DNA from: Fibrobacterota bacterium
Lineage (GTDB): Bacteria; Fibrobacterota; Chitinivibrionia; Chitinivibrionales; Chitinispirillaceae
Assembly (NCBI GenBank): GCA_003164335.1
Contig: PLTF01000019.1
Coordinates: forward strand, 224-64,223
Reading direction: 5' to 3'
Length of the DNA stretch: 64,000 nt
In this document: piece after piece, positions 1 to 64,000 of the stretch
Position numbering within the stretch: position 1 is the stretch's first letter
Layout of the letters: every line of letters starts with the position of its first letter
Position numbers and translations under genes: made by a program
Notes under the pieces: generated by a model
What the model saw: the letters and a program-made list of their open reading frames with translations, nothing else
What the model was told of the DNA's origin: nothing
Databases searched by the model: none

Positions 1-2
1 CG

Positions 3-2894
3 GGGATAAGCGGCTGGTCGGGCGTTTGGAGCTTTACTACCAGTGCTGTGCCGGTTCTTGCATTGCCTGCCAGCGGCGCGGGGAGTATTTCAATAACTCC
101 CGTACTCAGCTGGGATGCTCTCACGACGGCGACCTCGTATCATCTTGATGTTTCATCTGCGGCGGATTTTTCGACGACGGTGTACAGCCAGGGGAGCCTT
201 ACCGCGACCTCGCAGGTGGTAAACGGACTTGCAAATACGACTACCTATTACTGGCGTGCAGGAGCGAAAAATACTACCGGCATAAGCGGCTGGTCGGGTG
301 TTTGGAGCTTTACTACCAGTGCCACGCCGGTTCTTGCGTTGCCTGCCGGCGGCGCGGGGAGTATTTCAATAGCACCCGTACTCAGTTGGAATGCTCTCAC
401 GGCGGCGACCTCGTATCATCTTGACGTTTCATCGGCGGCGGATTTTTCGACGACGGTGTACAGCCAGGGCAGCCTGACTGCGATTTCGCAGACGGTAAGC
501 GGACTTGCCAACGCTGCAACCTATTACTGGCGTGTAGGAGCGAAAAATGCGACGGGGATAACCGGCTGGTCGGGTATAGCAAACTTTACCACCTTTGCAA
601 CACCGGTTCTCGCATCACCGGTAAGCGGTACGGGGAATATCTCCATATCGCCGACACTCAGCTGGGATGCCGTGGCAGGCGCGACCTCGTGCCATCTCGA
701 TGTTTCGGCAACGGCGGATTTTTCGACGACGGTCTACAGCCGGGGGAACCTGACTGCGACCTCGCAGGCGATAAGCGGGCTTGCCAATGGGACGGCCTAC
801 TACTGGCGTATCGGGGCGAAAAATGCCACCGGCATCAGCGGCTGGTCGAATGTATCAAGCTTTACCACCACGGCTGCTGCCATTCTTGTTTCTCCGGCGA
901 GCGGCGCGGCAAATGTTTCAATATCGCCTGCGCTTAGTTGGGATGCCGTTGCGACGGCGACCTCGTATCATCTTGATGTTTCGGCAACGGCGGATTTTTC
1001 CACGACGGTCTACAGCCAGGGGGGCCTGACCGGGACATCGCAGACGGTAAGCGGACTTGCAAATTCTACCGTCTACTACTGGCGGGTAGGTGCGAAAAAC
1101 ACCACCGGCATCAGCGGCTGGTCGGGCGTATCGAGCTTTACCACCACTGCTGTTGCCATTCTTGTATCGCCGGCGGGCGGTGCGACAAATGTTTCAATAT
1201 CGCCTGCGTTTAGTTGGGACGCCGTTGCGACGGCGACCTCGTATCATCTTGACGTTTCATCGGCGGCGGATTTTTCGACGACGGTGTACAGCCAGGGGAG
1301 CCTGACCGCGACCTCGCAGACGGTAAGCGGACTTGCCAACGCTGCAACCTATTACTGGCGCGTAGGAGCAAAAAATGCGACGGGGATAACCGGCTGGTCG
1401 GCTGCCTGGAATTTCACAACCATCGTTGCGGCGCCGCTCCTTGCATACCCGTCGGATAATGCAATTAACCTTCCGACGAGCATGACACTCTCCTGGAACC
1501 CGGCTGCAAATGCGGCTTCTTACCTGGTACAGATTTCGAGCTCTGCAACTTTTGCAAACGGATCCATAGTTGATTCGGTAACGCAATCCTCGCTTGCCCG
1601 GCCTGAAACCGGGCTCACCAATACCAAGAAGTACTACTGGCGCGTAAGGGCGATTAATGCGGGCGGCTCCGGAGGATGGAGTATCGACAGCTTTACCATC
1701 ATCACCCCGGCGGCAATAGCAATTCCTGCAGGGTGGAATATGATCGGTTTGAACATCCATCCTGCCGACTCGTTGGTGGCAACGGTCTTCAACGCCCCGA
1801 AGGGATTCATCCTGGTAAAAGACATTGCGGGCCATCCCTATATGCCGACTCAAGGCATCAACGAACTCGGAACGATGTCTGCCGGGCAGGGCTATCAGGT
1901 TTATACCAGTGTAACCGATACTATCCGGACTCAGGGCTCGATCATCAATACTTCCGCGACACCGCTTTCATTGTCAAAAGAATGGAACATGATCGCCTGT
2001 ATAGCGCAGGCGGATGTCTCCATCGAATCGGTGTTTGCGGGTATCGAGTCACAGGTCATGCTGGTCAAGGATAACAACGGTCGAGTCTACTGGCCCTATT
2101 TCGGCGTGGATAATATCGATTCCATGATCGTGGGCCAGGGGTACCTGGTATGCATGCAGAACCCGTCGGTCCTGACCTTCCCGACCGGCCAGGTCGCCAA
2201 AATGGCGGTTAACCGGAATATGCTCAAGCTGCCGATTCCGCAGCATTATGCCCTCACGCTCAATACGGGAAACAGCGCAACACTGCTTGCCCGGAAAATA
2301 GTGATCGGCAATGGTATCGCCAAAGACAGCTGCGAAGTGGGCGCGTTTAACGCCAAGGGAAAACTGGTCGGATCCGGCACGGTCAGGAACGGCATGGCAG
2401 TGTTTACACTATGGGGTGCAGATCCGCAATCGACAACGAAGCCGGGACTGAAACAGGGCGAGAGCATTGCTTTCAAGCTCTGGGACGGCCGGAAGGAATA
2501 TCCGCTTGAGTTCCAGTCGACCACGGGCGTCGGCACGACCGGCTACAAAGTCAACGGAATCTTCACCGGCATGCTGTCGGTGCCGGCAGGGTTCCTGATT
2601 ACCCGGTTCGATCTCGCACGGGTGTATCCCAATCCGTTCAGGGAGTTCCTGCGGATCGCCTTTGATGTTCCGACAATCGACAATGCCGCGGTGCATTCGG
2701 TGGAGATCGACCTGTTCGATATGAAGGGCACGTTGGTGCATCAGATTGCGAAGGGCGAGTTTGCCGCCGGTCACTATCTGGTATCCTGGAACGGGGAGGG
2801 CGTAAACGGTTCCTCCCTTGGATCGGGGTTCTACGTCATCCGCATGAAGGCGCAGAATTTCGATAAGATAGTCAGGCTGGTCCGGATGCGGTAA
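3..2894 (+). CDS. T9SS-type modular exoprotein with tandem FN3-like repeats (5' end outside window)
   Basis: Secreted or surface protein of unknown substrate; the frame is open to the left edge, so the N-terminus and signal peptide are missing. Visible modules in order: five near-identical 92-residue FN3-like repeats (core YYWR.GAKN.TGI.GWS), a sixth divergent FN3-like repeat (about residues 480-570), a duplicated GWNMIGLN/EWNMIA module each followed by a VKD..G..Y.P segment (about 575-720), a beta-sandwich module (CEVGAFNAKGKLVG ... FKLWDGRKEYPLEF), and a C-terminal sorting domain with YPNPF, DMKG and a terminal FYVIRMKAQNFDK strand. The sorting domain implies export by Sec then T9SS and probable surface attachment. 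A hairpin terminator follows. It is the first of three tandem paralogues. Repeats suggest an adhesin or carbohydrate-binding scaffold (inference); no catalytic motif is visible. Confidence 0.85.
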   Translation, partial: GISGWSGVWSFTTSAVPVLALPASGAGSISITPVLSWDALTTATSYHLDVSSAADFSTTVYSQGSLTATSQVVNGLANTTTYYWRAGAKNTTGISGWSGVWSFTTSATPVLALPAGGAGSISIAPVLSWNALTAATSYHLDVSSAADFSTTVYSQGSLTAISQTVSGLANAATYYWRVGAKNATGITGWSGIANFTTFATPVLASPVSGTGNISISPTLSWDAVAGATSCHLDVSATADFSTTVYSRGNLTATSQAISGLANGTAYYWRIGAKNATGISGWSNVSSFTTTAAAILVSPASGAANVSISPALSWDAVATATSYHLDVSATADFSTTVYSQGGLTGTSQTVSGLANSTVYYWRVGAKNTTGISGWSGVSSFTTTAVAILVSPAGGATNVSISPAFSWDAVATATSYHLDVSSAADFSTTVYSQGSLTATSQTVSGLANAATYYWRVGAKNATGITGWSAAWNFTTIVAAPLLAYPSDNAINLPTSMTLSWNPAANAASYLVQISSSATFANGSIVDSVTQSSLARPETGLTNTKKYYWRVRAINAGGSGGWSIDSFTIITPAAIAIPAGWNMIGLNIHPADSLVATVFNAPKGFILVKDIAGHPYMPTQGINELGTMSAGQGYQVYTSVTDTIRTQGSIINTSATPLSLSKEWNMIACIAQADVSIESVFAGIESQVMLVKDNNGRVYWPYFGVDNIDSMIVGQGYLVCMQNPSVLTFPTGQVAKMAVNRNMLKLPIPQHYALTLNTGNSATLLARKIVIGNGIAKDSCEVGAFNAKGKLVGSGTVRNGMAVFTLWGADPQSTTKPGLKQGESIAFKLWDGRKEYPLEFQSTTGVGTTGYKVNGIFTGMLSVPAGFLITRFDLARVYPNPFREFLRIAFDVPTIDNAAVHSVEIDLFDMKGTLVHQIAKGEFAAGHYLVSWNGEGVNGSSLGSGFYVIRMKAQNFDKIVRLVRMR
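48..1427 (+). repeat. Five in-frame 276-bp tandem repeats encoding FN3-like domains
   Basis: The phrase gatttttcgacgac recurs at 165, 441, 717, 993 (one change) and 1269, exactly 276 bp (92 codons) apart. Whole units are close to identical at DNA level, including synonymous positions, and the array continues past the left edge of the window. This indicates recent expansion or gene conversion. Confidence 0.92.
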
Positions 2895-2906
2895 TCCGCT
2901 TACGCG

Positions 2907-2938
2907 GTCGCTCCCGCAGCAGGCGGGAGCGGCCTTTT
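2907..2938 (+). terminator. Rho-independent terminator after the first exoprotein gene
   Basis: Nine-bp perfect stem CGCTCCCGC/GCGGGAGCG (2909-2917 with 2923-2931), loop AGCAG, followed by CCTTTTCT. It lies 13 nt after the stop codon. Confidence 0.75.
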
Positions 2939-3047
2939 CTGCAGGTTTTTGTGAATACGGCAGGAAGGCCGGACCAGGCGAACCGGTCCGGATTACGACA
3001 GGGCTGGATGTTTCAGCGGCGTCTTTAAGTATGACGAAGGGTGGTTT

Positions 3048-5657
3048 ATGATAAATTCCCTGAAAGCGTCGGTTGTCGGAGGAGTCTTTGCGCTGCAGAT
3101 GTTGGCGGTCATGTCCTATAGCCAGTCCGATGCCCCGTTGACGCACTTTATCGTTGTTGCCCCGACCGGTAATAATATGACGGTGCTGCTGCAAGGCACG
3201 GTCGTCCCAACCGTCAACGGTTCACCCATCGCGACCGGCGATGAAATCGGCATCTTTACTTCCGCAGGCATCTGCGTGGGCGGCGCGGTCTGGAACGGCA
3301 CGACGCAGCCGATAACGGTGTGGGGCAACGACCCGGAATCGCAGCAAACCGACGGCATGGCCGTGGGCGAAAAGATGCAGTACCGTATATGGCAGGCCGC
3401 CGGCAGCAGGGAGTGCCTTGCCTTTGCCGCATACAATACCGGGAGCCCGTATTCCCGTTCGGATTCCACGTATGCGATCAACGGCGTTTCGGTTCTCGCG
3501 AGCCTGAACGGCATTCCGGTTCCCGCTGCACCGGTGATCATCGAACCCGCGAATAACGCCGCAGGAGTGCCGCTTGCCCTTTCCCTGAACTGGAATACCT
3601 CTGCCACAGCATTGACCTATGCGGTTCAGGTATCCGCCAATTCTTCCTTTTCGACAACGCTGGCGAATGCGGGCAGCCTTACGGGTACTACCTTCGCCCT
3701 GAGCGGGCTATGGAACATGGAGACCTGCTATTGGCGGGTCAGCGCGACGAACCAGGGCGGGTGCAGCGGCTGGTCGGGTGTCGCAAGCTTTACCACCGCT
3801 TCCCATTTCATCTATACGGGAACAACCGGTAACAATATGACGGTCATGGCGAGAAGCACGCAAACACCGACCATTGACGGCGCCTCGATTCCCTCCGGCG
3901 ACGAGATCGGCATTTTTACCCCTGCGGGGCTTTGTGTCGGGACTGCGGTCTGGAACAATTCGACTACCATCATCACCGTGTGGGGCAATAACGGCGAAAC
4001 GCTTCCGGTCGACGGGATGAAGCCGGGAGACAAGCTCCGGTACCGGCTGTGGGATTGCGCCCAGGGCAGGGAATTCCTTGCCGTTGCTTCCTATAACGCA
4101 GCCGATCCCTTTTCCCGGTCCGATTCAACGTATGTGGTGAACGGCGTTTCGGTTTTGTCCTCCTTGAGCGGCTATTCACCTCCCGCCCCGCCCACGCCTG
4201 CTTCGCCCGCAAACGGGATTGCCCATGCAGCGGTACCGCCGACACTGACCTGGACGGTTGGCGGCGGCGGCCCGACCTCCTCGTATGCTATCCGGATTGC
4301 GACCGCTTCCGATTTCACGACGACTGTCCTTGCCCAGGCCGGATTGACCGGATCATCGGTAGTGACCGGAGCGACGCTCAACTATGGGACGATCTACTAT
4401 TGGGAGGTAAATTCCTCCGGTCCCGGCGGTACCAGCGCCTGGTCGGCCTCATGGCAATTTACAACCAATACGTTAATGAGGATTCCGCTGGTCCCGGGCT
4501 GGAACATGACCTCCTTCAACAACCATCCCCTCGATTCCGGCGTTGAAGCGATTTTCGGAAACCCGGCCGGGTTCCTTTTGGTGAAAGATATCCAGGGCAA
4601 TGTCTATATCCCCGAGGATGGCATCGACAATCTGGACACCTTGCATACGGGGATGGGGTATCAGGTTTATACCCAGGTGTGCGACACCATCACCGTCATT
4701 GGCGCTCCGGTCGATGTCGTGGCAACGGCGATTCAGTTGCAACAAGGTTGGAATATCATAGCGTACTTTCCGCAAACAGCCATGGATGCGGCTGTTGCAT
4801 TCGCCGGGGTTGCAGATAAAATTGTCATTGCCAAAGACAATGGGGGCGCGGCGTACCTGCCTGTGCTTGCAATCAACGATATCGGTAACTTGGAAGTCGG
4901 TGAAGGATATATGGTATACGCAAGCGAACCGTTTGCATTTACCTATCCCGCGGGAACCGCAAAGAGGGCGGCGGCCGCCGGCAGGACAATGCTGAAATTG
5001 CCTGGGCCGCGGCATTTTGCAATGGGGAAGAAAAACACCGGCAATAATGCGACGCTGGTTACAAGCGCCGTTTCAATAGGCGGCAGGGCGGCATCGGACG
5101 GTTGCGAAATCGGTGCATTCGATGAGCAAGGCATGCTGGTCGGCGCAGGTTCGGTGGTGCGCGGGCGCACCGCAATTGCGATATGGGGGACCGACCCGGA
5201 AATAAAGGGAAAAAACGGTTGCGCAATCGGCGAAACGATACACCTGAAACTATGGGATGGCAAACAGGAACTCCCGATCGATCTCCAGTCGGGAAAGGAG
5301 CTGGTGTATGAGGCCGGCGGCATTTTCAAGGGTGTCCTTGCATCGCCCGGCACCGCCGCGATCGCTGCGTTCAATCTCTCCGGCGTTTATCCCAATCCAT
5401 TCAGAAATTCCGTAAAAATCGCTTTTGATGTGGCGGTCCTGAACGGGCACTCCTCAAGCGAGGTCGAAATCACTGCATATGACATGCAGGGAACTCTCGT
5501 CCGCCGCATTGCAAAGGAAAAATACCAGCCGGGGCACTATGCCGTTTCCTGGGATGGGAGCGCTGCAGGTAATGCCGCTCTCGGCCCTGGGTTCTACGTC
5601 ATTGCAATGAAATCGCCGAGTTTCGAAAAAAGAATCAGCATCGTTAAAATTCATTAA
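3048..5657 (+). CDS. T9SS-type modular exoprotein, second paralogue
   Basis: Secreted protein of 869 residues. An N-terminal hydrophobic segment of about 25 residues is a signal peptide. Modules: a DEIG module (about 30-155: TGNNMTV, GDEIGIFTSAG, CVGGAVWNG, ITVWGNDPE, YRIWQ), an FN3-like domain (160-250), a second DEIG module (253-380), a second FN3-like domain (385-475), a paired GWNMTSFNNHP/GWNIIAYFPQ module (480-630), a degenerate DEIG module (CEIGAFDEQG, 650-770), and a C-terminal sorting domain (YPNPF near 785; FYVIAMKSPSF at the end). The start has GGGTGG a few bases upstream. It sits between two paralogues in the same direction. No enzyme motif is seen, so the function is structural or binding by inference. 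Confidence 0.85.
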   Translation: MINSLKASVVGGVFALQMLAVMSYSQSDAPLTHFIVVAPTGNNMTVLLQGTVVPTVNGSPIATGDEIGIFTSAGICVGGAVWNGTTQPITVWGNDPESQQTDGMAVGEKMQYRIWQAAGSRECLAFAAYNTGSPYSRSDSTYAINGVSVLASLNGIPVPAAPVIIEPANNAAGVPLALSLNWNTSATALTYAVQVSANSSFSTTLANAGSLTGTTFALSGLWNMETCYWRVSATNQGGCSGWSGVASFTTASHFIYTGTTGNNMTVMARSTQTPTIDGASIPSGDEIGIFTPAGLCVGTAVWNNSTTIITVWGNNGETLPVDGMKPGDKLRYRLWDCAQGREFLAVASYNAADPFSRSDSTYVVNGVSVLSSLSGYSPPAPPTPASPANGIAHAAVPPTLTWTVGGGGPTSSYAIRIATASDFTTTVLAQAGLTGSSVVTGATLNYGTIYYWEVNSSGPGGTSAWSASWQFTTNTLMRIPLVPGWNMTSFNNHPLDSGVEAIFGNPAGFLLVKDIQGNVYIPEDGIDNLDTLHTGMGYQVYTQVCDTITVIGAPVDVVATAIQLQQGWNIIAYFPQTAMDAAVAFAGVADKIVIAKDNGGAAYLPVLAINDIGNLEVGEGYMVYASEPFAFTYPAGTAKRAAAAGRTMLKLPGPRHFAMGKKNTGNNATLVTSAVSIGGRAASDGCEIGAFDEQGMLVGAGSVVRGRTAIAIWGTDPEIKGKNGCAIGETIHLKLWDGKQELPIDLQSGKELVYEAGGIFKGVLASPGTAAIAAFNLSGVYPNPFRNSVKIAFDVAVLNGHSSSEVEITAYDMQGTLVRRIAKEKYQPGHYAVSWDGSAAGNAALGPGFYVIAMKSPSFEKRISIVKIH

Positions 5658-5671
5658 CCAACGGATATGGT

Positions 5672-5787
5672 CATGAACAGGCATAGCGAGCATGCTCCCC
5701 GGAGCTTGCTCCGTGGTTAGCGAGCGAATTACAAATATTTCCTAACCTATAGAAGATACCCCGCAGCTTGCTGCGGGGAGCTTCAAT
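5672..5787 (+). repeat. Dispersed intergenic palindromic repeat, copy 1
   Basis: Fills the gap between the second and third exoprotein genes. It contains ATGAACAGGCATAGCG, then ACAAATATTTCCTAACCTAT, then a hairpin with GAAG/CTTC at the base and CCCCGCAG-cttg-CTGCGGGG as the main stem, ending CTTCAATG. Related copies lie at 27390-27496 and 52087-52160; all are intergenic. Confidence 0.8.
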
Positions 5788-5814
5788 GCAAAATGCGCAA
5801 AAGGGGGTAATAGT

Positions 5815-8025
5815 ATGTCAATGGGTGGCAAAAAATGGTATGGGACACTGGTTATCCTTCTTTCCGGGGCCGCAGGGGTCCTCGGCCTGCCTCATTTTAA
5901 ATACGTCACAACCGGTTACAATATGAACGTTACCCTTACAACGTCAATCAACCCGGGTATCGACGGTGTGAGCCTGGCGAAGGGTGATGAGATCGGCGTT
6001 TTCAATACGGCCGGCCTCTGCGTCGGGGCGCAGGTTTGGAACGGGACGAGTAACATCGGCATAGCGGTTCAGGGCGACGATCCCGATGCGGACAGCGTCG
6101 ACGGGATGATGAACGGAGAGAAAATGTCGTTTCGAGTCTGGGACTCGTCCCAGAATGTCGAGGTCGCGGCGCAGGTAACCTATAACAGCAACAAGTCGCT
6201 CCCGCTCTATGCCGATTCTCTCTTTGTACAGAATAAAATCTCCTATCTTACGTCGCTCTCCGGCATCAGTCCTCCGTCGGCACTCTCTCCGGGAAATGGT
6301 TCCTTCTCGCAGCCGGTATCTCCGACGACTTCCTGGGGCAGCGTGGGAAACGCGGCAAGCTATACCTTGCAGGTGTCTGTCGTAACCGGTTTTGCCACTA
6401 CGGTCTATTCCGCCGCCGGTCTTGTGGCAACGGCTCAAGCGGTAAGCGGACTGGCCAATTCGACAACCTATTATTGGAGAACAAGAACGGTCAATACCAC
6501 CGGCGGAAGCAGCGACTGGTCGGTCACCGACAGCTTCATAACGGTCGTTCCCGCACCCGGAACACCCGTGCTTGCCGTCCCTTGCAATGGAGCGGTGGGG
6601 CAGGTCCTCGGTCTTACCCTCTCGTGGGGGTCAACCGCAGGCGCGGCAACCTATGACCTGCAGGTGGCATCATCGGCCGATTTCAGTACTGTCGTTGCGG
6701 AGTCGCCCTCTTTGACCGATACGGCCGCTGCGGTCCCGGCACTCACCTTCAAAACCCAGTATTATTGGCGGGTTACCGCTTCGAACGCCGGGGGCAGTTC
6801 TCCCTGGAGCGCTGCCTGGAGCTTCACAACAGAAAAGCAGATCGCCCTGACGGTTGCCGCGAACTGGAATCTCGTGTCCATGAACATCCATGCCTGCGAT
6901 TCGTCGTTTGCCGGTATTATCGGGAGCCCGGGAAGCTTTATTCTGGCGAAGGACGGACAGGGCAACGTGTATTGCCCGTCATGGGGAGTCGCGAATATCA
7001 ATACCTTCCGCACCGGTGCCGGTTACCAGATTTACAGCAGCCTGCCGGACACGTTCAAGGCCCGGGGCACGGCGGTCGATGCCGCCTCCGAGCCGATTGC
7101 CCTTGCGAAAGGATGGAACCTGATTGCCTACCTGCCGGATTCAAACCAATCCATAGAGTCCGAGCTCTTCGGCATCACGCCGCAAATCAATATTGTCAAG
7201 GATAACAACGGTCGGATCTACTGGCCGGATTACGGCATCGACGCTATCCGGACCATGGAGGTCGGCCAGGGGTACCAAATTTACATGAAGGATAGTGCGG
7301 TGCTTACCTACGGCATGAACGTTTACAAAAAGGCCGCCGGCAGCGGGAAGATGCTCACCCTGCCCGCCCCCCGGCACTTCGGGAAGCATGCAACGACCGG
7401 CAGCAATGCCTCGGTTCTCGCGCAGATGGTCACCATGGGTAATAAGCCGGTTGCCGACAGCAGCGAAATCGGCGTCTGGAATTCCCGGGGGGAACCCGTT
7501 GGTGCGGGCGTTGTTGTAAAGGGTACGGCGGCGTTTTCCGTATGGGGAGTCGACCAGGTTAACAAACAGGCGTCAGGATGCAAGGCAGGAGAGGCCCTCG
7601 CCTTCAAACTCTGGACAGGCGGGAAGGAGTATCCGCTCGAATTCCATCCGGCTGCCGGCTCCGGCGGTGCGACGTATGCTGAGAATGCGCTGGTCGTCGG
7701 CTCACTATCGGTTCCCTCTGCCGCGCTGGTCACCCGGTTCGACCTCTCCAGGGCTTATCCGAATCCCTTCAGGGGTTTCGTGAGGATCGCCTTCGATGTC
7801 CCCGAGTGCAGGGATGCTGCGGAGTCGGATGTCTCGATCAGCGTTTACGACATGAAGGGCGCCATGGTTGAGCAGATTGCCCATGCCAAATATGCTGCGG
7901 GACATTATTGCGTCACCTGGAACGATGCCTCGCTTCATGGAGGCGCAGCCGGCGAGACCATGTACATCGTGAGGATGAAGGCAGCGAATTTCGACAAGCG
8001 GTTGAAGCTCATCAAGATACAATAG
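5815..8025 (+). CDS. T9SS-type modular exoprotein, third paralogue
   Basis: Secreted protein of 736 residues with a signal peptide (about 1-25). Order: one DEIG module (28-150: GDEIGVFNTAGLCVG, VWNG, GDDPD, FRVWD), two FN3-like domains (155-340), a paired NWNLVSMNIHACDS/GWNLIAYLPDSN module (345-500) with ILAKDGQGNVYCP and IVKDNNGRIYWP segments, a degenerate DEIG module (SEIGVWNSRGEPVG ... FKLWTGGKEYPLEF, 515-630), and a C-terminal sorting domain (YPNPF, MKGAMV, MYIVRMKAANFDK). The start is preceded by AGGGGG; a second in-frame ATG two codons later is possible. A terminator follows at 8068. It shares its architecture with the two upstream genes, so the three are paralogues from duplication. 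Confidence 0.85.
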   Translation: MSMGGKKWYGTLVILLSGAAGVLGLPHFKYVTTGYNMNVTLTTSINPGIDGVSLAKGDEIGVFNTAGLCVGAQVWNGTSNIGIAVQGDDPDADSVDGMMNGEKMSFRVWDSSQNVEVAAQVTYNSNKSLPLYADSLFVQNKISYLTSLSGISPPSALSPGNGSFSQPVSPTTSWGSVGNAASYTLQVSVVTGFATTVYSAAGLVATAQAVSGLANSTTYYWRTRTVNTTGGSSDWSVTDSFITVVPAPGTPVLAVPCNGAVGQVLGLTLSWGSTAGAATYDLQVASSADFSTVVAESPSLTDTAAAVPALTFKTQYYWRVTASNAGGSSPWSAAWSFTTEKQIALTVAANWNLVSMNIHACDSSFAGIIGSPGSFILAKDGQGNVYCPSWGVANINTFRTGAGYQIYSSLPDTFKARGTAVDAASEPIALAKGWNLIAYLPDSNQSIESELFGITPQINIVKDNNGRIYWPDYGIDAIRTMEVGQGYQIYMKDSAVLTYGMNVYKKAAGSGKMLTLPAPRHFGKHATTGSNASVLAQMVTMGNKPVADSSEIGVWNSRGEPVGAGVVVKGTAAFSVWGVDQVNKQASGCKAGEALAFKLWTGGKEYPLEFHPAAGSGGATYAENALVVGSLSVPSAALVTRFDLSRAYPNPFRGFVRIAFDVPECRDAAESDVSISVYDMKGAMVEQIAHAKYAAGHYCVTWNDASLHGGAAGETMYIVRMKAANFDKRLKLIKIQ

Positions 8026-8067
8026 CAGCCCCACGGAGCGGTTATTCCCGCTTCGGCGGTGGATGAA

Positions 8068-8114
8068 CAGACCGGTCGATGCGGCGCCTGCCGCGGTCGA
8101 CCGGCTGTTTTTGT
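8068..8114 (+). terminator. Rho-independent terminator after the third exoprotein gene
   Basis: Long imperfect stem: ACCGGTCGA-TGCGGC pairs with GCCGC-GGTCGACCGG around a GCCT loop, then CTGTTTTTGTTT. It ends the three-gene exoprotein block. Confidence 0.75.
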
Positions 8115-8266
8115 TTCGTGGAATTGCCTTCTGGAAATCACCCTCTCTTGCCGGGTTCCTGGTGGTGGCGGCAGCGACCGATGCATGGTTGCCGTTAATA
8201 CGGCAATAAGGATAATCGCGCCCCGTAATTGAAACGTATACGACCATTAACGTATTTATAGCATCG

Positions 8267-8587
8267 ATGACCGGGTCAACCAACCTTCCGCAGCGTTTGC
8301 CGTTCAAAGGGACGCTCTCTTCTCTCCCGTCCCTGAGTGCGCTTTTGCTATGCCTCTTTCTCGGTGTGGTCCTGCCCCTTCATCACCATGATGACGGGCA
8401 GGAGCATGATGATTGCAGTCTCTGCCTTGCCCAGGTGCAGCCCCTCATAGTCCTCGGCCTGTTCTTCATGGTGATTTTCGTTGCGACGTGGACGGCGCTG
8501 GTCGCCGTTCACCACATTCGCTCGGATTTCGTCCATCGCCGGGACTATCGCAGCCGGGCTCCTCCGGCCCTTATTTCTGCAATCTGA
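8267..8587 (+). CDS. Small membrane protein with His-rich/CxxC motif (DUF2946-like)
   Basis: 106 residues. One hydrophobic helix (about 22-38) is followed by a metal-ligand-like stretch (PLHHHDDGQEHDDCSLC, with three adjacent His, four Asp and a CxxC), then a second helix (about 52-72). The C-terminus ends in a short RAPPALISA tail that resembles the ends of DUF2946 proteins. It lies upstream of an outer-membrane barrel and a znu-type ABC transporter on the same strand, so a role in metal sensing or trafficking is plausible but inferred. No clear Shine-Dalgarno precedes the ATG, so the true start could be further downstream. Confidence 0.6.
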   Translation: MTGSTNLPQRLPFKGTLSSLPSLSALLLCLFLGVVLPLHHHDDGQEHDDCSLCLAQVQPLIVLGLFFMVIFVATWTALVAVHHIRSDFVHRRDYRSRAPPALISAI

Positions 8588-8756
8588 TTCGCACGCAAAA
8601 ATTGACAGGATAGTTGTTCCGGCTTCCGGGAGAGGGCCGGGAGCGACTCCGGCATAATTCATATGATGGAATTCGAGCCTTTGATCCGTTCGTCAAACCC
8701 TTTTGCCCGCGGGAAAGCACCCGGGCAGAAACCTAACTACTGAAGACGGAGCTACA

Positions 8757-10139
8757 ATGAAAACGATGAAGGCATTTCTCATGGCATGGTGGTTCCTTGC
8801 CCTTACGGCGGTACCCGGAGTATATGCCAAAAAACCCGTTACGCCCCTGCCCCTGGATTCGCTCAAACATCAGATTGTGCAATTGGAGCAGGAGATTCAG
8901 GATCTTAAGGACGGCTCTTTCACTGCGGATACGATGATGACCTCGGTGCAGAAGGCGTTCCAGGATTTGCTGCAGTCCCAGATTCAGGACCTCAGCGATA
9001 AGGTCAATTCCGTTTCAGACGCCCAGAAGAAAGTTCTGCCGGGCGAGTTCAACCCGGCCATAGGCGTTGTCGGCGAGGAGATTACCTCGTATAACACCAA
9101 AGGAATGAACGAAAACGGCTCCGGCCGTCCGGGTGGAATCGATGTGGATTTGCGGTCCGTGGAACTCAACGTCGCCTCATCGATCGATCCCTTTGTCAAG
9201 GGATATGCCGTGGTTAATGCCTCGGCGGACCCGCAAACCGGGGAGGCCACCTGGGGTGTTGAAGAGGCTGCCTTGCAAACCACCGCGCTTCCGTTGAACC
9301 TCGAACTCAAGGCGGGAAGATTCTTCGGCGAATTCGGTCGCCTGTCGGATATCCATGACCATGAACTGCCGATGATTTACCGGCCGCTTGCGCTCGACCA
9401 ATATGTCGGCGGAGAATCCCAGAGCGACGGTTTTCAGGTGAACTGGCTGGTGCCGATCCCGCAGTACCTGAGCCTGACTGCCGGTGCGGGCGACCGCTTC
9501 GGCGGGGACATCCAGGAGAATTCCATCGGCAATTTCCGGAATTTCAGCGAGCTGAACTACTGGGCCCGCCTGTCGTCCTACTTCGACCTGACACCGGACT
9601 GGCAGGCCGAAATGGGCGTCTCTGGCCTTTTCAACCCGTCGACCGATTCTTTGAACGGCATACCAACCATGGTGAACGATTCTTTGATAGAGAAAGAGCG
9701 GCGTCTTGCAGGCGTGGATTTTTCGCTCAAGTGGGCGCCTCTCCGGAACAACCAGTTCCAGAGTTTGACGTGGGGGAACGAAGTGCTGTACAGCGATAAT
9801 CGCTACGTCGGCACCCTTCCCGGAAACAACACCACTCTGGTAGATACGTCAATCGGGGCATTGGGCCTCTACTCGTATCTGACATGGAAATTCAGCCGGG
9901 AGTGGTCGGTGTCGTTTCTGGTTAATTGGGTCGAGAACCAGCAGGTAGCAACCTACCGTACCACCCAGTATTCTCCGTATATTACCTGGGCACTCAGTCA
10001 CTGGAACCAGTTGCGCCTGGAATACACCCACACGGAAAATACCGATGACCAGGCGCGCGGCCTGGCGGATAACGACGAGCTCTCACTGCAATGGCAGTGG
10101 ATCATCGGTGCACACTCCCACGGCTGGCAACAACGTTAA
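8757..10139 (+). CDS. Outer-membrane beta-barrel protein linked to zinc uptake
   Basis: 460 residues. Signal peptide about 1-24, ending VYAKKP. It is followed by a short coiled coil (LKHQIVQLEQEIQDL, about 38-85) as in trimeric porins, then a long run of alternating aromatic and hydrophobic strands typical of a 16-18-strand barrel, rich in W and Y and ending in a charged QQR. The ATG at 8757 has GGAG 8 bases upstream and puts the signal peptide at the N-terminus, so I prefer it to an in-frame start 18 codons earlier. The znuA start lies 20 bp downstream, so they are probably co-transcribed. The likely role is passage of zinc or manganese across the outer membrane (context inference). The family is not recognised precisely. 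Confidence 0.7.
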   Translation: MKTMKAFLMAWWFLALTAVPGVYAKKPVTPLPLDSLKHQIVQLEQEIQDLKDGSFTADTMMTSVQKAFQDLLQSQIQDLSDKVNSVSDAQKKVLPGEFNPAIGVVGEEITSYNTKGMNENGSGRPGGIDVDLRSVELNVASSIDPFVKGYAVVNASADPQTGEATWGVEEAALQTTALPLNLELKAGRFFGEFGRLSDIHDHELPMIYRPLALDQYVGGESQSDGFQVNWLVPIPQYLSLTAGAGDRFGGDIQENSIGNFRNFSELNYWARLSSYFDLTPDWQAEMGVSGLFNPSTDSLNGIPTMVNDSLIEKERRLAGVDFSLKWAPLRNNQFQSLTWGNEVLYSDNRYVGTLPGNNTTLVDTSIGALGLYSYLTWKFSREWSVSFLVNWVENQQVATYRTTQYSPYITWALSHWNQLRLEYTHTENTDDQARGLADNDELSLQWQWIIGAHSHGWQQR

Positions 10140-10159
10140 CCATTAAAAGGAATGATACT

Positions 10160-11089
10160 ATGAATATGAAATTTATCCGGCTCAAATTTGCGGTCATGGC
10201 GTTTGCCGCACTGGCCGCCTGGACTCTGCCCGTCCAGGCAGCGAATATTCGCATCGTGACAACGCTGACGGACCTGGCGGACTTTGCGCGCGAGGTAGGG
10301 AAGGACCATGTTGAGGTACACAGCCTTGCCACCGGCATCGAAGATACGCACGGAGTTCCCATGAAGCCGAGTTTCGTCCCGATGCTGAACAGGGCGGATC
10401 TGCTCATCTGTATCGGGTTCGATTGCGAGCACGCATTCCTGCCGGCGCTCCTCGAAGCGAGCAAAAATCCAGGGATTCAATACGGTCGCCCGGGGTATAT
10501 CGACTGTTCCCGGGACATCATTCCCCGGGACGTTCCCCGGTCCACCGACCACTCCGCCGGGGATGTGCATCCCTACGGCAACCCTCACTATACGCTCGAC
10601 CCGGTACTTGCCAAAACGGCAGTCAGGGAAATCTGCGAAGCGCTCGTTGCCTTCGATCCCAAAGATGAGGCCGATTTCATGCACAATCGCGATGTCTACC
10701 TCGCCAAGCTGGATGCTAAAATAGCAGAATGGCAGGAGACCATGAAGCCGCTCAAAGGCCTGCAGTTTGTATCATACCACGAGCACTGGCCCTATTTTGC
10801 CGATCGGTTCGGGTTGGTGTATTTCGGTACCATTGAATTGCGACCGGGTATCGACCCGACGCCCCGGCATATCGAGGAGCTCATCAGGACCATGAAAGCG
10901 GATCATGTGCCGCTGGTCGTCCGTGAACCGCAATTTCCTGAAAAGGTTCCCCGTCTGATTGCGGAAAAAACCGGTGCGTCACTCGTGACCCTGCCGATCA
11001 TGCCGGGTGGTGTTTCCGGTACCGATACCTATATCGCCATGATGGATTACATCATCAAATCCATAAAAACGGCCGTTGCGGTAAAGTAG
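10160..11089 (+). CDS. znuA: Zinc/manganese ABC transporter substrate-binding protein
   Basis: Periplasmic metal-binding component (cluster A-I, SBP_bac_9 family), 309 residues. Signal peptide ends near VQAANIR. Metal-ligand candidates fall where the family has them: H in DTHGVPMKPS (about 56), H in DVHPYGNPHYTLDP (about 135-142), H in YHEHWPYF (about 196-199) and D in GTDTYIAMMDY (about 285). It lacks the long acidic His-rich loop typical of many ZnuA proteins, so manganese or iron is possible. The start at 10160 (AAAGGA upstream) gives a proper signal peptide. It is followed by a strong hairpin, then znuC and znuB. Confidence 0.85.
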   Translation: MNMKFIRLKFAVMAFAALAAWTLPVQAANIRIVTTLTDLADFAREVGKDHVEVHSLATGIEDTHGVPMKPSFVPMLNRADLLICIGFDCEHAFLPALLEASKNPGIQYGRPGYIDCSRDIIPRDVPRSTDHSAGDVHPYGNPHYTLDPVLAKTAVREICEALVAFDPKDEADFMHNRDVYLAKLDAKIAEWQETMKPLKGLQFVSYHEHWPYFADRFGLVYFGTIELRPGIDPTPRHIEELIRTMKADHVPLVVREPQFPEKVPRLIAEKTGASLVTLPIMPGGVSGTDTYIAMMDYIIKSIKTAVAVK

Positions 11090-11103
11090 GCCTTTTACCT
11101 GCA

Positions 11104-11136
11104 AGGCCGGCCCGGGACGGTTAATCGGGCCGGCCT
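11104..11136 (+). terminator. Intra-operon hairpin between znuA and znuC
   Basis: Perfect 11-bp stem AGGCCGGCCCG/CGGGCCGGCCT with an 11-nt loop but no strong T-run. It probably acts as a partial terminator or 3' stabiliser, giving more binding protein than ATPase. Confidence 0.6.
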
Positions 11137-11157
11137 GTTAGAGGATCATTCATAAAA

Positions 11158-11874
11158 ATGACCAATGCAATAATTACTTTTGAGAATCTGGGTATCGGGT
11201 ACCAGGGCAGGCCGCTGCTGAGCGATATTTCCCTGTCCATTACCCGGGGAAGCTTTACCGCCATCCTCGGCGCCAACGGCTCCGGAAAATCAACCATGCT
11301 CAAGACCGTGCTCGGGCTCATTCCTCCCGTTGCCGGACGCATCGCGCTGGCTGCCGACCGCGGAGAATCGTTTGTGTTCGGCTACGTTCCGCAGACGTCC
11401 AATCTCGATCCGCTCTTTCCCTTCACCGGTTTCGATGTCGCGCTCATGGGAGCTTACGGGCGCGTCAAGCCGGGCCGGTTGGTACCGCACGCGGAGCGTA
11501 CATTTACGCATGAGTGCCTGGAAGCGGCCGGTGCGCAGGGCTTTGCCCGGGAACGGTTTGCCGAGCTTTCCGGCGGGCAGAAACAGCGCGTTCTCATCGC
11601 GCGCGCCCTGGTGACCAGGCCGGATATCCTGGTGCTCGACGAGCCGACCTCAGGAGTGGATGCCGCGGCGACGCGTGCGGTTCTGGAGTTTATCTCCAGG
11701 ATTCACCGTGAAAAGGAGATCACCGTCCTCCTGGTAACCCACGATCTCCCGATTGTCCGCAACCATGCCCAGCAGGTTATCTGGCTGCATCAGGGCAGGG
11801 CGCTCTACGGTCCGGTGGCCGAGATGCTCATGCCCGACCGGCTGATGTCGATTTTTGAAATGGAGGTACGGTAA
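11158..11874 (+). CDS. znuC: Zinc/manganese ABC transporter ATP-binding protein
   Basis: Cytoplasmic ATPase of the metal importer, 238 residues, normal length. Walker A GANGSGKST (about 39-47), Q-loop YVPQTSNLDPLFP, signature LSGGQKQR (about 138-145), Walker B ILVLDEPTSGVD (about 157-168), switch His in VTHDLP. The stop codon is followed after two bases by the znuB start, so the genes are translationally close. It is separated from znuA by a hairpin. Confidence 0.92.
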   Translation: MTNAIITFENLGIGYQGRPLLSDISLSITRGSFTAILGANGSGKSTMLKTVLGLIPPVAGRIALAADRGESFVFGYVPQTSNLDPLFPFTGFDVALMGAYGRVKPGRLVPHAERTFTHECLEAAGAQGFARERFAELSGGQKQRVLIARALVTRPDILVLDEPTSGVDAAATRAVLEFISRIHREKEITVLLVTHDLPIVRNHAQQVIWLHQGRALYGPVAEMLMPDRLMSIFEMEVR

Positions 11875-11876
11875 CC

Positions 11877-12812
11877 ATGGAATCGCTGCTCCAGATTTTA
11901 TCACCGGATTTTCTGCTGCGCAACTCGGTCTATACGAGCATCCTGGTAGGCTTCGCATGCCCGCTTGTCGGAGTTTTTCTCGTATTGCGAAGGCTGGTGT
12001 TCATGGGGGTCGCCTTGCCGCAGATATCTTCAACCGGGGTGGCCGTAGCCCTTTCGATTCCCCTCTGGCTTGGAGTGAGCCATGCCGCCCACAGTTCTCA
12101 GAGTGAGCATGCGATGGCCTTTGCCGGATCCATAGCTTTCACCCTGATCGCCATCCTGGTGCTGGCATTCCTGGAGCGGCGCGGCAAGGGGCAGCCCGAA
12201 GGCAGGCTTGGAACCGCCTATGTCGTTGCCGCGGCACTGAGCATACTGATACTCTCGAAGAACCGCTATGCCGAGCTGGGGTGGCTCGATCTGCTCAAGG
12301 GCGAGGTCATCACCATTTCCAACTTCGATCTGTCACTGACGGCAACCATGCTGGCGCTGGTGCTCATGGCGCTGGCACTTTTTCATAAGGAACTATTTCT
12401 CGTATCGTTTGACCGGGTTATGGCGATCACCCTCGGAAAAAATGTCGTATTCTGGGATAGTATCCTGTATCTCCTGCTCGGTCTCACCGTGTCCCTGGCA
12501 GTCCTGAGCGTCGGGCCGCTCATTGCCTTCGGCTTTCTGCTTATACCCGCGCTCATCGCGCATCTCTTTGCGCGTACCATGCGGCAATTTCTTTTGATCG
12601 CCTCGTTTACAGGCGGTGTCGCTTCGTTTATCGGTTTCTGGATAGCCTATGCGTGGGACTTTCCGGTCGGACCTGCGGATGTCGTGCTGCTCGGGATTTT
12701 CTACGGCATTGCCTGGGTCGTCGCCGGAATCGCCGGGTTGACATCGGATAAGCGCCCGGGCCGGAATAGTCGTGCCCCGGGCGGAACCGGACAGGCCGGG
12801 GCTTCCTTATAG
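11877..12812 (+). CDS. znuB: Zinc/manganese ABC transporter permease
   Basis: Inner-membrane permease of the ABC-3 family, 311 residues with 8 or so hydrophobic segments. Family features: a VFLVLRRLVFMGVALPQIS stretch near residue 40 and SVGPLIAFGFLLIPALIAHLF near 205. Its 3' end overlaps the convergent trpS 3' end by six bases. It completes the importer with znuA and znuC. The C-terminal tail (about 20 residues after the last helix) is polar and basic. Confidence 0.9.
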   Translation: MESLLQILSPDFLLRNSVYTSILVGFACPLVGVFLVLRRLVFMGVALPQISSTGVAVALSIPLWLGVSHAAHSSQSEHAMAFAGSIAFTLIAILVLAFLERRGKGQPEGRLGTAYVVAAALSILILSKNRYAELGWLDLLKGEVITISNFDLSLTATMLALVLMALALFHKELFLVSFDRVMAITLGKNVVFWDSILYLLLGLTVSLAVLSVGPLIAFGFLLIPALIAHLFARTMRQFLLIASFTGGVASFIGFWIAYAWDFPVGPADVVLLGIFYGIAWVVAGIAGLTSDKRPGRNSRAPGGTGQAGASL

Positions 12813-13769
12813 CACTCCGACCAGCTCCCGCACCTTGTTGAGCGTCTGCAGTGCAATGGTGCGCGCTTTTTCCGCCCCCTTTGCCCTGACCCGTGCAACG
12901 CATTCCGGGTCTCTTGCCAGCTCTGCCCTCTTCTCCCGGAACGGTTTGAAGTATTCCCAAAGCACGCTGAAAAGCTCCTTCTTGGCATCGCCGTAGCCGT
13001 AGCCGCCGGCTCGAAACTTTTCGGCCATGAGCTGCGTCCTGTCGGTTGCGGCAAACAGCTGGTAGAGAGAGTAAATCGTGCTGGCATCGGGATTCTTCGG
13101 CGCTTCAACCGGGGTTGGATCGGTAACGATGCTCATGATTTTTTTCCGGATTGCCTTCTCCTCGCCGAATATTTCAATGGTATTTCCATAGGATTTGGAC
13201 ATCTTCTGACCGTCGATGCCGGGAATTACGGCAAGCGATTCGGTAATCTCCGGCTCGGGAATTGCGAAAACATCGCCATAGGTACTGTTGAACCTGAGAG
13301 CGATATCGCGGGTCACCTCCACATGCTGCTTCTGGTCCCGGCCGACCGGCACCAGATTGCTCTGGTAAAGCAGGATGTCGGCTGCCATGAGAACCGGGTA
13401 GGAGAACAGGCCCTGGTTGGGAGGAATATCCTTCGCAACGGCGTCCTTGTAGGCATGGCAGCGTTCGAGCAGGCCGACCGCCGTAACATTACTCAGATAC
13501 CAGGTCAGCTCCGTCACCTCCGGCACATCGGATTGTACCCAGAAGACCGAGCGATCGGGATCGATGCCCAGTGCCAGGAGGTCGAGAATTGCCTCGTGGG
13601 TGTACTCGGCCATTTTTTTTCCATCAAACATGGTCGTCAAACTGTGCAAATTTGCCACAAAGCAGAAGAGTTCCCCCCTCGACTGCGATGCTACCATGGG
13701 TTTGATCATGCCGAGATAGTTGCCGATATGGATGGTGCCCGAAGGCTTTATGCCGGACAGGATGCGCAT
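12807..13769 (-). CDS. trpS: Tryptophanyl-tRNA synthetase
   Basis: Charges tRNA-Trp; class Ic synthetase, 320 residues, usual length. HIGH-type motif GTIHIGNYLG (about residues 11-20) and KMSKS motif in GQKMSKSYGN (about 194-203). Tryptophan-pocket region VGRDQKQHVEVTRDIA is intact. It is a single gene read towards znuB, with the coding ends overlapping by six bases and no room for a separate terminator. Upstream is a 316-bp gap shared with the divergent GH2 gene. Confidence 0.96.
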   Translation of the reverse strand: MRILSGIKPSGTIHIGNYLGMIKPMVASQSRGELFCFVANLHSLTTMFDGKKMAEYTHEAILDLLALGIDPDRSVFWVQSDVPEVTELTWYLSNVTAVGLLERCHAYKDAVAKDIPPNQGLFSYPVLMAADILLYQSNLVPVGRDQKQHVEVTRDIALRFNSTYGDVFAIPEPEITESLAVIPGIDGQKMSKSYGNTIEIFGEEKAIRKKIMSIVTDPTPVEAPKNPDASTIYSLYQLFAATDRTQLMAEKFRAGGYGYGDAKKELFSVLWEYFKPFREKRAELARDPECVARVRAKGAEKARTIALQTLNKVRELVGVL

Positions 13770-14085
13770 TGATGTTGCGACCCCTTTCTGTCGATTATTC
13801 AGGTGGTGGAAGATTATCGGGAACCGGTTCTATACGCTGAAGATCGCGATTCGAGAATCAGTATTTCATGGATTGAAAAAATATGATGAGCGGTTTCTAA
13901 TCTCAAGACTGCCATACGCCGGCGGGTCATTATTGAGCAATAAACAATGGACTCGATTCCCCGCGCAACATAATTTATCTGCTGGGAAACGCAAGTGCAG
14001 GAGAGCACCTTATTAGTCGCAGGACCCGATTTTGAAATAGCCCTCGTCAGGGGGATTCGTCATTAATACCATGGGGAGGGACGGG
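13770..14085. other. Divergent intergenic region between trpS and the GH2 gene
   Basis: 316 bp that must hold promoters for both flanking genes. It is less GC-rich than its surroundings. I find no tRNA, no strong hairpin and no convincing -35/-10 pair. Confidence 0.5.
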
Positions 14086-16776
14086 GTGATTCTTAAAAAA
14101 ATAAGCAACATAGGTAAGGTGGCGACTACCGGTCTGATGGCAGCGGGTCTGATCTTTTTTGCGGTCCATGCCGCAACCTTTTCCCCGCAAAGTTCCTCCC
14201 GCACGACCATCAATTTCGATCGCGGCTGGTTGTATGACAGTACCGATAATCCGGCGTTTTCAGCGGCCTCCTATCCGGGAGATTCCTTGTGGAGCAAGGT
14301 CTGCCTGCCGCATGCGAATAAATATGTCAAGCACCTGTATTGCAACGGGGGAGCGACTTCGAACGCCTACGGGTCCGGCGCCGAATGGGAATTCAACTCC
14401 TGGTACCGCAAGCACTATACGCCTTCCTCCGCGTACAGCGGGCTTCGCTTCCTGCTCCAGTTCGAGGCAGTTGCCACCGTATGCTCGGTCTATGTCAACG
14501 GAACGCTCGTCGGTACCCATGCCGGCTCGTATACTCCGTTTACGCTCGATATTACCGGCAAGATAACGACCGGCCAGAGCAATACCTTTGCCGTGAAGGT
14601 TAATTCACAGCTTCAGGCAAATTTGCCTCCCGAGGGGGGCGGCATGGATTACTGCCTGTTCGGCGGCATCGTGCGTAACGTGTACCTCATCGTGGCCCCG
14701 CCGCTCTATACCGAATACAATTTCGTTTATATGCCGAACTGCTCGACCGCCAATTGCTCGCAGAACGGCATCGTGATGTCGCAGGCCAAGATCAAAAATG
14801 CCGCGACGGTATCGAAAAGCTGCACGGTCATCACCTCGATCGTCGACCATGCGAACACCGTGGTGGCGACCGGTACCGCGACCGGAACCATTACGGCAGG
14901 CGATAGTGCGGTCCTCACTGCCACGCTCAGCCAGATTGCTGCGCTCCACCAGTGGTCGGTCGATACTCCGTATCTCTATACCGTTTATACCCAGGTTATG
15001 GACGGTACCGCCTATGTCGATCAGTTCAACGATACGACCGGATTCCGGTCAATCTACTTCGGCAATAAAACGGCGGCGAACTGCGCCTTTTACCTTAACG
15101 GAAAATTGCTCAAGCTTTTCGGCCTCGACCGGCATGAAACCTACCCCTATTTCGGCAGGGCGGCGGCGCCGCGGCTCCAGAGAAATGACGCCGATATCCT
15201 GAAAAGTCTCGGCTGCAACTGCGTCCGGTGTTCGCACTATCCCCAGGCACCGGATTTCATCAGGGAATGCGACAAAATCGGCATCCTGCTGATCGAAGAG
15301 GTTCCGGGGTGGCAGTATCTTCCCACGACCAATACGGCGTGGACCGGCAATCTGCAGCAGGACCTTAAAGACATGATTACCCGCGACAGGAACCATCCTT
15401 CGGTAATCAGCTGGGGGGTGCGGGTCAACGAATCAGGGGACGATGATGCACTCTATCAACCCATGAACGATACCGCCCGGACAATGGATCCATCGCGCCC
15501 CACCTATGGTGCACGGATGAGCTCAGGAGCAACCTCAAGCTATTTCGAGGACATCTGGGCAAGGACCTCTCCGGGTGCCACCTCTTCGGGTCCGTTCCCG
15601 TTTTTTGCGGTTGAAAGCTGCGGGTGGCAAGGGCAGGTGCTTCCGACCAGCTGGAGCTGGTATCCGGACGACAGCATATTGAAGACCTCGGGAAGCCCCT
15701 ATGGGGGGGTGCCTGAGAATGTCAACACCCAGAGTTCCGGTTTTAACAATCAGTACCAGTGCGGGACCCTCGGATGGTGCGCCTTTGACTATAATTCTCC
15801 GCATCCTAACGCCGTTACGAATACCGCTCTGGGCACCCGGGGAATGGGTGCCTATGTTTCCCCGTTCGGGTGCGAAAACACCTTCCGCATTCCAAAATTC
15901 AGCGCCTACGTCTTCCAGTCACAGCGCAACCCCGCGCTCTATGGGCCAATGGTCTTTATCGCCAGCGACTGGACCGCCTCCTCACCCGATACCGTGACGG
16001 TCTTCAGCAACTGCGACTCTGTCCAACTTTCGCTCAACGGTACCTCCCAGGGCACAAAGAAGGGGACCGATGGACCTTATTTACCCCATCCTGCGTTTCA
16101 GTGGACCTTTACTGCCGCTACCCACCAGGCGGGTACCCTGAAGGCGGTGGGGTATTACGGCGGGGCGGTTGCGGCAACCCACCAGATCACCACCCCCGGC
16201 GCTCCGGTGCAGCTGGTCTTGACGCCCGATACCAGTACGATTTATGACGGCGGGGATATGACGAGAATTCTCATATCGCTGGTCGACTCTTCGGGCAGGG
16301 CGATACGATCGAGGGCCGACTCCATCAGCATGTCCGCCACCGGTGCGGGACTCTTCATCGGCGAAGCGCGGTCGGCACTCGAGGGTGGCCAGTTCGCTTT
16401 TTATGTGAAGTCGGAAGATGGGGTTGCCGGGACCATCACCTGCCAGGCGAGTATCATCGGCAGTACCACCATTCCTGCGGCAAGTACAACGGTCAATGTC
16501 GTGCCGGCGCCGACAACCGGCGTGGTCAAGAGGGTGGAGAGCGGTTCGGTTGCGCCCCAATCCCGGACCATGTTCCGTACCTTTACGAGCAATAAGTTCC
16601 TCGTGCCGTCATCGGCGGGGAAAAATGCCCTCATGACGGTTTACGATCTCAGCGGCAAGCTCCTGTACCGGAAGGCAGTTGTGCCGATGCAGAAAATCGA
16701 CCTTGCAAAAGCATTCGGCGGTTCATCCGCCACCTATATTGTGAAATTTGAGAGAAAACCGGCGGTTGAACAATAA
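14086..16776 (+). CDS. Secreted glycoside hydrolase family 2 (beta-galactosidase-like)
   Basis: About 896 residues, exported. An N-terminal basic stretch and hydrophobic helix form the signal peptide (ending FAVHAAT). GH2 order: sugar-binding jelly roll (about 40-210, FEAVATVCSVYVNGTLVG), immunoglobulin-like domain (215-325), TIM barrel (330-620) with DRHETYP, RCSHYP, then acid/base Glu in NHPSVISWGVRVNES and probable nucleophile Glu in FAVESCGW. Two more beta-domains follow (640-810), then a short divergent T9SS-like tail (VYDLSGKLLYRK). The GTG at 14086 has AGGGACGG upstream, better than the ATG at 14071. Specificity could be beta-galactoside, glucuronide or mannoside; sequence alone does not decide. 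A GTAG-type palindrome follows the stop by two bases. Confidence 0.85.
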   Translation: MILKKISNIGKVATTGLMAAGLIFFAVHAATFSPQSSSRTTINFDRGWLYDSTDNPAFSAASYPGDSLWSKVCLPHANKYVKHLYCNGGATSNAYGSGAEWEFNSWYRKHYTPSSAYSGLRFLLQFEAVATVCSVYVNGTLVGTHAGSYTPFTLDITGKITTGQSNTFAVKVNSQLQANLPPEGGGMDYCLFGGIVRNVYLIVAPPLYTEYNFVYMPNCSTANCSQNGIVMSQAKIKNAATVSKSCTVITSIVDHANTVVATGTATGTITAGDSAVLTATLSQIAALHQWSVDTPYLYTVYTQVMDGTAYVDQFNDTTGFRSIYFGNKTAANCAFYLNGKLLKLFGLDRHETYPYFGRAAAPRLQRNDADILKSLGCNCVRCSHYPQAPDFIRECDKIGILLIEEVPGWQYLPTTNTAWTGNLQQDLKDMITRDRNHPSVISWGVRVNESGDDDALYQPMNDTARTMDPSRPTYGARMSSGATSSYFEDIWARTSPGATSSGPFPFFAVESCGWQGQVLPTSWSWYPDDSILKTSGSPYGGVPENVNTQSSGFNNQYQCGTLGWCAFDYNSPHPNAVTNTALGTRGMGAYVSPFGCENTFRIPKFSAYVFQSQRNPALYGPMVFIASDWTASSPDTVTVFSNCDSVQLSLNGTSQGTKKGTDGPYLPHPAFQWTFTAATHQAGTLKAVGYYGGAVAATHQITTPGAPVQLVLTPDTSTIYDGGDMTRILISLVDSSGRAIRSRADSISMSATGAGLFIGEARSALEGGQFAFYVKSEDGVAGTITCQASIIGSTTIPAASTTVNVVPAPTTGVVKRVESGSVAPQSRTMFRTFTSNKFLVPSSAGKNALMTVYDLSGKLLYRKAVVPMQKIDLAKAFGGSSATYIVKFERKPAVEQ

Positions 16777-16778
16777 AA

Positions 16779-16806
16779 GTAGAGACGTTGCATGCAACGT
16801 CTCTAC
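16779..16806. repeat. Perfect 28-bp GTAG/CTAC palindrome between convergent genes
   Basis: GTAGAGACGTTGCA followed by its exact reverse complement. It sits between the ends of the GH2 and hsp20 genes, so it can act as a bidirectional terminator. A GTAG foot on a hairpin is typical of REP elements mobilised by RAYT (TnpA-REP) transposases; no such gene is in the window. Confidence 0.8.
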
Positions 16807-16832
16807 CCGAATTAAACGTTCCGATGTATTTA

Positions 16833-17270
16833 TCAGTCAACCTTGACTTCGATCGCCTTGGGCTTGGATTCCTCGGTCTTCTTCAGGCTGATTTCAAGAA
16901 CCCCGTTCGTGTACCGCGCTTCGATATTCTTGCTGTCGACGTGTGACGGCAGCGAAAAGCTTCTCATGAATTTGCCGTATCGCCGCTCGAAGTGGTAGTA
17001 CGAATCCTTGTTCGCGCTTTCGAATTCGCTCTTCTTTTCGCCCGAGAGGGAGAGCACCCCGTCTTCGACGCTCACCTTGATATCCTCTCTGGTCATTCCC
17101 GGCAGATCCGCCCTGATCAGATACCCCTCCCCCGACTCGGTGATATCGACTCGCGGGAATGTCGATCCGGAAAGTTCCCTGCCTCTCCAGTCCAACCCTC
17201 CGGCCATGAGATCGTTGAGTTCTTCGAACATTGCGGTGAGAGGATTCCCTTCATAGCGTATCAGTGACAT
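16833..17270 (-). CDS. Small heat-shock protein, Hsp20/alpha-crystallin family
   Basis: ATP-independent holdase chaperone, 145 residues. The alpha-crystallin domain spans about 38-135, with ADLPGMTREDIKVSV, LSLSGEKKSE, the GKFMRSFSLPSHVD strand and the terminal GVLEISLKK motif. SLP replaces the more usual RLP. It is preceded by AGGAG. A 61-residue gene lies 21 bp upstream on the same strand, and a -24/-12 sigma-54-type promoter lies above that; the pair is probably one stress-inducible transcript. Confidence 0.94.
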   Translation of the reverse strand: MSLIRYEGNPLTAMFEELNDLMAGGLDWRGRELSGSTFPRVDITESGEGYLIRADLPGMTREDIKVSVEDGVLSLSGEKKSEFESANKDSYYHFERRYGKFMRSFSLPSHVDSKNIEARYTNGVLEISLKKTEESKPKAIEVKVD

Positions 17271-17291
17271 ACCTTCTCCTTTGTTTAAGTG

Positions 17292-17477
17292 TTACAGTTT
17301 GTTTATAAAGGCTTCCACCGTTAGGGTGGTATTCAGCAGTATAACGAGATTCAGGATATCGTCGGCGCCGATTACCAGATTGCGCTCCGGCCTGCCACCC
17401 ATGAACGGTATATAGCCCGGCTTCATAACTTCCTCCAGCCGAACGCTTCTTTTGTCTACTATATTCCTTTTTTCCAC
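17292..17477 (-). CDS. Small hypothetical protein cotranscribed with hsp20
   Basis: 61 residues from a GTG start with AAGGGGG upstream at good spacing. The N-terminal half is charged (KRNIVDKRSVRLEEV), with a central GYIPFMGGRPERN and a hydrophobic C-terminal segment (ADDILNLVILLNTTLTVEAF). I do not recognise a family. It ends 21 bp before the hsp20 start and is the first gene after a sigma-54-type promoter. An upstream in-frame extension exists but has no ribosome site. It could be a stress-related adaptor; this is a guess from context only. Confidence 0.6.
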   Translation of the reverse strand: MEKRNIVDKRSVRLEEVMKPGYIPFMGGRPERNLVIGADDILNLVILLNTTLTVEAFINKL

Positions 17478-17525
17478 CGTGAACCCCCTTGCTGAGTAGT
17501 CTCTTTGATTGCACCGCTTACAATG

Positions 17526-17542
17526 CGCAAGCGGTGTGCCAG
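17526..17542 (-). promoter_or_regulatory. Sigma-54 (-24/-12) promoter for the 61-aa gene and hsp20
   Basis: On the minus strand the sequence reads C-TGGCAC-ACCGC-TTGC-G. The -24 GG and -12 GC are exactly 12 bases apart, with a perfect TGGCAC and TTGC. Predicted transcription starts near 17515, about 38 nt before the GTG start. Confidence 0.72.
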
Positions 17543-17591
17543 CGTTATGATGCCCGCCGGAGCTCCCTTGCGGGCATTCGCGGCTCCCCGA

Positions 17592-17621
17592 CGCGCAAAA
17601 TGCAACGTTGCCCGCGCAAAA
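17592..17621. promoter_or_regulatory. Possible enhancer site for the sigma-54 promoter
   Basis: Perfect palindrome GCAACGTTGC (17602-17611) flanked by direct repeats CGCGCAAAA (17592-17600, 17613-17621). It lies roughly 80-105 bp upstream of the predicted start, the usual place for bacterial enhancer-binding protein sites. The rest of the 308-bp gap holds a TGCCCGC/GCGGGCA hairpin (17551-17576) and nothing else clear. Confidence 0.4.
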
Positions 17622-17785
17622 TAAAACAGGATCGGTAACACCTTGAAACAGGGCCGCACCATAAAAGCGCTGATGTATTTTCCTTCCGCTGTCGCAGGCA
17701 CATTCACCTGACCCGCGACCCTTTATTATCCCTCGCATTCCGGGTTTCGGACTTAAAATTGCGGGCAAAATTTCAGGAGCGATGC

Positions 17786-19009
17786 GTGCTTCTTGCAACC
17801 CTGGCCGGACCATCGTTGGCGACACACCTCCTCTTCGCACTTGCCTGCGCTGTCTTTCTCGGTGATCTCGGTGCAACGCTGGTTACCGTCCTCTATCAGC
17901 GATCGTGGTATGCCCGTTTCATCAGGCCGAAGCTTCCGGAAGGGTACTCTCCGCGTTGCGCCATCATCGTGCCCTGCAAGGGGGCGACCGGCAGCCTGAA
18001 ATCCAATCTTGAAAGTTTTTTCAGCCTCGATTATCCCGACTATGAGGTGCTCTTTGTCGCCGAAAGCGACCGGGATGCTGCAATGCCGGTTATCGAAGAG
18101 GTCATCCAGGGCCGGTCGAACGGAAAGGCGCTTGCCGCCGGGCTCTCCACCGCTTGCGCCCAGAAGAATTACAACCTTCTTGCCGGCATTGCAGCCGCGC
18201 ACCAGGCAGAGGTATATGTGTTTGCCGATTCCGATGTCCGTCCCGGTCCGGCGTGGCTCCGTGAGCTTATCCTTCCCCTCGGGAGTGGAAAAATCTCCGT
18301 GGTGTCCGGATTTCGCTGGCTGCACGCGAAAAAAGGGACCTTCGGCGAATGGATGCACGCCTATGCAAACATTTTCATCTATGTCACCTTTTCCTGCGCC
18401 TTTTTCGTCGGCGGAGTCGGGCTCTGGGGCGGTTCCATGGCAATCCGCCGTCGCGACTTTGAAAACCTGAACGTTGCGGCAAAATGGTCGCGGGCGGTGG
18501 TGGACGACCTGAGTCTTTCCCAGGTTATTCACAAAAAGAGACTCAAAGGTGTCCTGGTACCGTCTTGCATGGCCCATTCGGACGAACTGTTTCGTAATGT
18601 CAATGATGCCGTCCGCTGGTTCGAACGCCAGATCATGTTCCTCCGGGTGTATTTCAAGCCGATCTGGTTTTTCGCGGCACTCCCCATTGTCCTGAGCGGT
18701 GCGGTGCTCATGTGCCTTCTGCCGATCGCAATTGTCGGCCATTTTCAGGCGAGGGGATTTTTCGGCAGCGGCGGCGGTGCGGCGCTCTTGTTTTACTGCG
18801 GCGAACTTCTGACTGTTTCCTTCTACCCGCTCATGGGTCCCATGCCGAAATTCTACCGTTTTCTTGCGTTCCAGCCCATTCTGCGCGCGCTTCAGGTGAT
18901 AAGCTATATCCGCACCTATACGACCAACACGATCACCTGGGCGGGCGTGCGCTATCGGTTGAAATTTTTCGGCGATGTTTCGAAGGTGGAGCGAACATCT
19001 CATCCGTAA
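17786..19009 (+). CDS. Membrane-anchored family 2 glycosyltransferase (GT21/HpnI-like)
   Basis: About 407 residues. N-terminal hydrophobic helix, then a GT-A fold (about 40-290): nucleotide-binding IIVPCKGA, DxD in FADSDV, acceptor-base region VVDDLSLSQ, and WFERQIMFLRVY, close to the (Q/R)xxRW motif of processive or ceramide-type enzymes. Three further C-terminal helices follow. This layout matches ceramide glucosyltransferase/HpnI-like enzymes that glycosylate lipids at the inner membrane; the acceptor is unknown. The GTG at 17786 has AGGAG 6 bases upstream, so I prefer it to an in-frame TTG nine codons earlier. purN starts 13 bp after the stop. Confidence 0.82.
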   Translation: MLLATLAGPSLATHLLFALACAVFLGDLGATLVTVLYQRSWYARFIRPKLPEGYSPRCAIIVPCKGATGSLKSNLESFFSLDYPDYEVLFVAESDRDAAMPVIEEVIQGRSNGKALAAGLSTACAQKNYNLLAGIAAAHQAEVYVFADSDVRPGPAWLRELILPLGSGKISVVSGFRWLHAKKGTFGEWMHAYANIFIYVTFSCAFFVGGVGLWGGSMAIRRRDFENLNVAAKWSRAVVDDLSLSQVIHKKRLKGVLVPSCMAHSDELFRNVNDAVRWFERQIMFLRVYFKPIWFFAALPIVLSGAVLMCLLPIAIVGHFQARGFFGSGGGAALLFYCGELLTVSFYPLMGPMPKFYRFLAFQPILRALQVISYIRTYTTNTITWAGVRYRLKFFGDVSKVERTSHP

Positions 19010-19022
19010 GAGCGGAGTTCCC

Positions 19023-19670
19023 ATGCCATTGCGATGTGCCGTACTCGCGTCGGGCCAGGGCAGCAATTTCCAGGCCCTTCTTGATCGAAAAGCCGCCGGC
19101 GACCTTCATGTCGAATTCGTCCTTCTCATCGGCAACAACAGCGTTGCGGGGGCCTTTGAGAAAGCGCGCTCCCGGGGCATACCCTGTTTCCACCTCGTGC
19201 CTTCACAATTTTCATCCGAGGAAGGGTATTGCACGAAATTTCTTGAAATCCTGACGGAGCATCGCATCGATCTCATTGTCCTCGCCGGCTACATGAAAAA
19301 ACTTCCGCCCGGGGTGGTGCGGGCATATCACCGGCGTATCGTCAATATTCACCCCGCGCTTCTCCCGGCGTTCGGCGGCAAGGGGATGTACGGTTCCCAT
19401 GTCCATGAAGCGGTCATTGAATACGGAGCGAAGCTCTCCGGCATTACGGTCCATTTTGTCGATGAGGAGTACGACCATGGTCCGATAATCCTGCAGAGGG
19501 CCATTGGGGTGCTCGATTCCGACGACCCGCACTCACTGGCGGAACGGGTGCTCGCGGTGGAGCATGCGTGCTACTGGCAGGCGATCGAGGCTATTGCGGC
19601 CGGGAGAATTGTTATCGAAGGGCGGCGGGTGATGGGGGTGGGGGAGATGAAGGATGAGAATAATGGATGA
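19023..19670 (+). CDS. purN: Phosphoribosylglycinamide formyltransferase
   Basis: Third step of purine synthesis: transfers formyl from 10-formyl-THF to GAR. 215 residues. Signature ASGQGSNFQAL near the N-terminus, LAGYMKKL, catalytic N-H-D set: N and H in IVNIHPALLPAF and D in VHFVDEEYDHGPII. The ATG at 19023 has GGAG five bases upstream. It ends in a four-base overlap (ATGA) with rnhB, showing translational coupling. Confidence 0.93.
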   Translation: MPLRCAVLASGQGSNFQALLDRKAAGDLHVEFVLLIGNNSVAGAFEKARSRGIPCFHLVPSQFSSEEGYCTKFLEILTEHRIDLIVLAGYMKKLPPGVVRAYHRRIVNIHPALLPAFGGKGMYGSHVHEAVIEYGAKLSGITVHFVDEEYDHGPIILQRAIGVLDSDDPHSLAERVLAVEHACYWQAIEAIAAGRIVIEGRRVMGVGEMKDENNG

Positions 19671-20329
19671 AGATGGCGACGAGAAAAGATAAAACTGCCA
19701 TAACTGCCGCCCTCTACGAGTTTGACCGGGCGGCGGCGAGCGAATGCCAGGGGGTCATTATCGGGATCGATGAAGTCGGTCGCGGGCCTCTGGCCGGACC
19801 GGTCATGGCCGCCGCCGTCATCCTGGACCATGGCAGCCCGATTGCCGGCATCAATGATTCGAAACAGCTCTCCGCAGAGAAGCGGGAGCGCTGCGGCGAA
19901 CGCATCGTTGCGGAAGCGATTGCCTATGCCCTGGGATCGGCCTCGGTCGAGGAGATCGACCGGCTCAATATCCTCCAGGCGACCTTTCTCGCCATGCGGC
20001 GGGCTCTCGGGGCGATAACGCTTCCCTGGACCATGGCCCTTGTGGACGGCAATCAACCAATTCCCGGCATTCCACCGGATCGCCAGATGACGGTCGTTCG
20101 CGGGGATGGCCTGAGCGCGAGCATCGCGGCTGCCTCGATCCTCGCCAAAGTGACCCGCGACCGTCTCATGAAAGACTATCATGAGCGGTTTCCCATGTAC
20201 GATTTTTCATGCAACAAAGGATACGGAACCGAACTGCATCGGCTGCGCATCAGCGAATTCGGATTATGCGCCATTCACCGCCGCTCCTTCTGCACGGGCA
20301 TAACCTTGCAGACGAAGCTTGCATTATAG
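19667..20329 (+). CDS. rnhB: Ribonuclease HII
   Basis: Removes RNA from RNA/DNA hybrids and misincorporated ribonucleotides. 220 residues. Catalytic residues are visible: D and E in GIDEVGRGPLAGPV, D in ALVDGN, and D in AKVTRDRLM. The conserved SKQLS and GYGTELH motifs are intact. It overlaps the purN stop by four bases. A pyrimidine-rich run (about 20399-20441) with no hairpin follows. Confidence 0.96.
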   Translation: MKMATRKDKTAITAALYEFDRAAASECQGVIIGIDEVGRGPLAGPVMAAAVILDHGSPIAGINDSKQLSAEKRERCGERIVAEAIAYALGSASVEEIDRLNILQATFLAMRRALGAITLPWTMALVDGNQPIPGIPPDRQMTVVRGDGLSASIAAASILAKVTRDRLMKDYHERFPMYDFSCNKGYGTELHRLRISEFGLCAIHRRSFCTGITLQTKLAL

Positions 20330-20469
20330 AGAAGCGACGGAGTATGTGCTTAAAAAGGGGCCGAAAGTCATGGGTCAAGAGTCAGGGACCACGATGGGTT
20401 CCTTCCTTCTGCCTTCTTTCTGCCTTTTTTCTTTTTTTCCCTAATCATTGACCGGAAGGAGCCCGACCT

Positions 20470-21783
20470 ATGGCCGATCTGTGGCCATTCAGAGGCTATC
20501 GCTATTCGCTTGAAAAACCCGAGGATTTGGATCCGCTCATCTCCCCTCCCTACGATATGCTGGATGCCGCGTCGATCGACCGGCTCTACGGAAAAAGCAA
20601 TCTCAACGCGGTGCTGATCGACCAGAACCGGCCCGAGAGCGTTGACAACGCCAATCTCGACCGTCACGCCCGGGCGGCGGCTCTCTTCGCCGCCTGGGAG
20701 GCGCAGGGTATTATTAAACGCGAAAAGGTGCCCTCGGTGTATGTCTATGAGCAGCAATTCGAGATCGAACTGGCCGGGGTCAGGAAACGGATCGAGCGAT
20801 CGGGGATAATATCTCTTGTAAAGCTGGTCGATCTCGACGACGGCAAGGGCGCCGTGCTGCCGCACGAGTACACGCTTTCGGGTCCCAAGATCGACCGGTA
20901 CGAGCACCTGTCGGCGACGCAGCTCAATGTCGGCCAGATTTTCGGCCTCCTCTCCGATGAGCAGGGCGACATCTTCGGACTCATCCGCGCAATGAAGAAC
21001 GGCGCACCAGCCGGAACCGCCGTCGATGCCGACGGGGTACGCCATAATCTTTACATTTGCAACGACGGCCCGGCCATCCGCCGGTTTCAGGAAGCGGCTC
21101 GGGACAGCACTATCCTCATCGCGGACGGCCACCATCGCTACGAGACCGCGCTGAACTATTACCGGGACCTGGGCAGCGATCCCGCCTTCGGCAGCGTCAT
21201 GATGACGCTCGTATCCACCGCGGATCCGGGGCTCATCATCCGCTCGTTCCATCGGCTTATCCGGAAGCCTCAGGGCGGCGGGATCGATTTCCTGCGCGAT
21301 CTTTCGCGTTATTTCACGCTGATCGACCTTGGACGCGCCGACGGCTCCGTGATCAATGCCTTTCTTCAGGGAGCTCTCTCGGCGACGATGCTCTTTGTCG
21401 ACAGCGCGTCAAAATCGGCCTTCGGCTGCTCGCTTACCGCCTATGGCGAATCCTTTCTTCAGAAAACCCTGGGGGAGCGATCGCCGGAGTGGCGCCACCT
21501 CGAAATGTCGATCATCAACGCCGTGGCCGTAGGCGGTATCCTCGGGCTCCCGCTCAACGGGAAAGTCCTTCATGAAAATGTCGAGTACCTGCAGGATACT
21601 ACCGCGGCGCTCGACCGCAGCCTCGACGATTCGTCGTATTACGGGGGATTCTTCATTAAACCGGTTACGCTCGAAACCATTCACCGGATCGTGGCGGGCG
21701 GCGAACGCATGCCGCAGAAATCGACGAACTTTTTTCCAAAGCTCTACTCCGGGCTTGTTTTCAATCGGCTGGGGGATGCATGA
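20470..21783 (+). CDS. DUF1015 family protein
   Basis: 437 residues, soluble. Family hallmarks: PFRGYRYS and SPPYDML at the N-terminus, HEYTLSGPKIDRYEHL near 138, and ADGHHRYETALNYY near 220. The biochemical role of DUF1015 (SpoIIJ-associated or phosphatase-like in older annotations) is not established. SD GGAAGGAG precedes the ATG. It overlaps the next gene by four bases (ATGA), so it is coupled to a membrane flippase-like protein. Confidence 0.9.
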   Translation: MADLWPFRGYRYSLEKPEDLDPLISPPYDMLDAASIDRLYGKSNLNAVLIDQNRPESVDNANLDRHARAAALFAAWEAQGIIKREKVPSVYVYEQQFEIELAGVRKRIERSGIISLVKLVDLDDGKGAVLPHEYTLSGPKIDRYEHLSATQLNVGQIFGLLSDEQGDIFGLIRAMKNGAPAGTAVDADGVRHNLYICNDGPAIRRFQEAARDSTILIADGHHRYETALNYYRDLGSDPAFGSVMMTLVSTADPGLIIRSFHRLIRKPQGGGIDFLRDLSRYFTLIDLGRADGSVINAFLQGALSATMLFVDSASKSAFGCSLTAYGESFLQKTLGERSPEWRHLEMSIINAVAVGGILGLPLNGKVLHENVEYLQDTTAALDRSLDDSSYYGGFFIKPVTLETIHRIVAGGERMPQKSTNFFPKLYSGLVFNRLGDA

Positions 21784-22790
21784 GGAAATCGACCATGCTC
21801 TGGCTGCTTGTCGGCCTCGTTGTGGCCGGAGTCAGCCTTGCCTATTTTTTCCATAATGTTAAACCCGCGGAATTGCGCGACAATCTGCTTGGCACACCGG
21901 TTTGGGAAATTTTGGCGGTCGTGGCGCTGACACTGCTGACGTTGTGGCTTCGCGCCATCCGGTGGGGCCTTATCCTGCCTGCGGGGCGGGGAGACCGGAG
22001 CGGGCTTTTCGGCCTGATCATGGTCGGGTTCATGGTGAACAATGTGCTTCCCGCCCGGCTGGGCGAGGTGACGCGCGTCCTGTTCCTCTGGAAACGCAAC
22101 AGGTTTACCATTGCCGAGAGCGCCGGTTCGGTCTTTCTGGAACGTATTCTCGACACCACTATCTACCTGTCGTTCTTTGTCATTCCCATTCTTTGCATCC
22201 CGAAGCTTCGTGCGGTTCATACGCTGGTCAAATTTGCGATTCCGACGGCCTGCATTTCGTTTGCCGCCATTATGGGGCTGCTCCTCTATGGCCTGTTCCC
22301 CTCATTTTCCAAAAAAACATGCAGGACCCTGATTAATATTTCTCCGGAAAAAATCAGGCACCGCGCGATTACTATCGGCAAAGAACTGGTTTCGAATCTC
22401 GAATGGATCCACTCTCCCGTTAAATGCCCGATAGTGATCGTTCTTTCGGTGCTGATCATCGCCTGTTACCCCGCAATGATGATCGTTCTCGTCCACGCGC
22501 AGGGTTTTGGCATTCTCGGAGGAATGTTCGGAGCCGCCTGGGGCGCTATCGGCGCTTCGGTCCCCTCCCCGGGATATGTCGGTTCTCTGCATGCAGCATT
22601 GAAATTCGGACTGGTCCTGCTCGGCATCGATCCGGCCAGGGCAATCAGCGTAGCGGTCATTTACCATGCCGTCGGCTATCTCACCGTCACTATCGTCGGT
22701 CTCTACTACTTCACGCGCATGCGCATCTCCTTCAAGGAGATCGGGCGGGCGAAGGAAGAGTTGAAAAAAGAAGAAATAGCGGAAGAATAA
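21780..22790 (+). CDS. Lysylphosphatidylglycerol synthase TM-region / flippase-like membrane protein
   Basis: 336 residues with 7-8 predicted helices. Family features: LRAIRWGLILPAGR near 60, GFMVNNVLPARLGEVTRVLFL near 85, SVFLERILDTTIY near 120, and APSPGY-like SVPSPGYVGSLHAALKFGL near 262. This is the UPF0104/YbhN-type transmembrane domain without a catalytic lysyltransferase domain. A lipid flippase or transport role is known for some relatives; the substrate here is unknown. It is coupled to the DUF1015 gene and is the last gene before the hairpin element. Confidence 0.88.
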   Translation: MRKSTMLWLLVGLVVAGVSLAYFFHNVKPAELRDNLLGTPVWEILAVVALTLLTLWLRAIRWGLILPAGRGDRSGLFGLIMVGFMVNNVLPARLGEVTRVLFLWKRNRFTIAESAGSVFLERILDTTIYLSFFVIPILCIPKLRAVHTLVKFAIPTACISFAAIMGLLLYGLFPSFSKKTCRTLINISPEKIRHRAITIGKELVSNLEWIHSPVKCPIVIVLSVLIIACYPAMMIVLVHAQGFGILGGMFGAAWGAIGASVPSPGYVGSLHAALKFGLVLLGIDPARAISVAVIYHAVGYLTVTIVGLYYFTRMRISFKEIGRAKEELKKEEIAEE

Positions 22791-22819
22791 TTCAAGCGGT
22801 AAAACAATGTTACTGCTCA

Positions 22820-23227
22820 GGTGGGGGAACCGCTTAGGCGGTTCCCCCTGGCCAAAGCCTCCGCGCCCGCAAAGCCGGGCTGCGGGGTCTTTGGCACACC
22901 CCCTCCAGCAGGGGGCCGCGAGCGATGCCCGCCTTAGGCGGGCGCTCTCGGCCCCCCGCAACGCCCCCATTAGGTAGAAAGAACACGAAAGATTTTATAA
23001 ACCCGTAGGGGGGATCTGCGGTCGCCCAGTTCATTCAATATCAATTTTCCACCATCATTGCCTTGCCCTGAATTTCTACCTCATGTGAGCGTTGCGGGAG
23101 TACGAGGGCGCCTGCTGAGCAAAGCGAGGCAGGCATAGCCTCGTACTTCCGCTGGAAGGGGTGAGTCGGAGACGCGGCTTTGCGCGGCTCCGACCAGGGG
23201 GAACCATTTTTTTATGGTTCCCCCACC
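22820..23227. repeat. Inverted pair of about 160-bp multi-hairpin units
   Basis: Left unit 22820-22980 and right unit 23073-23227 (inverted) share order and motifs: GGTGGGGGAACC-loop-GGTTCCCCCTGG, a second hairpin with loop CGCAAAGCCG, CACCCC..TCCAGC, a third hairpin with ATGCCYGCC and GGC..GCGC, then CCCGCAACGC and GGTAGAAA. Stem bases differ between units but pairing is kept (CCAAAG/CTTTGG versus GTCGGAG/CTCCGAC; CGAG..CTCG versus GTACGAGG/CCTCGTAC). The 92-bp spacer has no ORF or structure that I can see. Confidence 0.8.
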
Positions 23228-23296
23228 AGAGAAGAAACTAAAAATTCAACTCATACGCCCTAACCTTCCGCTCCCCGCTTCACTTATTTTCATTCG

Positions 23297-24301
<1,005 letters not shown>

Positions 24302-24337
24302 TGCTGACGTCAACTTTACTATCGAATAGGAATTGCA

Positions 24338-25093
24338 ATGGACCAGTCACTGCTCATGTCCCTCTTAGCCGGAGTTGCCGATCACACGCTTCCGGTGGCC
24401 GATGCGCTCGATCGCCTCAAGAACCTTCCCTTCGAGGATCTCGGATTCGCCAAGGTGGACCACCATCGCGCCATGCGCAAGGGGTACCCCGAGGCGATAT
24501 TCTGCCAGGGTAAAACGCCGGAACACGTGGTGGCAATTGCAAGAGCCCAGATCGGTCACCAGGTCACCGTTTTCGGTACCCGCGCAAACCGGGAGGTCCT
24601 CGATGCCGTCAGGGCAGGGATTCCGGAGGCGGAGATCGATGAAATGGCGCGCTGCTTCTGGGTGAAATCACCCGGCTGGACGAAAAAGGAGAGCTCCAAG
24701 CCGATCGTGATCTGCTCGGCAGGCACCGCGGATCGGCCGGTGACGATGGAAGCGGCGAGGACGGCGGAAATCCTCGGCCATACGCCGGTCATGCTCAACG
24801 ATGTGGGCGTAGCAGGGATTCACCGGCTCTTCAGCCACCAGGATACCCTCCTCAAGGCGGGCGTCATTCTCGCCATTGCAGGAATGGAGGGCGCGCTGCC
24901 CTCGGTCATTGCCGGCTATGTATCCTGTCCGGTCATCGGCGTCCCGACATCGGTCGGCTACGGCGTCCACCTGGGCGGCCTGGTGCCGCTCTTCGCCATG
25001 CTCAACTCCTGCGCTACCGGGCTGACGGTTGTCAATATTGACAACGGGTTCGGCGCGGCCTGCGCGGCTGCGGGCATATTAGCGGGCCAATAG
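24338..25093 (+). CDS. larB: Nickel pincer cofactor biosynthesis protein LarB-like
   Basis: 251 residues, LarB/PurE-related fold. In lactate racemase cofactor synthesis LarB carboxylates and hydrolyses nicotinate adenine dinucleotide. Hallmarks: HHRAMRKGYPEAIFCQGKTP near 42, the SAGTADRPVTMEAA loop near 128, IAGMEGALPSVIAGYVSCPV near 185, PTSVGYG and NSCATGLTVVNIDNGFGA near 215-240. larC and larE are not next to it, so it may serve another carboxylase role or be a split pathway. A terminator follows. Confidence 0.85.
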   Translation: MDQSLLMSLLAGVADHTLPVADALDRLKNLPFEDLGFAKVDHHRAMRKGYPEAIFCQGKTPEHVVAIARAQIGHQVTVFGTRANREVLDAVRAGIPEAEIDEMARCFWVKSPGWTKKESSKPIVICSAGTADRPVTMEAARTAEILGHTPVMLNDVGVAGIHRLFSHQDTLLKAGVILAIAGMEGALPSVIAGYVSCPVIGVPTSVGYGVHLGGLVPLFAMLNSCATGLTVVNIDNGFGAACAAAGILAGQ

Positions 25094-25129
25094 GAGTTAG
25101 TCGCTCCTGATTTCCTCACCGGTAGAGGC

Positions 25130-25161
25130 CTCCCCGCAGCTTGCTCCGGGGAGTTTTTTTT
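25130..25161 (+). terminator. Rho-independent terminator after larB
   Basis: CTCCCCG pairs with CGGGGAG, with CAGCTTGCTC between, then eight T. Its stem resembles the hairpin of the dispersed repeat at 5755-5780, so the repeat may have been adopted as a terminator. Confidence 0.85.
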
Positions 25162-25222
25162 GTTCCCCCGAAATCCAAAAAAGCTAATCCGTTAGCGCTA
25201 TTCTCCGTTACTTCGTGAGGCA

Positions 25223-25239
25223 ATGGCATGCCCTTTGCT
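25223..25239 (+). promoter_or_regulatory. Sigma-54 (-24/-12) promoter upstream of ftsH
   Basis: A-TGGCAT-GCCCT-TTGCT: GG at 25225 and GC at 25237 are exactly 12 apart. It would give a 5' leader of about 105 nt before the ftsH start. The only other marks in the gap are a small palindrome TAGCGCTA (25193-25200) and a direct repeat TCCGTTA (25188, 25204). Confidence 0.65.
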
Positions 25240-25355
25240 TTTTATTTTCTATCAACAAATTATTGCAAGATGAATTGTCATGAGCGGCCTGAAGCGAAAA
25301 GTCCGGAAAAATCTTTCGGGGACTTTGACCCGATGGCATTCGAGAGAAGCTTCGT

Positions 25356-27353
25356 ATGCCCGATCTTCACGACTCAGCCGGTGACAAAAAGAATAAATTG
25401 TGGGAGAACCCGGTTCCCGACAAGCGGCCCGGCGTCACCAGGAAGCATGATACCCTCCTCAATCAATTGAACCTGACCGGGAAACAGTTCCATTTTTCTC
25501 TCTGGTATATCCTCATTGCCCTGCTTCTCGTCGCTTATTTCAAGACGCTCGTTGTCAATACACCCACCGAGACCATCGATTTCTCGGCATTCAAGAAGAA
25601 GGTCCATTCCGGCGAACTCAGGCGTGTGGAAATGGGCGATAAATTTTACACGGGGCTTTCCTATACAAGCGGAGCGCTGGATTCGGCGGTGAAAAAATCC
25701 GTCGCCGCCGGGGAGGAACTCCAGAAGCGCCTGTCGTTTCGAACCGTCCCGGTGGCCGATCCGTCGTTCGTACCGCTCCTTGACTCAATGAAAGTCGAGT
25801 ACTACGCGCGACAGGCAACCGATAACCGCTTCCTCGATTTTCTCCTTACCTGGATCATCCCCTTCGGCGTCATGCTCCTTATCTGGCGGTTTATCGTTAA
25901 TCGGATGGGCAGGATGGGTACCGGCGTCATGTCGTTTGCCCAGAATAAGGCACAGCTGGTGGCCGAGGGCGATGTCAAAACCACCTTTGCCGATGTCGCG
26001 GGAGCCGACGAAGCGAAGCAGGAGCTGGTTGAGGTCGTGGACTTTTTGAAAAATCCCGGAAAATATACCGCCATCGGGGGTAAGGTTCCCAAGGGGGTGC
26101 TCCTCGTCGGACCTCCGGGAACCGGCAAGACCCTGCTGGCGCGGGCGGTCGCCGGCGAGGCGCAGGTGCCGTTTTTCCGCATCAGCGGCGCCGATTTCGT
26201 GGAGATGTTCGTCGGCGTGGGCGCTGCGCGGGTTCGCGATCTTTTCCACCAGGGACGTGAAAAGGCGCCCTGTATCATCTTCATCGACGAGCTTGACGCG
26301 ATTGGCAAAAGCCGCTCGCCCATGGCGATGGGCAATGACGAACGCGAGCAGACCCTGAACCAGCTTCTGGTCGAAATGGACGGTTTCGACTCCCGTACCG
26401 GGGTCATCCTGCTGGCGGCCACGAACCGTCCCGAAGTGCTCGATCCTGCCCTCCTGCGGCCCGGGCGATTCGATCGCCAGGTGGTGGTCGACAGGCCGGA
26501 TCTTCCGGGGCGCCTGGCAATCCTGACCATTCACTCAAAGGATGTTCTTACCGACGAAAGTGTCGATCTTGCCGCCGTGGCGCGGGCAACGGCAGGGTTC
26601 TCCGGCGCCGACCTGGCCAACATTGTCAATGAGGCGGCGCTCCTTGCCGTGCGGGCCGGTCGGGCCAGAGTGTCACACCTGGATTTCGATGAGGCCATTG
26701 AAAAAATCCTCGCCGGGCTGCAGAAGCGCAGCAAACTGATCAATCCGCATGAACGCGAAATCGTGGCATACCATGAGACCGGCCATGCCCTGACCGCCGC
26801 ATTCACCGGAGGCGCCGACCCGGTGCAGAAAATCTCCATCATCCCCCGCGGCATCGCCGCATTGGGATACACGATGCAGACCCCCACCGAAGACCGGTAC
26901 CTCATGACAACCGACGAACTGCTGGGGAAAATCGATGTCCTCCTCGGCGGACGGGCGGCCGAACAGTTGATATTCGGCATGATCTCCACCGGGGCTTCCA
27001 ACGATATCGACAAGGCGTCCGATATCGCGCGCCGTATGATCACCGATTACGGGATGAGCCCGAAATTCGCCAATGTAACGCTTCGTTCGCGTCCTGCCCC
27101 GGTATTCATGGGCGACGGCGGGGGCATGGGCGGCGCCCGCGAATATGCCGAAACCACGCAGCAGTACATCGACGAGCAGGTTGCTGCAATCATTAACGAG
27201 CGGTATCGCCGGGTGCTCGACCTGCTTGCCGGGAAGAAGGAGATCCTTGCCGCAATCGCGGCTTACCTTCTGAAGAATGAGACTATAGAGGGGAAACTGT
27301 TCCTGAAGATGGCCGGGATCGGCGAAGCGTCGGCAGCTCCGGATAAGTCTTGA
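25356..27353 (+). CDS. ftsH: ATP-dependent zinc metalloprotease FtsH
   Basis: Membrane AAA+ protease that degrades misassembled membrane and regulatory proteins. 665 residues. A cytoplasmic N-terminal extension of about 45 residues is longer than usual; helices at about 50-66 and 145-163 flank the periplasmic domain; AAA domain with Walker A GPPGTGKT, Walker [12 protein letters not shown], second region of homology [19 protein letters not shown]; zinc site HETGH near 470 and the third ligand in the [15 protein letters not shown] helix. It stands alone after a terminator and a sigma-54-type promoter. Confidence 0.96.
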
Positions 27354-27698
27354 TGTAAATATACCTTTCCTGTACACTATTTCCGGAAGCATGAACAGGC
27401 ACAGCGGGCGAATTAATCGTAATTCCAGCTACCTTACCAATAGAAGCTTGCAGGCTGCTTCGCGGTCGCCGCAGTTTGCTGCGGGGAGCTTCAATTGTCA
27501 TCGGGTTCTGCGGTTCTCTCCATTCATTATGTTTTGTATCCTGTCGCAAACTTCTTGCTTTTTACCGTGCCGATTAGTATTTACTTGCTGCGGCCTCTTT
27601 CTGGGCCGAGAGGCAGGATAATCGAGCTCTAACGTTTTTCTAACAAGTGCAGAACAATATTCCAAATTAATGGGCAGAATTGTCACGGGAGGATTGGA
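27354..27698. other. 345-bp gap after ftsH with a dispersed repeat
   Basis: The left part carries copy 2 of the dispersed repeat (27390-27496). The right 200 bp is less GC-rich with no hairpin. GGGAGGA sits just before the next start codon. No small gene has a ribosome site. Confidence 0.5.
27390..27496 (+). repeat. Dispersed intergenic palindromic repeat, copy 2
   Basis: Begins CATGAACAGGCACAGCGGGCGAA, as copy 1 does at 5672, and contains ACCAATAGAAGCTTGCAGGCTGCTT. It ends with the hairpin CCGCAG-TTTG-CTGCGG and GGAGCTTCAAT. It is more diverged in the middle than copies 1 and 3. Confidence 0.75.
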
Positions 27699-29552
27699 AT
27701 GAAAAAGCCGGTAAAAGTTATTTTATGCGTTTTTTCACTGATTCTGATTTCGGCAGCGCTCTGCCTGGCCGACGCCCAGCAGCAGGTTGTCGCCTACTGG
27801 TCCTTCGATTCAATGGCCAACAACACTTTTAAGGATAACACCGGCCATGCGCACAATGCGAGCTGGACCGGGTCCGGCGTCGAATTGGTGCCCGGTTACC
27901 GGGGAAATGCCGTGAGCTGTCCCATAGGGGGCGGGTTTGAAATTCCGGTCGCCAATTCTGCAACCAGCTTTGCTATGAATCATTTCAGTATCGAGGCCTG
28001 GGTATCGGCTGATACCATTACCTCCGGCCAGCAGAATATCCTCAATTTTCAATATATTACCGGAGGGGTTCGCAACGGTTGGTCCTTCACCCTCAATGCA
28101 GGAAGCCCGGCGATTGAGGCGGCATCTTTCGACGGATCGGACTATGTAAATGACATAGCCGGCATAGTTCTGCAGACAAATACGTGGTATCACCTTGTCG
28201 GAACGTTTGACAGTCTCTCATGGAGAATCTACGTCAATGGTGTGCTTCAGGGAACAGCGGGCGGGATGGGAGGCATAAACCCGCCCGGAGCAAACGCCAA
28301 TATCGGTGGACAGAAACGGTCCGATGGAAGCCTCGACTGCTTTTTCGGCGGAAAAATCGATGAACTCAAAGTCTACAACTACACGCTGCCTGCTGATTCA
28401 ATACTTGCCCATTACGATTTCTATACGCAGATGCCCGCGCTGGTTTCCCCGGCAAACGGTGCGGTAAACCAGCCGATTTCTCCCACGCTGTCCTGGAGTA
28501 CGGTGAACGGTGCCCGGTCCTTCGGCCTGCAGGTTTCCTCCTCTTCCGCGTTCACCACTACGATCTTTTCCAAAACCGGCCTGACCGGCGTTTCCTCGGT
28601 GACGCCGGGGTTGTCCAGCGGAAGCATCTATTATTGGCGCGCAAACGCAGCTTTTTCATCGGGAACCGGAAAGTGGTGCAGTGCCTGGAGTTTTACCACC
28701 GTTCCGGCAGAGCCTGCGGCACCGCTCCTAGCTTCCCCCGGGAATAATGCTGCAAACCAGGCGCTCTCCCTGAACCTTACCTGGGGAGCCGTGAAGGGGG
28801 CGACCTCCTATTCAGTGCAACTTTCAACTGTCTCGGGTTTCACTTCGGAGATGCTCAACCAAACCGGACTTACGGCAACGAATGCGCCGGCGAGGGGTTT
28901 GAACGGCGACGCTACTTATTATTGGCGGGCAAATGCGACAAACGCCGGAGGCACCAGCGCCTGGTCGACCATTTGGAGCTTTAGCACTATTCCCTGCCCT
29001 TCGGCCATCCCTGCCTTGAGCTCGCCGGGGAATGGGAGCCGATGCGCGGCGGCGCAAATGGTTCTGAGCTGGGGTCGCTTTTGCGGCGCCACCTCCTATA
29101 CCTTGCAGATAGCAACCGCTTCGACCTTTGCCAATTATATTTTTTTCCAGAGCGATCTTGTCGATACGTCGCAGCAGGTTTCGGGACTTTTACAGGGGAA
29201 CGCGTTCTACTGGCGGATAAATGCCGCGCTTTCAACCGGAAATGAGGCCTGGTCATCTATCTGGAGTTTCAATCTGGCCTCGTCGGTCATCGAGTCCAAC
29301 GTGCGGCAATCGTCGCAAATCTTTTATATCAAGAATGGAGCGATCAGCTTCCGACTTACACGGGAATCCCCGGTGACTGTCTCCTTATGCGATATCAGCG
29401 GGAGAAACATCGTTGTCATCGACCGTGCGCTCGCGGCGGGCTCCTATGGCCTGCCGCTGAAGAATTACAATCTTGCATCCGGACTGTACATCGTTCGTTT
29501 CAGGGCCGATGGTGTCGACCGGAAAATCATTTCATTTATATCGGTCAATTAG
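27699..29552 (+). CDS. Secreted LamG/FN3-like protein with C-terminal sorting domain
   Basis: 617 residues, exported (signal peptide about 1-25 ending CLADAQ). A LamG/concanavalin-like jelly roll (about 28-245: YWSFDSM, FSIEAWVSAD, WYHLVGTFDS, YVNGVLQGTA, GKIDELKVYNYTL) is followed by three FN3-like repeats (about 247-525) and a sorting domain (ISGRNIVVI ... GLYIVRFRADGV). LamG domains bind glycans, so a role in polysaccharide attachment is plausible. SD GGGAGGA precedes the start. The next gene is a tandem paralogue with an almost superimposable LamG half. Confidence 0.85.
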   Translation: MKKPVKVILCVFSLILISAALCLADAQQQVVAYWSFDSMANNTFKDNTGHAHNASWTGSGVELVPGYRGNAVSCPIGGGFEIPVANSATSFAMNHFSIEAWVSADTITSGQQNILNFQYITGGVRNGWSFTLNAGSPAIEAASFDGSDYVNDIAGIVLQTNTWYHLVGTFDSLSWRIYVNGVLQGTAGGMGGINPPGANANIGGQKRSDGSLDCFFGGKIDELKVYNYTLPADSILAHYDFYTQMPALVSPANGAVNQPISPTLSWSTVNGARSFGLQVSSSSAFTTTIFSKTGLTGVSSVTPGLSSGSIYYWRANAAFSSGTGKWCSAWSFTTVPAEPAAPLLASPGNNAANQALSLNLTWGAVKGATSYSVQLSTVSGFTSEMLNQTGLTATNAPARGLNGDATYYWRANATNAGGTSAWSTIWSFSTIPCPSAIPALSSPGNGSRCAAAQMVLSWGRFCGATSYTLQIATASTFANYIFFQSDLVDTSQQVSGLLQGNAFYWRINAALSTGNEAWSSIWSFNLASSVIESNVRQSSQIFYIKNGAISFRLTRESPVTVSLCDISGRNIVVIDRALAAGSYGLPLKNYNLASGLYIVRFRADGVDRKIISFISVN

Positions 29553-29737
29553 CTGCAGGTGGGGTTACCTGGCCAGTTCGGTTATTGCCGTATGAAACAT
29601 GGTGGCGGATTTAGGGATCAGGGTCCGCGATTTAGAAATCAGCGGGCAGGTACGGATTGTCTATTCAGGCATCACGCTACACTTTATACACAATACACAT
29701 CAGAGCGTCGACAGTATGCCGCGCGATGGGAGATTGC

Positions 29738-32161
29738 ATGAAACCGACGATGAGGCTCGTTGCAGGTGCGTTTTCACTGGTTCTTCTTTCGGCAACCCTG
29801 TGGTTGGCTATCGCCCAGCAGGGGGAAATTGCCTATTGGCCGTTCGATACTATAACCGGCGATACTTTCAAGGATTACTCCGGTAATGGGTATAACGGCA
29901 TCGTGTCGGGGTCGGGCGTAGGATTGGTGCCCGGGGTTAAGGGAAATGCCGTGGAATGCCCCATTGGCGGCGGGTACGATATTGCCGTTGCCAATTCGGC
30001 AACCGCCTTCGTTCTAAACCATTTTACGTTTGAGGCATGGGTGTGGTCGGATACGATTACCGGTGGCCAGCAGAATATCCTCAACTTTCAGAATGTACCG
30101 TCCGGAGTGTATAACGGCTACTCCTTCACTCTCAATGCAGGAAGACCGGCGATTGAAGCAGCGAATTCCAATGGAAGCGGATACGTCAATGACATCGCCA
30201 GCTCGACTCTTCAAACAAAAACGTGGTACTATCTGACAGCGACGTTCGACAGCCTCAACTATCGGATTTATGTCAATGGTGTTCTTCAGGGAACCGCGGC
30301 GGCGATGGCAGGGGGAATTCGTCCGCCCGGCACCAATGCCAATATCGGTTGTCAGAGTCAATCGGGAAATTTGAGTTCCTTTTTCGGCGGGAGAATCGAT
30401 GAACTCAAAGTTTATAATTATGCATTGCCCGCCGATTCGATAATTGCGCATTACCAGACCACTACCCCTCCTCCGGTACTGGTTTCCCCTGCAAGCGGCG
30501 CGGTAAATCAACCGATAACACCCACGCTTACATGGAGCTCCGTCAGCGGTGCATCATATACCCTGCAGGTGGCGACTACCGCTTCTTTTTCGACCGTAAC
30601 GGTATCGGCAACCGGCCTCAACGGTTTATCCTCTGCACCAGCCGGGCTTGCAGCCAATACCACGTATTACTGGCGGGTCAATGCAGCCGCCGGAACGTCG
30701 ACCAGTACCTGGTCCGGCGTATGGAGTTTTACCACAGCTCCGCCTGTCCCGGGCGTGCCGATACTGGCCTCACCGGTTAACGGTGCCTCTTCCCAGCCGC
30801 TTTCGTTGAACTTCATCTGGAATGCTGCCGCCAATGCGGCTTCTTACTCGTTACAGGTCTCCACGTCGTCGGGTTTTACCGCAACGGTGGTGAGCCTGAG
30901 AGGGTTGACGGGAACTACGACCGCGGTGAGCGGGCTTTCCGCCAACAACACCTGTTTCTGGCGTGTCAATGCGACAAACGGCGGAGGAACCAGTGCCTGG
31001 TCGCCGGTCTGGAGCTTTGCTACCATATTAGTTCCGCCCAATGCCCCGGTCCTTCTTTCGCCCGCAACCGGAACAACTGCGCAGCCCACCGCTTCAACGC
31101 TCTACTGGAATGCGGCAAGCGGAGCGACCGGCTATTCCGTGCAGGTTTCAACCTCCTCGGCATTTTCAACGACCACGGTCAGTCAAGCAGGGCTCACGGC
31201 GAATTCCGCATCGGTAACCGGATTAGCCAACAGCACCACCTATTTCTGGGAAGTCAACGCATCAGGACCCGGCGGAACAAGCGTTTGGTCGAGTGTCTGG
31301 AACTTTGTCACCGTGGCGGCAATGCCGGCAGTGCCGGCGCTCTCCTCACCGACGAACGGCTCGCTGAACGAACCGTCCTCGCTGACTCTTAGCTGGAGCT
31401 CCGCAGCCGGCGCGGTATCCTATGGCGTGCAGGTCTCAACCGCGACCGGGTTCATGTCCACAATTTCAAGTCAAACAGGCCTCACCGGGACTGCCTTCGG
31501 AGCTGGCGGTTTGGCTGCCGGTACGACCTATTATTGGCATGTCAATGCGATGAATGGGGGAGGGAGCAGTGCATGGTCTGCCACGTGGAGCTTAACGACA
31601 CTCGCCCTTCCTGCAGCGCTGGCCCTTGTTTCACCCTCGAACAATGCCATATTTATCAAGAACACGGCGCTTACGCTTACCTGGGCGACGGTTGCTACCG
31701 CGACTTCCTACACCGTTCAGGTATCGACCGCCACAACCTTCAGCAGCATATATCTGTCGCAGAGCGGACAGCCAACCACCGAGCAGTTTACCGGCGTCCA
31801 TGGATATCCATATTACTGGCGGGTCAGCGCTACCAATGCAACCGGGACCGGCCTCTGGTCGGGTACCTGGACCTTGACCCCTTCGGTTTCCGTTATCGCG
31901 TCTGCTTCGCAAAACAGCAGACCTGATTTTACGGTTCAACAGGGAATCCTCGGTTACAGTCTGCAAAAATCGGGGCGGGTGGAAATTTTGATTTTCGATG
32001 CCCTCGGCAGGATCGCGATGAAAATAAGCAAGGCGCAGGGTGCCGGCAGCTATTCGATCGATCTTAGAAACAGCTCGTTGACTCCGGGTAGATATATCGT
32101 CCGGTTCAAAGCCGGGGGAGTAACGCGGGAGATGGCGATTACTTTCTCGCGGCAGCAGTAA
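29738..32161 (+). CDS. Secreted LamG protein with five FN3-like repeats, tandem paralogue
   Basis: 807 residues from the ATG at 29738 (GGGAG upstream, signal peptide ending AIAQQ); the longer in-frame extension lacks a ribosome site. LamG domain about 27-245 (YWPFDTI, FTFEAWVWSD, YYLTATFDSL, GRIDELKVYNYAL), then five FN3-like repeats (about 247-715) with YYWRVNA...G.S.WS..WSF cores, and a sorting domain (FDALGRIAMKI ... GRYIVRFKAGGV). Two extra FN3 units compared with the gene upstream show repeat expansion after duplication. A terminator at 32186 follows. Confidence 0.85.
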   Translation: MKPTMRLVAGAFSLVLLSATLWLAIAQQGEIAYWPFDTITGDTFKDYSGNGYNGIVSGSGVGLVPGVKGNAVECPIGGGYDIAVANSATAFVLNHFTFEAWVWSDTITGGQQNILNFQNVPSGVYNGYSFTLNAGRPAIEAANSNGSGYVNDIASSTLQTKTWYYLTATFDSLNYRIYVNGVLQGTAAAMAGGIRPPGTNANIGCQSQSGNLSSFFGGRIDELKVYNYALPADSIIAHYQTTTPPPVLVSPASGAVNQPITPTLTWSSVSGASYTLQVATTASFSTVTVSATGLNGLSSAPAGLAANTTYYWRVNAAAGTSTSTWSGVWSFTTAPPVPGVPILASPVNGASSQPLSLNFIWNAAANAASYSLQVSTSSGFTATVVSLRGLTGTTTAVSGLSANNTCFWRVNATNGGGTSAWSPVWSFATILVPPNAPVLLSPATGTTAQPTASTLYWNAASGATGYSVQVSTSSAFSTTTVSQAGLTANSASVTGLANSTTYFWEVNASGPGGTSVWSSVWNFVTVAAMPAVPALSSPTNGSLNEPSSLTLSWSSAAGAVSYGVQVSTATGFMSTISSQTGLTGTAFGAGGLAAGTTYYWHVNAMNGGGSSAWSATWSLTTLALPAALALVSPSNNAIFIKNTALTLTWATVATATSYTVQVSTATTFSSIYLSQSGQPTTEQFTGVHGYPYYWRVSATNATGTGLWSGTWTLTPSVSVIASASQNSRPDFTVQQGILGYSLQKSGRVEILIFDALGRIAMKISKAQGAGSYSIDLRNSSLTPGRYIVRFKAGGVTREMAITFSRQQ

Positions 32162-32185
32162 GCTGCCGGACCAGGGGATCTCTGA

Positions 32186-32232
32186 ATATGCCGTTCATGG
32201 CCCAACCGAGTCGTCATGAGCGGCATATTTTT
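32186..32232. terminator. Bidirectional terminator between exoprotein and aroB ends
   Basis: Stem ATATGCCG(TTCATG)/(CATGAG)CGGCATAT around a 14-nt loop, followed by TTTTTATG on the plus strand. It serves the LamG gene and the convergent aro operon. Confidence 0.75.
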
Positions 32233-33316
32233 ATGTGCTGGAGAGAACGGCGTTCATTGCTTCTTCTACTAAATTCAGCGGCACGTCATTTTTGACTATG
32301 GCCGATCCCGGCGCTGCAGGGATCACAAAGGCCGGGGTTCCGGAGGCTACCTTCTTGTCGAATTGCATCGCCCGGATAAGTTCTCCGGCCGGGGGAACCG
32401 ACGGGAGCGGCGGCCGGGGAAAAAATTCCATCAATGCTTCGTAGCGGGCAACCGAGTGCCCGGGAATGGTCCCGAGCCTGCGCCCGAGTTCGCATGCGCA
32501 GCGCATTCCCCACCACACCGCCTCGCCGTGCAGAAGCGCTTCAAAGCCGAAGTACTTCTCAAGCGCATGTGCAAAGGTGTGGCCGAAATTGAGGAGCGCG
32601 CGTTCCCCACGTGTCTCATGCTCGTCGCGCTCCACGACGCCCGCCTTGACCGCAATGCCGCGCCGGAGGCCTTCGAGGAGTACCGCGGGCTTGCCGTCGA
32701 GGATGGATTGCCCGTTTGCCGCAATAAAATCAAAATGGTCGGGACCGCCTATGAAGCCGTATTTCAGCAGCTCCGCACATCCGGCGCCATACTCCCGAGG
32801 CGGCAGGGTATCGAGGAATGCGGTATCGATCCAGACCAGGCGCGGCTGGTGAAAGGCGCCGATGAGGTTCTTCCCGGCTGCGTGATCGACGGCGGTCTTG
32901 CCGCCTACGCTCGAATCGACCATGGCCAGGAGCGTGGTCGGCACCTGCACGCAGGCGATGCCCCGCATGAGCGTCGCGGCGGCAAAGCCCGCCACATCAC
33001 CCACCACCCCGCCGCCGAGCGCGATGATGACGCTTGACCGCTCGAACTTTGCGGGCAGGAAAGTGTCGAAGATGGCGCCCCAGGTTTCAAGTTTTTTGTA
33101 GCGCTCCCCGTCGGGCATGCAATGGATGGTACACCCGAGATCGCGCTCCCACTGCCCGATGAGATCCCCGTAGAGCTTTGCGAGCGTGGTATTGGTGACC
33201 AGGCCGAACTTGCTTTTGGGGAAGTTATTTTTAAGGCGGATTGGCAGTGCGGCGGCGATCCCGCGGTCGAGGACGATCGGGTACGACCGCGGGCCGAGGT
33301 TGACGGTGATTTCCAT
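32231..33316 (-). CDS. aroB: 3-dehydroquinate synthase
   Basis: Second step of the shikimate pathway: converts DAHP to 3-dehydroquinate using NAD and a divalent metal. 361 residues, usual length. Hallmarks: ALGGGVVGDVAGFAAATLMRG near 100, VPTTLLAMVDSSVGGKTAVDH near 127, metal ligands in the C-terminal half including H in NFGHTFAHALEK and H in LHGEAVWWGM. It is the last gene of the aroE-aroA-aroB run; only two bases separate it from aroA. Confidence 0.96.
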   Translation of the reverse strand: MEITVNLGPRSYPIVLDRGIAAALPIRLKNNFPKSKFGLVTNTTLAKLYGDLIGQWERDLGCTIHCMPDGERYKKLETWGAIFDTFLPAKFERSSVIIALGGGVVGDVAGFAAATLMRGIACVQVPTTLLAMVDSSVGGKTAVDHAAGKNLIGAFHQPRLVWIDTAFLDTLPPREYGAGCAELLKYGFIGGPDHFDFIAANGQSILDGKPAVLLEGLRRGIAVKAGVVERDEHETRGERALLNFGHTFAHALEKYFGFEALLHGEAVWWGMRCACELGRRLGTIPGHSVARYEALMEFFPRPPLPSVPPAGELIRAMQFDKKVASGTPAFVIPAAPGSAIVKNDVPLNLVEEAMNAVLSST

Positions 33317-33318
33317 GA

Positions 33319-34599
33319 TCAGGCGCTGACCTCGATTTTCGCGCCGGCAGCGCGGAAATCGTCGACAAAGGTGGGATAGGTAACGGCTGCTGCCTCGGCT
33401 CCGTCAATGACGGTATCCCCGTCGGCGGTAAGCGCGGCGATGGCGAGCGCCATGACCACCCGGTGGTCGTCATGACCATTGACATGAGCGCCATGGAGCG
33501 GGCGCTTCCTTATGACCAGGCCGTCCGGAAGTTCTGCAATTGCGGCCCCCATCTTCGTGAGCTCCTCGCGCATGACCGCTATGCGGTCGGTCTCCTTGAT
33601 CCGGGCCTGGGCGACATTGACGATGCGGGTTTCGCCCTCTGCAGAGCAGGCGACTACCGAAAGCGCCGGCAGGGCATCGGGCATGGCGTTAAGGTCGATC
33701 GTGATGCCCGTGAGCGGCCCTGGTCCTGAAACGGTCACCGATCCGGTTCCATGAGTGACTGCCGCGCCCATCCGGCCTAGGGCTTCGAATATTCCCTTAT
33801 CGCCCTGGGGATCGGAAAAGTCAAGACCCGTGAGCCGCAGCCCGGCCGGATCAAGCGCTCCCGCGCAGGCGGCAAACGCGGCGCCTGAAAAATCTGCCGG
33901 TATCTCCCGGTCGAATCCGTGATACGCCTGGCCGCCGGGAACAGTAAAGCGGGTAAGATCTCCTGAATGCCCGATTCGGATCCCCTGTGCCTGCAGCCAC
34001 CACAGGGTGAGCTCAACATAAGGTTTTTCGTGAAGATTCTCCACAACGATTTCCGAATTTCCGGCAAGGAGCGGCGTAACAAAGAGCAGGCTCGAAACGA
34101 ATTGCGACGAAACCCCGTTCACCGTCGTTTTTCCCGCCCTGAGCGGTCCGCAGATGGTAAAGGGAAGATCCCTGGACGCAGCATTATCTATGGAAACCTT
34201 TGCCCCGAGTTGTTTGAGCGCATTAAGAAGCGGCCTGAACGGACGCGAACGCAGCGAGCCGTCGCCGTCGAACCGCCGTTGCCTGGTGCCGAGCGCCGCC
34301 GCTGCCATGAATAAATTTGTGCCGGTACCGGAATTACCCATGTCGAAAAGATCGTCGCCGCCCTCATAGCGCGTTCCGATGCCCTCAACGATGAGGGCAT
34401 CGCCTTCGGTGCGCACCTTGGCGCCCAGGGATTGTGCGGCCGAGAGTGCCGATGCGCCGTCGCCGGCGAGCAGGGGATTGCGTATGCACGATGTTCCTTC
34501 GGCCAGCGACGCGATAAGCAGCGCCCGGATGGTGTGCGACTTGGATGGCGGGACGGCAATGTCGCCCGTAAGGCGGGAGGGGGTGATTTTCCATTTCAT
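33319..34599 (-). CDS. aroA: 3-phosphoshikimate 1-carboxyvinyltransferase (EPSP synthase)
   Basis: Joins shikimate-3-phosphate and PEP. 426 residues. Hallmarks: PPSKSHTIRALLIASLAEG near 18-36 (catalytic K and R), GNSGTGTNLFMAA near 88, RSRPFRPLLNALKQLGA near 118, KETDRIAVMREEL near 335, and DHRVVMALAIA near 380. It lies between aroE (six bases upstream) and aroB. TGT replaces the usual TAM/TTM after GNSG, a variation seen among class II-type enzymes, which might change glyphosate response (inference). Confidence 0.95.
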   Translation of the reverse strand: MKWKITPSRLTGDIAVPPSKSHTIRALLIASLAEGTSCIRNPLLAGDGASALSAAQSLGAKVRTEGDALIVEGIGTRYEGGDDLFDMGNSGTGTNLFMAAAALGTRQRRFDGDGSLRSRPFRPLLNALKQLGAKVSIDNAASRDLPFTICGPLRAGKTTVNGVSSQFVSSLLFVTPLLAGNSEIVVENLHEKPYVELTLWWLQAQGIRIGHSGDLTRFTVPGGQAYHGFDREIPADFSGAAFAACAGALDPAGLRLTGLDFSDPQGDKGIFEALGRMGAAVTHGTGSVTVSGPGPLTGITIDLNAMPDALPALSVVACSAEGETRIVNVAQARIKETDRIAVMREELTKMGAAIAELPDGLVIRKRPLHGAHVNGHDDHRVVMALAIAALTADGDTVIDGAEAAAVTYPTFVDDFRAAGAKIEVSA

Positions 34600-34605
34600 G
34601 CGGTG

Positions 34606-35478
34606 CTATCCCGAAATGCCGTGCTGCAGCTGATCGAGGTCGAATATTTCTTCCCGTACATCGATGCCGGTCCACAGGGAAAACGAGGCAAGCCCCTGGT
34701 AGAGCAGCATGCGCAGCCCGTTCTGGATGCAGCATCCCGCCGCCTCTGCTTCGGCAAGGAAGCGCGTTTTGGCGGGGTTATAAATGGTATCGAAAACGGT
34801 CATGCCGGGGTGAAGGTACTTTTTATCCAGCGGGGTCTCATCGACCTTCGGATGAAGGCCTGCGCTGGTACAGTTTACCAGAAGCGTACAGCGGCTCATG
34901 GCATCACCGATCGCCGGATCGTCAAGTGCACAGGCGGTTACCGGAAAATTCATCGCAACGGCTATTTCGTGCGCGAGGACCGTCGTACGCTCCCGGTGCC
35001 TGCCGGCAAGCGTGAGCGACGAGGGAATCCGCGCTGCGGCAAGCGCTGCGGCAAGCGTGCGGGCAATGCCGCCGCTGCCGATAAGCACGACATGTCCTCC
35101 CCGGGCATCGTGCCCCATGGAGGCAAGCGCCCGCAGGAAACCTTCGGGATCGGTAGTTGTGCCGTGAAGCAGGTTGTCGCGGAAGTACAGGGTATTCACG
35201 GTCCCGATCCGGAAGGAAAGCGGGCTTAACACATCGCAGAGTGATGCGGCGCGCTGCTTGTGGGGAAGCGTGACATTGGCGCCCAAGGCTCCCGCCGCCC
35301 GGAGCATATGGACCGCCGTATGCAGGTGGCCCGGCCCGACCGGGAGGGGAATATACACATGCGGCAGTTCAAGTTTTGCGAAAGCAAAGTTGTGAATCTG
35401 CGGGGAGAGCGAGTGTGCCACCGGGTACCCCAGCAGGAACACGAGGCGGGAGTCGCCCCTGATGAGCGGCCTTTTCAT
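34606..35478 (-). CDS. aroE: Shikimate dehydrogenase
   Basis: NADPH-dependent reduction of 3-dehydroshikimate, 290 residues. Substrate motif GYPVAHSLSPQIHN near 17, catalytic Lys in GANVTLPHKQRA near 72, Asp in TTTDPEGF near 107, Rossmann motif IGSGGIART near 130, and NCTSAGLHP near 203. The start overlaps the stop of the upstream diguanylate cyclase by four bases (ATGA), so translation of the two is coupled. Confidence 0.95.
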   Translation of the reverse strand: MKRPLIRGDSRLVFLLGYPVAHSLSPQIHNFAFAKLELPHVYIPLPVGPGHLHTAVHMLRAAGALGANVTLPHKQRAASLCDVLSPLSFRIGTVNTLYFRDNLLHGTTTDPEGFLRALASMGHDARGGHVVLIGSGGIARTLAAALAAARIPSSLTLAGRHRERTTVLAHEIAVAMNFPVTACALDDPAIGDAMSRCTLLVNCTSAGLHPKVDETPLDKKYLHPGMTVFDTIYNPAKTRFLAEAEAAGCCIQNGLRMLLYQGLASFSLWTGIDVREEIFDLDQLQHGISG

Positions 35479-36419
35479 GGAACCCGCTCCGCAAGGGGGA
35501 AGATTTCCACCCGGTTTCTCCCTTTGTTTTTGGCCCGGTACATGGCGCCGTCGGCTTCGGCAACCATCTGCTGCGCCGATGCGACTCCCGGGCGGTAGCT
35601 CGTTACCCCGAGCGATGCCGACAGCCTGCCTCCCGGCAACGCCCGTTCATTGACATAACGATAATCGTAGACCGCCTGCCTGATGTCTTCGGCGATCCGG
35701 CGGGCCGCATCGATGGGATGACCGGGGAGCAATACCATGAACTCCTCGCCGCCGTACCGGCACACCGCCGAATCGAGACTGCACACGGCATGGAGAATCC
35801 TGACGGTTTCGATGAGCGCGATGTCCCCCTGGATGTGGCCGTTGATGTCGTTATACTGCTTGAAGTAGTCCAGGTCGAACATGATGAGTGAAAAACAGCC
35901 TCCCTCGTCGCGCGTCTGCTGGAACAGGCGGTTCATCTGCTCGCCGAAAAAACGTCGGTTATACGCTTTTGTCAAATCGTCGGTAAGGGCGCGGCTTGCA
36001 GTGTCGAGGTACTCCCGCGCATCGACGATTTTCGGAAAGGCGATCTGCTTCTTGATATTCGAATAATAATCGAGCGTTGCCACGTGGATTCCCACGTTGC
36101 GTCCGAGTTTTTCGCTCAGGAGATACTTATGCCGCAGTATTTCGCGCCAGTCGCGTTTCGCTTCATCCTCGGGAAGGCGGATCTGGATGAGCGCGAATAC
36201 GAGGTCCCGGTAGTAGGTCCCGGGCTTGGTTCCGATGGAGTCGCGAAGGTACTCATCGGTCAGGATATGATCGACTATATCCCCGCTGACTATCTCAAGG
36301 ACTTTTTTATCGGTTAATATTTTAAGGTTATCGATGTCTTCGATATTGAGCGGCGGTATTTTCGCCATGCCGTTATTCGGGGTCGGCGACTCGTCCTGCG
36401 CGCTTCCGGTGTATTCCAT
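35475..36419 (-). CDS. GGDEF diguanylate cyclase
   Basis: Makes cyclic di-GMP. About 314 residues from the ATG at 36419 (GGGAGGG upstream); a longer in-frame start has no ribosome site. An N-terminal domain of about 140 residues (IRLPEDEAKRDWREIL, SEKLGRNVGIHVATLDY) has no TM helix. The GGDEF domain follows: DDLTKAYNRRFF, FDLDYFKQYND, active loop YGGEEF. The RxxD inhibitory site expected before the active loop reads CSLD, so feedback inhibition is probably lost. It overlaps aroE by four bases, an odd partner for shikimate genes. Divergent from the XRE-cupin gene. Confidence 0.9.
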   Translation of the reverse strand: MEYTGSAQDESPTPNNGMAKIPPLNIEDIDNLKILTDKKVLEIVSGDIVDHILTDEYLRDSIGTKPGTYYRDLVFALIQIRLPEDEAKRDWREILRHKYLLSEKLGRNVGIHVATLDYYSNIKKQIAFPKIVDAREYLDTASRALTDDLTKAYNRRFFGEQMNRLFQQTRDEGGCFSLIMFDLDYFKQYNDINGHIQGDIALIETVRILHAVCSLDSAVCRYGGEEFMVLLPGHPIDAARRIAEDIRQAVYDYRYVNERALPGGRLSASLGVTSYRPGVASAQQMVAEADGAMYRAKNKGRNRVEIFPLAERVP

Positions 36420-36580
36420 GGTTCCCTCCCTTGCCTCCGTCGCCTCTGCCGCTATAAGAAGCACTCCATTTCCTCTACTCATCTTCCCCGCTTCCCTTAC
36501 TCATAAAAAATACGATATGCTGCCCGGCTTATTTCAGAAAGTGCTTGATCAAACCTTGCCCATAATTTATTATTAATTCA

Positions 36581-37189
36581 ATGAATGAAGCACTACTGCA
36601 AAGTGTTCTACCCGAACTTGGCCGATTGCTGCGGATATACCGTGAAAAAAGCAACCGGCATCTCGGCGAGATTGCGGAGAAGGCCGGCATATCCATCAGC
36701 ATGCTTTCGCAGATCGAGCGGGGAAAGGTTTCGCCTTCGATCGATACGCTGATGATGGTGTGCCGGGCGCAGGACATCGATATCGGCGAGCTGTTCAGGC
36801 GCCTTTCACCCGATTCCCCGGTTCGGATCCACAAAAGCGGCGAGCGGTTGAGGATTGAAAGAAATGGCATACGGTACGAACAGCTCATGACGACCCAGGT
36901 CGTCGCATTCCCGATAGAACTTTTTTTGATCGAGATCGAGGGAGGATGCGCGACCGAAATGAGCGGCGGCGGTCATGAAGGCGTGGAGATGGGATACGTG
37001 CTGCAGGGAGCCGCCCTGCTCACGGTGGGAAGTGCCGATTACCATATCGATGAATCGGACAGCATCTATTTTTCGGCGAACCTTCCCCACCGGCTCGCCA
37101 ATCAGGGACGGCGCCTCTTCAGGGCGGTATGGAGTATTTCCCCGCCGCATGTGGATTATTTGAATAAAGAGGAGCCGGGAGAAAGGTAA
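36581..37189 (+). CDS. XRE-family regulator with C-terminal cupin domain
   Basis: 202 residues. Helix-turn-helix about 11-66 (LGEIAEKAGISISMLSQIERGKVSPSIDTL), then a cupin barrel about 105-190 (GGHEGVEMGYVLQGAALL, SADYHIDESDSIYFSANLPHRLANQG). This HTH-cupin type usually senses a small molecule such as an amino acid, sugar or polyamine derivative. Divergent from the diguanylate cyclase-aro operon across 161 bp, which it may control (inference). It has no good ribosome site, so translation may be leaderless or weak. Confidence 0.92.
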   Translation: MNEALLQSVLPELGRLLRIYREKSNRHLGEIAEKAGISISMLSQIERGKVSPSIDTLMMVCRAQDIDIGELFRRLSPDSPVRIHKSGERLRIERNGIRYEQLMTTQVVAFPIELFLIEIEGGCATEMSGGGHEGVEMGYVLQGAALLTVGSADYHIDESDSIYFSANLPHRLANQGRRLFRAVWSISPPHVDYLNKEEPGER

Positions 37190-37605
37190 ACGTAATAAAG
37201 CAAAAGAAAAGTGAGCAGGAACCTGTAGGGGCGACCCTGTGCGGTTGCCCGGGGGTTACCGGGGCATGGCATGCCGTATCCGTGATGATCTTGATTGTTT
37301 CTTGCTTTTATATAACCTCTCCCCGGGGGAGAGGTCCCGCCGTGTCGGCGGGGTGAGGTCAAAGGCAAGCAAAACAAAGAACCTGGGTCAGAGACCCAGG
37401 CCACATGAGTTTTAAAAGTGATAAAGTGACAGAATGTCATAGCATTAGATAGAAATGGAGTCGGGCGGTTAACAATTATTAAAGGATCAGGAAGATGGGA
37501 AGCCTGGTAAAAGAGCAAAGAATCCTTTGCGATCATCTCTTTTGATTTCGTTTACCGGCTCCCGGCTCCTGACTTCCTTGCCTTTTTCTGATGAAAGGAC
37601 CACGT
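37190..37605. other. 416-bp gap with four successive hairpins
   Basis: No gene. Contains a REP-like hairpin (37225-37250), CCTCTCCCCGGGGGAGAGG (37316-37334), CCCGCC-GTGT-CGGCGGG (37336-37352) and CCTGGGTC-AGA-GACCCAGG (37382-37400). The last 100 bp are less structured and must hold the leuC promoter. Confidence 0.6.
37225..37250 (+). repeat. REP-like GTAG-foot hairpin, copy A
   Basis: GTAGGGGCGACCC-TGTGC-GGTTGCCC. The same element lies inverted at 41522-41547 with 22 of 26 bases identical. A GTAG foot with a GC stem is the form recognised by RAYT transposases. Confidence 0.75.
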
Positions 37606-38898
37606 ATGGGTAAAACAATCACCGAGAAAATTTTTGACGCCCATCTTGCCGACGAACCGTTCGAAGGAACCAAGGTTTTGCGGCTCGATGTCGTCCTGTG
37701 CCATGAGATAACAACGCCGACCGCCATCGTCGACTTGCAATGGCGGAAGAAGGACCGCGTGTTCGATCCGTCAAAGATCAAGGCGGTCATCGACCACGTT
37801 ACTCCGGCGAAGGACTCCAAGAGTGCTTTGCAGGGCAAGATCATGCGGGAGTGGGCTGCCCGCAACGGCATAAGGGATTTCTTCGATATCGGGTCGAACG
37901 GGGTATGCCACGCCCTGTTTCCGGAAAAGGGCTTCATCCGACCGGGCTATACCGTCATCATGGGCGACAGCCACACTTGTACGCACGGCGCTTTCGGCGC
38001 CTTTGCCGCAGGGGTCGGCACTACGGATCTCGAAGTCGGCATACTTAAGGGCGTATGCGCCTTCAGGCAACCGAAGAGCATCCGGGTCGAAGTAAACGGC
38101 GTCCTGCCGAAGGGTGTGTATGCAAAAGATGTAATTCTCGAAATCATCCGCCGGCTGACGGTAAACGGCGCTACCGACCGCATCCTCGAATTTGCCGGGA
38201 CCGCCGTGGAGGCCATGTCCATGGAGGAGCGGATGACGCTTTCCAATATGGCGATCGAGGCCGGGGCGACCTCCGGGCTCTGCCGGCCCGACGGCGTGAC
38301 CCTCGACTACCTGTGGCCGTTTGTCGCCGGCGACTTCGGCGGCGACCGGGCAAAGGGTCTTGCCGCGTATAAAGCATGGTGGTCGGATCCGGACGCCTCG
38401 TACGAGTCAACACTGGCGATCGATGCGGCTGCGCTCGAACCGGTGGCAACGGTCGGCTATAAGCCGGACCAGGTGCGGAAGCTTGCCGAGCTCGAAAAGG
38501 ATAATGTCCGGGTCGACCAGGTGTATATCGGTTCCTGTACGAACGGTCGGATTTCCGACCTCCGTGTCGCTGCGGGTGTGACAAAAGGGAAGAAGCTCGC
38601 GCAGGGCGTGCGCGGCATCCTCTGCCCTGCAACGCCCGCGATCTACCGGCAGGCCATGCATGAGGGACTTCTCGATATCTTCATGGATGCCGGGTATGTC
38701 GTGACGAACCCGACCTGCGGGGCATGCCTCGGCATGTCGAACGGGGTCCTTGCCGAAGGGGAGGTCTGCGCCTCGACGACCAACCGCAACTTCAACGGTC
38801 GCATGGGCAAGGGCGGGATGGTGCATCTTGTCAGTCCCGCATCGGCGGCGGCATCCGGGATCACCGGGCATCTTACCGATCCAAGAAACCATTTGTAA
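37606..38898 (+). CDS. leuC: 3-isopropylmalate dehydratase large subunit
   Basis: Aconitase-family enzyme of leucine synthesis, 430 residues, the shorter HacA/LeuC2 type. Signature GDSHTCTHGAFGAFAAGVGTTD near 120; 4Fe-4S ligands: C in GSCTNGR near 310 and two C in NPTCGACLG near 370. The ATG at 37606 with AAAGGA upstream is preferred to one five codons earlier. leuD follows after 42 bp. The short type also includes homoaconitase and methylmalate dehydratase, so substrate is not settled; no leuA or leuB is nearby. Confidence 0.9.
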   Translation: MGKTITEKIFDAHLADEPFEGTKVLRLDVVLCHEITTPTAIVDLQWRKKDRVFDPSKIKAVIDHVTPAKDSKSALQGKIMREWAARNGIRDFFDIGSNGVCHALFPEKGFIRPGYTVIMGDSHTCTHGAFGAFAAGVGTTDLEVGILKGVCAFRQPKSIRVEVNGVLPKGVYAKDVILEIIRRLTVNGATDRILEFAGTAVEAMSMEERMTLSNMAIEAGATSGLCRPDGVTLDYLWPFVAGDFGGDRAKGLAAYKAWWSDPDASYESTLAIDAAALEPVATVGYKPDQVRKLAELEKDNVRVDQVYIGSCTNGRISDLRVAAGVTKGKKLAQGVRGILCPATPAIYRQAMHEGLLDIFMDAGYVVTNPTCGACLGMSNGVLAEGEVCASTTNRNFNGRMGKGGMVHLVSPASAAASGITGHLTDPRNHL

Positions 38899-38940
38899 AT
38901 AAGCACGTTCATGGTGTTTGATCTTACAAGGAGACTAAAA

Positions 38941-39471
38941 ATGAAAACTTTCGGCGGCCAAACGCTCTTCCTCGATCGCAGCGACATCAATACCGATGAG
39001 ATCATCCCGGCGAAATACCTTACCGAAGTGGATAAGGACGCCCTCGGCCCGCACCTTCTCGAAGACCTGACGCTTCCCGGATTCGATCCGAAAGCAACCC
39101 TCCATGGGAGAATCGGCGTCATCGTGACGAGGGCGAATTTCGGCTGCGGCTCGTCGCGGGAACATGCACCCTGGGCTCTCGAAGTCAACGGCATCACCGT
39201 AGTGATAGCCGAGAGCTTCGCGCGGATCTTCCGGCAGAACATGTTTAACGGAGGCCTGCTGGCAATTGAGCTCCCTGCCGTTGCCATTGCGGAACTCTTC
39301 GATGCCTTTGCCGGCGTTGCCTCGCCCACCTGCGCGGTCGATCTCGATGCGAAGAAGCTGCGCGTTGCGGCAGCAGGGAAAAATGCGGAGTACTCCTTCG
39401 GCCTGAGTCCCTTCGACGAGGCGCTCGTCAGGTCGGGCGGATGGGTCGAATTTGCGGATGCGCGGTACTGA
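38941..39471 (+). CDS. leuD: 3-isopropylmalate dehydratase small subunit
   Basis: Swivel-domain partner of LeuC, 176 residues. Hallmarks: RSDINTDEIIPAKYL near 14 and NFGCGSSREHAPWAL near 70. The ATG at 38941 has AAGGAG upstream and removes an unlikely 10-residue extension. A weak hairpin (GCAGGTTC/GAACCTGC, 39494-39519) follows and is shared with the convergent vapC. Confidence 0.93.
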   Translation: MKTFGGQTLFLDRSDINTDEIIPAKYLTEVDKDALGPHLLEDLTLPGFDPKATLHGRIGVIVTRANFGCGSSREHAPWALEVNGITVVIAESFARIFRQNMFNGGLLAIELPAVAIAELFDAFAGVASPTCAVDLDAKKLRVAAAGKNAEYSFGLSPFDEALVRSGGWVEFADARY

Positions 39472-39493
39472 AGAGAGGATTATTGATAACGCG

Positions 39494-39519
39494 GCAGGTT
39501 CGCTATGAGGTGAACCTGC
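39494..39519. terminator. Weak hairpin between leuD and vapC ends
   Basis: GCAGGTTC pairs with GAACCTGC around a 10-nt loop. There is no T-run on either strand, so at best it is a partial terminator or mRNA end stabiliser. Confidence 0.4.
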
Positions 39520-39523
39520 TGTA

Positions 39524-39886
39524 CTAACCGGTATAGACGACATCCAGTTCTGCGGCGGCAGACAGAAGGCTTTTATCGCGGGTGAATAGTAGAGCATGGG
39601 ACACCTTTGCCGCCGCCAGCAAATGAATATCGACGAACCTGAGTCCCTTGCCGAACAGTTCATGCCGCTCGATAAAATGGTGATACTCCGCCTGCGATAC
39701 TTCGGGAACGATGGGTAACGCCACAATCAACTTCAGGATCGCGGTTCTGTTCCTGAAATTTCCACACGCCAATTCGCCGATGATGTACGGGTGGGTTGCT
39801 GCTTGATACTCGTTGAGGAGATACTCAAGATCGGAATTGTGCTTCCTGAAGTGATCGATCCAGATTGAAGTATCAATAAGTACCAC
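39524..39886 (-). CDS. vapC: VapC-type PIN-domain ribonuclease toxin
   Basis: 120 residues. PIN acidic residues are in place: D in LIDTSIWIDHF (5), E in GELACGNF (about 38), D in RFVDIHLLAAA (about 86) and D in FTRDKSL (about 104). VapC toxins cleave tRNA or rRNA. The start is three bases after the vapB stop, the normal antitoxin-toxin order. The two are flanked by leuD (convergent) and an MFS gene (divergent). Confidence 0.92.
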   Translation of the reverse strand: MVLIDTSIWIDHFRKHNSDLEYLLNEYQAATHPYIIGELACGNFRNRTAILKLIVALPIVPEVSQAEYHHFIERHELFGKGLRFVDIHLLAAAKVSHALLFTRDKSLLSAAAELDVVYTG

Positions 39887-39889
39887 TGC

Positions 39890-40081
39890 CTATCCTGCTT
39901 TCCGTCTTCGAATGGCTTTTGCGCCGGGTTCAGTGCCGCCTAAAAGTGCGAGCCGCCGGCTGCTTTCCTGGTAAATGAGCGCCTCCAGCCCCCGGTGCAC
40001 GAGCGAGGTCTTTTCCTTGATGCCGGTCAGGGCAGAGGCCTTTTTAAGCACTGCATCGTCGATAATCAGGGTTGTCCTCAT
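39890..40081 (-). CDS. vapB: VapB-family antitoxin
   Basis: 63 residues. An N-terminal ribbon-helix-helix (MRTTLIIDDAVLKKASALTGI) is followed by KTSLVHRGLEALI, typical of the DUF2191 VapB type, then a basic C-terminal toxin-binding tail (AKAIRRRKAG). GGAAGGTG precedes the start. A perfect palindrome upstream is the likely autoregulatory operator. Confidence 0.88.
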   Translation of the reverse strand: MRTTLIIDDAVLKKASALTGIKEKTSLVHRGLEALIYQESSRRLALLGGTEPGAKAIRRRKAG

Positions 40082-40095
40082 GATACACCTTCCTT

Positions 40096-40113
40096 ATGCA
40101 TACAAATATGCAT
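40096..40113. promoter_or_regulatory. Palindromic operator of vapBC
   Basis: ATGCATA-CAAA-TATGCAT, a perfect 7+7 inverted repeat 14 bp upstream of the vapB start. This is the position and symmetry expected for a VapB ribbon-helix-helix operator. Confidence 0.6.
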
Positions 40114-40232
40114 CATTGCTATGATTTCCGCAACCGATCCGCATAATCGTTCTGCAGGCGGATGCAAAAAACTATTTTTGGTAGTCTTTTTTTATGATAG
40201 CTCGTCAGGTTCAATTACCTTCGGGAGATACC

Positions 40233-41480
40233 GTGCCGGAACAGGATTTCAAAATTTATCCGTACCGCTGGGTCGTGCTTGCGGTTTTCATGCTTATCAA
40301 TATCATGGTCCAGGTATTGTGGATCTGCTACGCACCCATCGCCTCGTCGGCCGCGGTTTCGTACGGGGTTTCCAGGGAAAGCGTCGACCTGCTGGCGAAT
40401 CTCTTCATGCTTATTTATATCCCGGTTTCATTCCCGGCCGCCTGGGCCATCGATCATTTCGGGTTCAAGAAAGCCGTCGGCTTCGGCGCTATACTTATGG
40501 CCGTATTCGGCCTTCTTCGCGCGCTCTTCCCGTTCAATTATTCCGTTGCGCTCATCGGATCTATCGGCATTGCGGTCGGCCAGCCGTTCCTGCTCAATGC
40601 CTTTACCAAGCTCGCGGCGGTGTGGTTTCCGCAGAAGCAACGGGCGACGATCACCGGGATCATTTTTCTTGCGATGTTCCTCGGGATAGGCGTCGGCGAA
40701 GCGCTTGGACCGCGCCTCGTCGACGCTTACCACATTGCGGGCATGCAGATGATTTACGGGGGAGCAACGCTCGCCGCCGTTGTGCTCTTCCTTATCTTCG
40801 CGCGCTCCAAACCGCCGACTCCTGTCGGCCCTCCGGAAACGGAGGCGCGCGCGCTGGTCCTGGACGGGTTAAAAAAGATGTTGCGGCAGCGGGAGGTCTA
40901 TTTCCTGTCGTTTGCCCTTTTTATCGGCAGCGGGATAGTCAATGCGGTGTTCACCCTTATCGACGGCTTCGGCCGCGAGAAGGGACTCTCCATCGATCAG
41001 GGCGTTACCCTGACCGTGGTCCTGCTGGCGGCGGGAATCGTCGGCAGCATCGCCCTTCCCGTTCTCTCGGATGCGATCCGTCAAAGGAAGACGATCATCC
41101 TGCTGGGCATTTTCGGCGCGGTTCCGGCAACCCTGTGTCTCGCAATGGGAAAGGGGTTCCACTTCGAGATTGCCTGCTTCGTTCTTCTCGGCTTCTGCAT
41201 CACCGGCGTCACGCCGCTGGCGTACCAGTATGGCGCCGAGATCACGCACCCTGCTCCGGAAGGCACCAGCAACGGCATATTCGCTCTCGTGGTCCAGGCT
41301 TCGGGCCTCCTCATCGTCCTCATGGACAGACTCAAGAGCGCTTTCCACAATTCGTATATTCCGTCGCTCATCGGGCTCGCGGTCATGATAGCGGCAAGCG
41401 GCCTGCTCTTTCTTGTCGCGAAAGAGTCCCCGGAGATGCACCGTCGGCAGGCCGAGCGGCAAAGGGTGTCGGGTGCATAA
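40233..41480 (+). CDS. Major facilitator superfamily transporter
   Basis: About 415 residues, 12 predicted helices. MFS marks: AAWAIDHFGFKKAVGFGA after helix 2, GIAVGQPFLLNAFTKLAAVWFP near helix 4, and a polar central loop about 200-225. It resembles FLVCR/haem-choline or oxalate-type MFS members in layout, but the substrate cannot be told. The GTG at 40233 has GGGAG five bases upstream; an in-frame ATG at 40194 is the alternative and has no ribosome site. Divergent from vapBC and isolated. Confidence 0.85.
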   Translation: MPEQDFKIYPYRWVVLAVFMLINIMVQVLWICYAPIASSAAVSYGVSRESVDLLANLFMLIYIPVSFPAAWAIDHFGFKKAVGFGAILMAVFGLLRALFPFNYSVALIGSIGIAVGQPFLLNAFTKLAAVWFPQKQRATITGIIFLAMFLGIGVGEALGPRLVDAYHIAGMQMIYGGATLAAVVLFLIFARSKPPTPVGPPETEARALVLDGLKKMLRQREVYFLSFALFIGSGIVNAVFTLIDGFGREKGLSIDQGVTLTVVLLAAGIVGSIALPVLSDAIRQRKTIILLGIFGAVPATLCLAMGKGFHFEIACFVLLGFCITGVTPLAYQYGAEITHPAPEGTSNGIFALVVQASGLLIVLMDRLKSAFHNSYIPSLIGLAVMIAASGLLFLVAKESPEMHRRQAERQRVSGA

Positions 41481-41521
41481 AAAAAGCTCTGCCGGCAGGG
41501 CCTCGGTTTTCATTTGTTACA

Positions 41522-41547
41522 GGGCAACCACATAGGGTTGCCCCTAC
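41522..41547 (-). repeat. REP-like GTAG-foot hairpin, copy B
   Basis: Inverted copy of the element at 37225: reads GTAGGGGCAACCC-TATGT-GGTTGCCC on the minus strand. It lies between the convergent ends of the MFS and exoprotein genes, where it can end both transcripts. Confidence 0.75.
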
Positions 41548-41601
41548 TTTAATAAAATCTTTTATGTTTTAACCCTCGAACTCTCCAACTCTCCAACGTA
41601 T

Positions 41602-44600
41602 TTAATTTCCCAGATGGACCAGCTTAATCTGCTTGTCGAAGCCGGCGGCCTTCATTCGCACAATGTACACGCTCGACCCCACCGCACCGTCGCGGGCTTC
41701 AGTGCCGTTCCACGCCAGTTCATAATGCCCCGCCCGGTAGACTCCCTTTGCCAACTGCTTTACAAGATCGCCCTTCATGTCAAATATAGCGATCTCGACG
41801 GCATGCTGCGAAGCCCCTGCGATCGTCGGCACGTCAAAGGCGACTTTCATTGATCCCTTGAACGGGTTCGGATACGCCCGGGCAAGGTTGAACGAGGATA
41901 TGAATGCGCCCGCAGGAACGGCAAGCGTTGCCGAGAGGATCGTCCTTGCCGCATAGACCGGATCGCCGCCTGCGGCTGCAAGAGGATACTCAGCCGCACC
42001 GTTCCATAGCTTGAAGGTAATCTTTTCAGACGGTCCGCAGCCGTCCTTTTCCCCGGTCATCGGGCCCTTTCCCCACAGTGCAAAGGCGACAATGCCGTTT
42101 TTCACGGTTCCGGCCCCGACTATGTTCCCCTTCGTGTCAAAAGCGCCGACCTCGCATTTGTCGGAAGCGGCTTTGCCCCCGCATTCGATGTGCCTGCCGA
42201 GGAACGCAGCAAAGTTACCGGTCGAAGCGTGCTTTTTAAAGTGCCGGAGAGGGGTCGGGCAGGGGAGGTTCCCGGCGGCAGCGGACACCTTTGCCGGGCC
42301 GCCACCCGGCGGATAGGTCAGCGTCGTTGTCGCATTTGTTAAAATGTAATAGCCGTTGCCGGGGACCATGGTGCCGATCTCATCGAGCGATGCGGCGGGC
42401 CAGTAAAGGTTGCTGGCGCCGTCCATGGCAAGCACGAGCTGGGTGCTTATCGGGGCAAGCGCCGTCGCAACGGGCAGCCCCGTCTGCGGCAGGTAGGTGA
42501 CAAGATTCCAGTTGGAGGCCGTCAGCGGAATGGGCGTGGACGAGACTGCGTCGGCAGCGCCGGTCAACCTGAGCGTATCGGTCGCCACGGTGTCGAGGAC
42601 CCAGTAGCCGGATCCGGTATGGAGGCTGCCGATTTCGTCAAGAGATGCACCCGGCCAGTAGAGGTTGTCGTTTCCGTCCATTGCCAGGATGAACCCCTTG
42701 AGCCCGGCGAAGACGCCGCTGGTCGAAGAATCCGCCGGATGAATATTCAGGGAGTACATGAACCAGCCGTTTTTAAGCGGAATACCGAAACGCACCGGTG
42801 TGGTAAAACTCCAGACTCCCGACCATGCGCCTGCGCCGCTCGCATTGACGGCACTTGCTTTCCAGTAGTACGTGGTATAATTGGCGAGTCCGGCGAGCGC
42901 TACCGATTGCGCCGTCAGTCCGTTCTGGCACAGGACCGTGGTGCCGAAGAGGGAACTGGTGGACACTATGATATCATACGTTGACGCTGCGGAAACCGTG
43001 CCCCAGGAGAGGCTCAGCGCGAGCGAACCGCTGGTGGCGGCATTGCCCGGGTAGGAAAGGGCCGGAGCGCCGGGAGGCGGCAGGGTCGAAAAATTCCAGA
43101 GGCTCGACCACGCGCCCGAATAGGTTGAAAACTGGGCACCCACCTGCCAGTAATAGGTGGTGCCGATTGCGAGAGGGCCTGCCGCCAGCCCGGTTGAAAC
43201 CAGGCCGCCCTGCTTCAGGACCGTCGATCCAAAGGATGCATCGGTCGAAACCTCTACCGTATACGAAACCGCGCCGCTTTCATTTGCCCAGCTCAGGCTT
43301 ACTCCGGAAGCCGGGAGGTTGGCCGAAAAATTGACCGGTGAGGAGAGCACCGGCACATCGGTGGCGACCGAATTGACAACCGCCCCGGAACTCCCGGCGC
43401 CGATGATCTGGCTGCCGGTTATGATGACGGCGCTCAGGGTGGCCCCGGTGCCGGTACCCCCGCCGGACCAGTTGCTGCCGTCGGTGGAGGTGAGGAGAAT
43501 GCCGCCGGTACCCACGGCGGCGAATTGCCCTGCCCCGTAAGCCACGCTCAACAGGCTGTCGGCCGTCCCCGAACTCCTGCCGGTCCAGGCGGTACCGTCC
43601 GGAGAGCCTATAATCGTTCCTGAACTGCCCACGGCGATAAAAAGGGTCCCGCCGCAGACGATCCCCGTAAGATTTACCGACGAGCCGGAACTCCGGCCTG
43701 TCCACACGGTCCCGGTAGCCGAAGTCAGGATGGCTCCCCCGGCGCCGACGACGGCAAATAAGTTGTCCCCATACGTTGCACCGGTCAGGTTCGCCGAGGT
43801 TCCCGAGGTTGCGGTAGTCCAGGCAATGCCGTCGGTCGAGGTCAGGATAGTACCGCCATTGCCTGCCGCGACAAACTGGGCGCCATTGTAGGCGATGGCG
43901 TTGAGATTTTGCGTGGTGTTGGAGGTGCGGGGCGTCCAGGCAACGCCGTCGGGCGAAGTCAGGATGGTGCCGGAATCGCCGACCGCGACGAATTCATCGT
44001 AAACAACCGAGTGGAGCGATGCATGGGTCCCCGAGGTCTGCGGGGTCCAGTGGACGCCGTCGGTTGACGTAGAGACCGTTCCGCTGCTCCCGACGGCTAC
44101 ATACCCCTTTGCCGCCCCGGAGGCTATGCCGAGAATGTTGCCCGAGGAGCCGGTGCTCGCGGTGACAACGGTCTGGGTGATGGTGCTGAAGGTCCAGCCG
44201 GCACTCCAGCTCCCGGTCCCCGCAAAATTCGTTGCATTGACTCGCCAGTAATAGGTTGCGTTGGCTGCGAGCCCTCCCGGCGCTCCCGCAATTGCCGTGA
44301 TTCCGGTCTGGTACGAGAGCGTCGTAGCGAATGCGGCGGAGGTGGACACTTGCAGTGAATAGGAGGAGGCATAGGCGACGCCGCTCCAGTTCAGGATTAC
44401 TGCCAGTGGCTGGGCCAGAGCGCTGTTTGCCGGGGAAGAGAGGCCCGGAGCGGACGGGGCGGAAATGCCGGTAATGCTCATCGGTACCGAGTAGGCGACC
44501 GGACTCCCGGCAACGAAGGTTGAATCGGTCGAGGGAGTCATGCCGGGCGGAAAGGGGACCGGCCCGTTGGGAGGATAGAAGGTGACTATGGCGGGCATTT

Positions 44601-44964
44601 CACCCGTCAGGGTATCCCATACCCGGAAGTGCAGCCTCGCCCCGGCTTTGAAGCCGGGCTTGATAACGCCGGTATTGTTGTAGCCCGCAACCGTGATGGT
44701 GCCGGTAGGCCCTGCAGGCCAGTTGCCCACTCCCCAGCAGTTACCGGCTGAATCGAAGACGCCGATCTCATCGGGCACCCCGAGCGTATTTGACGATATC
44801 GGAGCGCCGTTCAGGGTCGGGTGCGCGGCGGTATCGAGAAAAACCGTCAGGGTTGCTCCGGTTTCACTGTCAAGTGGATTGAAGTGGCGCGCGAAGGCGC
44901 TTCCAGCCAATGTCCAGAGGACGATTACGACCGGCATCCAGCGCTTTAATTCCATTCCCGACAT
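41602..44964 (-). CDS. T9SS-type exoprotein with predicted seven-bladed propeller
   Basis: About 1120 residues, exported (signal peptide ending AFARHF). Order: a DEIG-like module (about 25-170: DEIGVFDSAGNCWG), an FN3-like domain (170-260), seven BNR/Ycf48-like blades of about 39 residues (262-535; pattern GTILTS.DG..WT...SGT...L..V.Y....F.AVG), two FN3-like domains (540-725), a paired GWFMYSLNIHPADS/NWNLVTYLPQTG module with LAMDG..NLYWP segments (730-880), a degenerate DEIG module (CEVGAFDTKG), and a sorting domain (YPNPFKG, MKGDLV, VYIVRMKAAGFDK). The ATG at 44964 follows AGGGGAGG, a strong ribosome site. It belongs to the same family as the three exoproteins at the window start. Confidence 0.87.
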   Translation of the reverse strand: MSGMELKRWMPVVIVLWTLAGSAFARHFNPLDSETGATLTVFLDTAAHPTLNGAPISSNTLGVPDEIGVFDSAGNCWGVGNWPAGPTGTITVAGYNNTGVIKPGFKAGARLHFRVWDTLTGEMPAIVTFYPPNGPVPFPPGMTPSTDSTFVAGSPVAYSVPMSITGISAPSAPGLSSPANSALAQPLAVILNWSGVAYASSYSLQVSTSAAFATTLSYQTGITAIAGAPGGLAANATYYWRVNATNFAGTGSWSAGWTFSTITQTVVTASTGSSGNILGIASGAAKGYVAVGSSGTVSTSTDGVHWTPQTSGTHASLHSVVYDEFVAVGDSGTILTSPDGVAWTPRTSNTTQNLNAIAYNGAQFVAAGNGGTILTSTDGIAWTTATSGTSANLTGATYGDNLFAVVGAGGAILTSATGTVWTGRSSGSSVNLTGIVCGGTLFIAVGSSGTIIGSPDGTAWTGRSSGTADSLLSVAYGAGQFAAVGTGGILLTSTDGSNWSGGGTGTGATLSAVIITGSQIIGAGSSGAVVNSVATDVPVLSSPVNFSANLPASGVSLSWANESGAVSYTVEVSTDASFGSTVLKQGGLVSTGLAAGPLAIGTTYYWQVGAQFSTYSGAWSSLWNFSTLPPPGAPALSYPGNAATSGSLALSLSWGTVSAASTYDIIVSTSSLFGTTVLCQNGLTAQSVALAGLANYTTYYWKASAVNASGAGAWSGVWSFTTPVRFGIPLKNGWFMYSLNIHPADSSTSGVFAGLKGFILAMDGNDNLYWPGASLDEIGSLHTGSGYWVLDTVATDTLRLTGAADAVSSTPIPLTASNWNLVTYLPQTGLPVATALAPISTQLVLAMDGASNLYWPAASLDEIGTMVPGNGYYILTNATTTLTYPPGGGPAKVSAAAGNLPCPTPLRHFKKHASTGNFAAFLGRHIECGGKAASDKCEVGAFDTKGNIVGAGTVKNGIVAFALWGKGPMTGEKDGCGPSEKITFKLWNGAAEYPLAAAGGDPVYAARTILSATLAVPAGAFISSFNLARAYPNPFKGSMKVAFDVPTIAGASQHAVEIAIFDMKGDLVKQLAKGVYRAGHYELAWNGTEARDGAVGSSVYIVRMKAAGFDKQIKLVHLGN

Positions 44965-45183
44965 TGAAACCTCCCCTTTTAACCCTGACAATGGTTTATA
45001 GTGTTAAGGAAATCAACGCCGGTTAGGCACTAACTCCCGGTAACGACAATTGTTCGGTGCATGTAATTGTACCATTGCGGAGGACCGTTGGTAAGAGAGG
45101 GAGCGGCAGGCCGGTTAGTTTTATGGTGATGCATATCGATATCCGGCAATTTTGCCGGTAATGATGGACAGGTCGCCGGAGCA

Positions 45184-47178
45184 TTATCTTGCCAGCCGTT
45201 CGTGCGCCATGACCACCCCATTTTTTTCCCGGTAGCGGCAGATCACCGTTTCTGCAGGTTCGAAAATTGTCCGCGATGCCTTGCAGATGCGCATAGCGAC
45301 TACCGGAATCAGTTGGTGTTTGATCGCGATGAAGCATTGATCGGAAGAGGCGAACATCGCGTATTTTTCGAGAAACGGCAATTTTTTCATGAGTTCGCCC
45401 TGTTCCTGTGACACTTTTTTTAACTCAAGGAGAAGGGTCCTGATAAGTTCCTTGTTCGTGCTTTTGCGCATCTGTTCCGCTGCGTCGCTGCCCGTGAGGT
45501 CGATACCGATCGTTTTCCGCAAGCGGACAGCTGTTTTATTCAACGCAGCGATCCGTGTCTGCGTTGCAGCGATAAGTTCAAGAGTCGCAGGATTGATCCC
45601 GCAAGTAAGATTCGTCGTCACCGCATCGCTTCCCGCGGAAGCAAGTTCCATGCTGCGCATGGCCACGGTGGTCCCGCCGATAACGCATCCCTTTGCATTG
45701 CCGGTAAGACCGGCGCCCTTTACGACGAGAGCATCTCCACACACCACCTGCGCGTTATAAATGAAGCCATTCACCTTAAGGTTGCCGTCGATTTGAATGC
45801 GACCGCCCTGAATAAAGCCGATCTCCGCGTTTCCACGCACAATAATATCGGTCTGTTCGCCAAAGACTCCTCCGCGCACGACCATATGCCCGGTACACTT
45901 GACTACAGCACCATTTTCGATGCCGCCATGCACCGTCAGATCTCCGCCGCATTCTACAATAAATCCCGATTCGATACTGCCGTTGGCAACGATGCTCTTG
46001 CCCGAACGGAGATTGCCGGTTTCCAGGCCGATATTGCCGGAAACGTGCAGGACTTCGCATATTGCGGCACCGGAGGACGAGAGCCGCAAAGCTCCCGATT
46101 TACCGGCAACATAACGGTGTTTCCCGTTTTCGCATATATCAATAATATTTTCACCGGCCTTGAACGGCACGTCGTTCCCCGGCAACCCCGGAATCGGTTC
46201 ACCAAGCGCCGTTTCTCCCGGCGCTCCCGGTTGCGGATCGATTTTTTCTGCGATGAGCGTTCCTTCACGTATCTCCAGGTAGTCCGAAGATTCGCGAATG
46301 TCGATGCGTCCGAAAGCATCTTCCGAAATATTCGGTTGCAACGCAGGGGAGAACCTCAGGACCGCGTCGTTCCCCGGAACAGGAGAGAATCCCTGCCGGA
46401 ACATGATCATCTGTGATTTTCCGGAGGCAAGGAGCCTTGACAGTGCCTCGCGTTCGATGGGGATTTCGCCGTCCGGTGCCGCTGCCCGGCGGTGTCCCGT
46501 TGCGACAAGTTCGTCGAGTAAGGCTGCGCGGCCATGGCACAAGGGGAGCTGGAGAAAAAAGAGAGTCATCCGATCGGTGCTGAGCATGAATGGCGAGACG
46601 ATATCGATCTCGCCATCCCGATTCATCTGCACGTAGCCGGACCGTATCGCCCGGTACTCGATTTTCTTATGGTCAGCTGTTACGGCAAGGGCTGGGCTGT
46701 GACGGAGCGGCGGTCGGCGACCGGGGATGAGCGGTCGGGGACTTCCGTAGATATCAATCGAATCGCCGTCGTTTCGGAAAGTCCAGAAGCACTCGTCCTG
46801 TTTAAGAAATCGTGCCATGACCGGCGTGATTATATCCTCGTGACGGCGGAGGCAATCGAGTGTTTCCGCAACCGGCCCGAGCGATTCGGCAATGCGGCGG
46901 ACGTCGGCATCGTCCACTGCCGTTTCATCATCGAAGTAGAACATCCGGTAGCGCATTTCCGGTGCCGCAACTGCCGGAATGTCAACCCTCACTCGTCCGT
47001 CGCGCGCAGCCTCCGCCAGTGCGCCGCGTATTGCGGTCCAGTCGATACCGGCAATGATATCGTTACGTGCCAGGCACTCCTGTATATCCGCCTCGGTGAC
47101 GTTACGGTCCAGGAGCGTGAGGATTGCACTGCTGCCGTCTGCACGTGGGGAAATCTTCAACCTGGGGGAAGGAGGCAT
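45184..47178 (-). CDS. FapA family (DUF342) protein
   Basis: 664 residues. The N-terminal region (about 1-260) includes an ordered domain with NRDGEIDIVSPF; the DUF342 core follows (about 260-530: GTLIAEKIDPQPGAPGETA, GEPIPGLPGNDVPFKAGENI, then a right-handed beta-helix of short GSIESG, GGIENG, GGVFGE repeats), then a C-terminal coiled coil. FapA proteins are cytoplasmic polymer-like factors tied to motility, surface or signalling systems. The start overlaps the upstream response regulator stop (TAATG), so it is translationally coupled as the last gene of a four-gene signalling operon. Confidence 0.87.
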   Translation of the reverse strand: MPPSPRLKISPRADGSSAILTLLDRNVTEADIQECLARNDIIAGIDWTAIRGALAEAARDGRVRVDIPAVAAPEMRYRMFYFDDETAVDDADVRRIAESLGPVAETLDCLRRHEDIITPVMARFLKQDECFWTFRNDGDSIDIYGSPRPLIPGRRPPLRHSPALAVTADHKKIEYRAIRSGYVQMNRDGEIDIVSPFMLSTDRMTLFFLQLPLCHGRAALLDELVATGHRRAAAPDGEIPIEREALSRLLASGKSQMIMFRQGFSPVPGNDAVLRFSPALQPNISEDAFGRIDIRESSDYLEIREGTLIAEKIDPQPGAPGETALGEPIPGLPGNDVPFKAGENIIDICENGKHRYVAGKSGALRLSSSGAAICEVLHVSGNIGLETGNLRSGKSIVANGSIESGFIVECGGDLTVHGGIENGAVVKCTGHMVVRGGVFGEQTDIIVRGNAEIGFIQGGRIQIDGNLKVNGFIYNAQVVCGDALVVKGAGLTGNAKGCVIGGTTVAMRSMELASAGSDAVTTNLTCGINPATLELIAATQTRIAALNKTAVRLRKTIGIDLTGSDAAEQMRKSTNKELIRTLLLELKKVSQEQGELMKKLPFLEKYAMFASSDQCFIAIKHQLIPVVAMRICKASRTIFEPAETVICRYREKNGVVMAHERLAR

Positions 47179-48089
47179 TAGAACTCTCCCACGAGCCGAT
47201 CGATTCTTTCCGACAGATCGGGAATCTCCTGCATATTCCGCGCCTGCAGAAGACAGATAGCCGCCGCGGAGATGAATCCGCCGAGCGATTCGCCGAGCGG
47301 CGGGACGTTGTCAGCGGGCATGGTGCGAACAATAAGCGATCCAAGCACATTGTTCCCCATGACAAGAGGCACCGCGCGGGCGGCAGTGTCGGCAACTTCA
47401 CGACGTTCTTGAGCAGTCCGCGCGCCGAGATCGCGTTCTTCCTGCAATGGCTGCACTTCGGTGTCGGAAAACCACCGTGCAAGAAAAGGGACTTCGATAA
47501 AAATCGGCGAAGCGCCGAGTTCGACGGCTGCCGCCCGGCAAATGCGTTCGAGGATGGCCTGTATATCCGCATCTTCGGCCAGCATCTGGAGAATTGCATT
47601 CTTTTCCTGAAGTTGTCGCGTGCGTTCCCTGACTTTTTCCTCAAGAACGACGTTGATCTCTTCAAGTTGACGGTTCTTGATTTCGAGTACCGCAAGCAGC
47701 TCTTTTTTGGATTCGCGGAATTCGAATATTTCAAGCGCGTTATTCACTGCCAGGCGCAGTTCCTCCTTCTGCCACGGTTTTGCGATATATCGCCAGACAT
47801 GGCCTTCGTTGATCGCCTGCATGATTTTTTCTATATCGGAGTAGGCCGAAAGCATCAGATAGACGGCATCAGGAAGGATTTTCCGGGCTTCGGTGAGAAA
47901 ACCGATCCCATCAATGCCCGGCATGCGCATATCGGAGACGATGACGCTGGGAGCGAGACCGCTCAACTGCCGGAGCGCATCTGCGGCGCTTGTCGCTGTG
48001 ACCACAGTGTAAAGCTCCCGATGGAGGGAGCGGCGAATCGAATCCAGCACCATCGGTTCATCATCGACAAAGAGAACGGTATGTTCCAT
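47178..48089 (-). CDS. Response regulator with GAF-like output region
   Basis: 303 residues from the ATG at 48089, which has GGGAGGA upstream. Receiver domain 1-120: acidic pair DDE, phospho-acceptor D in SDMRMPGIDG, T/S in MLSAYSD, K in AKPWQKEEL. Then a coiled coil (about 125-165) and a GAF-like region (about 165-300: AILERICRAAAVELGASPIF ... GNNVLGSLIVR). It has no DNA-binding or HD-GYP domain, so output is probably protein-protein. It is coupled to the FapA gene and preceded by the HDOD response regulator. Confidence 0.85.
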   Translation of the reverse strand: MEHTVLFVDDEPMVLDSIRRSLHRELYTVVTATSAADALRQLSGLAPSVIVSDMRMPGIDGIGFLTEARKILPDAVYLMLSAYSDIEKIMQAINEGHVWRYIAKPWQKEELRLAVNNALEIFEFRESKKELLAVLEIKNRQLEEINVVLEEKVRERTRQLQEKNAILQMLAEDADIQAILERICRAAAVELGASPIFIEVPFLARWFSDTEVQPLQEERDLGARTAQERREVADTAARAVPLVMGNNVLGSLIVRTMPADNVPPLGESLGGFISAAAICLLQARNMQEIPDLSERIDRLVGEF

Positions 48090-48126
48090 GACTAATCCTC
48101 CCGGGGTCATCAATTTATCATGTAAA

Positions 48127-49314
48127 TTAACCGACGCTGATCATCAGCTCCTGCATGATTTCCTCCGTCCGCATCCGGTCGGCCGGGAGACGTGAAAACA
48201 CTTCTTCCCGGATCGGACATGGATATTTGACGCTGTGTATGGCATTCCAGGTGAAAGCGTCGGCAATATGGACAAGTGCACAGAGTTGGGGCTCCGTAAC
48301 CGCATCGTTGAGCGGATCATGGTGATAAAGACAAGTTTCGACGATGCCGTGCGGAAGATTCCATAGGTCAAGGAGGCATGCGCCAAGGCTGCTGTGCGAC
48401 ACGCCGATTGCCGTGACCTCGGCGGATTCCGGGCTGATGGCGTGGTCATCGGGCTGCGCATGCATGATCGCCTGGTATTGGGAAGGAAAGTATTTCAGCA
48501 TGAGCAGGAAACCGGTATCATGCAGCAATCCGGCGCATGAGTACTCGCCCGGGACGGCTTTGCGGTTAAGACGTTGATACAAACCGTGGAAAAGCCGGTT
48601 GGTCATGTTTGCATGTTCGAGCAGGAAGACGACTTCCTGACGGTTGGAGGGCGTGGTCAGAAAGGAACGGAAAATCTCGGTGCTGAGAATGAGATTTTTC
48701 AGGGTTTCCAGGCCAAGGAATACGACCGCCTGGATAATGGTACCAATGGTGGCACCATAAAAGGAGGAGTTGGCAAGCTGGAGAATCTTTGCCGCATATT
48801 CCGGATTCCGGGTGATTAATCCGGCGACCTCTTCCATCGAGCAATTCCGGCGGATAAGAGCGACCAGTTTATCGTATACCGAAGGAAGTACGGGCATGAC
48901 GTCCATTTTTTCGATTACGCTGAGCAGCTGCATATTGTGAAGCCGGTCGCAGGTACTGAAGAGCCGGCCAATGCGTGATTTCAGCATTGCATTGTCGATT
49001 GGTTTGTCAAGGTACGCACGGGCCGCACCATCCGCGACGGCCTTGATGACGATCTCCCGTTCGGCATACGCGCTCAGCATGACCCGGATTATCTTAGGGT
49101 ATCTTTTTTTTACCGCAAGCAGCAGTTCATATCCGTTCATGCCGGGCATGCGCATATCGCTCATGATCATGTCGATCGGCTCGTGCTCCATAATAGCAAG
49201 CGCCTCGTCACCGCTGCCTGCGGTATGGATTATGTAGCCGCTGCTCCGCAGCGTCCTGCCGAGCCACCGGATCATACTTTCCTCATCATCGACGACCAGT
49301 ATGCGTTTTGTCAT
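48127..49314 (-). CDS. Response regulator with HDOD domain
   Basis: 395 residues. Receiver 1-120 (VVDDEESMI, SDMRMPGMNGYELL, MLSAYAE, DKPID), then an HDOD domain about 135-330 (LPSVYDKLVALI, NPEYAAKILQLANSSFYG, VFLGLETLKNLIL, GLLHDTGFLLML, HSSLGACLLDLWNLP). HDOD domains resemble HD phosphohydrolases without catalytic certainty and often relay signals to c-di-GMP or motility systems. It overlaps the histidine kinase stop by four bases. Confidence 0.93.
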   Translation of the reverse strand: MTKRILVVDDEESMIRWLGRTLRSSGYIIHTAGSGDEALAIMEHEPIDMIMSDMRMPGMNGYELLLAVKKRYPKIIRVMLSAYAEREIVIKAVADGAARAYLDKPIDNAMLKSRIGRLFSTCDRLHNMQLLSVIEKMDVMPVLPSVYDKLVALIRRNCSMEEVAGLITRNPEYAAKILQLANSSFYGATIGTIIQAVVFLGLETLKNLILSTEIFRSFLTTPSNRQEVVFLLEHANMTNRLFHGLYQRLNRKAVPGEYSCAGLLHDTGFLLMLKYFPSQYQAIMHAQPDDHAISPESAEVTAIGVSHSSLGACLLDLWNLPHGIVETCLYHHDPLNDAVTEPQLCALVHIADAFTWNAIHSVKYPCPIREEVFSRLPADRMRTEEIMQELMISVG

Positions 49315-50855
49315 GCGACGGCTTTCCGTTCTCTGGGTAATTTAATGGTAAAACGCGTTCCCTTTCCCGGTTCACTTTCAACGATGATCTCACCCCGATG
49401 CCTGTTGACAATGATATCCCAGGAGATATTGAGCCCGAGCCCGGTCCCCTTGCCGATCGGCTTTGTTGTAAAGAAAGGCTCGAAAATTTTCTTCCGCACC
49501 TGTGCAGGCATCCCCGGCCCGTCATCGGCGATCGAACAATACGCCGAGGCATCGTCTTCCCAGGTGGAAATCGTGATAAGTCCGCGGTCGCTGCGTCCCT
49601 GTTCCCGGATGGCCTGGGCGGCGTTGACCAGTATGTTGAGAAATACCTGGTTGATCTCGCCGCTTCTGCAGCGGATATGGCTGATTCCGCCGAATGCCAG
49701 TTTGACATCGGCATGGTACTTTATTTCATTGTTGGCGACCATGAGCGTGCTTTTCAGATTTTCTTCGAGATCCGCCTCAATCAGGTCGTTCGTCTGTCCG
49801 GTCCGGGAAAACCCCTTCAGATTGGCCACAATCTCGGCCACCCGATTGAGTCCCTTGATATTGTCGGTCAACAGGCCGTCGACGTCGTTGAGAATATAGT
49901 CGAAATCGAGATCATGCTTTGCAGAGGCGATCTCTTCGGGAGGCCTTCCGCAATTGTAAAGCGAAAGTATTTTCTTGATAGTGGCGAAGTATTCATTGAG
50001 CGCCTCCGTATTGCCGAGAATATAGGCGACCGGGTTGTTGATTTCGTGTGCAACGCCGGCAGCCAGCTGACCTATGCCGGCAAGTTTTTCCGATTGCATG
50101 AGCAGTGAATGCGCTTCCTGCAGCTGCATTTCAGCCTCCATGCGCCAGGTAATGTCCTCGGCGATGACGATGATTCGCCCTCCTTCGCTCGAAGAGAGCA
50201 TGCTGATGCGCAGATGCATCCATCCAGGTTTCCCGTTAATTATGGTCCGAAACTCTCCGGAGAACTTCGAGAACTGCTCCCGTGTCGTTTTCCAGATGTT
50301 CCGCATCCGCCCAACATCATCCGGGTGCACCCAGCGTTCCCAGCACTCCCACTCTTTTCCACCGTTGTCGTTTTTTAAAAATGCGAAGAGCTGGTCCCAG
50401 TGCGCATTGGCAAAAACGACCGGGCCATCGAGTACCTTGAGCAGCACGCCGAGGGGCAGCGCGTTACTGAGAAAAAGGAGATCGGCTTCGCTGCGCGACA
50501 GCTCTTCGATCCTTTGCCGCATATCCTTTTTTAACCGATCGTTCGACTCCGTGAAACGTTGTACCAGTGTCCGGAATGTTTCGAGAGCATCGATATCGTC
50601 GGCACTTTTTATGGCAGCGGGCTTGTCGATAATGTCTTCAGCGGTCTTGCGGATGGCGGCGCAGAGATCGTATTGCGATTTCAAAATGCGATGGTGCTCG
50701 AAGAGGAGCCATAGGACTGATGCGGCAAGTGCGGCGGTAACGATCGATCCGATCAGGGGGGCGGCTCGGAGAAACTGTACGGCCATGTTCAGCACAAGAA
50801 GCGCAAGGGTAATAATCGCCGGTGCAAAACGCTGAGGTTTGCAGTCCCGAAGCAT
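49311..50855 (-). CDS. Sensor histidine kinase with PAS domain
   Basis: 514 residues from the ATG at 50855 (GGAGGA six bases upstream). Two closely spaced N-terminal helices (about 13-30 and 35-53) with almost no periplasmic loop, a coiled linker, a PAS domain (about 130-245), then HisKA with phospho-His in AAGVAHEINNPVAYILGN, N box NAAQAIREQG, G1 DDGPGMP and G2 GTGLGLNIS. The short loop suggests sensing in the membrane or cytoplasm through PAS. First gene of the HK-HDOD-RR-FapA operon. Confidence 0.94.
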   Translation of the reverse strand: MLRDCKPQRFAPAIITLALLVLNMAVQFLRAAPLIGSIVTAALAASVLWLLFEHHRILKSQYDLCAAIRKTAEDIIDKPAAIKSADDIDALETFRTLVQRFTESNDRLKKDMRQRIEELSRSEADLLFLSNALPLGVLLKVLDGPVVFANAHWDQLFAFLKNDNGGKEWECWERWVHPDDVGRMRNIWKTTREQFSKFSGEFRTIINGKPGWMHLRISMLSSSEGGRIIVIAEDITWRMEAEMQLQEAHSLLMQSEKLAGIGQLAAGVAHEINNPVAYILGNTEALNEYFATIKKILSLYNCGRPPEEIASAKHDLDFDYILNDVDGLLTDNIKGLNRVAEIVANLKGFSRTGQTNDLIEADLEENLKSTLMVANNEIKYHADVKLAFGGISHIRCRSGEINQVFLNILVNAAQAIREQGRSDRGLITISTWEDDASAYCSIADDGPGMPAQVRKKIFEPFFTTKPIGKGTGLGLNISWDIIVNRHRGEIIVESEPGKGTRFTIKLPRERKAVA

Positions 50856-51185
50856 AAACAATCCTCCCGGTTTCAGGGGTCACCTTCGCGTCGTTATGAA
50901 GACACTCTGATATCTTATCATATAATGGTATCATAAAAACCGCTTCCGCTCCAGATAATCCGGGCCGTTCGATCCGGTATTCCTGCTTCCTGAACGCGCC
51001 GGAAGCATTACCGGCCATAAACCGCGCGTTCCCGATCTTTCATGCCACATGCAGGAGATCCTCTGCCTGCAATAAGGTAGGGCTTTTTGCAATAAGCAAT
51101 GGTATAATCAGCATAATCCTCATCGTCGCCGTTGCTCCATTATGGATCATGAGGGGCATACCCAAATCTGCAAGGAGAGTCCGGC
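50856..51185. other. Divergent gap between the histidine kinase and V4R genes
   Basis: 330 bp. The plus strand has a TATAAT at 51103-51108 about 78 bp before the V4R start, without a good -35. TATCATA-type repeats sit near 50928-50944 close to the kinase start. No hairpin or small gene is clear. Confidence 0.4.
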
Positions 51186-51800
51186 ATGAAAGCCAGCGAT
51201 TTCAATCTCCAGAAAGATCTCATATTCGATGTCGCAAAGGGGATAACTTCTTTTCACGATGCTCGGCTCGCAATATTCGATGTCAATGCAATCGGGCTAT
51301 TGCGGCACAGTATCATCGAGGCGGTGGGCATAAAGAAAGCGCGCACCCTTTTTCTGGAATTCGGGTACCAGAACGGCTATGCGGATTTCATGCAGATGAA
51401 GATGAACTACACCTTCGATACGGAATTGGATCTTCTGGCGTCAGGTCCGGTAATCCATACCTGGGAGGGAATCGTTCAGGCAACGCCGCGGGAGCTTCAC
51501 TATGACCGGCAGACCGGGGAATTCTTCTTCACCGGCATGTGGTCCAACTCCTACGAGGCTCAGCAGCACCTCTGTTATTACGAGAACTCGACCGAGCCGG
51601 TATGCTGGTCGCTTATGGGGTATGCTTCCGGCTGGAGTACGGCTTTTTTCGGTTCGCCCCTCATCGCCATTGAGCCGGTATGCATCGGCAAGGGCGATGA
51701 TCACTGCGAATGGAAAATACAGCCACCGGATAAATGGGGCGCCGAAGCGCAACTGTATATTGAGGCATACAAGACTTTTCAGGGAGGGCACAATGGCTGA
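51186..51800 (+). CDS. Stand-alone XylR-N/V4R-domain sensor protein
   Basis: 204 residues. An N-terminal XylR_N-like region (about 10-110: LIFDVAKGITSFHDARLAIFD, RTLFLEFGYQNGYADF) is followed by a V4R domain (about 115-190) with the zinc-type Cys/His set: C in EPVCWSLMGYASGWSTAFFG, C in EPVCIGKGDDHCEWKI. In XylR/DmpR this module binds aromatic inducers and controls a sigma-54 ATPase; here it stands alone without AAA+ or DNA-binding domain. SD AAGGAG. The next small gene overlaps its stop by eight bases. Confidence 0.82.
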   Translation: MKASDFNLQKDLIFDVAKGITSFHDARLAIFDVNAIGLLRHSIIEAVGIKKARTLFLEFGYQNGYADFMQMKMNYTFDTELDLLASGPVIHTWEGIVQATPRELHYDRQTGEFFFTGMWSNSYEAQQHLCYYENSTEPVCWSLMGYASGWSTAFFGSPLIAIEPVCIGKGDDHCEWKIQPPDKWGAEAQLYIEAYKTFQGGHNG

Positions 51801-51984
51801 AAAGTTGCTGAAGTACTATAAGTACATGAAAGAATGCCAAGGGACAACCGGGCTTATCTCCCTTGCCATGCAAACCAAGGTACCCTCCACGAAAGCGGCA
51901 ATGGAACCGGACAGTCCCGAAAATCTTCTTCTTTTTCAGAAAATGGTGGAACTGCTGACGGGAAAAGCGGCCCCGAAATACTAA
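51793..51984 (+). CDS. 63-residue protein overlapping the V4R gene
   Basis: Starts at 51793 with AGGGAGGG upstream and overlaps the V4R stop by eight bases, so the two are translationally coupled. The protein (MAEKLLKYYKYMKEC...) looks largely helical, with one Cys, a ScaffoldSTKAAMEPDSPEN-like polar middle (KVPSTKAAMEPDSPEN) and an amphipathic C-terminal helix. No family is recognised. It is likely a partner or regulator of the V4R sensor (context only). Confidence 0.7.
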   Translation: MAEKLLKYYKYMKECQGTTGLISLAMQTKVPSTKAAMEPDSPENLLLFQKMVELLTGKAAPKY

Positions 51985-52362
51985 TATGCAGGATTTTTTG
52001 CCGCAGGCCTGCCGAGCCGAAGCATAGTATGTGCGAAGGCCACTCCGAAGAATCCCGAAGGGCGCGAGGCTCGATGCCGAATGCGCACGCAGGAACAGGG
52101 GCGATTTACAAATATTTCCTCTCCTATAGAAGATGGCAGGCTGCTTCGGGGAGCTTCAATGGTTCCCCCACCGATGGACTTTGTGCTCGGTTCCCCCACC
52201 AAAGGCAGTGATAGTAAGCGATAAGCTCCCTCCTCCAATACTTCCCGGCAACTCCGGCAGGATATCCCCGAACATCGTAATTTCCTTTTTATCCCTTTGG
52301 ATATATATTTTATCTTCTACTTTTATCCGCCGGTCGACCGTATTTAAGAGAGGAGTTCTGCC
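51985..52362. other. 378-bp gap with composite repeats before the aminopeptidase
   Basis: Holds copy 3 of the dispersed repeat and two direct GGTTCCCCCACC motifs (52162-52173, 52190-52201) that match the arms of the 22820-23227 element. The last 140 bp are less GC-rich and hold the promoter. No small gene has a ribosome site. Confidence 0.6.
52087..52160 (+). repeat. Dispersed intergenic palindromic repeat, copy 3
   Basis: Contains TTTACAAATATTTCCTCTCC, nearly as in copy 1, then TATAGAAGATGGCAGGCTGCTTCGGGGAGCTTCAATG. The hairpin is shortened compared with copy 1. It directly abuts a GGTTCCCCCACC motif. Confidence 0.75.
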
Positions 52363-53763
52363 ATGAGCGTAACCATAACCGTATCCAGGCATCATACGTT
52401 CCCTACCCGTATCGTTTTTCTGACAAAAGAGGAAGCCGCGAACATCCGGGATTTTTCGGGCGAGACGAACGAAATTTCGCTTGGATATGAGGACGATTCC
52501 ACGCTCATCACCGTCGGACTCGGCGAACAAAAATCGTGCACGCCGGATACGGTCCGGGCCGGGGCGGCGAACGCGATCCGCAGGGTGCATGACCTGAAGC
52601 GCACCGACGTCTCCGTCGTGCTTCCCGAGGGCAGTCCGGCGGGCGTTGGGACCTTCGCGGCGGTGATCGAGGGGACGCTGCTGGGGAACTACCGCTTCCT
52701 GAAATATAAGAGTGAGCCCCCGGTCATGCTGGAGAAAATAGAGTTCGTCGGCGAAAAGAGTGCCCTCGAAGAGCTCCGCAGGCTCGAAACGGTCTGCGCG
52801 GCAACGGACTATGCCCGCGATCTTGTCAATGAAAATGCCTCGACGATGACGCCCGCGCGCCTTGCCCAGGAAGCGACGGCGCTTGCGAAGGGCGGAAAGC
52901 TGAAGGTGACGGTCCTCGATGAAAAGGAGATTGCCGAGAAGGGACTGCACCTGCTCAAGGCTGTAGGCCAGGGCTCGGAAACCCCTCCGCGGCTGATAGT
53001 CATCGAGTATGCCGGCGACCGGGCGTCACCGGAGAAAACCGGCATTGTCGGCAAAGGGATCACCTTCGATTCGGGCGGCCAGAACCTGAAGCCGACCGGC
53101 CACATCGAAACCATGCGATGCGACATGGCGGGCGCCGCCGCGGTACTGGGCACCATGCGTACCCTGGCGGCAATCAAGGCGAAAGTCAACGTCGTGGGAG
53201 TCATTGCCGCGGCGCAAAACGCGATCGGGGAGCACGCCTACTTTCCCGGCGATATCTATTCCTCCTACGAGGGGAAAACCGTTGAGATCCTGTCGACCGA
53301 TGCCGAGGGGCGGCTGGTCCTGGCCGATGCCGTTTCCTGGTGCCGGAAGCACTATGCGCCCGGCCGCATCATCGATCTCGCCACCCTCACCGGCGGCATC
53401 CTGAGCGCCCTCGGGGATACGGTTGCCGGGCTTTTTTCGAACGACGACGCGCTCGCCGGAGAACTCTTTGCGGCGGGAGAAAAGACCGGGGAGCGCTTGT
53501 GGCGGTTCCCGCTCTACCGCGAATACCGCGAGTCGCTCAAGAGCGACATCGCGGACCTGCGCAATCTTTCGAAGCTCAAGAAAGGATACGCCAGTTCCAT
53601 TACCGGTGCCGCCTTTATCCAGGAGTTTACCGGCGACCTGCCGTGGGCGCATCTTGATATTGCAGGAACAGCCTGGAACGACGGGTCGGCGCGGGGAGAG
53701 GTGCCGGCCTTCGCTACCGGGTATGGTGTCCGGCTGCTGGTCGATTTCCTCACACGGGAATAG
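52363..53763 (+). CDS. pepA: Leucyl aminopeptidase (M17 family)
   Basis: Cytosolic di-zinc aminopeptidase, 466 residues. Catalytic domain about 155-460: VGKGITFDSGG with metal-binding K and D, MRCDMAGAAAV, and signature LSTDAEGRLVLADA, in which S replaces the usual N. The N-terminal domain (about 1-150) is shorter than in E. coli PepA. SD GAGGAG precedes the ATG. The GDPD gene follows after 10 bp, probably on the same transcript. Confidence 0.93.
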   Translation: MSVTITVSRHHTFPTRIVFLTKEEAANIRDFSGETNEISLGYEDDSTLITVGLGEQKSCTPDTVRAGAANAIRRVHDLKRTDVSVVLPEGSPAGVGTFAAVIEGTLLGNYRFLKYKSEPPVMLEKIEFVGEKSALEELRRLETVCAATDYARDLVNENASTMTPARLAQEATALAKGGKLKVTVLDEKEIAEKGLHLLKAVGQGSETPPRLIVIEYAGDRASPEKTGIVGKGITFDSGGQNLKPTGHIETMRCDMAGAAAVLGTMRTLAAIKAKVNVVGVIAAAQNAIGEHAYFPGDIYSSYEGKTVEILSTDAEGRLVLADAVSWCRKHYAPGRIIDLATLTGGILSALGDTVAGLFSNDDALAGELFAAGEKTGERLWRFPLYREYRESLKSDIADLRNLSKLKKGYASSITGAAFIQEFTGDLPWAHLDIAGTAWNDGSARGEVPAFATGYGVRLLVDFLTRE

Positions 53764-53773
53764 CTCTTAAGCC

Positions 53774-54472
53774 ATGGTTACTATCGTCGCTCACCGGGGC
53801 GCGCCGCAGCATGCCCGGGAAAACACGCTCGAATCGTTCACGGCCGCACTGGAAACGGGTGCGGACATGATCGAACTCGACGTAAGGAAAACAGCCGACA
53901 AGGTGCTCGTGACCTTTCACGACCCGTGGGTCTCGCGTTTTACCCGATTGCCCTTGGTGAAGGACTGCACCTACCCGGAGCTGCTGGCGCATACCGCAAA
54001 GAGAAAATTCACCGTACCGACGCTCGACCTGGTGTTTTCCGCACTTGCGGGGAAGACCATGCTCGATATCGAGCTCAAGGAGCCCGGCTGCGAGGAGGAG
54101 GTCATCCGGCTTGCGCGTGCCTGCTTTGCCGATGACAAGTTCATCATCACCTCGTTTGACCGCGGCATCATCGAATCCGCGATGGCCATTGACAAGAGCA
54201 TCATTACGGGGCTCATTCTCGCCGACGATGCCGATCCTCCGTCCGACCGCGACTCAATGCCCGAGATCCTCGCTCCCTCGCAAAAACTCTTCAACGACCG
54301 CCGGACGTATTTCGCGGAGATGAAAAAACGGGGCAGGAGAATCGCCGTCTGGACCGTCGACAGAAGAAGCGATATCATGGCGCTCCTCGTCGACCCGGTC
54401 GTGGATGCGATCATCACCAACCATCCCGACAAGGCTGTTGCCTTACGGAACCGCCTTTGCAACCGAGGCTGA
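53774..54472 (+). CDS. Glycerophosphodiester phosphodiesterase
   Basis: 232 residues. Hydrolyses glycerophosphodiesters to glycerol-3-phosphate and an alcohol. Catalytic motif HRGAPQHARENTLESF near 6-21, then GADMIELDVRKTAD and TFHDP (metal E, D and catalytic H). Later KTMLDIELKEPG and IAVWTVDR fit the TIM barrel. No signal peptide, so cytoplasmic. It lies 10 bp after pepA. A 295-bp gap to the next gene holds nothing that I can name. Confidence 0.93.
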   Translation: MVTIVAHRGAPQHARENTLESFTAALETGADMIELDVRKTADKVLVTFHDPWVSRFTRLPLVKDCTYPELLAHTAKRKFTVPTLDLVFSALAGKTMLDIELKEPGCEEEVIRLARACFADDKFIITSFDRGIIESAMAIDKSIITGLILADDADPPSDRDSMPEILAPSQKLFNDRRTYFAEMKKRGRRIAVWTVDRRSDIMALLVDPVVDAIITNHPDKAVALRNRLCNRG

Positions 54473-54767
54473 TTCCGTCGGCCGGGTTCGCGGCATAGAC
54501 GGCGAATTCCGTGATTCGGTTCGACCCGACATTCCCGAATCCGCGCTTCGCAGCCAAGGCCCGATGCGTGACATTTAAGCTTTCGCACTTCCGGCCTTCG
54601 ATGCAATCGCCGCAAAGAATGCACGCCGCGGTTGCAGCCCGCAGGCATGCCGGCGAAATAGGTTCCAATCCGGGAAGTTCGCCGGAAGCCTATAATGTAT
54701 TTTTTGCATACGCTGGTAAAATGGACCAGGAAACATCCGGAGCAACTTCCCTGCCCCCGTATCGTCT

Positions 54768-55601
54768 ATGCTCTTATTGACTAAAGAGATCGAGTCCCGT
54801 CTTAAGAACGCATCCCTGTTCCTGCTCGATCTGGACGGCACCGTATATCGCGGGTCCACCCTGATACCGGGAGCATCGGCGTTCATCGAGTGCCTCGGAA
54901 AAAGGAAGATCGGTTACGTTTTCCTGACCAACAACTCATCGCGTTCCGCCGAAGAATATCGGTGCACCCTTGAAAAACGGGGGATTCCGGCAGCACCCGC
55001 AAACGTTTTCACTTCGGGCCAGGCTACCGGCGTTTACCTTTCACATAAAAAACCGCATGCCCGGATATTCGTTGCCGGAACGATTGCCCTCTGCCGGGAA
55101 CTTGCCTCCTACGGGCTCGAAATTGTAAATGGCCGTTCCGAAACGGGTCCTGTAGATTTCGTTGTGGCCGGATTCGACCTTGAGCTGACTTATGAGAAAA
55201 TCCTGGCCGCCTGCGGCTATATTGCCCGGGGAGTCGAGTATGTTGCCACGAATCCCGATTACGTGTGCCCGGTCGAAGACGGCAGGTCCATTCCCGATTG
55301 CGGCTCGATCTGTTTCATGATAGAAAAGGCAACGGGAAAGAAACCCTATGTTGTGGGAAAGCCCAATCCGGCCATGATTTTTGCCGTGTGCGAAAGCATG
55401 CATGTCCCGGTCGATCGGACCGTCATCATCGGTGACCGGCTCTATACCGATATAGCGGCAGGTAAAGCCGCCGGTGCCTTGACCATCTGCGTGCTTACCG
55501 GTGAATCCACGCCGGCCGACATCGAGTTGTCGACGGTTAAACCCGATGTGGTGCTCGAATCCATCGATTCCCTGAACAGGCTGTTTCGCGATACCCTATG
55601 A
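54768..55601 (+). CDS. HAD-superfamily IIA phosphatase (NagD-like)
   Basis: 277 residues. HAD motif I DLDGTVYRGSTLIPG near 19, motif II FLTNNSSR near 49, class IIA cap about 80-190 with TNPDYVCP, motif III K in VVGKPNP near 200, and motif IV GDRLYTDIAAGKAAG near 222. Relatives dephosphorylate nucleotides, phosphoglycolate or sugar phosphates. It overlaps the PBP start by four bases (ATGA), so it is coupled to cell-wall synthesis. Confidence 0.92.
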   Translation: MLLLTKEIESRLKNASLFLLDLDGTVYRGSTLIPGASAFIECLGKRKIGYVFLTNNSSRSAEEYRCTLEKRGIPAAPANVFTSGQATGVYLSHKKPHARIFVAGTIALCRELASYGLEIVNGRSETGPVDFVVAGFDLELTYEKILAACGYIARGVEYVATNPDYVCPVEDGRSIPDCGSICFMIEKATGKKPYVVGKPNPAMIFAVCESMHVPVDRTVIIGDRLYTDIAAGKAAGALTICVLTGESTPADIELSTVKPDVVLESIDSLNRLFRDTL

Positions 55602-58525
55602 GTGTTCCCAAAAAAAAATCCGGCGGGCAAAATCCGAAAAGGGCAAAACGATCCTTCCTCGCCGGGATAGGAAAATTTCTGTTCATCGGGTTTATCGTCG
55701 TCGTCATCCTTGGCGTCGCCGGGTATTTTCTGGCCGACTATGCCGTAACCCGGTACTTCGACTCCTGGGGCAATCGCCTTGCCGAACTTGAGCGGCGCGG
55801 GCTGCTTTCAAAGGAGGTCGGAGCCGGATGGGAAGACGTGCTGACCGGCCAGACCATGGACCAGACCGCACGGCGTATCATCGGGCATGAGGCCGCCGAT
55901 ACGGTAAGCGCCGCCGCTACGGTTGACGGCATCGTCATCAGCGATTATCCGTCCCTCTCCATCATCGATCGCCTCCGGGAAATACGGCACTACTCGAACT
56001 CGATCGAGATAACGGATCGGAACGACCGGCGGCTTGCAATAATCAAAACCGACCACAGCCGGGCCCGGACCTCCGAATTTCCGCCGGTTCTTGTTTCGTC
56101 GCTCATTGCCGCCGAAGACCGGACCTTCATGAAAAACGACCACGGCTTTGAATTCGGCAGCTTTGTGCGGGCTGCGGCACGGTCGGCCTTTCAATCGATA
56201 TTCTCGGGCCATCACTCATCCCTGCGCGGAACCTCGACCATTACCCAGCAGGTGGCAAAGCTCTTCATCTCCCGCCTCGATGCGAGTGGACGTCGCCATG
56301 TCAACCGCTCCTTCGACCGCAAGCTGCGGGAGCTGAAACTGGCTGCTGCGCTCCGCAAGCTGTACAGCCCCGACGATATCCTTGAGGTGTATCTCAATCA
56401 CTGTGTGACCAGCGACTACGGACTGGTCGGATTCAAAGATATTGCGGCCGGGCTCTTCGACAAGGACCTTTCCCAGCTGACCGATGCGCAGTGCGTCTAC
56501 CTTTCACGAATGGTCAAGTGGGGCCGGAATACCCACCAGAAAATTGCGCAACAGTGCCGCCTCGACATGCCGCGGATCGGGAGCGCGCTCGGATGGGATG
56601 CGTCAAAGCAGGCGGCGGTGCTCGCCGAGATCGATACCCTCAGTTTTTCCCGCCCCAGGCGGATCGACGCCACCTACGGGTCCCTGGTGGACTGTGCCAA
56701 CGAATTCTGGCTCATGGCCCTGAAGCATAACGGATTCTCTCCCGAGGATGCGGGCCGCATGGACTTCATCGATCCCTCCTCCCTGATACGCAAAAAAGGA
56801 AACCTCAAGATATCGCTCTCGATCGATGCTCCGCTCCAGAAGGCAATTGAAGCCCTTGTCAATGACCGCGGCTACGGGCCCGACCGGATGCTGGCTACCG
56901 ACGTGCGCATCGCGTCGGCCGATACGGTCATCGAATCGGTCAGGCAGCCGGTCGACACCATCGCGCAGCAGCGCATTCTGCGCGAGCCGATTGACTTCCG
57001 TGAGGAAGGAAGTGCGGTCCTGACGACGCTCAATCCCGGCGACACGGTTTTCGAATCAATCATCTTCAAACGGCTCCGGCACGGTCGCTTTCGCCGGACC
57101 TTTACAACCTGGTACCGGAAGTCGGTTGAGGTAAGCGGGCAATATTTCGCCTATGCCGCCATGGATTCAAAAACCGGTCGCCTCCTGGCCTACTATTCAA
57201 AGGATAAACTCGGATCCCGTCTCGCCGGGCTCCTTCGCAACCGGATCCCGAACGGATCATCCACGGCCAAGCCGGTATTCAACGCCCTTAACTTCGATCT
57301 GGGCAATTTCATGCCCTACAGCAAATGGAGCGATTCGGTCGCCGTGCTTGACGAAGTCCCCTGGCGGCACTCCCTCGAACGGAAGAACGGCACGCTGACG
57401 GGCGTCGTTTTCCTTCACAGTGCGGTGCCGGGGCGCGGTTACCCGGTGCATAACCATAACAACGTTTTCGAAGGCTGCCAGTACCTCTTCGACCAGCTGG
57501 CCGCATCCGACAATATTTTCGGCGTGGAGTCGGAGTACCGGCTCAACCGGCGACTCTTCGACGACAACGGCGAAGTCTCGGCCGACGCCTTCCCTCTTGT
57601 CCAGTTCTGCTACCGCATCGGCGCCTTTTCGCGTATCAAGGACACGCTGCGGCTCAAAACCATGACCGGCGTTCGCGCCTACAAAGAGCTGGCACGGCTG
57701 GCAGGGGTTGATGAAGATTCACTCGCCGAGGCTTCCGGAAAGCTCGCCATGGCATCGGACAGCATGTACTCAGCCGCGCTCGGGACGCTGGAGCTTTCGC
57801 TCTATGAACAGATGCACCTCTTCAACATGCTTTACAATAATGACATCATCGTCCGGCCGTCCGACCATCCGTCGCTGGTCCTGTCTTCCGTTGTTCTCGA
57901 CGGCGATACGGTGGCACTCAACGACACCGTTGCCCGTGTGCATCCCTTCGCCGACCTGAACAACCTGCGGCCGACCTGGCTCGGGCTTCACAAACGGCTG
58001 ATCTCCAACGCCGGCGACGGGCTTGCGCCATACGACATCCCGGCCCCGGACGCGGACAGCGGCGTCGATCCGGCCATGCTTACCGACGGAAAATTCCATC
58101 CCGAAGTCCTCATGCTGCGGGAGCCGCCGTCGAACATGGCGAAAAGCGGGACCTCGGACGATGTCATCAAACCCTTCGATGCCCCGCCGAACACCACGCG
58201 CCGCACCAACTACGGGCTCTGGAATGCGGTGATACGGATTGACCTTTCAAAACTTGCGGGCGAAGGCGCTCCCGATATCCGCGACGTGACCATCGCCTGC
58301 ATCGGCGAGTGCAATACCAAGTTTACCGGCCCGCGCGACGGCAAAACGCTGCATCGATTCCTTACCGCAGGATTGCTGAAACAGGCCGGTGTTCCCTGCC
58401 CCGGCGGTTTCTTTTCCCGCTACGAGTCGTACATCCGGCGCATCACGCCATCGGTTGAAAATTGCGGCCTCAAGAAAGAGGAAACTCCTTCCCTGCCGCC
58501 GTCGCTTGATAGGAAAGGCGATTGA
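55598..58525 (+). CDS. Class A penicillin-binding protein (GT51 transglycosylase/transpeptidase)
   Basis: 975 residues. A basic N-terminus, one helix (about 26-48), then GT51: catalytic Glu in AAEDRTFMKNDHGFEFG near 170, RGTSTITQQVAK near 208, and EVYLNH near 264. The transpeptidase part: S-T-A-K in NGSSTAKPVFN near 550 (SxxK), SDN in AASDNIFG near 638, and KSG in MAKSGTSDD near 848 in place of KTG. The middle (about 390-540) is longer than in typical PBP1. It polymerises and cross-links peptidoglycan at the inner membrane. Upstream phosphatase overlaps by four bases; a Ser/Thr kinase follows after about 195 bp. Confidence 0.87.
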   Translation: MSVPKKKSGGQNPKRAKRSFLAGIGKFLFIGFIVVVILGVAGYFLADYAVTRYFDSWGNRLAELERRGLLSKEVGAGWEDVLTGQTMDQTARRIIGHEAADTVSAAATVDGIVISDYPSLSIIDRLREIRHYSNSIEITDRNDRRLAIIKTDHSRARTSEFPPVLVSSLIAAEDRTFMKNDHGFEFGSFVRAAARSAFQSIFSGHHSSLRGTSTITQQVAKLFISRLDASGRRHVNRSFDRKLRELKLAAALRKLYSPDDILEVYLNHCVTSDYGLVGFKDIAAGLFDKDLSQLTDAQCVYLSRMVKWGRNTHQKIAQQCRLDMPRIGSALGWDASKQAAVLAEIDTLSFSRPRRIDATYGSLVDCANEFWLMALKHNGFSPEDAGRMDFIDPSSLIRKKGNLKISLSIDAPLQKAIEALVNDRGYGPDRMLATDVRIASADTVIESVRQPVDTIAQQRILREPIDFREEGSAVLTTLNPGDTVFESIIFKRLRHGRFRRTFTTWYRKSVEVSGQYFAYAAMDSKTGRLLAYYSKDKLGSRLAGLLRNRIPNGSSTAKPVFNALNFDLGNFMPYSKWSDSVAVLDEVPWRHSLERKNGTLTGVVFLHSAVPGRGYPVHNHNNVFEGCQYLFDQLAASDNIFGVESEYRLNRRLFDDNGEVSADAFPLVQFCYRIGAFSRIKDTLRLKTMTGVRAYKELARLAGVDEDSLAEASGKLAMASDSMYSAALGTLELSLYEQMHLFNMLYNNDIIVRPSDHPSLVLSSVVLDGDTVALNDTVARVHPFADLNNLRPTWLGLHKRLISNAGDGLAPYDIPAPDADSGVDPAMLTDGKFHPEVLMLREPPSNMAKSGTSDDVIKPFDAPPNTTRRTNYGLWNAVIRIDLSKLAGEGAPDIRDVTIACIGECNTKFTGPRDGKTLHRFLTAGLLKQAGVPCPGGFFSRYESYIRRITPSVENCGLKKEETPSLPPSLDRKGD

Positions 58526-58564
58526 CCGGGGGCATGATCGGGAGAAACGGCGTAGGTTTAATCG

Positions 58565-58649
58565 TCCTTCGACATGCTCAGGACGAACGGGAAATGGCGA
58601 AATCTTGAAAATAATGCCGTTCGTGGTGAGCTTGTCGAACCATGAACGG
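58565..58649. repeat. Inverted pair of a dispersed TTCGACA...GAACGG repeat
   Basis: TCCTTCGACATGCTCAGGAC-GAACGG (58565-58590) faces CCGTTCGTGGTGAGCTTGTCGAA (58617-58639) plus CCATGAACGG. This short element is common in the gaps of many unrelated bacterial genomes. It fills the PBP-kinase gap. Confidence 0.75.
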
Positions 58650-58719
58650 TATTTCTATCGGTCCCCAAAAGGTAATAACCCTGGACTGCTGAAAATTTAA
58701 ACGCGGATTGTTATGCCTT

Positions 58720-59589
58720 ATGAATAATGATTTCAACACCTTCGCCGCCGCCTGCCTGCACCGGGGCATCGAGAGCATCCGGTTGACCGGCGAGATCGGC
58801 CGTGGTTCACGGGCCATCGTCTTTGCAGGGTTCCAGGAGAGCCTGCGCAGGAAGGTTGCCGTTAAACTTTTTCCGGGTGGGCCGCACGGCGACCCGGCGG
58901 ACGAATGCCCGGCGCGGCTGGAGGCCATCATGCTTTCCACGCTCGACCACCCCCATATCATCCGGCTCATCGGGTACGGGGAACTCGACGATTGCTGCTA
59001 TATCGTCATGCCGCTCTATGAGGGCGGCAACCTCCGTACTCGTATCCGGCAGAGCGGCTCTCCGGACGGGCGGATGACGCCTGCCGCATGCATCGATCTC
59101 CTGCTGCCGGTTCTCGACGCACTTTCCTATGTCCACAGCCGGGGCATGATTCATCGCGATGTAAAGCCTTCGAATATCCTGATTGACTCGCGCGGGATAC
59201 CCTGCCTCGCCGATCTCGGGTCGGCCGGTGCGGCGGGGAGCTTTGCGAATGCCGGATCCGCGCTCTACCTGTCGCCGGAGCAGGCTGCGGGGGAGAGCCT
59301 CGACCGGCGGTCCGACATCTATTCGCTCGGGCTCGTGCTGCTTGAAATGGCCGTTCCCGTGCTTCCCGTCATGGCGGGATCGGCGGACGATATTATCTAT
59401 TGCAAACGAACGGCTCCGGAGAAATTCTTCACCGCAGCTCCGGGCCGGATATTCCCGCCCATCGGTGAGGCCCTGGAGCGCATCATCCTCACCGCGACTG
59501 CCGTCGATCCGGACAACCGCTATGCCGACTGTCGCGCCTTTGCACGCGACCTTGCCTCCCTCTGTCCGGAAGTAGCGCGATACCCATGA
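58720..59589 (+). CDS. Soluble Ser/Thr protein kinase
   Basis: About 289 residues, a kinase domain and little else. Gly-loop IGRGSRAIVFAGF near 24, Lys in VAVKLF near 46, catalytic HRDVKPSN near 144, metal motif DLG (usual DFG) in LADLGSAG near 163, and ALYLSPEQAAGE in the activation segment. No TM helix, PASTA or other sensor domain. The ATG at 58720 replaces a TTG four codons earlier. It overlaps the GT39 start by four bases and follows the PBP gene, suggesting control of envelope synthesis (inference). Confidence 0.9.
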   Translation: MNNDFNTFAAACLHRGIESIRLTGEIGRGSRAIVFAGFQESLRRKVAVKLFPGGPHGDPADECPARLEAIMLSTLDHPHIIRLIGYGELDDCCYIVMPLYEGGNLRTRIRQSGSPDGRMTPAACIDLLLPVLDALSYVHSRGMIHRDVKPSNILIDSRGIPCLADLGSAGAAGSFANAGSALYLSPEQAAGESLDRRSDIYSLGLVLLEMAVPVLPVMAGSADDIIYCKRTAPEKFFTAAPGRIFPPIGEALERIILTATAVDPDNRYADCRAFARDLASLCPEVARYP

Positions 59590-61289
59590 AATTTCCTGCC
59601 GACCCGAACCTTGTCCGGTTTTCCGCCAACCGACCGGTAACTCTTTTCGTCCTTATCCTGTTCGGGGCACTGTTTTTCATTCCCGGCATAGGAACCGTTC
59701 ACCTGTTCGACTGGGATGAAGCCAATTTCGCCGAGGCGTCGCGGGAGATGCTGGAAACCGGCAACTACAGCCAGGTTACCATCAACTACCAGCCCTTCTA
59801 TGAAAAACCGCCGTTTTACTTCTGGCTGCAGACGCTTTCCATGCGGGCATTCGGCATGAGCGAGTTCGGCGCGCGGCTGGTTGACGCCATAACCGGTATC
59901 GCGACGCTCGTCATCGTCTACCTCATCGGCAGCAGCATTCTAACGCCGCTCTTCGGGTTTCTCTGGGCGCTCGCCTTCTTCGGCTCGTTCATGCCGCACC
60001 TTTTCTTCAAGTCCGGAATCATCGACCCGGTCTTCAACCTCCTTATCTTCCTCGGCCTGTGGTTCATCATCAAGGCACTCCCGGCCAAACCGGACAAACG
60101 GCGGGTACTCACGCTTGCCCTTTCCGGCCTCTTCATCGGCCTCGCGACCCTGGCCAAGGGGCCGGTTGCCTTTCTCATCATCTGCCTGACGATGCTGGTT
60201 TACTGGGTCACCGTACGCTTCAGGCCGATACTCCGGCGCGCCGAGATCGCGGCATTCCTTCTGACCTTTACGGCTGTCTGCTCGGTCTTCTTCGGCATCG
60301 AAACAATTTCGCACGGACCGGCATTTATCCTCAACTTTATCGCCTATCAGGTGCGGCTCTTCACAACCGGTGATGCGGGGCAGGGACGTCCGTTCTACTT
60401 CCATTTCCTGGTGATCCTGTTCGGCTGTTTCCCTGCGTCCTTTTTCGCGATCCTGCCGTTTCTCAGGCGTCACGGGCCCGGGCGCCTGCAAAACGAGAAA
60501 TTCAACCTCGTCACCCGGTTCATGTTCATTCTGTTCTGGGTCGTTCTCATCCTCTTCTCTATAGTCAAAACCAAGACCGTGCTCTACTCTTCGCTTGCCT
60601 GGTTTCCGGTGACCTATCTTGCCGCCATGGGCCTCAGGACCATAATCCTGGACGGTCGCCCGCTCGGAAAACCGCTGCGCTTCTGCCTCTCCGCCTTTGC
60701 GCTTCTCCTGAGCCTTTGCTTCACGATATTCCCGATCGCCGTCATAAACAGCAGGTGGATTGCTCCCCTCATCCCGGACAGGTTTGCCGTTGCCTGCCTC
60801 ACCAATCCGGTCCGCTGGACGGGCTTCGAATTCCTGCTCGGGATCGGCTACGGTCTTGCGGCGGGTGCTTCGATGTATTTGTTTGCAAAGAGCCGCCCGG
60901 CAGCTGCGGTCCTCGGACTCTTCGGATCGAGCGCCCTCTGTGTTCTCGTCTTCTCGGCAATCTTTACCGGCAAGATCGAGCAGTACTGCCAGGGCGGTCC
61001 GGTCGCCTTCTACCAGGAGTATGCTACCGGCAATTGCTACGTCCGGTCGCTTTTCAAAAGCTATACCGACCTCTTTTACGGCCGCACGAAACGCTACGCC
61101 GACCCGCGGTCCCGCGACCGGCAGTGGCTCCTGCACGGCCCCATCGACCACCCCGCCTATTTCGTCTGCCGGGTAACCGAGGCGCCGGGCTATGACCGCG
61201 ATACCTCCCTGCATCTTTCCAAAATCAAGGAGGAGTATGGGTTTACGTACTATCGTCGGGCAGTGGATACAACTATTGTTGGAAGATAG
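59586..61289 (+). CDS. GT39/ArnT-like membrane glycosyltransferase
   Basis: 567 residues, 11-12 predicted helices. First-loop motif DWDEANFAEASREML near 40 with the catalytic Asp-Glu pair, then YEKPPFYFWLQTLSMR near 77, as in ArnT and PMT-type enzymes that use polyprenyl-phosphate sugars on the periplasmic side. The C-terminal 120 residues form a soluble domain. It may decorate lipid A, protein or wall polymer; the acceptor is unknown. Start overlaps the kinase stop by four bases. A hairpin follows at 61301. Confidence 0.9.
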   Translation: MKFPADPNLVRFSANRPVTLFVLILFGALFFIPGIGTVHLFDWDEANFAEASREMLETGNYSQVTINYQPFYEKPPFYFWLQTLSMRAFGMSEFGARLVDAITGIATLVIVYLIGSSILTPLFGFLWALAFFGSFMPHLFFKSGIIDPVFNLLIFLGLWFIIKALPAKPDKRRVLTLALSGLFIGLATLAKGPVAFLIICLTMLVYWVTVRFRPILRRAEIAAFLLTFTAVCSVFFGIETISHGPAFILNFIAYQVRLFTTGDAGQGRPFYFHFLVILFGCFPASFFAILPFLRRHGPGRLQNEKFNLVTRFMFILFWVVLILFSIVKTKTVLYSSLAWFPVTYLAAMGLRTIILDGRPLGKPLRFCLSAFALLLSLCFTIFPIAVINSRWIAPLIPDRFAVACLTNPVRWTGFEFLLGIGYGLAAGASMYLFAKSRPAAAVLGLFGSSALCVLVFSAIFTGKIEQYCQGGPVAFYQEYATGNCYVRSLFKSYTDLFYGRTKRYADPRSRDRQWLLHGPIDHPAYFVCRVTEAPGYDRDTSLHLSKIKEEYGFTYYRRAVDTTIVGR

Positions 61290-61300
61290 GTAAAAACGTT

Positions 61301-61334
61301 GGTGGGGGAACCGCCAATTGGCGCTTCCCCCACC
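61301..61334 (+). terminator. Hairpin after the GT39 gene (GGTGGGGG family)
   Basis: GGTGGGGG-aacc-GCCAATTGGC-gctt-CCCCCACC, a 34-bp near-perfect palindrome. Its arms are the GGTGGGGGAACC module also found at 22820 and 23227. No T-run, so termination may be partial. Confidence 0.6.
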
Positions 61335-61436
61335 TGAGCGGTACCCAATATTCGACCGATTTCCGCTTCCTGAACAATTCCGGTAATATCTTACTTTCTG
61401 TCCCGTAGTTTTGATGAAGGATGAGTAGCAGTAGTG

Positions 61437-61521
61437 GGCACGACGCAAGAGTGGTTGAGTGGTGATAGAGTGTGAGTGTGGTTAAGGTGAAATGGTGGTC
61501 TTGCGCCGTGCCTCTTTTTTT
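61437..61521 (+). ncRNA. Candidate RNA: 14-bp hairpin with cytosine-free 48-nt loop and U-run
   Basis: GGCACGACGCAAGA (61437-61450) pairs with TCTTGCGCCGTGCC (61499-61512) with one mismatch, followed by TCTTTTTTT. The loop is 48 nt of G, A and T with no C. Stem plus U-run give an intrinsic terminator, so this could be a short RNA ending at 61521 or the end of the GT39 message. Confidence 0.5.
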
Positions 61522-61531
61522 GAGGAAAAAA

Positions 61532-61618
61532 TAACCGCTCTGGCTCCATAAATTCTTTGGTGCCTTGCCTTAAACAGTAAGGATTCATCGCCGAAGGATT
61601 TAACCAGAGTGGTTTTTT
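61532..61618 (+). promoter_or_regulatory. Tiered hairpin leader with U-run before a small gene
   Basis: Outer stem AACCGCTCTGG/CCAGAGTGGTT (11 bp, one G-U), middle stem TCTTTGGTG/CGCCGAAGG (9 bp with wobbles), inner CCTT/AAGG, then TTTTTT. The ribosome site AAGGAG of the 86-residue gene starts about eight bases later, so the structure is placed to act as an attenuator or riboswitch-like switch. Confidence 0.5.
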
Positions 61619-61635
61619 GCTATAAGGAGCTGATA

Positions 61636-61896
61636 ATGCAGCATGGCCAGCCGTCCGATGAGGCAAATCAGAGTGTGCTCAGGGATTTTATAAAAGCCCA
61701 GATGCATGAAATGGAAAAATTTAAATGGCGCCTCGGTGAGAAGCTGGGCCATGACCCGACGCTGGACCGGTCGGTTAATGAAATCTATGGCGAGTGGCTG
61801 TGCAAATATGGCGAGGCGTTCAAGCGCTGGTGGGAAAATAGAAATAATTGCAGTTTTACCATGCACTTCAAGATCGATCAGATGACGGGCAAATAG
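61636..61896 (+). CDS. Small hypothetical protein behind a structured leader
   Basis: 86 residues from the ATG at 61636 with AAGGAG upstream. Largely helical, with EMEKFKWRLGEKLGHDPTLD, then NEIYGEWLCKYGEAFKRWWEN and a C-terminal strand-rich tail. The K(W/F)..GEK.G.D....A...W...Y pattern resembles short uncharacterised proteins in several phyla, but I cannot name a family. It may be a DNA- or RNA-binding adaptor; no function is claimed. The gene on the other strand ends 77 bp downstream with a hairpin between them. Confidence 0.7.
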   Translation: MQHGQPSDEANQSVLRDFIKAQMHEMEKFKWRLGEKLGHDPTLDRSVNEIYGEWLCKYGEAFKRWWENRNNCSFTMHFKIDQMTGK

Positions 61897-61928
61897 GAAT
61901 AGTATCGAAATACCTCTTAAAAGAAGGG

Positions 61929-61953
61929 CCGGATCCTGAGGATTCCGGCCGAT
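61929..61953. terminator. Bidirectional hairpin between convergent small genes
   Basis: GGCCGGATCC-tga-GGATTCCGGCC, an 11-bp near-perfect stem. It lies between the 86-residue gene and the 71-residue gene on the opposite strand. T-runs are weak. Confidence 0.6.
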
Positions 61954-61973
61954 AGAAAGTTATTTCAATAAAT

Positions 61974-62189
61974 TTATGCAGTATAGTCGATTTTCTCACC
62001 CTTTCCGGGCTCGCTGTTTTTGGCCTGTTGAGCCTGTTCCTCTTTTGCCAGTTTCTTTATTGCCTGCTGGTCGCCTTTTGCTGCTTCCGATTTGGTGGTG
62101 GCTTCAGTCTCGGTCGCCTCTTGTTGTGCTGCGGCAGCGGTACTTGTTGAAGTGCTGCTGGTTGCCGAAGAAATCCCTTCTAAACTCAT
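61974..62189 (-). CDS. Small low-complexity hypothetical protein
   Basis: 71 residues, AAGGGAG well placed before the ATG. Composition is heavily biased: Ser/Thr/Ala in the N-terminal half (SSATSSTSTSTAAAAQQ), Glu/Lys/Gln/Ala in the C-terminal half (KKLAKEEQAQQAKN). It is predicted disordered, with no helix for a membrane and no known domain. Such proteins can be linkers, chaperone-like or stress-tolerance factors; nothing here decides. Confidence 0.65.
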   Translation of the reverse strand: MSLEGISSATSSTSTSTAAAAQQEATETEATTKSEAAKGDQQAIKKLAKEEQAQQAKNSEPGKGEKIDYTA

Positions 62190-62644
62190 AAAGACTCCCT
62201 TCTTATTATAAGTGAATCAAACTGGTGTTCGTGGCACAGGGAACGCACGAACCCGTTGTTACTTGTATCGGCATTTTTTTAAAAACCTTAAGCTTTTTAT
62301 CCGCAGGTGATTACGGCACAATTCATAAATCTAAATATTTTAAAAACAACAGTCATTATTTTCGGGGCCAGTGATGCTGGTTGTTGATAGTCGCCATCTG
62401 ATCTGCCTGCCCTCTCTCCAATCACCAGTCCTCCCTGCATCCGCCCCCAGATTAAGCCTCCCCACCCGTATCCGGTACAAAACTTGCAATACATCTGCCC
62501 GTTATGGAGCCGTAACCGCCATATCCTTAAAAAAAGTATTTTTAAAGGGTTTTTAGAGAAACCTGTATGAATTTACTGACATTTGTATGAATTTTGGCCC
62601 TCAGGCTCTCAATTTAAAAGGATTTTTTTTGAAAGGAGTCTTTT
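62190..62644. other. 455-bp divergent gap between the 71-aa and barrel genes
   Basis: Less GC-rich than most of the window. Minus strand: TATAAT about 12 bases before the 71-residue gene ribosome site, and an inverted repeat GTTCGTG/CACGAAC (62227-62252). Plus strand: direct repeats TGTATGAATTT at 62564 and 62584, 20 bp apart. The open frame at 62297-62494 is probably not a gene. Confidence 0.5.
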
Positions 62645-63124
62645 ATGAAGAAGCTGTTACTATCAGTTGCGGGAATATGCCTCGTTTTTTCGGGGGCGAG
62701 TGCCCAGCTTACGACCGGCGCCTGGGGGATCTCTCCGGGCCTCACCTTCTATCCGGGTGGAACAACCAGGCCCCTTGAGCTGGGCTATGCCGTGCAGGAC
62801 AACCTGCGGCTCTATGGCGACCTTGCGCTTTCGACGTACAGCAATTCAGAAAGCACTACCGATCTAGATTTCACGGTAGGAGCCGATTACTATGTTTGGC
62901 ACATGGAGTCGATAGCAACCTTCATCGGCGGCAATCTCGGGATCGGATCGATCTCAGGCACAGGAGGATCGACGTCGTTCCTGCTTAATCCTGAATTCGG
63001 TGCCGATTACTTCCTGTCCCCGCACTTTTCAATAAACGGAACACTGGGGTTCGGTTTGTCGGCCGGCACCACGACGATCTTCACGACCCAGACCGGTATC
63101 CATGCAACGTGGTGGCTGAAGTAA
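62645..63124 (+). CDS. Small outer-membrane beta-barrel protein
   Basis: 159 residues. Clear signal peptide (about 1-21, ending SGASAQ), then about eight amphipathic strands with Gly and aromatic residues (LELGYAVQDNLRLYGDLALS, TVGADYYVWH, INGTLGFGLSAG, IHATWWLK), ending in a strand as OmpA/OmpX-type barrels do. Its role is unknown; such barrels often serve adhesion or membrane stability. SD AAAGGAG. A terminator follows. Confidence 0.8.
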   Translation: MKKLLLSVAGICLVFSGASAQLTTGAWGISPGLTFYPGGTTRPLELGYAVQDNLRLYGDLALSTYSNSESTTDLDFTVGADYYVWHMESIATFIGGNLGIGSISGTGGSTSFLLNPEFGADYFLSPHFSINGTLGFGLSAGTTTIFTTQTGIHATWWLK

Positions 63125-63142
63125 ATTTCGCGGCGGGTATCG

Positions 63143-63168
63143 AAGCGGGGCAGGGGAGCCCCGCTTTT
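63143..63168 (+). terminator. Rho-independent terminator after the barrel gene
   Basis: AAGCGGGG-caggggag-CCCCGCTTTT: eight-bp stem then TTTT. It begins 18 nt after the stop. Confidence 0.75.
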
Positions 63169-63234
63169 AGTGTCTCATCCTGCCGGGTATTGCCCCGCGA
63201 GTTGGGATCCGGGGCAGATGAGCGACAGCGGGGC

Positions 63235-63265
63235 AAAAAAAAGGCCTGCGATGGTATCGCAGGCC
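63235..63265 (-). terminator. Rho-independent terminator of the cold-shock gene
   Basis: On the minus strand GGCCTGCGAT-acc-ATCGCAGGCC, a perfect 10-bp stem, is followed by at least eight T. It lies 25 nt after the csp stop. Confidence 0.9.
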
Positions 63266-63290
63266 CACATATGCATAATGATCGGAGTAA

Positions 63291-63494
63291 TTAAAGCGGC
63301 GTTACGTTCTGTGCGTTTGGACCCTTCGCGCCATCAACCACTTCGTACTGCACCTTCTGACCTTCATCCAACTTCTTGAACCCAGATGACTGGATTGCGG
63401 AAAAATGGACGAATACATCCCGGGAACCATCGTCCGGAGAAACGAATCCGAAACCTTTGGCTTCATTGAACCACTTAACGACGCCTGTTGGCAT
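63291..63494 (-). CDS. cspA: Cold-shock domain protein
   Basis: 67 residues, OB-fold RNA chaperone. RNP1 [11 protein letters not shown] and RNP2 DVFVHFSAI are intact; the start [14 protein letters not shown] is the normal family start, so a 28-residue in-frame extension is rejected. A long leader upstream contains a GGCATTTTTTTATGCC hairpin (about 63576-63591), in keeping with the structured leaders of csp messages. A strong terminator follows. Confidence 0.95.
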
Positions 63495-63639
63495 ACAGCA
63501 AACCTCTTCTGAAAAATGAAAGAATGTAGATATCACGAGGATATCCGATAACAGGAAGAAGATAGTATATGCCGGCATAAAAAAATGCCAGGACAGGTAT
63601 AACTTTTCGCCGGCGCCCTCCGGTATCGAATGCTGTCCA

Positions 63640-63789
63640 TTAAAAGGTGCTGCTCCCGAAAGAGCGGTGGGCCATGCGGGTTGCGTTTATCGCCAGTGAA
63701 ATCAGGGTCTTTCCGTCGGATTCCCGGCAGCGGACCTCACCGCAAAGGTCGTAAGAGCCGGGAACCGGCTTCGGGTTCGCTTTCTTCAT
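63640..63789 (-). CDS. Small hypothetical protein upstream of csp
   Basis: 49 residues from the ATG at 63789, which has GGAGGT four bases upstream; a longer in-frame start lacks a ribosome site. Basic N-terminus ([14 protein letters not shown]), a CGEVRC motif with Cys at about 16 and 20, then [22 protein letters not shown]. It may be a small zinc or nucleic-acid binder; no family recognised. It reads towards csp, 145 bp upstream of the csp start. Confidence 0.6.
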
Positions 63790-64000
63790 GGCGACCTCCG
63801 TCGGTTGCCGCGGAGCGAAGAAACCGGTGAAGGGCAGTGGATCGGCCATACGGCTCCCGGCCCCCTTTCCGCCTGTTTACCCTTTCCCCGGCTATTAATA
63901 TATTAAGACATAGAGAGTGGGCGCGACCCTGGGGAGGCCCTGCAGGGCCCCCGTGTGTCTCCATTTTACAGGAACGGCCGGCGCATGGGGAACTGCTTGC

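Follow-up and report, generated by a model that had tools for sequence, protein, structure and literature searches.

The window analysed here, a 64,000-nucleotide stretch of a Fibrobacterota contig, contains an inverted pair of structured units (~410 bp in all) that is very probably a mobile element. We consider it likely that the pair represents a non-autonomous, oversized relative in kind of the REPIN and BIME repeats, that is, a mobile DNA element whose movement relies on an enzyme provided in trans, perhaps a RAYT. It is one member of a dispersed, intergenic and gene-free family with at least 150 copies in the host genome. Few kinds of gene-free mobile DNA are as common in bacteria as repeats of the REP, REPIN and BIME types; to our knowledge, the mechanism by which they spread is still unsettled.

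Each unit is laid out as a first hairpin, H1 (GGTGGGGGAACC...GGTTCCCCC), a second hairpin, H2, an unpaired linker (CACACCCC[CT]TCC[AT]GC), a third hairpin, H3, and a tail (CGCAACGCNCNCATTAGGTAGAAA). The outer ends of the element (GGTGGGGG) point out and the tails (GTAGAAA) point in (Table 1). The first-pass annotation of this DNA had described two facing units of ~160 bp across a 92-bp spacer, and they are present as it described them, at ~155-160 bp; the conserved unpaired or loop motifs that it named are common to both units (CGCAAAGCC, CACCCC[CT]TCCAGC, CCCGCAACGC and GGTAGAAA), as is the outer hairpin GGTGGGGGAACC/GGTTCCCCCTGG, and its observation that two inner stems are unlike in sequence and still pair holds for uL and uR. 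Outside the GGTGGGG of the outer ends, a short semi-conserved stretch recurs (GCCYTTT or ACTGCYCA), so the true ends of the element may lie ~10 nt further out. Table 1 also gives the coordinates of other features observed in the window.

Table 1. Coordinates, in the window, of the inverted pair, its parts and other features
Feature	Positions	Strand	Support or remark
Left unit, uL: three hairpins and conserved tail, long H2 type	22820-22980	+	Covariance model R1, 168.7 bits, E 1.5e-34; fold z -7.4
uL hairpin H1, GGTGGGGGAACC-GCTTAGGC-GGTTCCCCCTGG, the element's outer end	22820-22851	+	Pairs conserved or compensated, 138 copies
uL hairpin H2, long type, GCCAAAGCCTCCGCGCCCGCAAAGCCGGGCTGCGGGGTCTTTGGC	22851-22895	+	Fold and covariation
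uL unpaired linker, CACACCCCCTCCAGC	22895-22909	+	Near-invariant between genera
uL hairpin H3, variable stem	22908-22959	+	Many double compensatory changes
uL conserved tail, CGCAACGCCCCCATTAGGTAGAAA	22957-22980	+	
Spacer separating the two tails, 92 bp	22981-23072	.	
REP-like palindrome within the spacer, GTAG-tagged, GTAGGGGGGATCTGCGGTCGCCC	23005-23027	+	Oriented as uL
Right unit, uR: three hairpins and tail, short H2 type	23073-23227	-	Covariance model R1, 144.8 bits, E 2.3e-29; fold z -8.3
uR hairpin H3	23094-23152	-	
uR hairpin H2, short type, TCGGAGCCGCGCAAAGCCGCGTCTCCGA	23165-23194	-	
uR hairpin H1, outer end	23194-23227	-	
GTAG-tagged REP away from units of the family, GTAGGGGCGACCCTGTGCGGTTGCCC	37225	+	
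GTAG-tagged REP away from units of the family, GTAGGGGCAACCCTATGTGGTTGCCC	41547	-	
Fragment of ~35 nt, H1 only (GGTGGGGGAACC hairpin)	61304-61338	-	No remainder of the unit
cspA thermoregulator	63238-63641	-	Rfam, 82.7 bits vs cut-off 78

The stems of the units are held by compensating changes. Among 31 host copies, 21 of the 38 predicted pairs have changed doubly with pairing kept, and once 8 copies from other genomes are added to host copies, both sides have changed in 27 of 50 pairs; both alignments were made with MAFFT and with no structure supplied, and the structure scored on the 50 pairs was derived from that same alignment. The covariation score of the latter alignment was 0.273, compared to 0.112 in shuffled versions (none of 500 reached it), and it was at most 0.092 when partner columns were slid by 1-3 positions. 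Over 138 host copies, in an alignment that was fitted to the model and therefore leans towards it, 93% of cells (5587/6002) are Watson-Crick pairs, and the variable pairs switch from one Watson-Crick type to another with almost no intermediates (e.g., TA in 54 copies, AT in 44, GC in 26 and CG in 7). The selection on structure that was proposed from the window alone is thus supported by covariation both within the host genome and in related genomes. The GC content of the units is high (0.61 and 0.73), and it had been allowed from the start that their stems might be chance palindromes of such a composition, with no further copies and no covariation. This reading, to which we now give practically no credence, is already refuted by the large number of copies, by the covariation and by the folding scores of Table 1, which are relative to dinucleotide shuffles (0 of 200 folded as well).

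Several smaller regularities accompany the folds. In the tails of the host genome (G000), the 5-mer that follows CGCAACG (CTCAC, CTCCC, CCTCC, CCCCC or CCCTC) varies in step with the foot of H3, from which it looks copied; the two do not evidently pair. An insert of ~75 nt recurs in the loop of H1 (L028, L031 and L190) and another of ~95 nt, CTCACCCCGGCCCAAAGCGGCCGGACCTCTCC..., in the loop of H3 (L167, L197, L201, L160 and L192), and because these two recurrent inserts occur inside hairpin loops the units are modular and nested. A 33-nt module, GGTGGGGGAACCGAGCTTAAATCAAATGCCTTT, precedes many of the host copies (e.g., L009:131-196, C12:31616 and C136:13058); it repeats half of H1 and is sometimes present twice.

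The covariance model (R1), built from 23 copies, gave the count of at least 150 significant copies in the 3.8-Mb host genome (weakest listed copy, E 6e-9), in which a DNA search gave 98 matches. Seven of 126 copies overlap a gene predicted from our own open reading frames and the remainder are intergenic. The distribution within the order is patchy: copies are present in 11 of 40 genomes and absent from most, with 55 in G025 and 32 in G031 (two genomes of one other genus in another family), 9 in G027 and few elsewhere. Across 168 genomes of the phylum, matches were concentrated in the order of the host, and the five single weak matches outside it (E ~1e-7), such as the singles in family f8, may be due to chance. 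A degenerate DNA pattern found matches in many phyla and in five viral contigs of an 84,980-species collection; among the pattern matches listed, the covariance model confirmed only those of the Fibrobacterota genomes G025 and G036. A covariance-model search of this genome and its relatives, which the first-pass annotation had recommended, has thus revealed further copies in both, and its remark that it knew no named family of such a layout agrees with our searches: Rfam, at gathering and at relaxed thresholds, gave no family (the best match was gyrA RNA, at 24.6 bits vs a cut-off of 45), and the family is undescribed within Rfam and the literature searched. In G027, four near-identical copies (L053, L059, L062 and L066) lie at contig ends and have 40-60 nt of upstream flank in common, which suggests a recent amplification that broke the assembly.

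The inverted arrangement seen in the window prevails among downstream neighbours. Within 600 nt beyond a tail, the nearest unit is inverted in 47 cases and points the same way in 6, compared to 1 inverted and 6 same-way for the nearest unit upstream. The pair in the window lies between genes for a flippase-like LPG_synthase_TM protein and an AAA_3/MoxR-like ATPase, which are adjacent in 12 relatives (gaps mostly of a few to ~40 nt, the longest ~260) and stand 506 nt apart in the host. A second pair (L140, in G000:C17, 988-1652) separates the genes for the alpha and beta subunits of fumarase, with a gap of 665 nt as compared to -7 to 50 nt in 19 relatives; genes of one operon can therefore end up with such an element between them. 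To judge from these comparisons of gene order, the inverted pair behaves as a single insertion, placed between genes that adjoin each other elsewhere. By the criteria used, the majority of copies stand alone, and such single units are probably decayed pairs. No target-site duplication was seen in 17 pairs, nor any excess of direct repeats, and old copies could have lost theirs.

The partners of a pair differ from one another. The H2 stems were of differing types, as assigned by eye, in 20 of 21 scored pairs (permutation p 0.037), and over whole units the identity between partners was 0.793 vs 0.821 for randomly matched units (p 0.00065). This bears on the possibility that the pairs are MITE-type remnants of a classical DDE insertion sequence whose terminal inverted repeats are long and structured, and that a DDE transposase moves them in trans, as the tail-in inverted ends, the gene-free centre, the location in intergenic DNA and the good conservation of the outer ends GGTGGGGG among copies would suggest. 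The ends of DDE elements are normally near-identical, however, and those of the pairs are ~79% alike, less than random units; what is conserved is base pairing over 160 nt and not a short terminal box, the 17 pairs are without target-site duplication, and no DDE gene recurs near copies, although some other genome may carry the autonomous parent. We therefore think a DDE origin unlikely.

When folded with DNA parameters, actual pairs hold ~40-70% of the unit base pairs inside the units, and artificial pairs with identical partners place every base pair between units. Because identical partners fold into one long hairpin, unequal stems let each unit keep its own fold. Selection may lie behind the heterotypic pattern; alternatively, homodimers may simply disappear through the instability of long hairpins. 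Many REP families also prefer heterodimers, with no obvious explanation given (Di Nocera and colleagues, PMC3733652), and the present family offers a measurable reason for this preference, namely that two partners of the same sequence would fold up together as a single long hairpin.

It had been left open by the first-pass annotation whether the selected object is a structured RNA or a single-strand DNA substrate of a transposase or integrase. A structured RNA that has spread through the genome, whether located in the 3' ends of mRNAs or made as separate small RNAs, would accord with the strong covariation and with the position of 74 of 117 copies, which by our own gene predictions have at their outer end a gene on the copy's own strand, most of them within 75 nt of its stop codon. 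The other 43 copies face the opposite way, however, 15 copies lie between divergent genes, and since the pairs are inverted one partner is always antisense. Wobble pairing also fails to single out a strand: G-T deviations are wobble pairs of one strand and A-C deviations those of the opposite strand, and over 138 copies the two number 136 and 152, or ~50 and 57 when the three most biased columns are left out. The jumps of variable pairs between Watson-Crick types, with few wobble intermediates, and the want of an Rfam match at gathering score point the same way, and the difference in folding energy between the strands (-7.0 kcal/mol) is within the range of shuffles (-4.8 +/- 4.8). Two narrower ideas were discarded along with these results: a 3'UTR element, prompted by the tight spacing behind stop codons, failed on orientation, and a preference for the minus strand, prompted by a mismatch in H3 that is A-C on one strand and G-U when read from its opposite, did not hold up when all 138 copies were counted. 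Because gene orientation and wobble pairs favour neither strand, folding as DNA explains the element better than folding as RNA. The results on orientation, wobble and energy argue against a strand-specific RNA as the object of selection, which we regard as highly unlikely, and copies that lie behind stop codons may still be transcribed.

Of the two readings first offered, it is accordingly the DNA that is favoured. Under the proposed mechanism, each unit would act as folded DNA, either single-stranded at the replication fork or as a cruciform, and the folded unit would be recognised by an enzyme supplied in trans; the unequal stems of the partners would keep each unit self-folding, as opposed to a collapse into one 160-bp hairpin. 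A transposase carrying the same ends, which the first-pass annotation had thought worth looking for, was not found, so that the role of the units as transposase substrates is one that we infer. A recombination site that is folded in the manner of integron attC and acted upon by a tyrosine integrase would likewise be expected to have large, imperfectly paired hairpins in which unpaired bases are conserved, as these units do. However, neither a cassette array nor captured open reading frames are present, the copies are scattered and paired tail-in, and no integrase gene recurs beside them, all of which makes this explanation extremely improbable.

By analogy, the enzyme that mobilises the favoured DNA element may be a RAYT-type Y1 HUH transposase, which we name tentatively. 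It is the likeliest class because RAYT genes of the order have inward multi-hairpin inverted ends, because GTAG-tagged REPs sit at fixed positions relative to the tails, and because target-site duplication is lacking. The host has two families of GTAG-tagged REP-like palindromes (67 and 36 members), and 31 of these 103 (21 and 10, respectively) are found no more than 200 nt beyond a tail on its downstream side, where ~0.8 would be expected, compared to 1 upstream; 23 of the tail-linked REPs are oriented as the unit, mostly at 18, 25-27 or 43-49 nt. One host RAYT (L009, 205 aa) scores above the cut-off for Pfam Y1_Tnp and has REP_Tyr_transpos as its best NCBIfam match, below cut-off; a perfect inverted pair of GTAG REPs of the second family (24 nt) flanks the gene. 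In relatives, several Y1/RAYT genes have inward multi-hairpin inverted ends of 86-159 nt (L245, L246, L249, L252, L254, L256 and L271), unlike REPs as usually described, which are short. The sequences of these ends differ from those of the units described here (A units hereafter), and the loci have the architecture of an A pair that contains a gene. A longer class of Y1 genes (open frames of ~250-500 aa; L260, L264, L268, L344, L345, L348, L351, L352 and L360) is flanked by inverted repeats that share GGGACGG, and resembles the TIRtrons of PMC3733652.

Y1 genes were compared by presence over 40 genomes and inspected at 54 loci, and none of those examined lies between A ends; nor was any other transposase gene found in such a position, and no gene family, transposases and integrases included, was found to recur beside copies. 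The number of Y1 genes is unrelated to the number of copies, one relative with 13 matches having no element and the host having 4 weak Y1 matches together with its at least 150 elements. The case for a RAYT is thus one of analogy, backed by the linkage to REPs. The reading frames of one long tail-in interval of G025 include no evident transposase. The GTAG of the host tails is not kept elsewhere (GGTATG and GGAATG in other genomes), and the GGTAGAA of the host tails is on the 3' side of the hairpins, which is the wrong side for a REP.

Other structured ends occur near A units in the relatives. In G025, an inverted end of a different multi-hairpin type (CGTTAGG...CGCCCA or GGGGGAAGTTTCCCCCTCGCTTC...) often lies 70-300 nt beyond an A unit; across G025 and G031, two other multi-hairpin end types (CGTTAGG...CGCCCA, GTGGGGGAAGTTTCCCCCTCGCTTC...) face A units at L057, L060, L061, L072, L089, L100, L113 and L117, and L064 holds an apparent chimera. 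The A family may thus belong to a wider set of structured ends in the phylum. It is conceivable, if on balance unlikely, that the family represents a new class of mobile DNA, in which the ends would be recognised by their folded three-hairpin shape and not by their sequence, the stems of the two inverted ends would have to differ for each end to fold by itself, and the mobilising enzyme would be an undescribed one of Fibrobacterota that also handles the other multi-hairpin ends of G025.

The element that we favour, REPIN/BIME-like and moved in trans, can be compared with several known systems. The family magnifies the REP/REPIN/BIME architecture several-fold per unit and is larger and more complex than the known repeats; within the literature searched, no such repeats have been described in Fibrobacterota, and the copies are numerous enough for base-pair statistics, with clean empty sites that define the insertion. 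REPINs are REP doublets that form hairpins, as in the GI type, the 16-mer ends of which are 71 bp apart (Bertels and Rainey 2011, PMC3116915). Like the A pairs, they are inverted palindromic units around a spacer that are inserted as a unit, are extragenic, gene-free and of high copy number, and show compensatory changes, and their singlets are interpreted as remnants. The A units differ in being ~160 nt long with three hairpins, as compared to one short, single-hairpin REP, in having heterotypic partners, and in that no cognate RAYT has an A unit on both sides in the loci examined, the RAYT of L009 having GTAG REPs instead. GTAG/CGTC-tagged REPs are 20-40 bp long, with one stem of 5-13 bp, and favour sites between unidirectional and convergent genes (PMC3733652). 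They resemble A units as extragenic palindromes that form dimers, frequently heterodimers, and a GTAG REP lies inside the A element; the A unit, with its three hairpins, has no conserved GTAG/CGTC tag 5' of a stem, and the preference of REPs with respect to gene orientation is not clearly seen for it. In TIRtrons, TIR repeats flank Y1 (TIRYT) genes, and Pseudomonas REPs are found joined to unrelated stem-loops (PMC3733652, Figures 8-9). The likeness lies in the longer inverted ends beside Y1 genes, which are also dispersed repeats, and in the joining of a REP to unrelated stem-loops, whereas A ends enclose no Y1 gene in the genomes examined, the multi-hairpin ends around such genes being of other sequence. 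Bacterial MITEs such as ERIC, NEMIS and RUP (70-300 bp, with TIRs of 15-30 bp; PMC3733652) are, like the A pairs, gene-free, intergenic and structured, with inverted ends, but in the A family the repeat takes up the entire 160-bp end, one partner diverges from the other, and duplicated targets were not observed. Because both the single short stem and the GTAG/CGTC tag at its foot are missing, we have classed the family with the REPIN/BIME kind and not as a REP.
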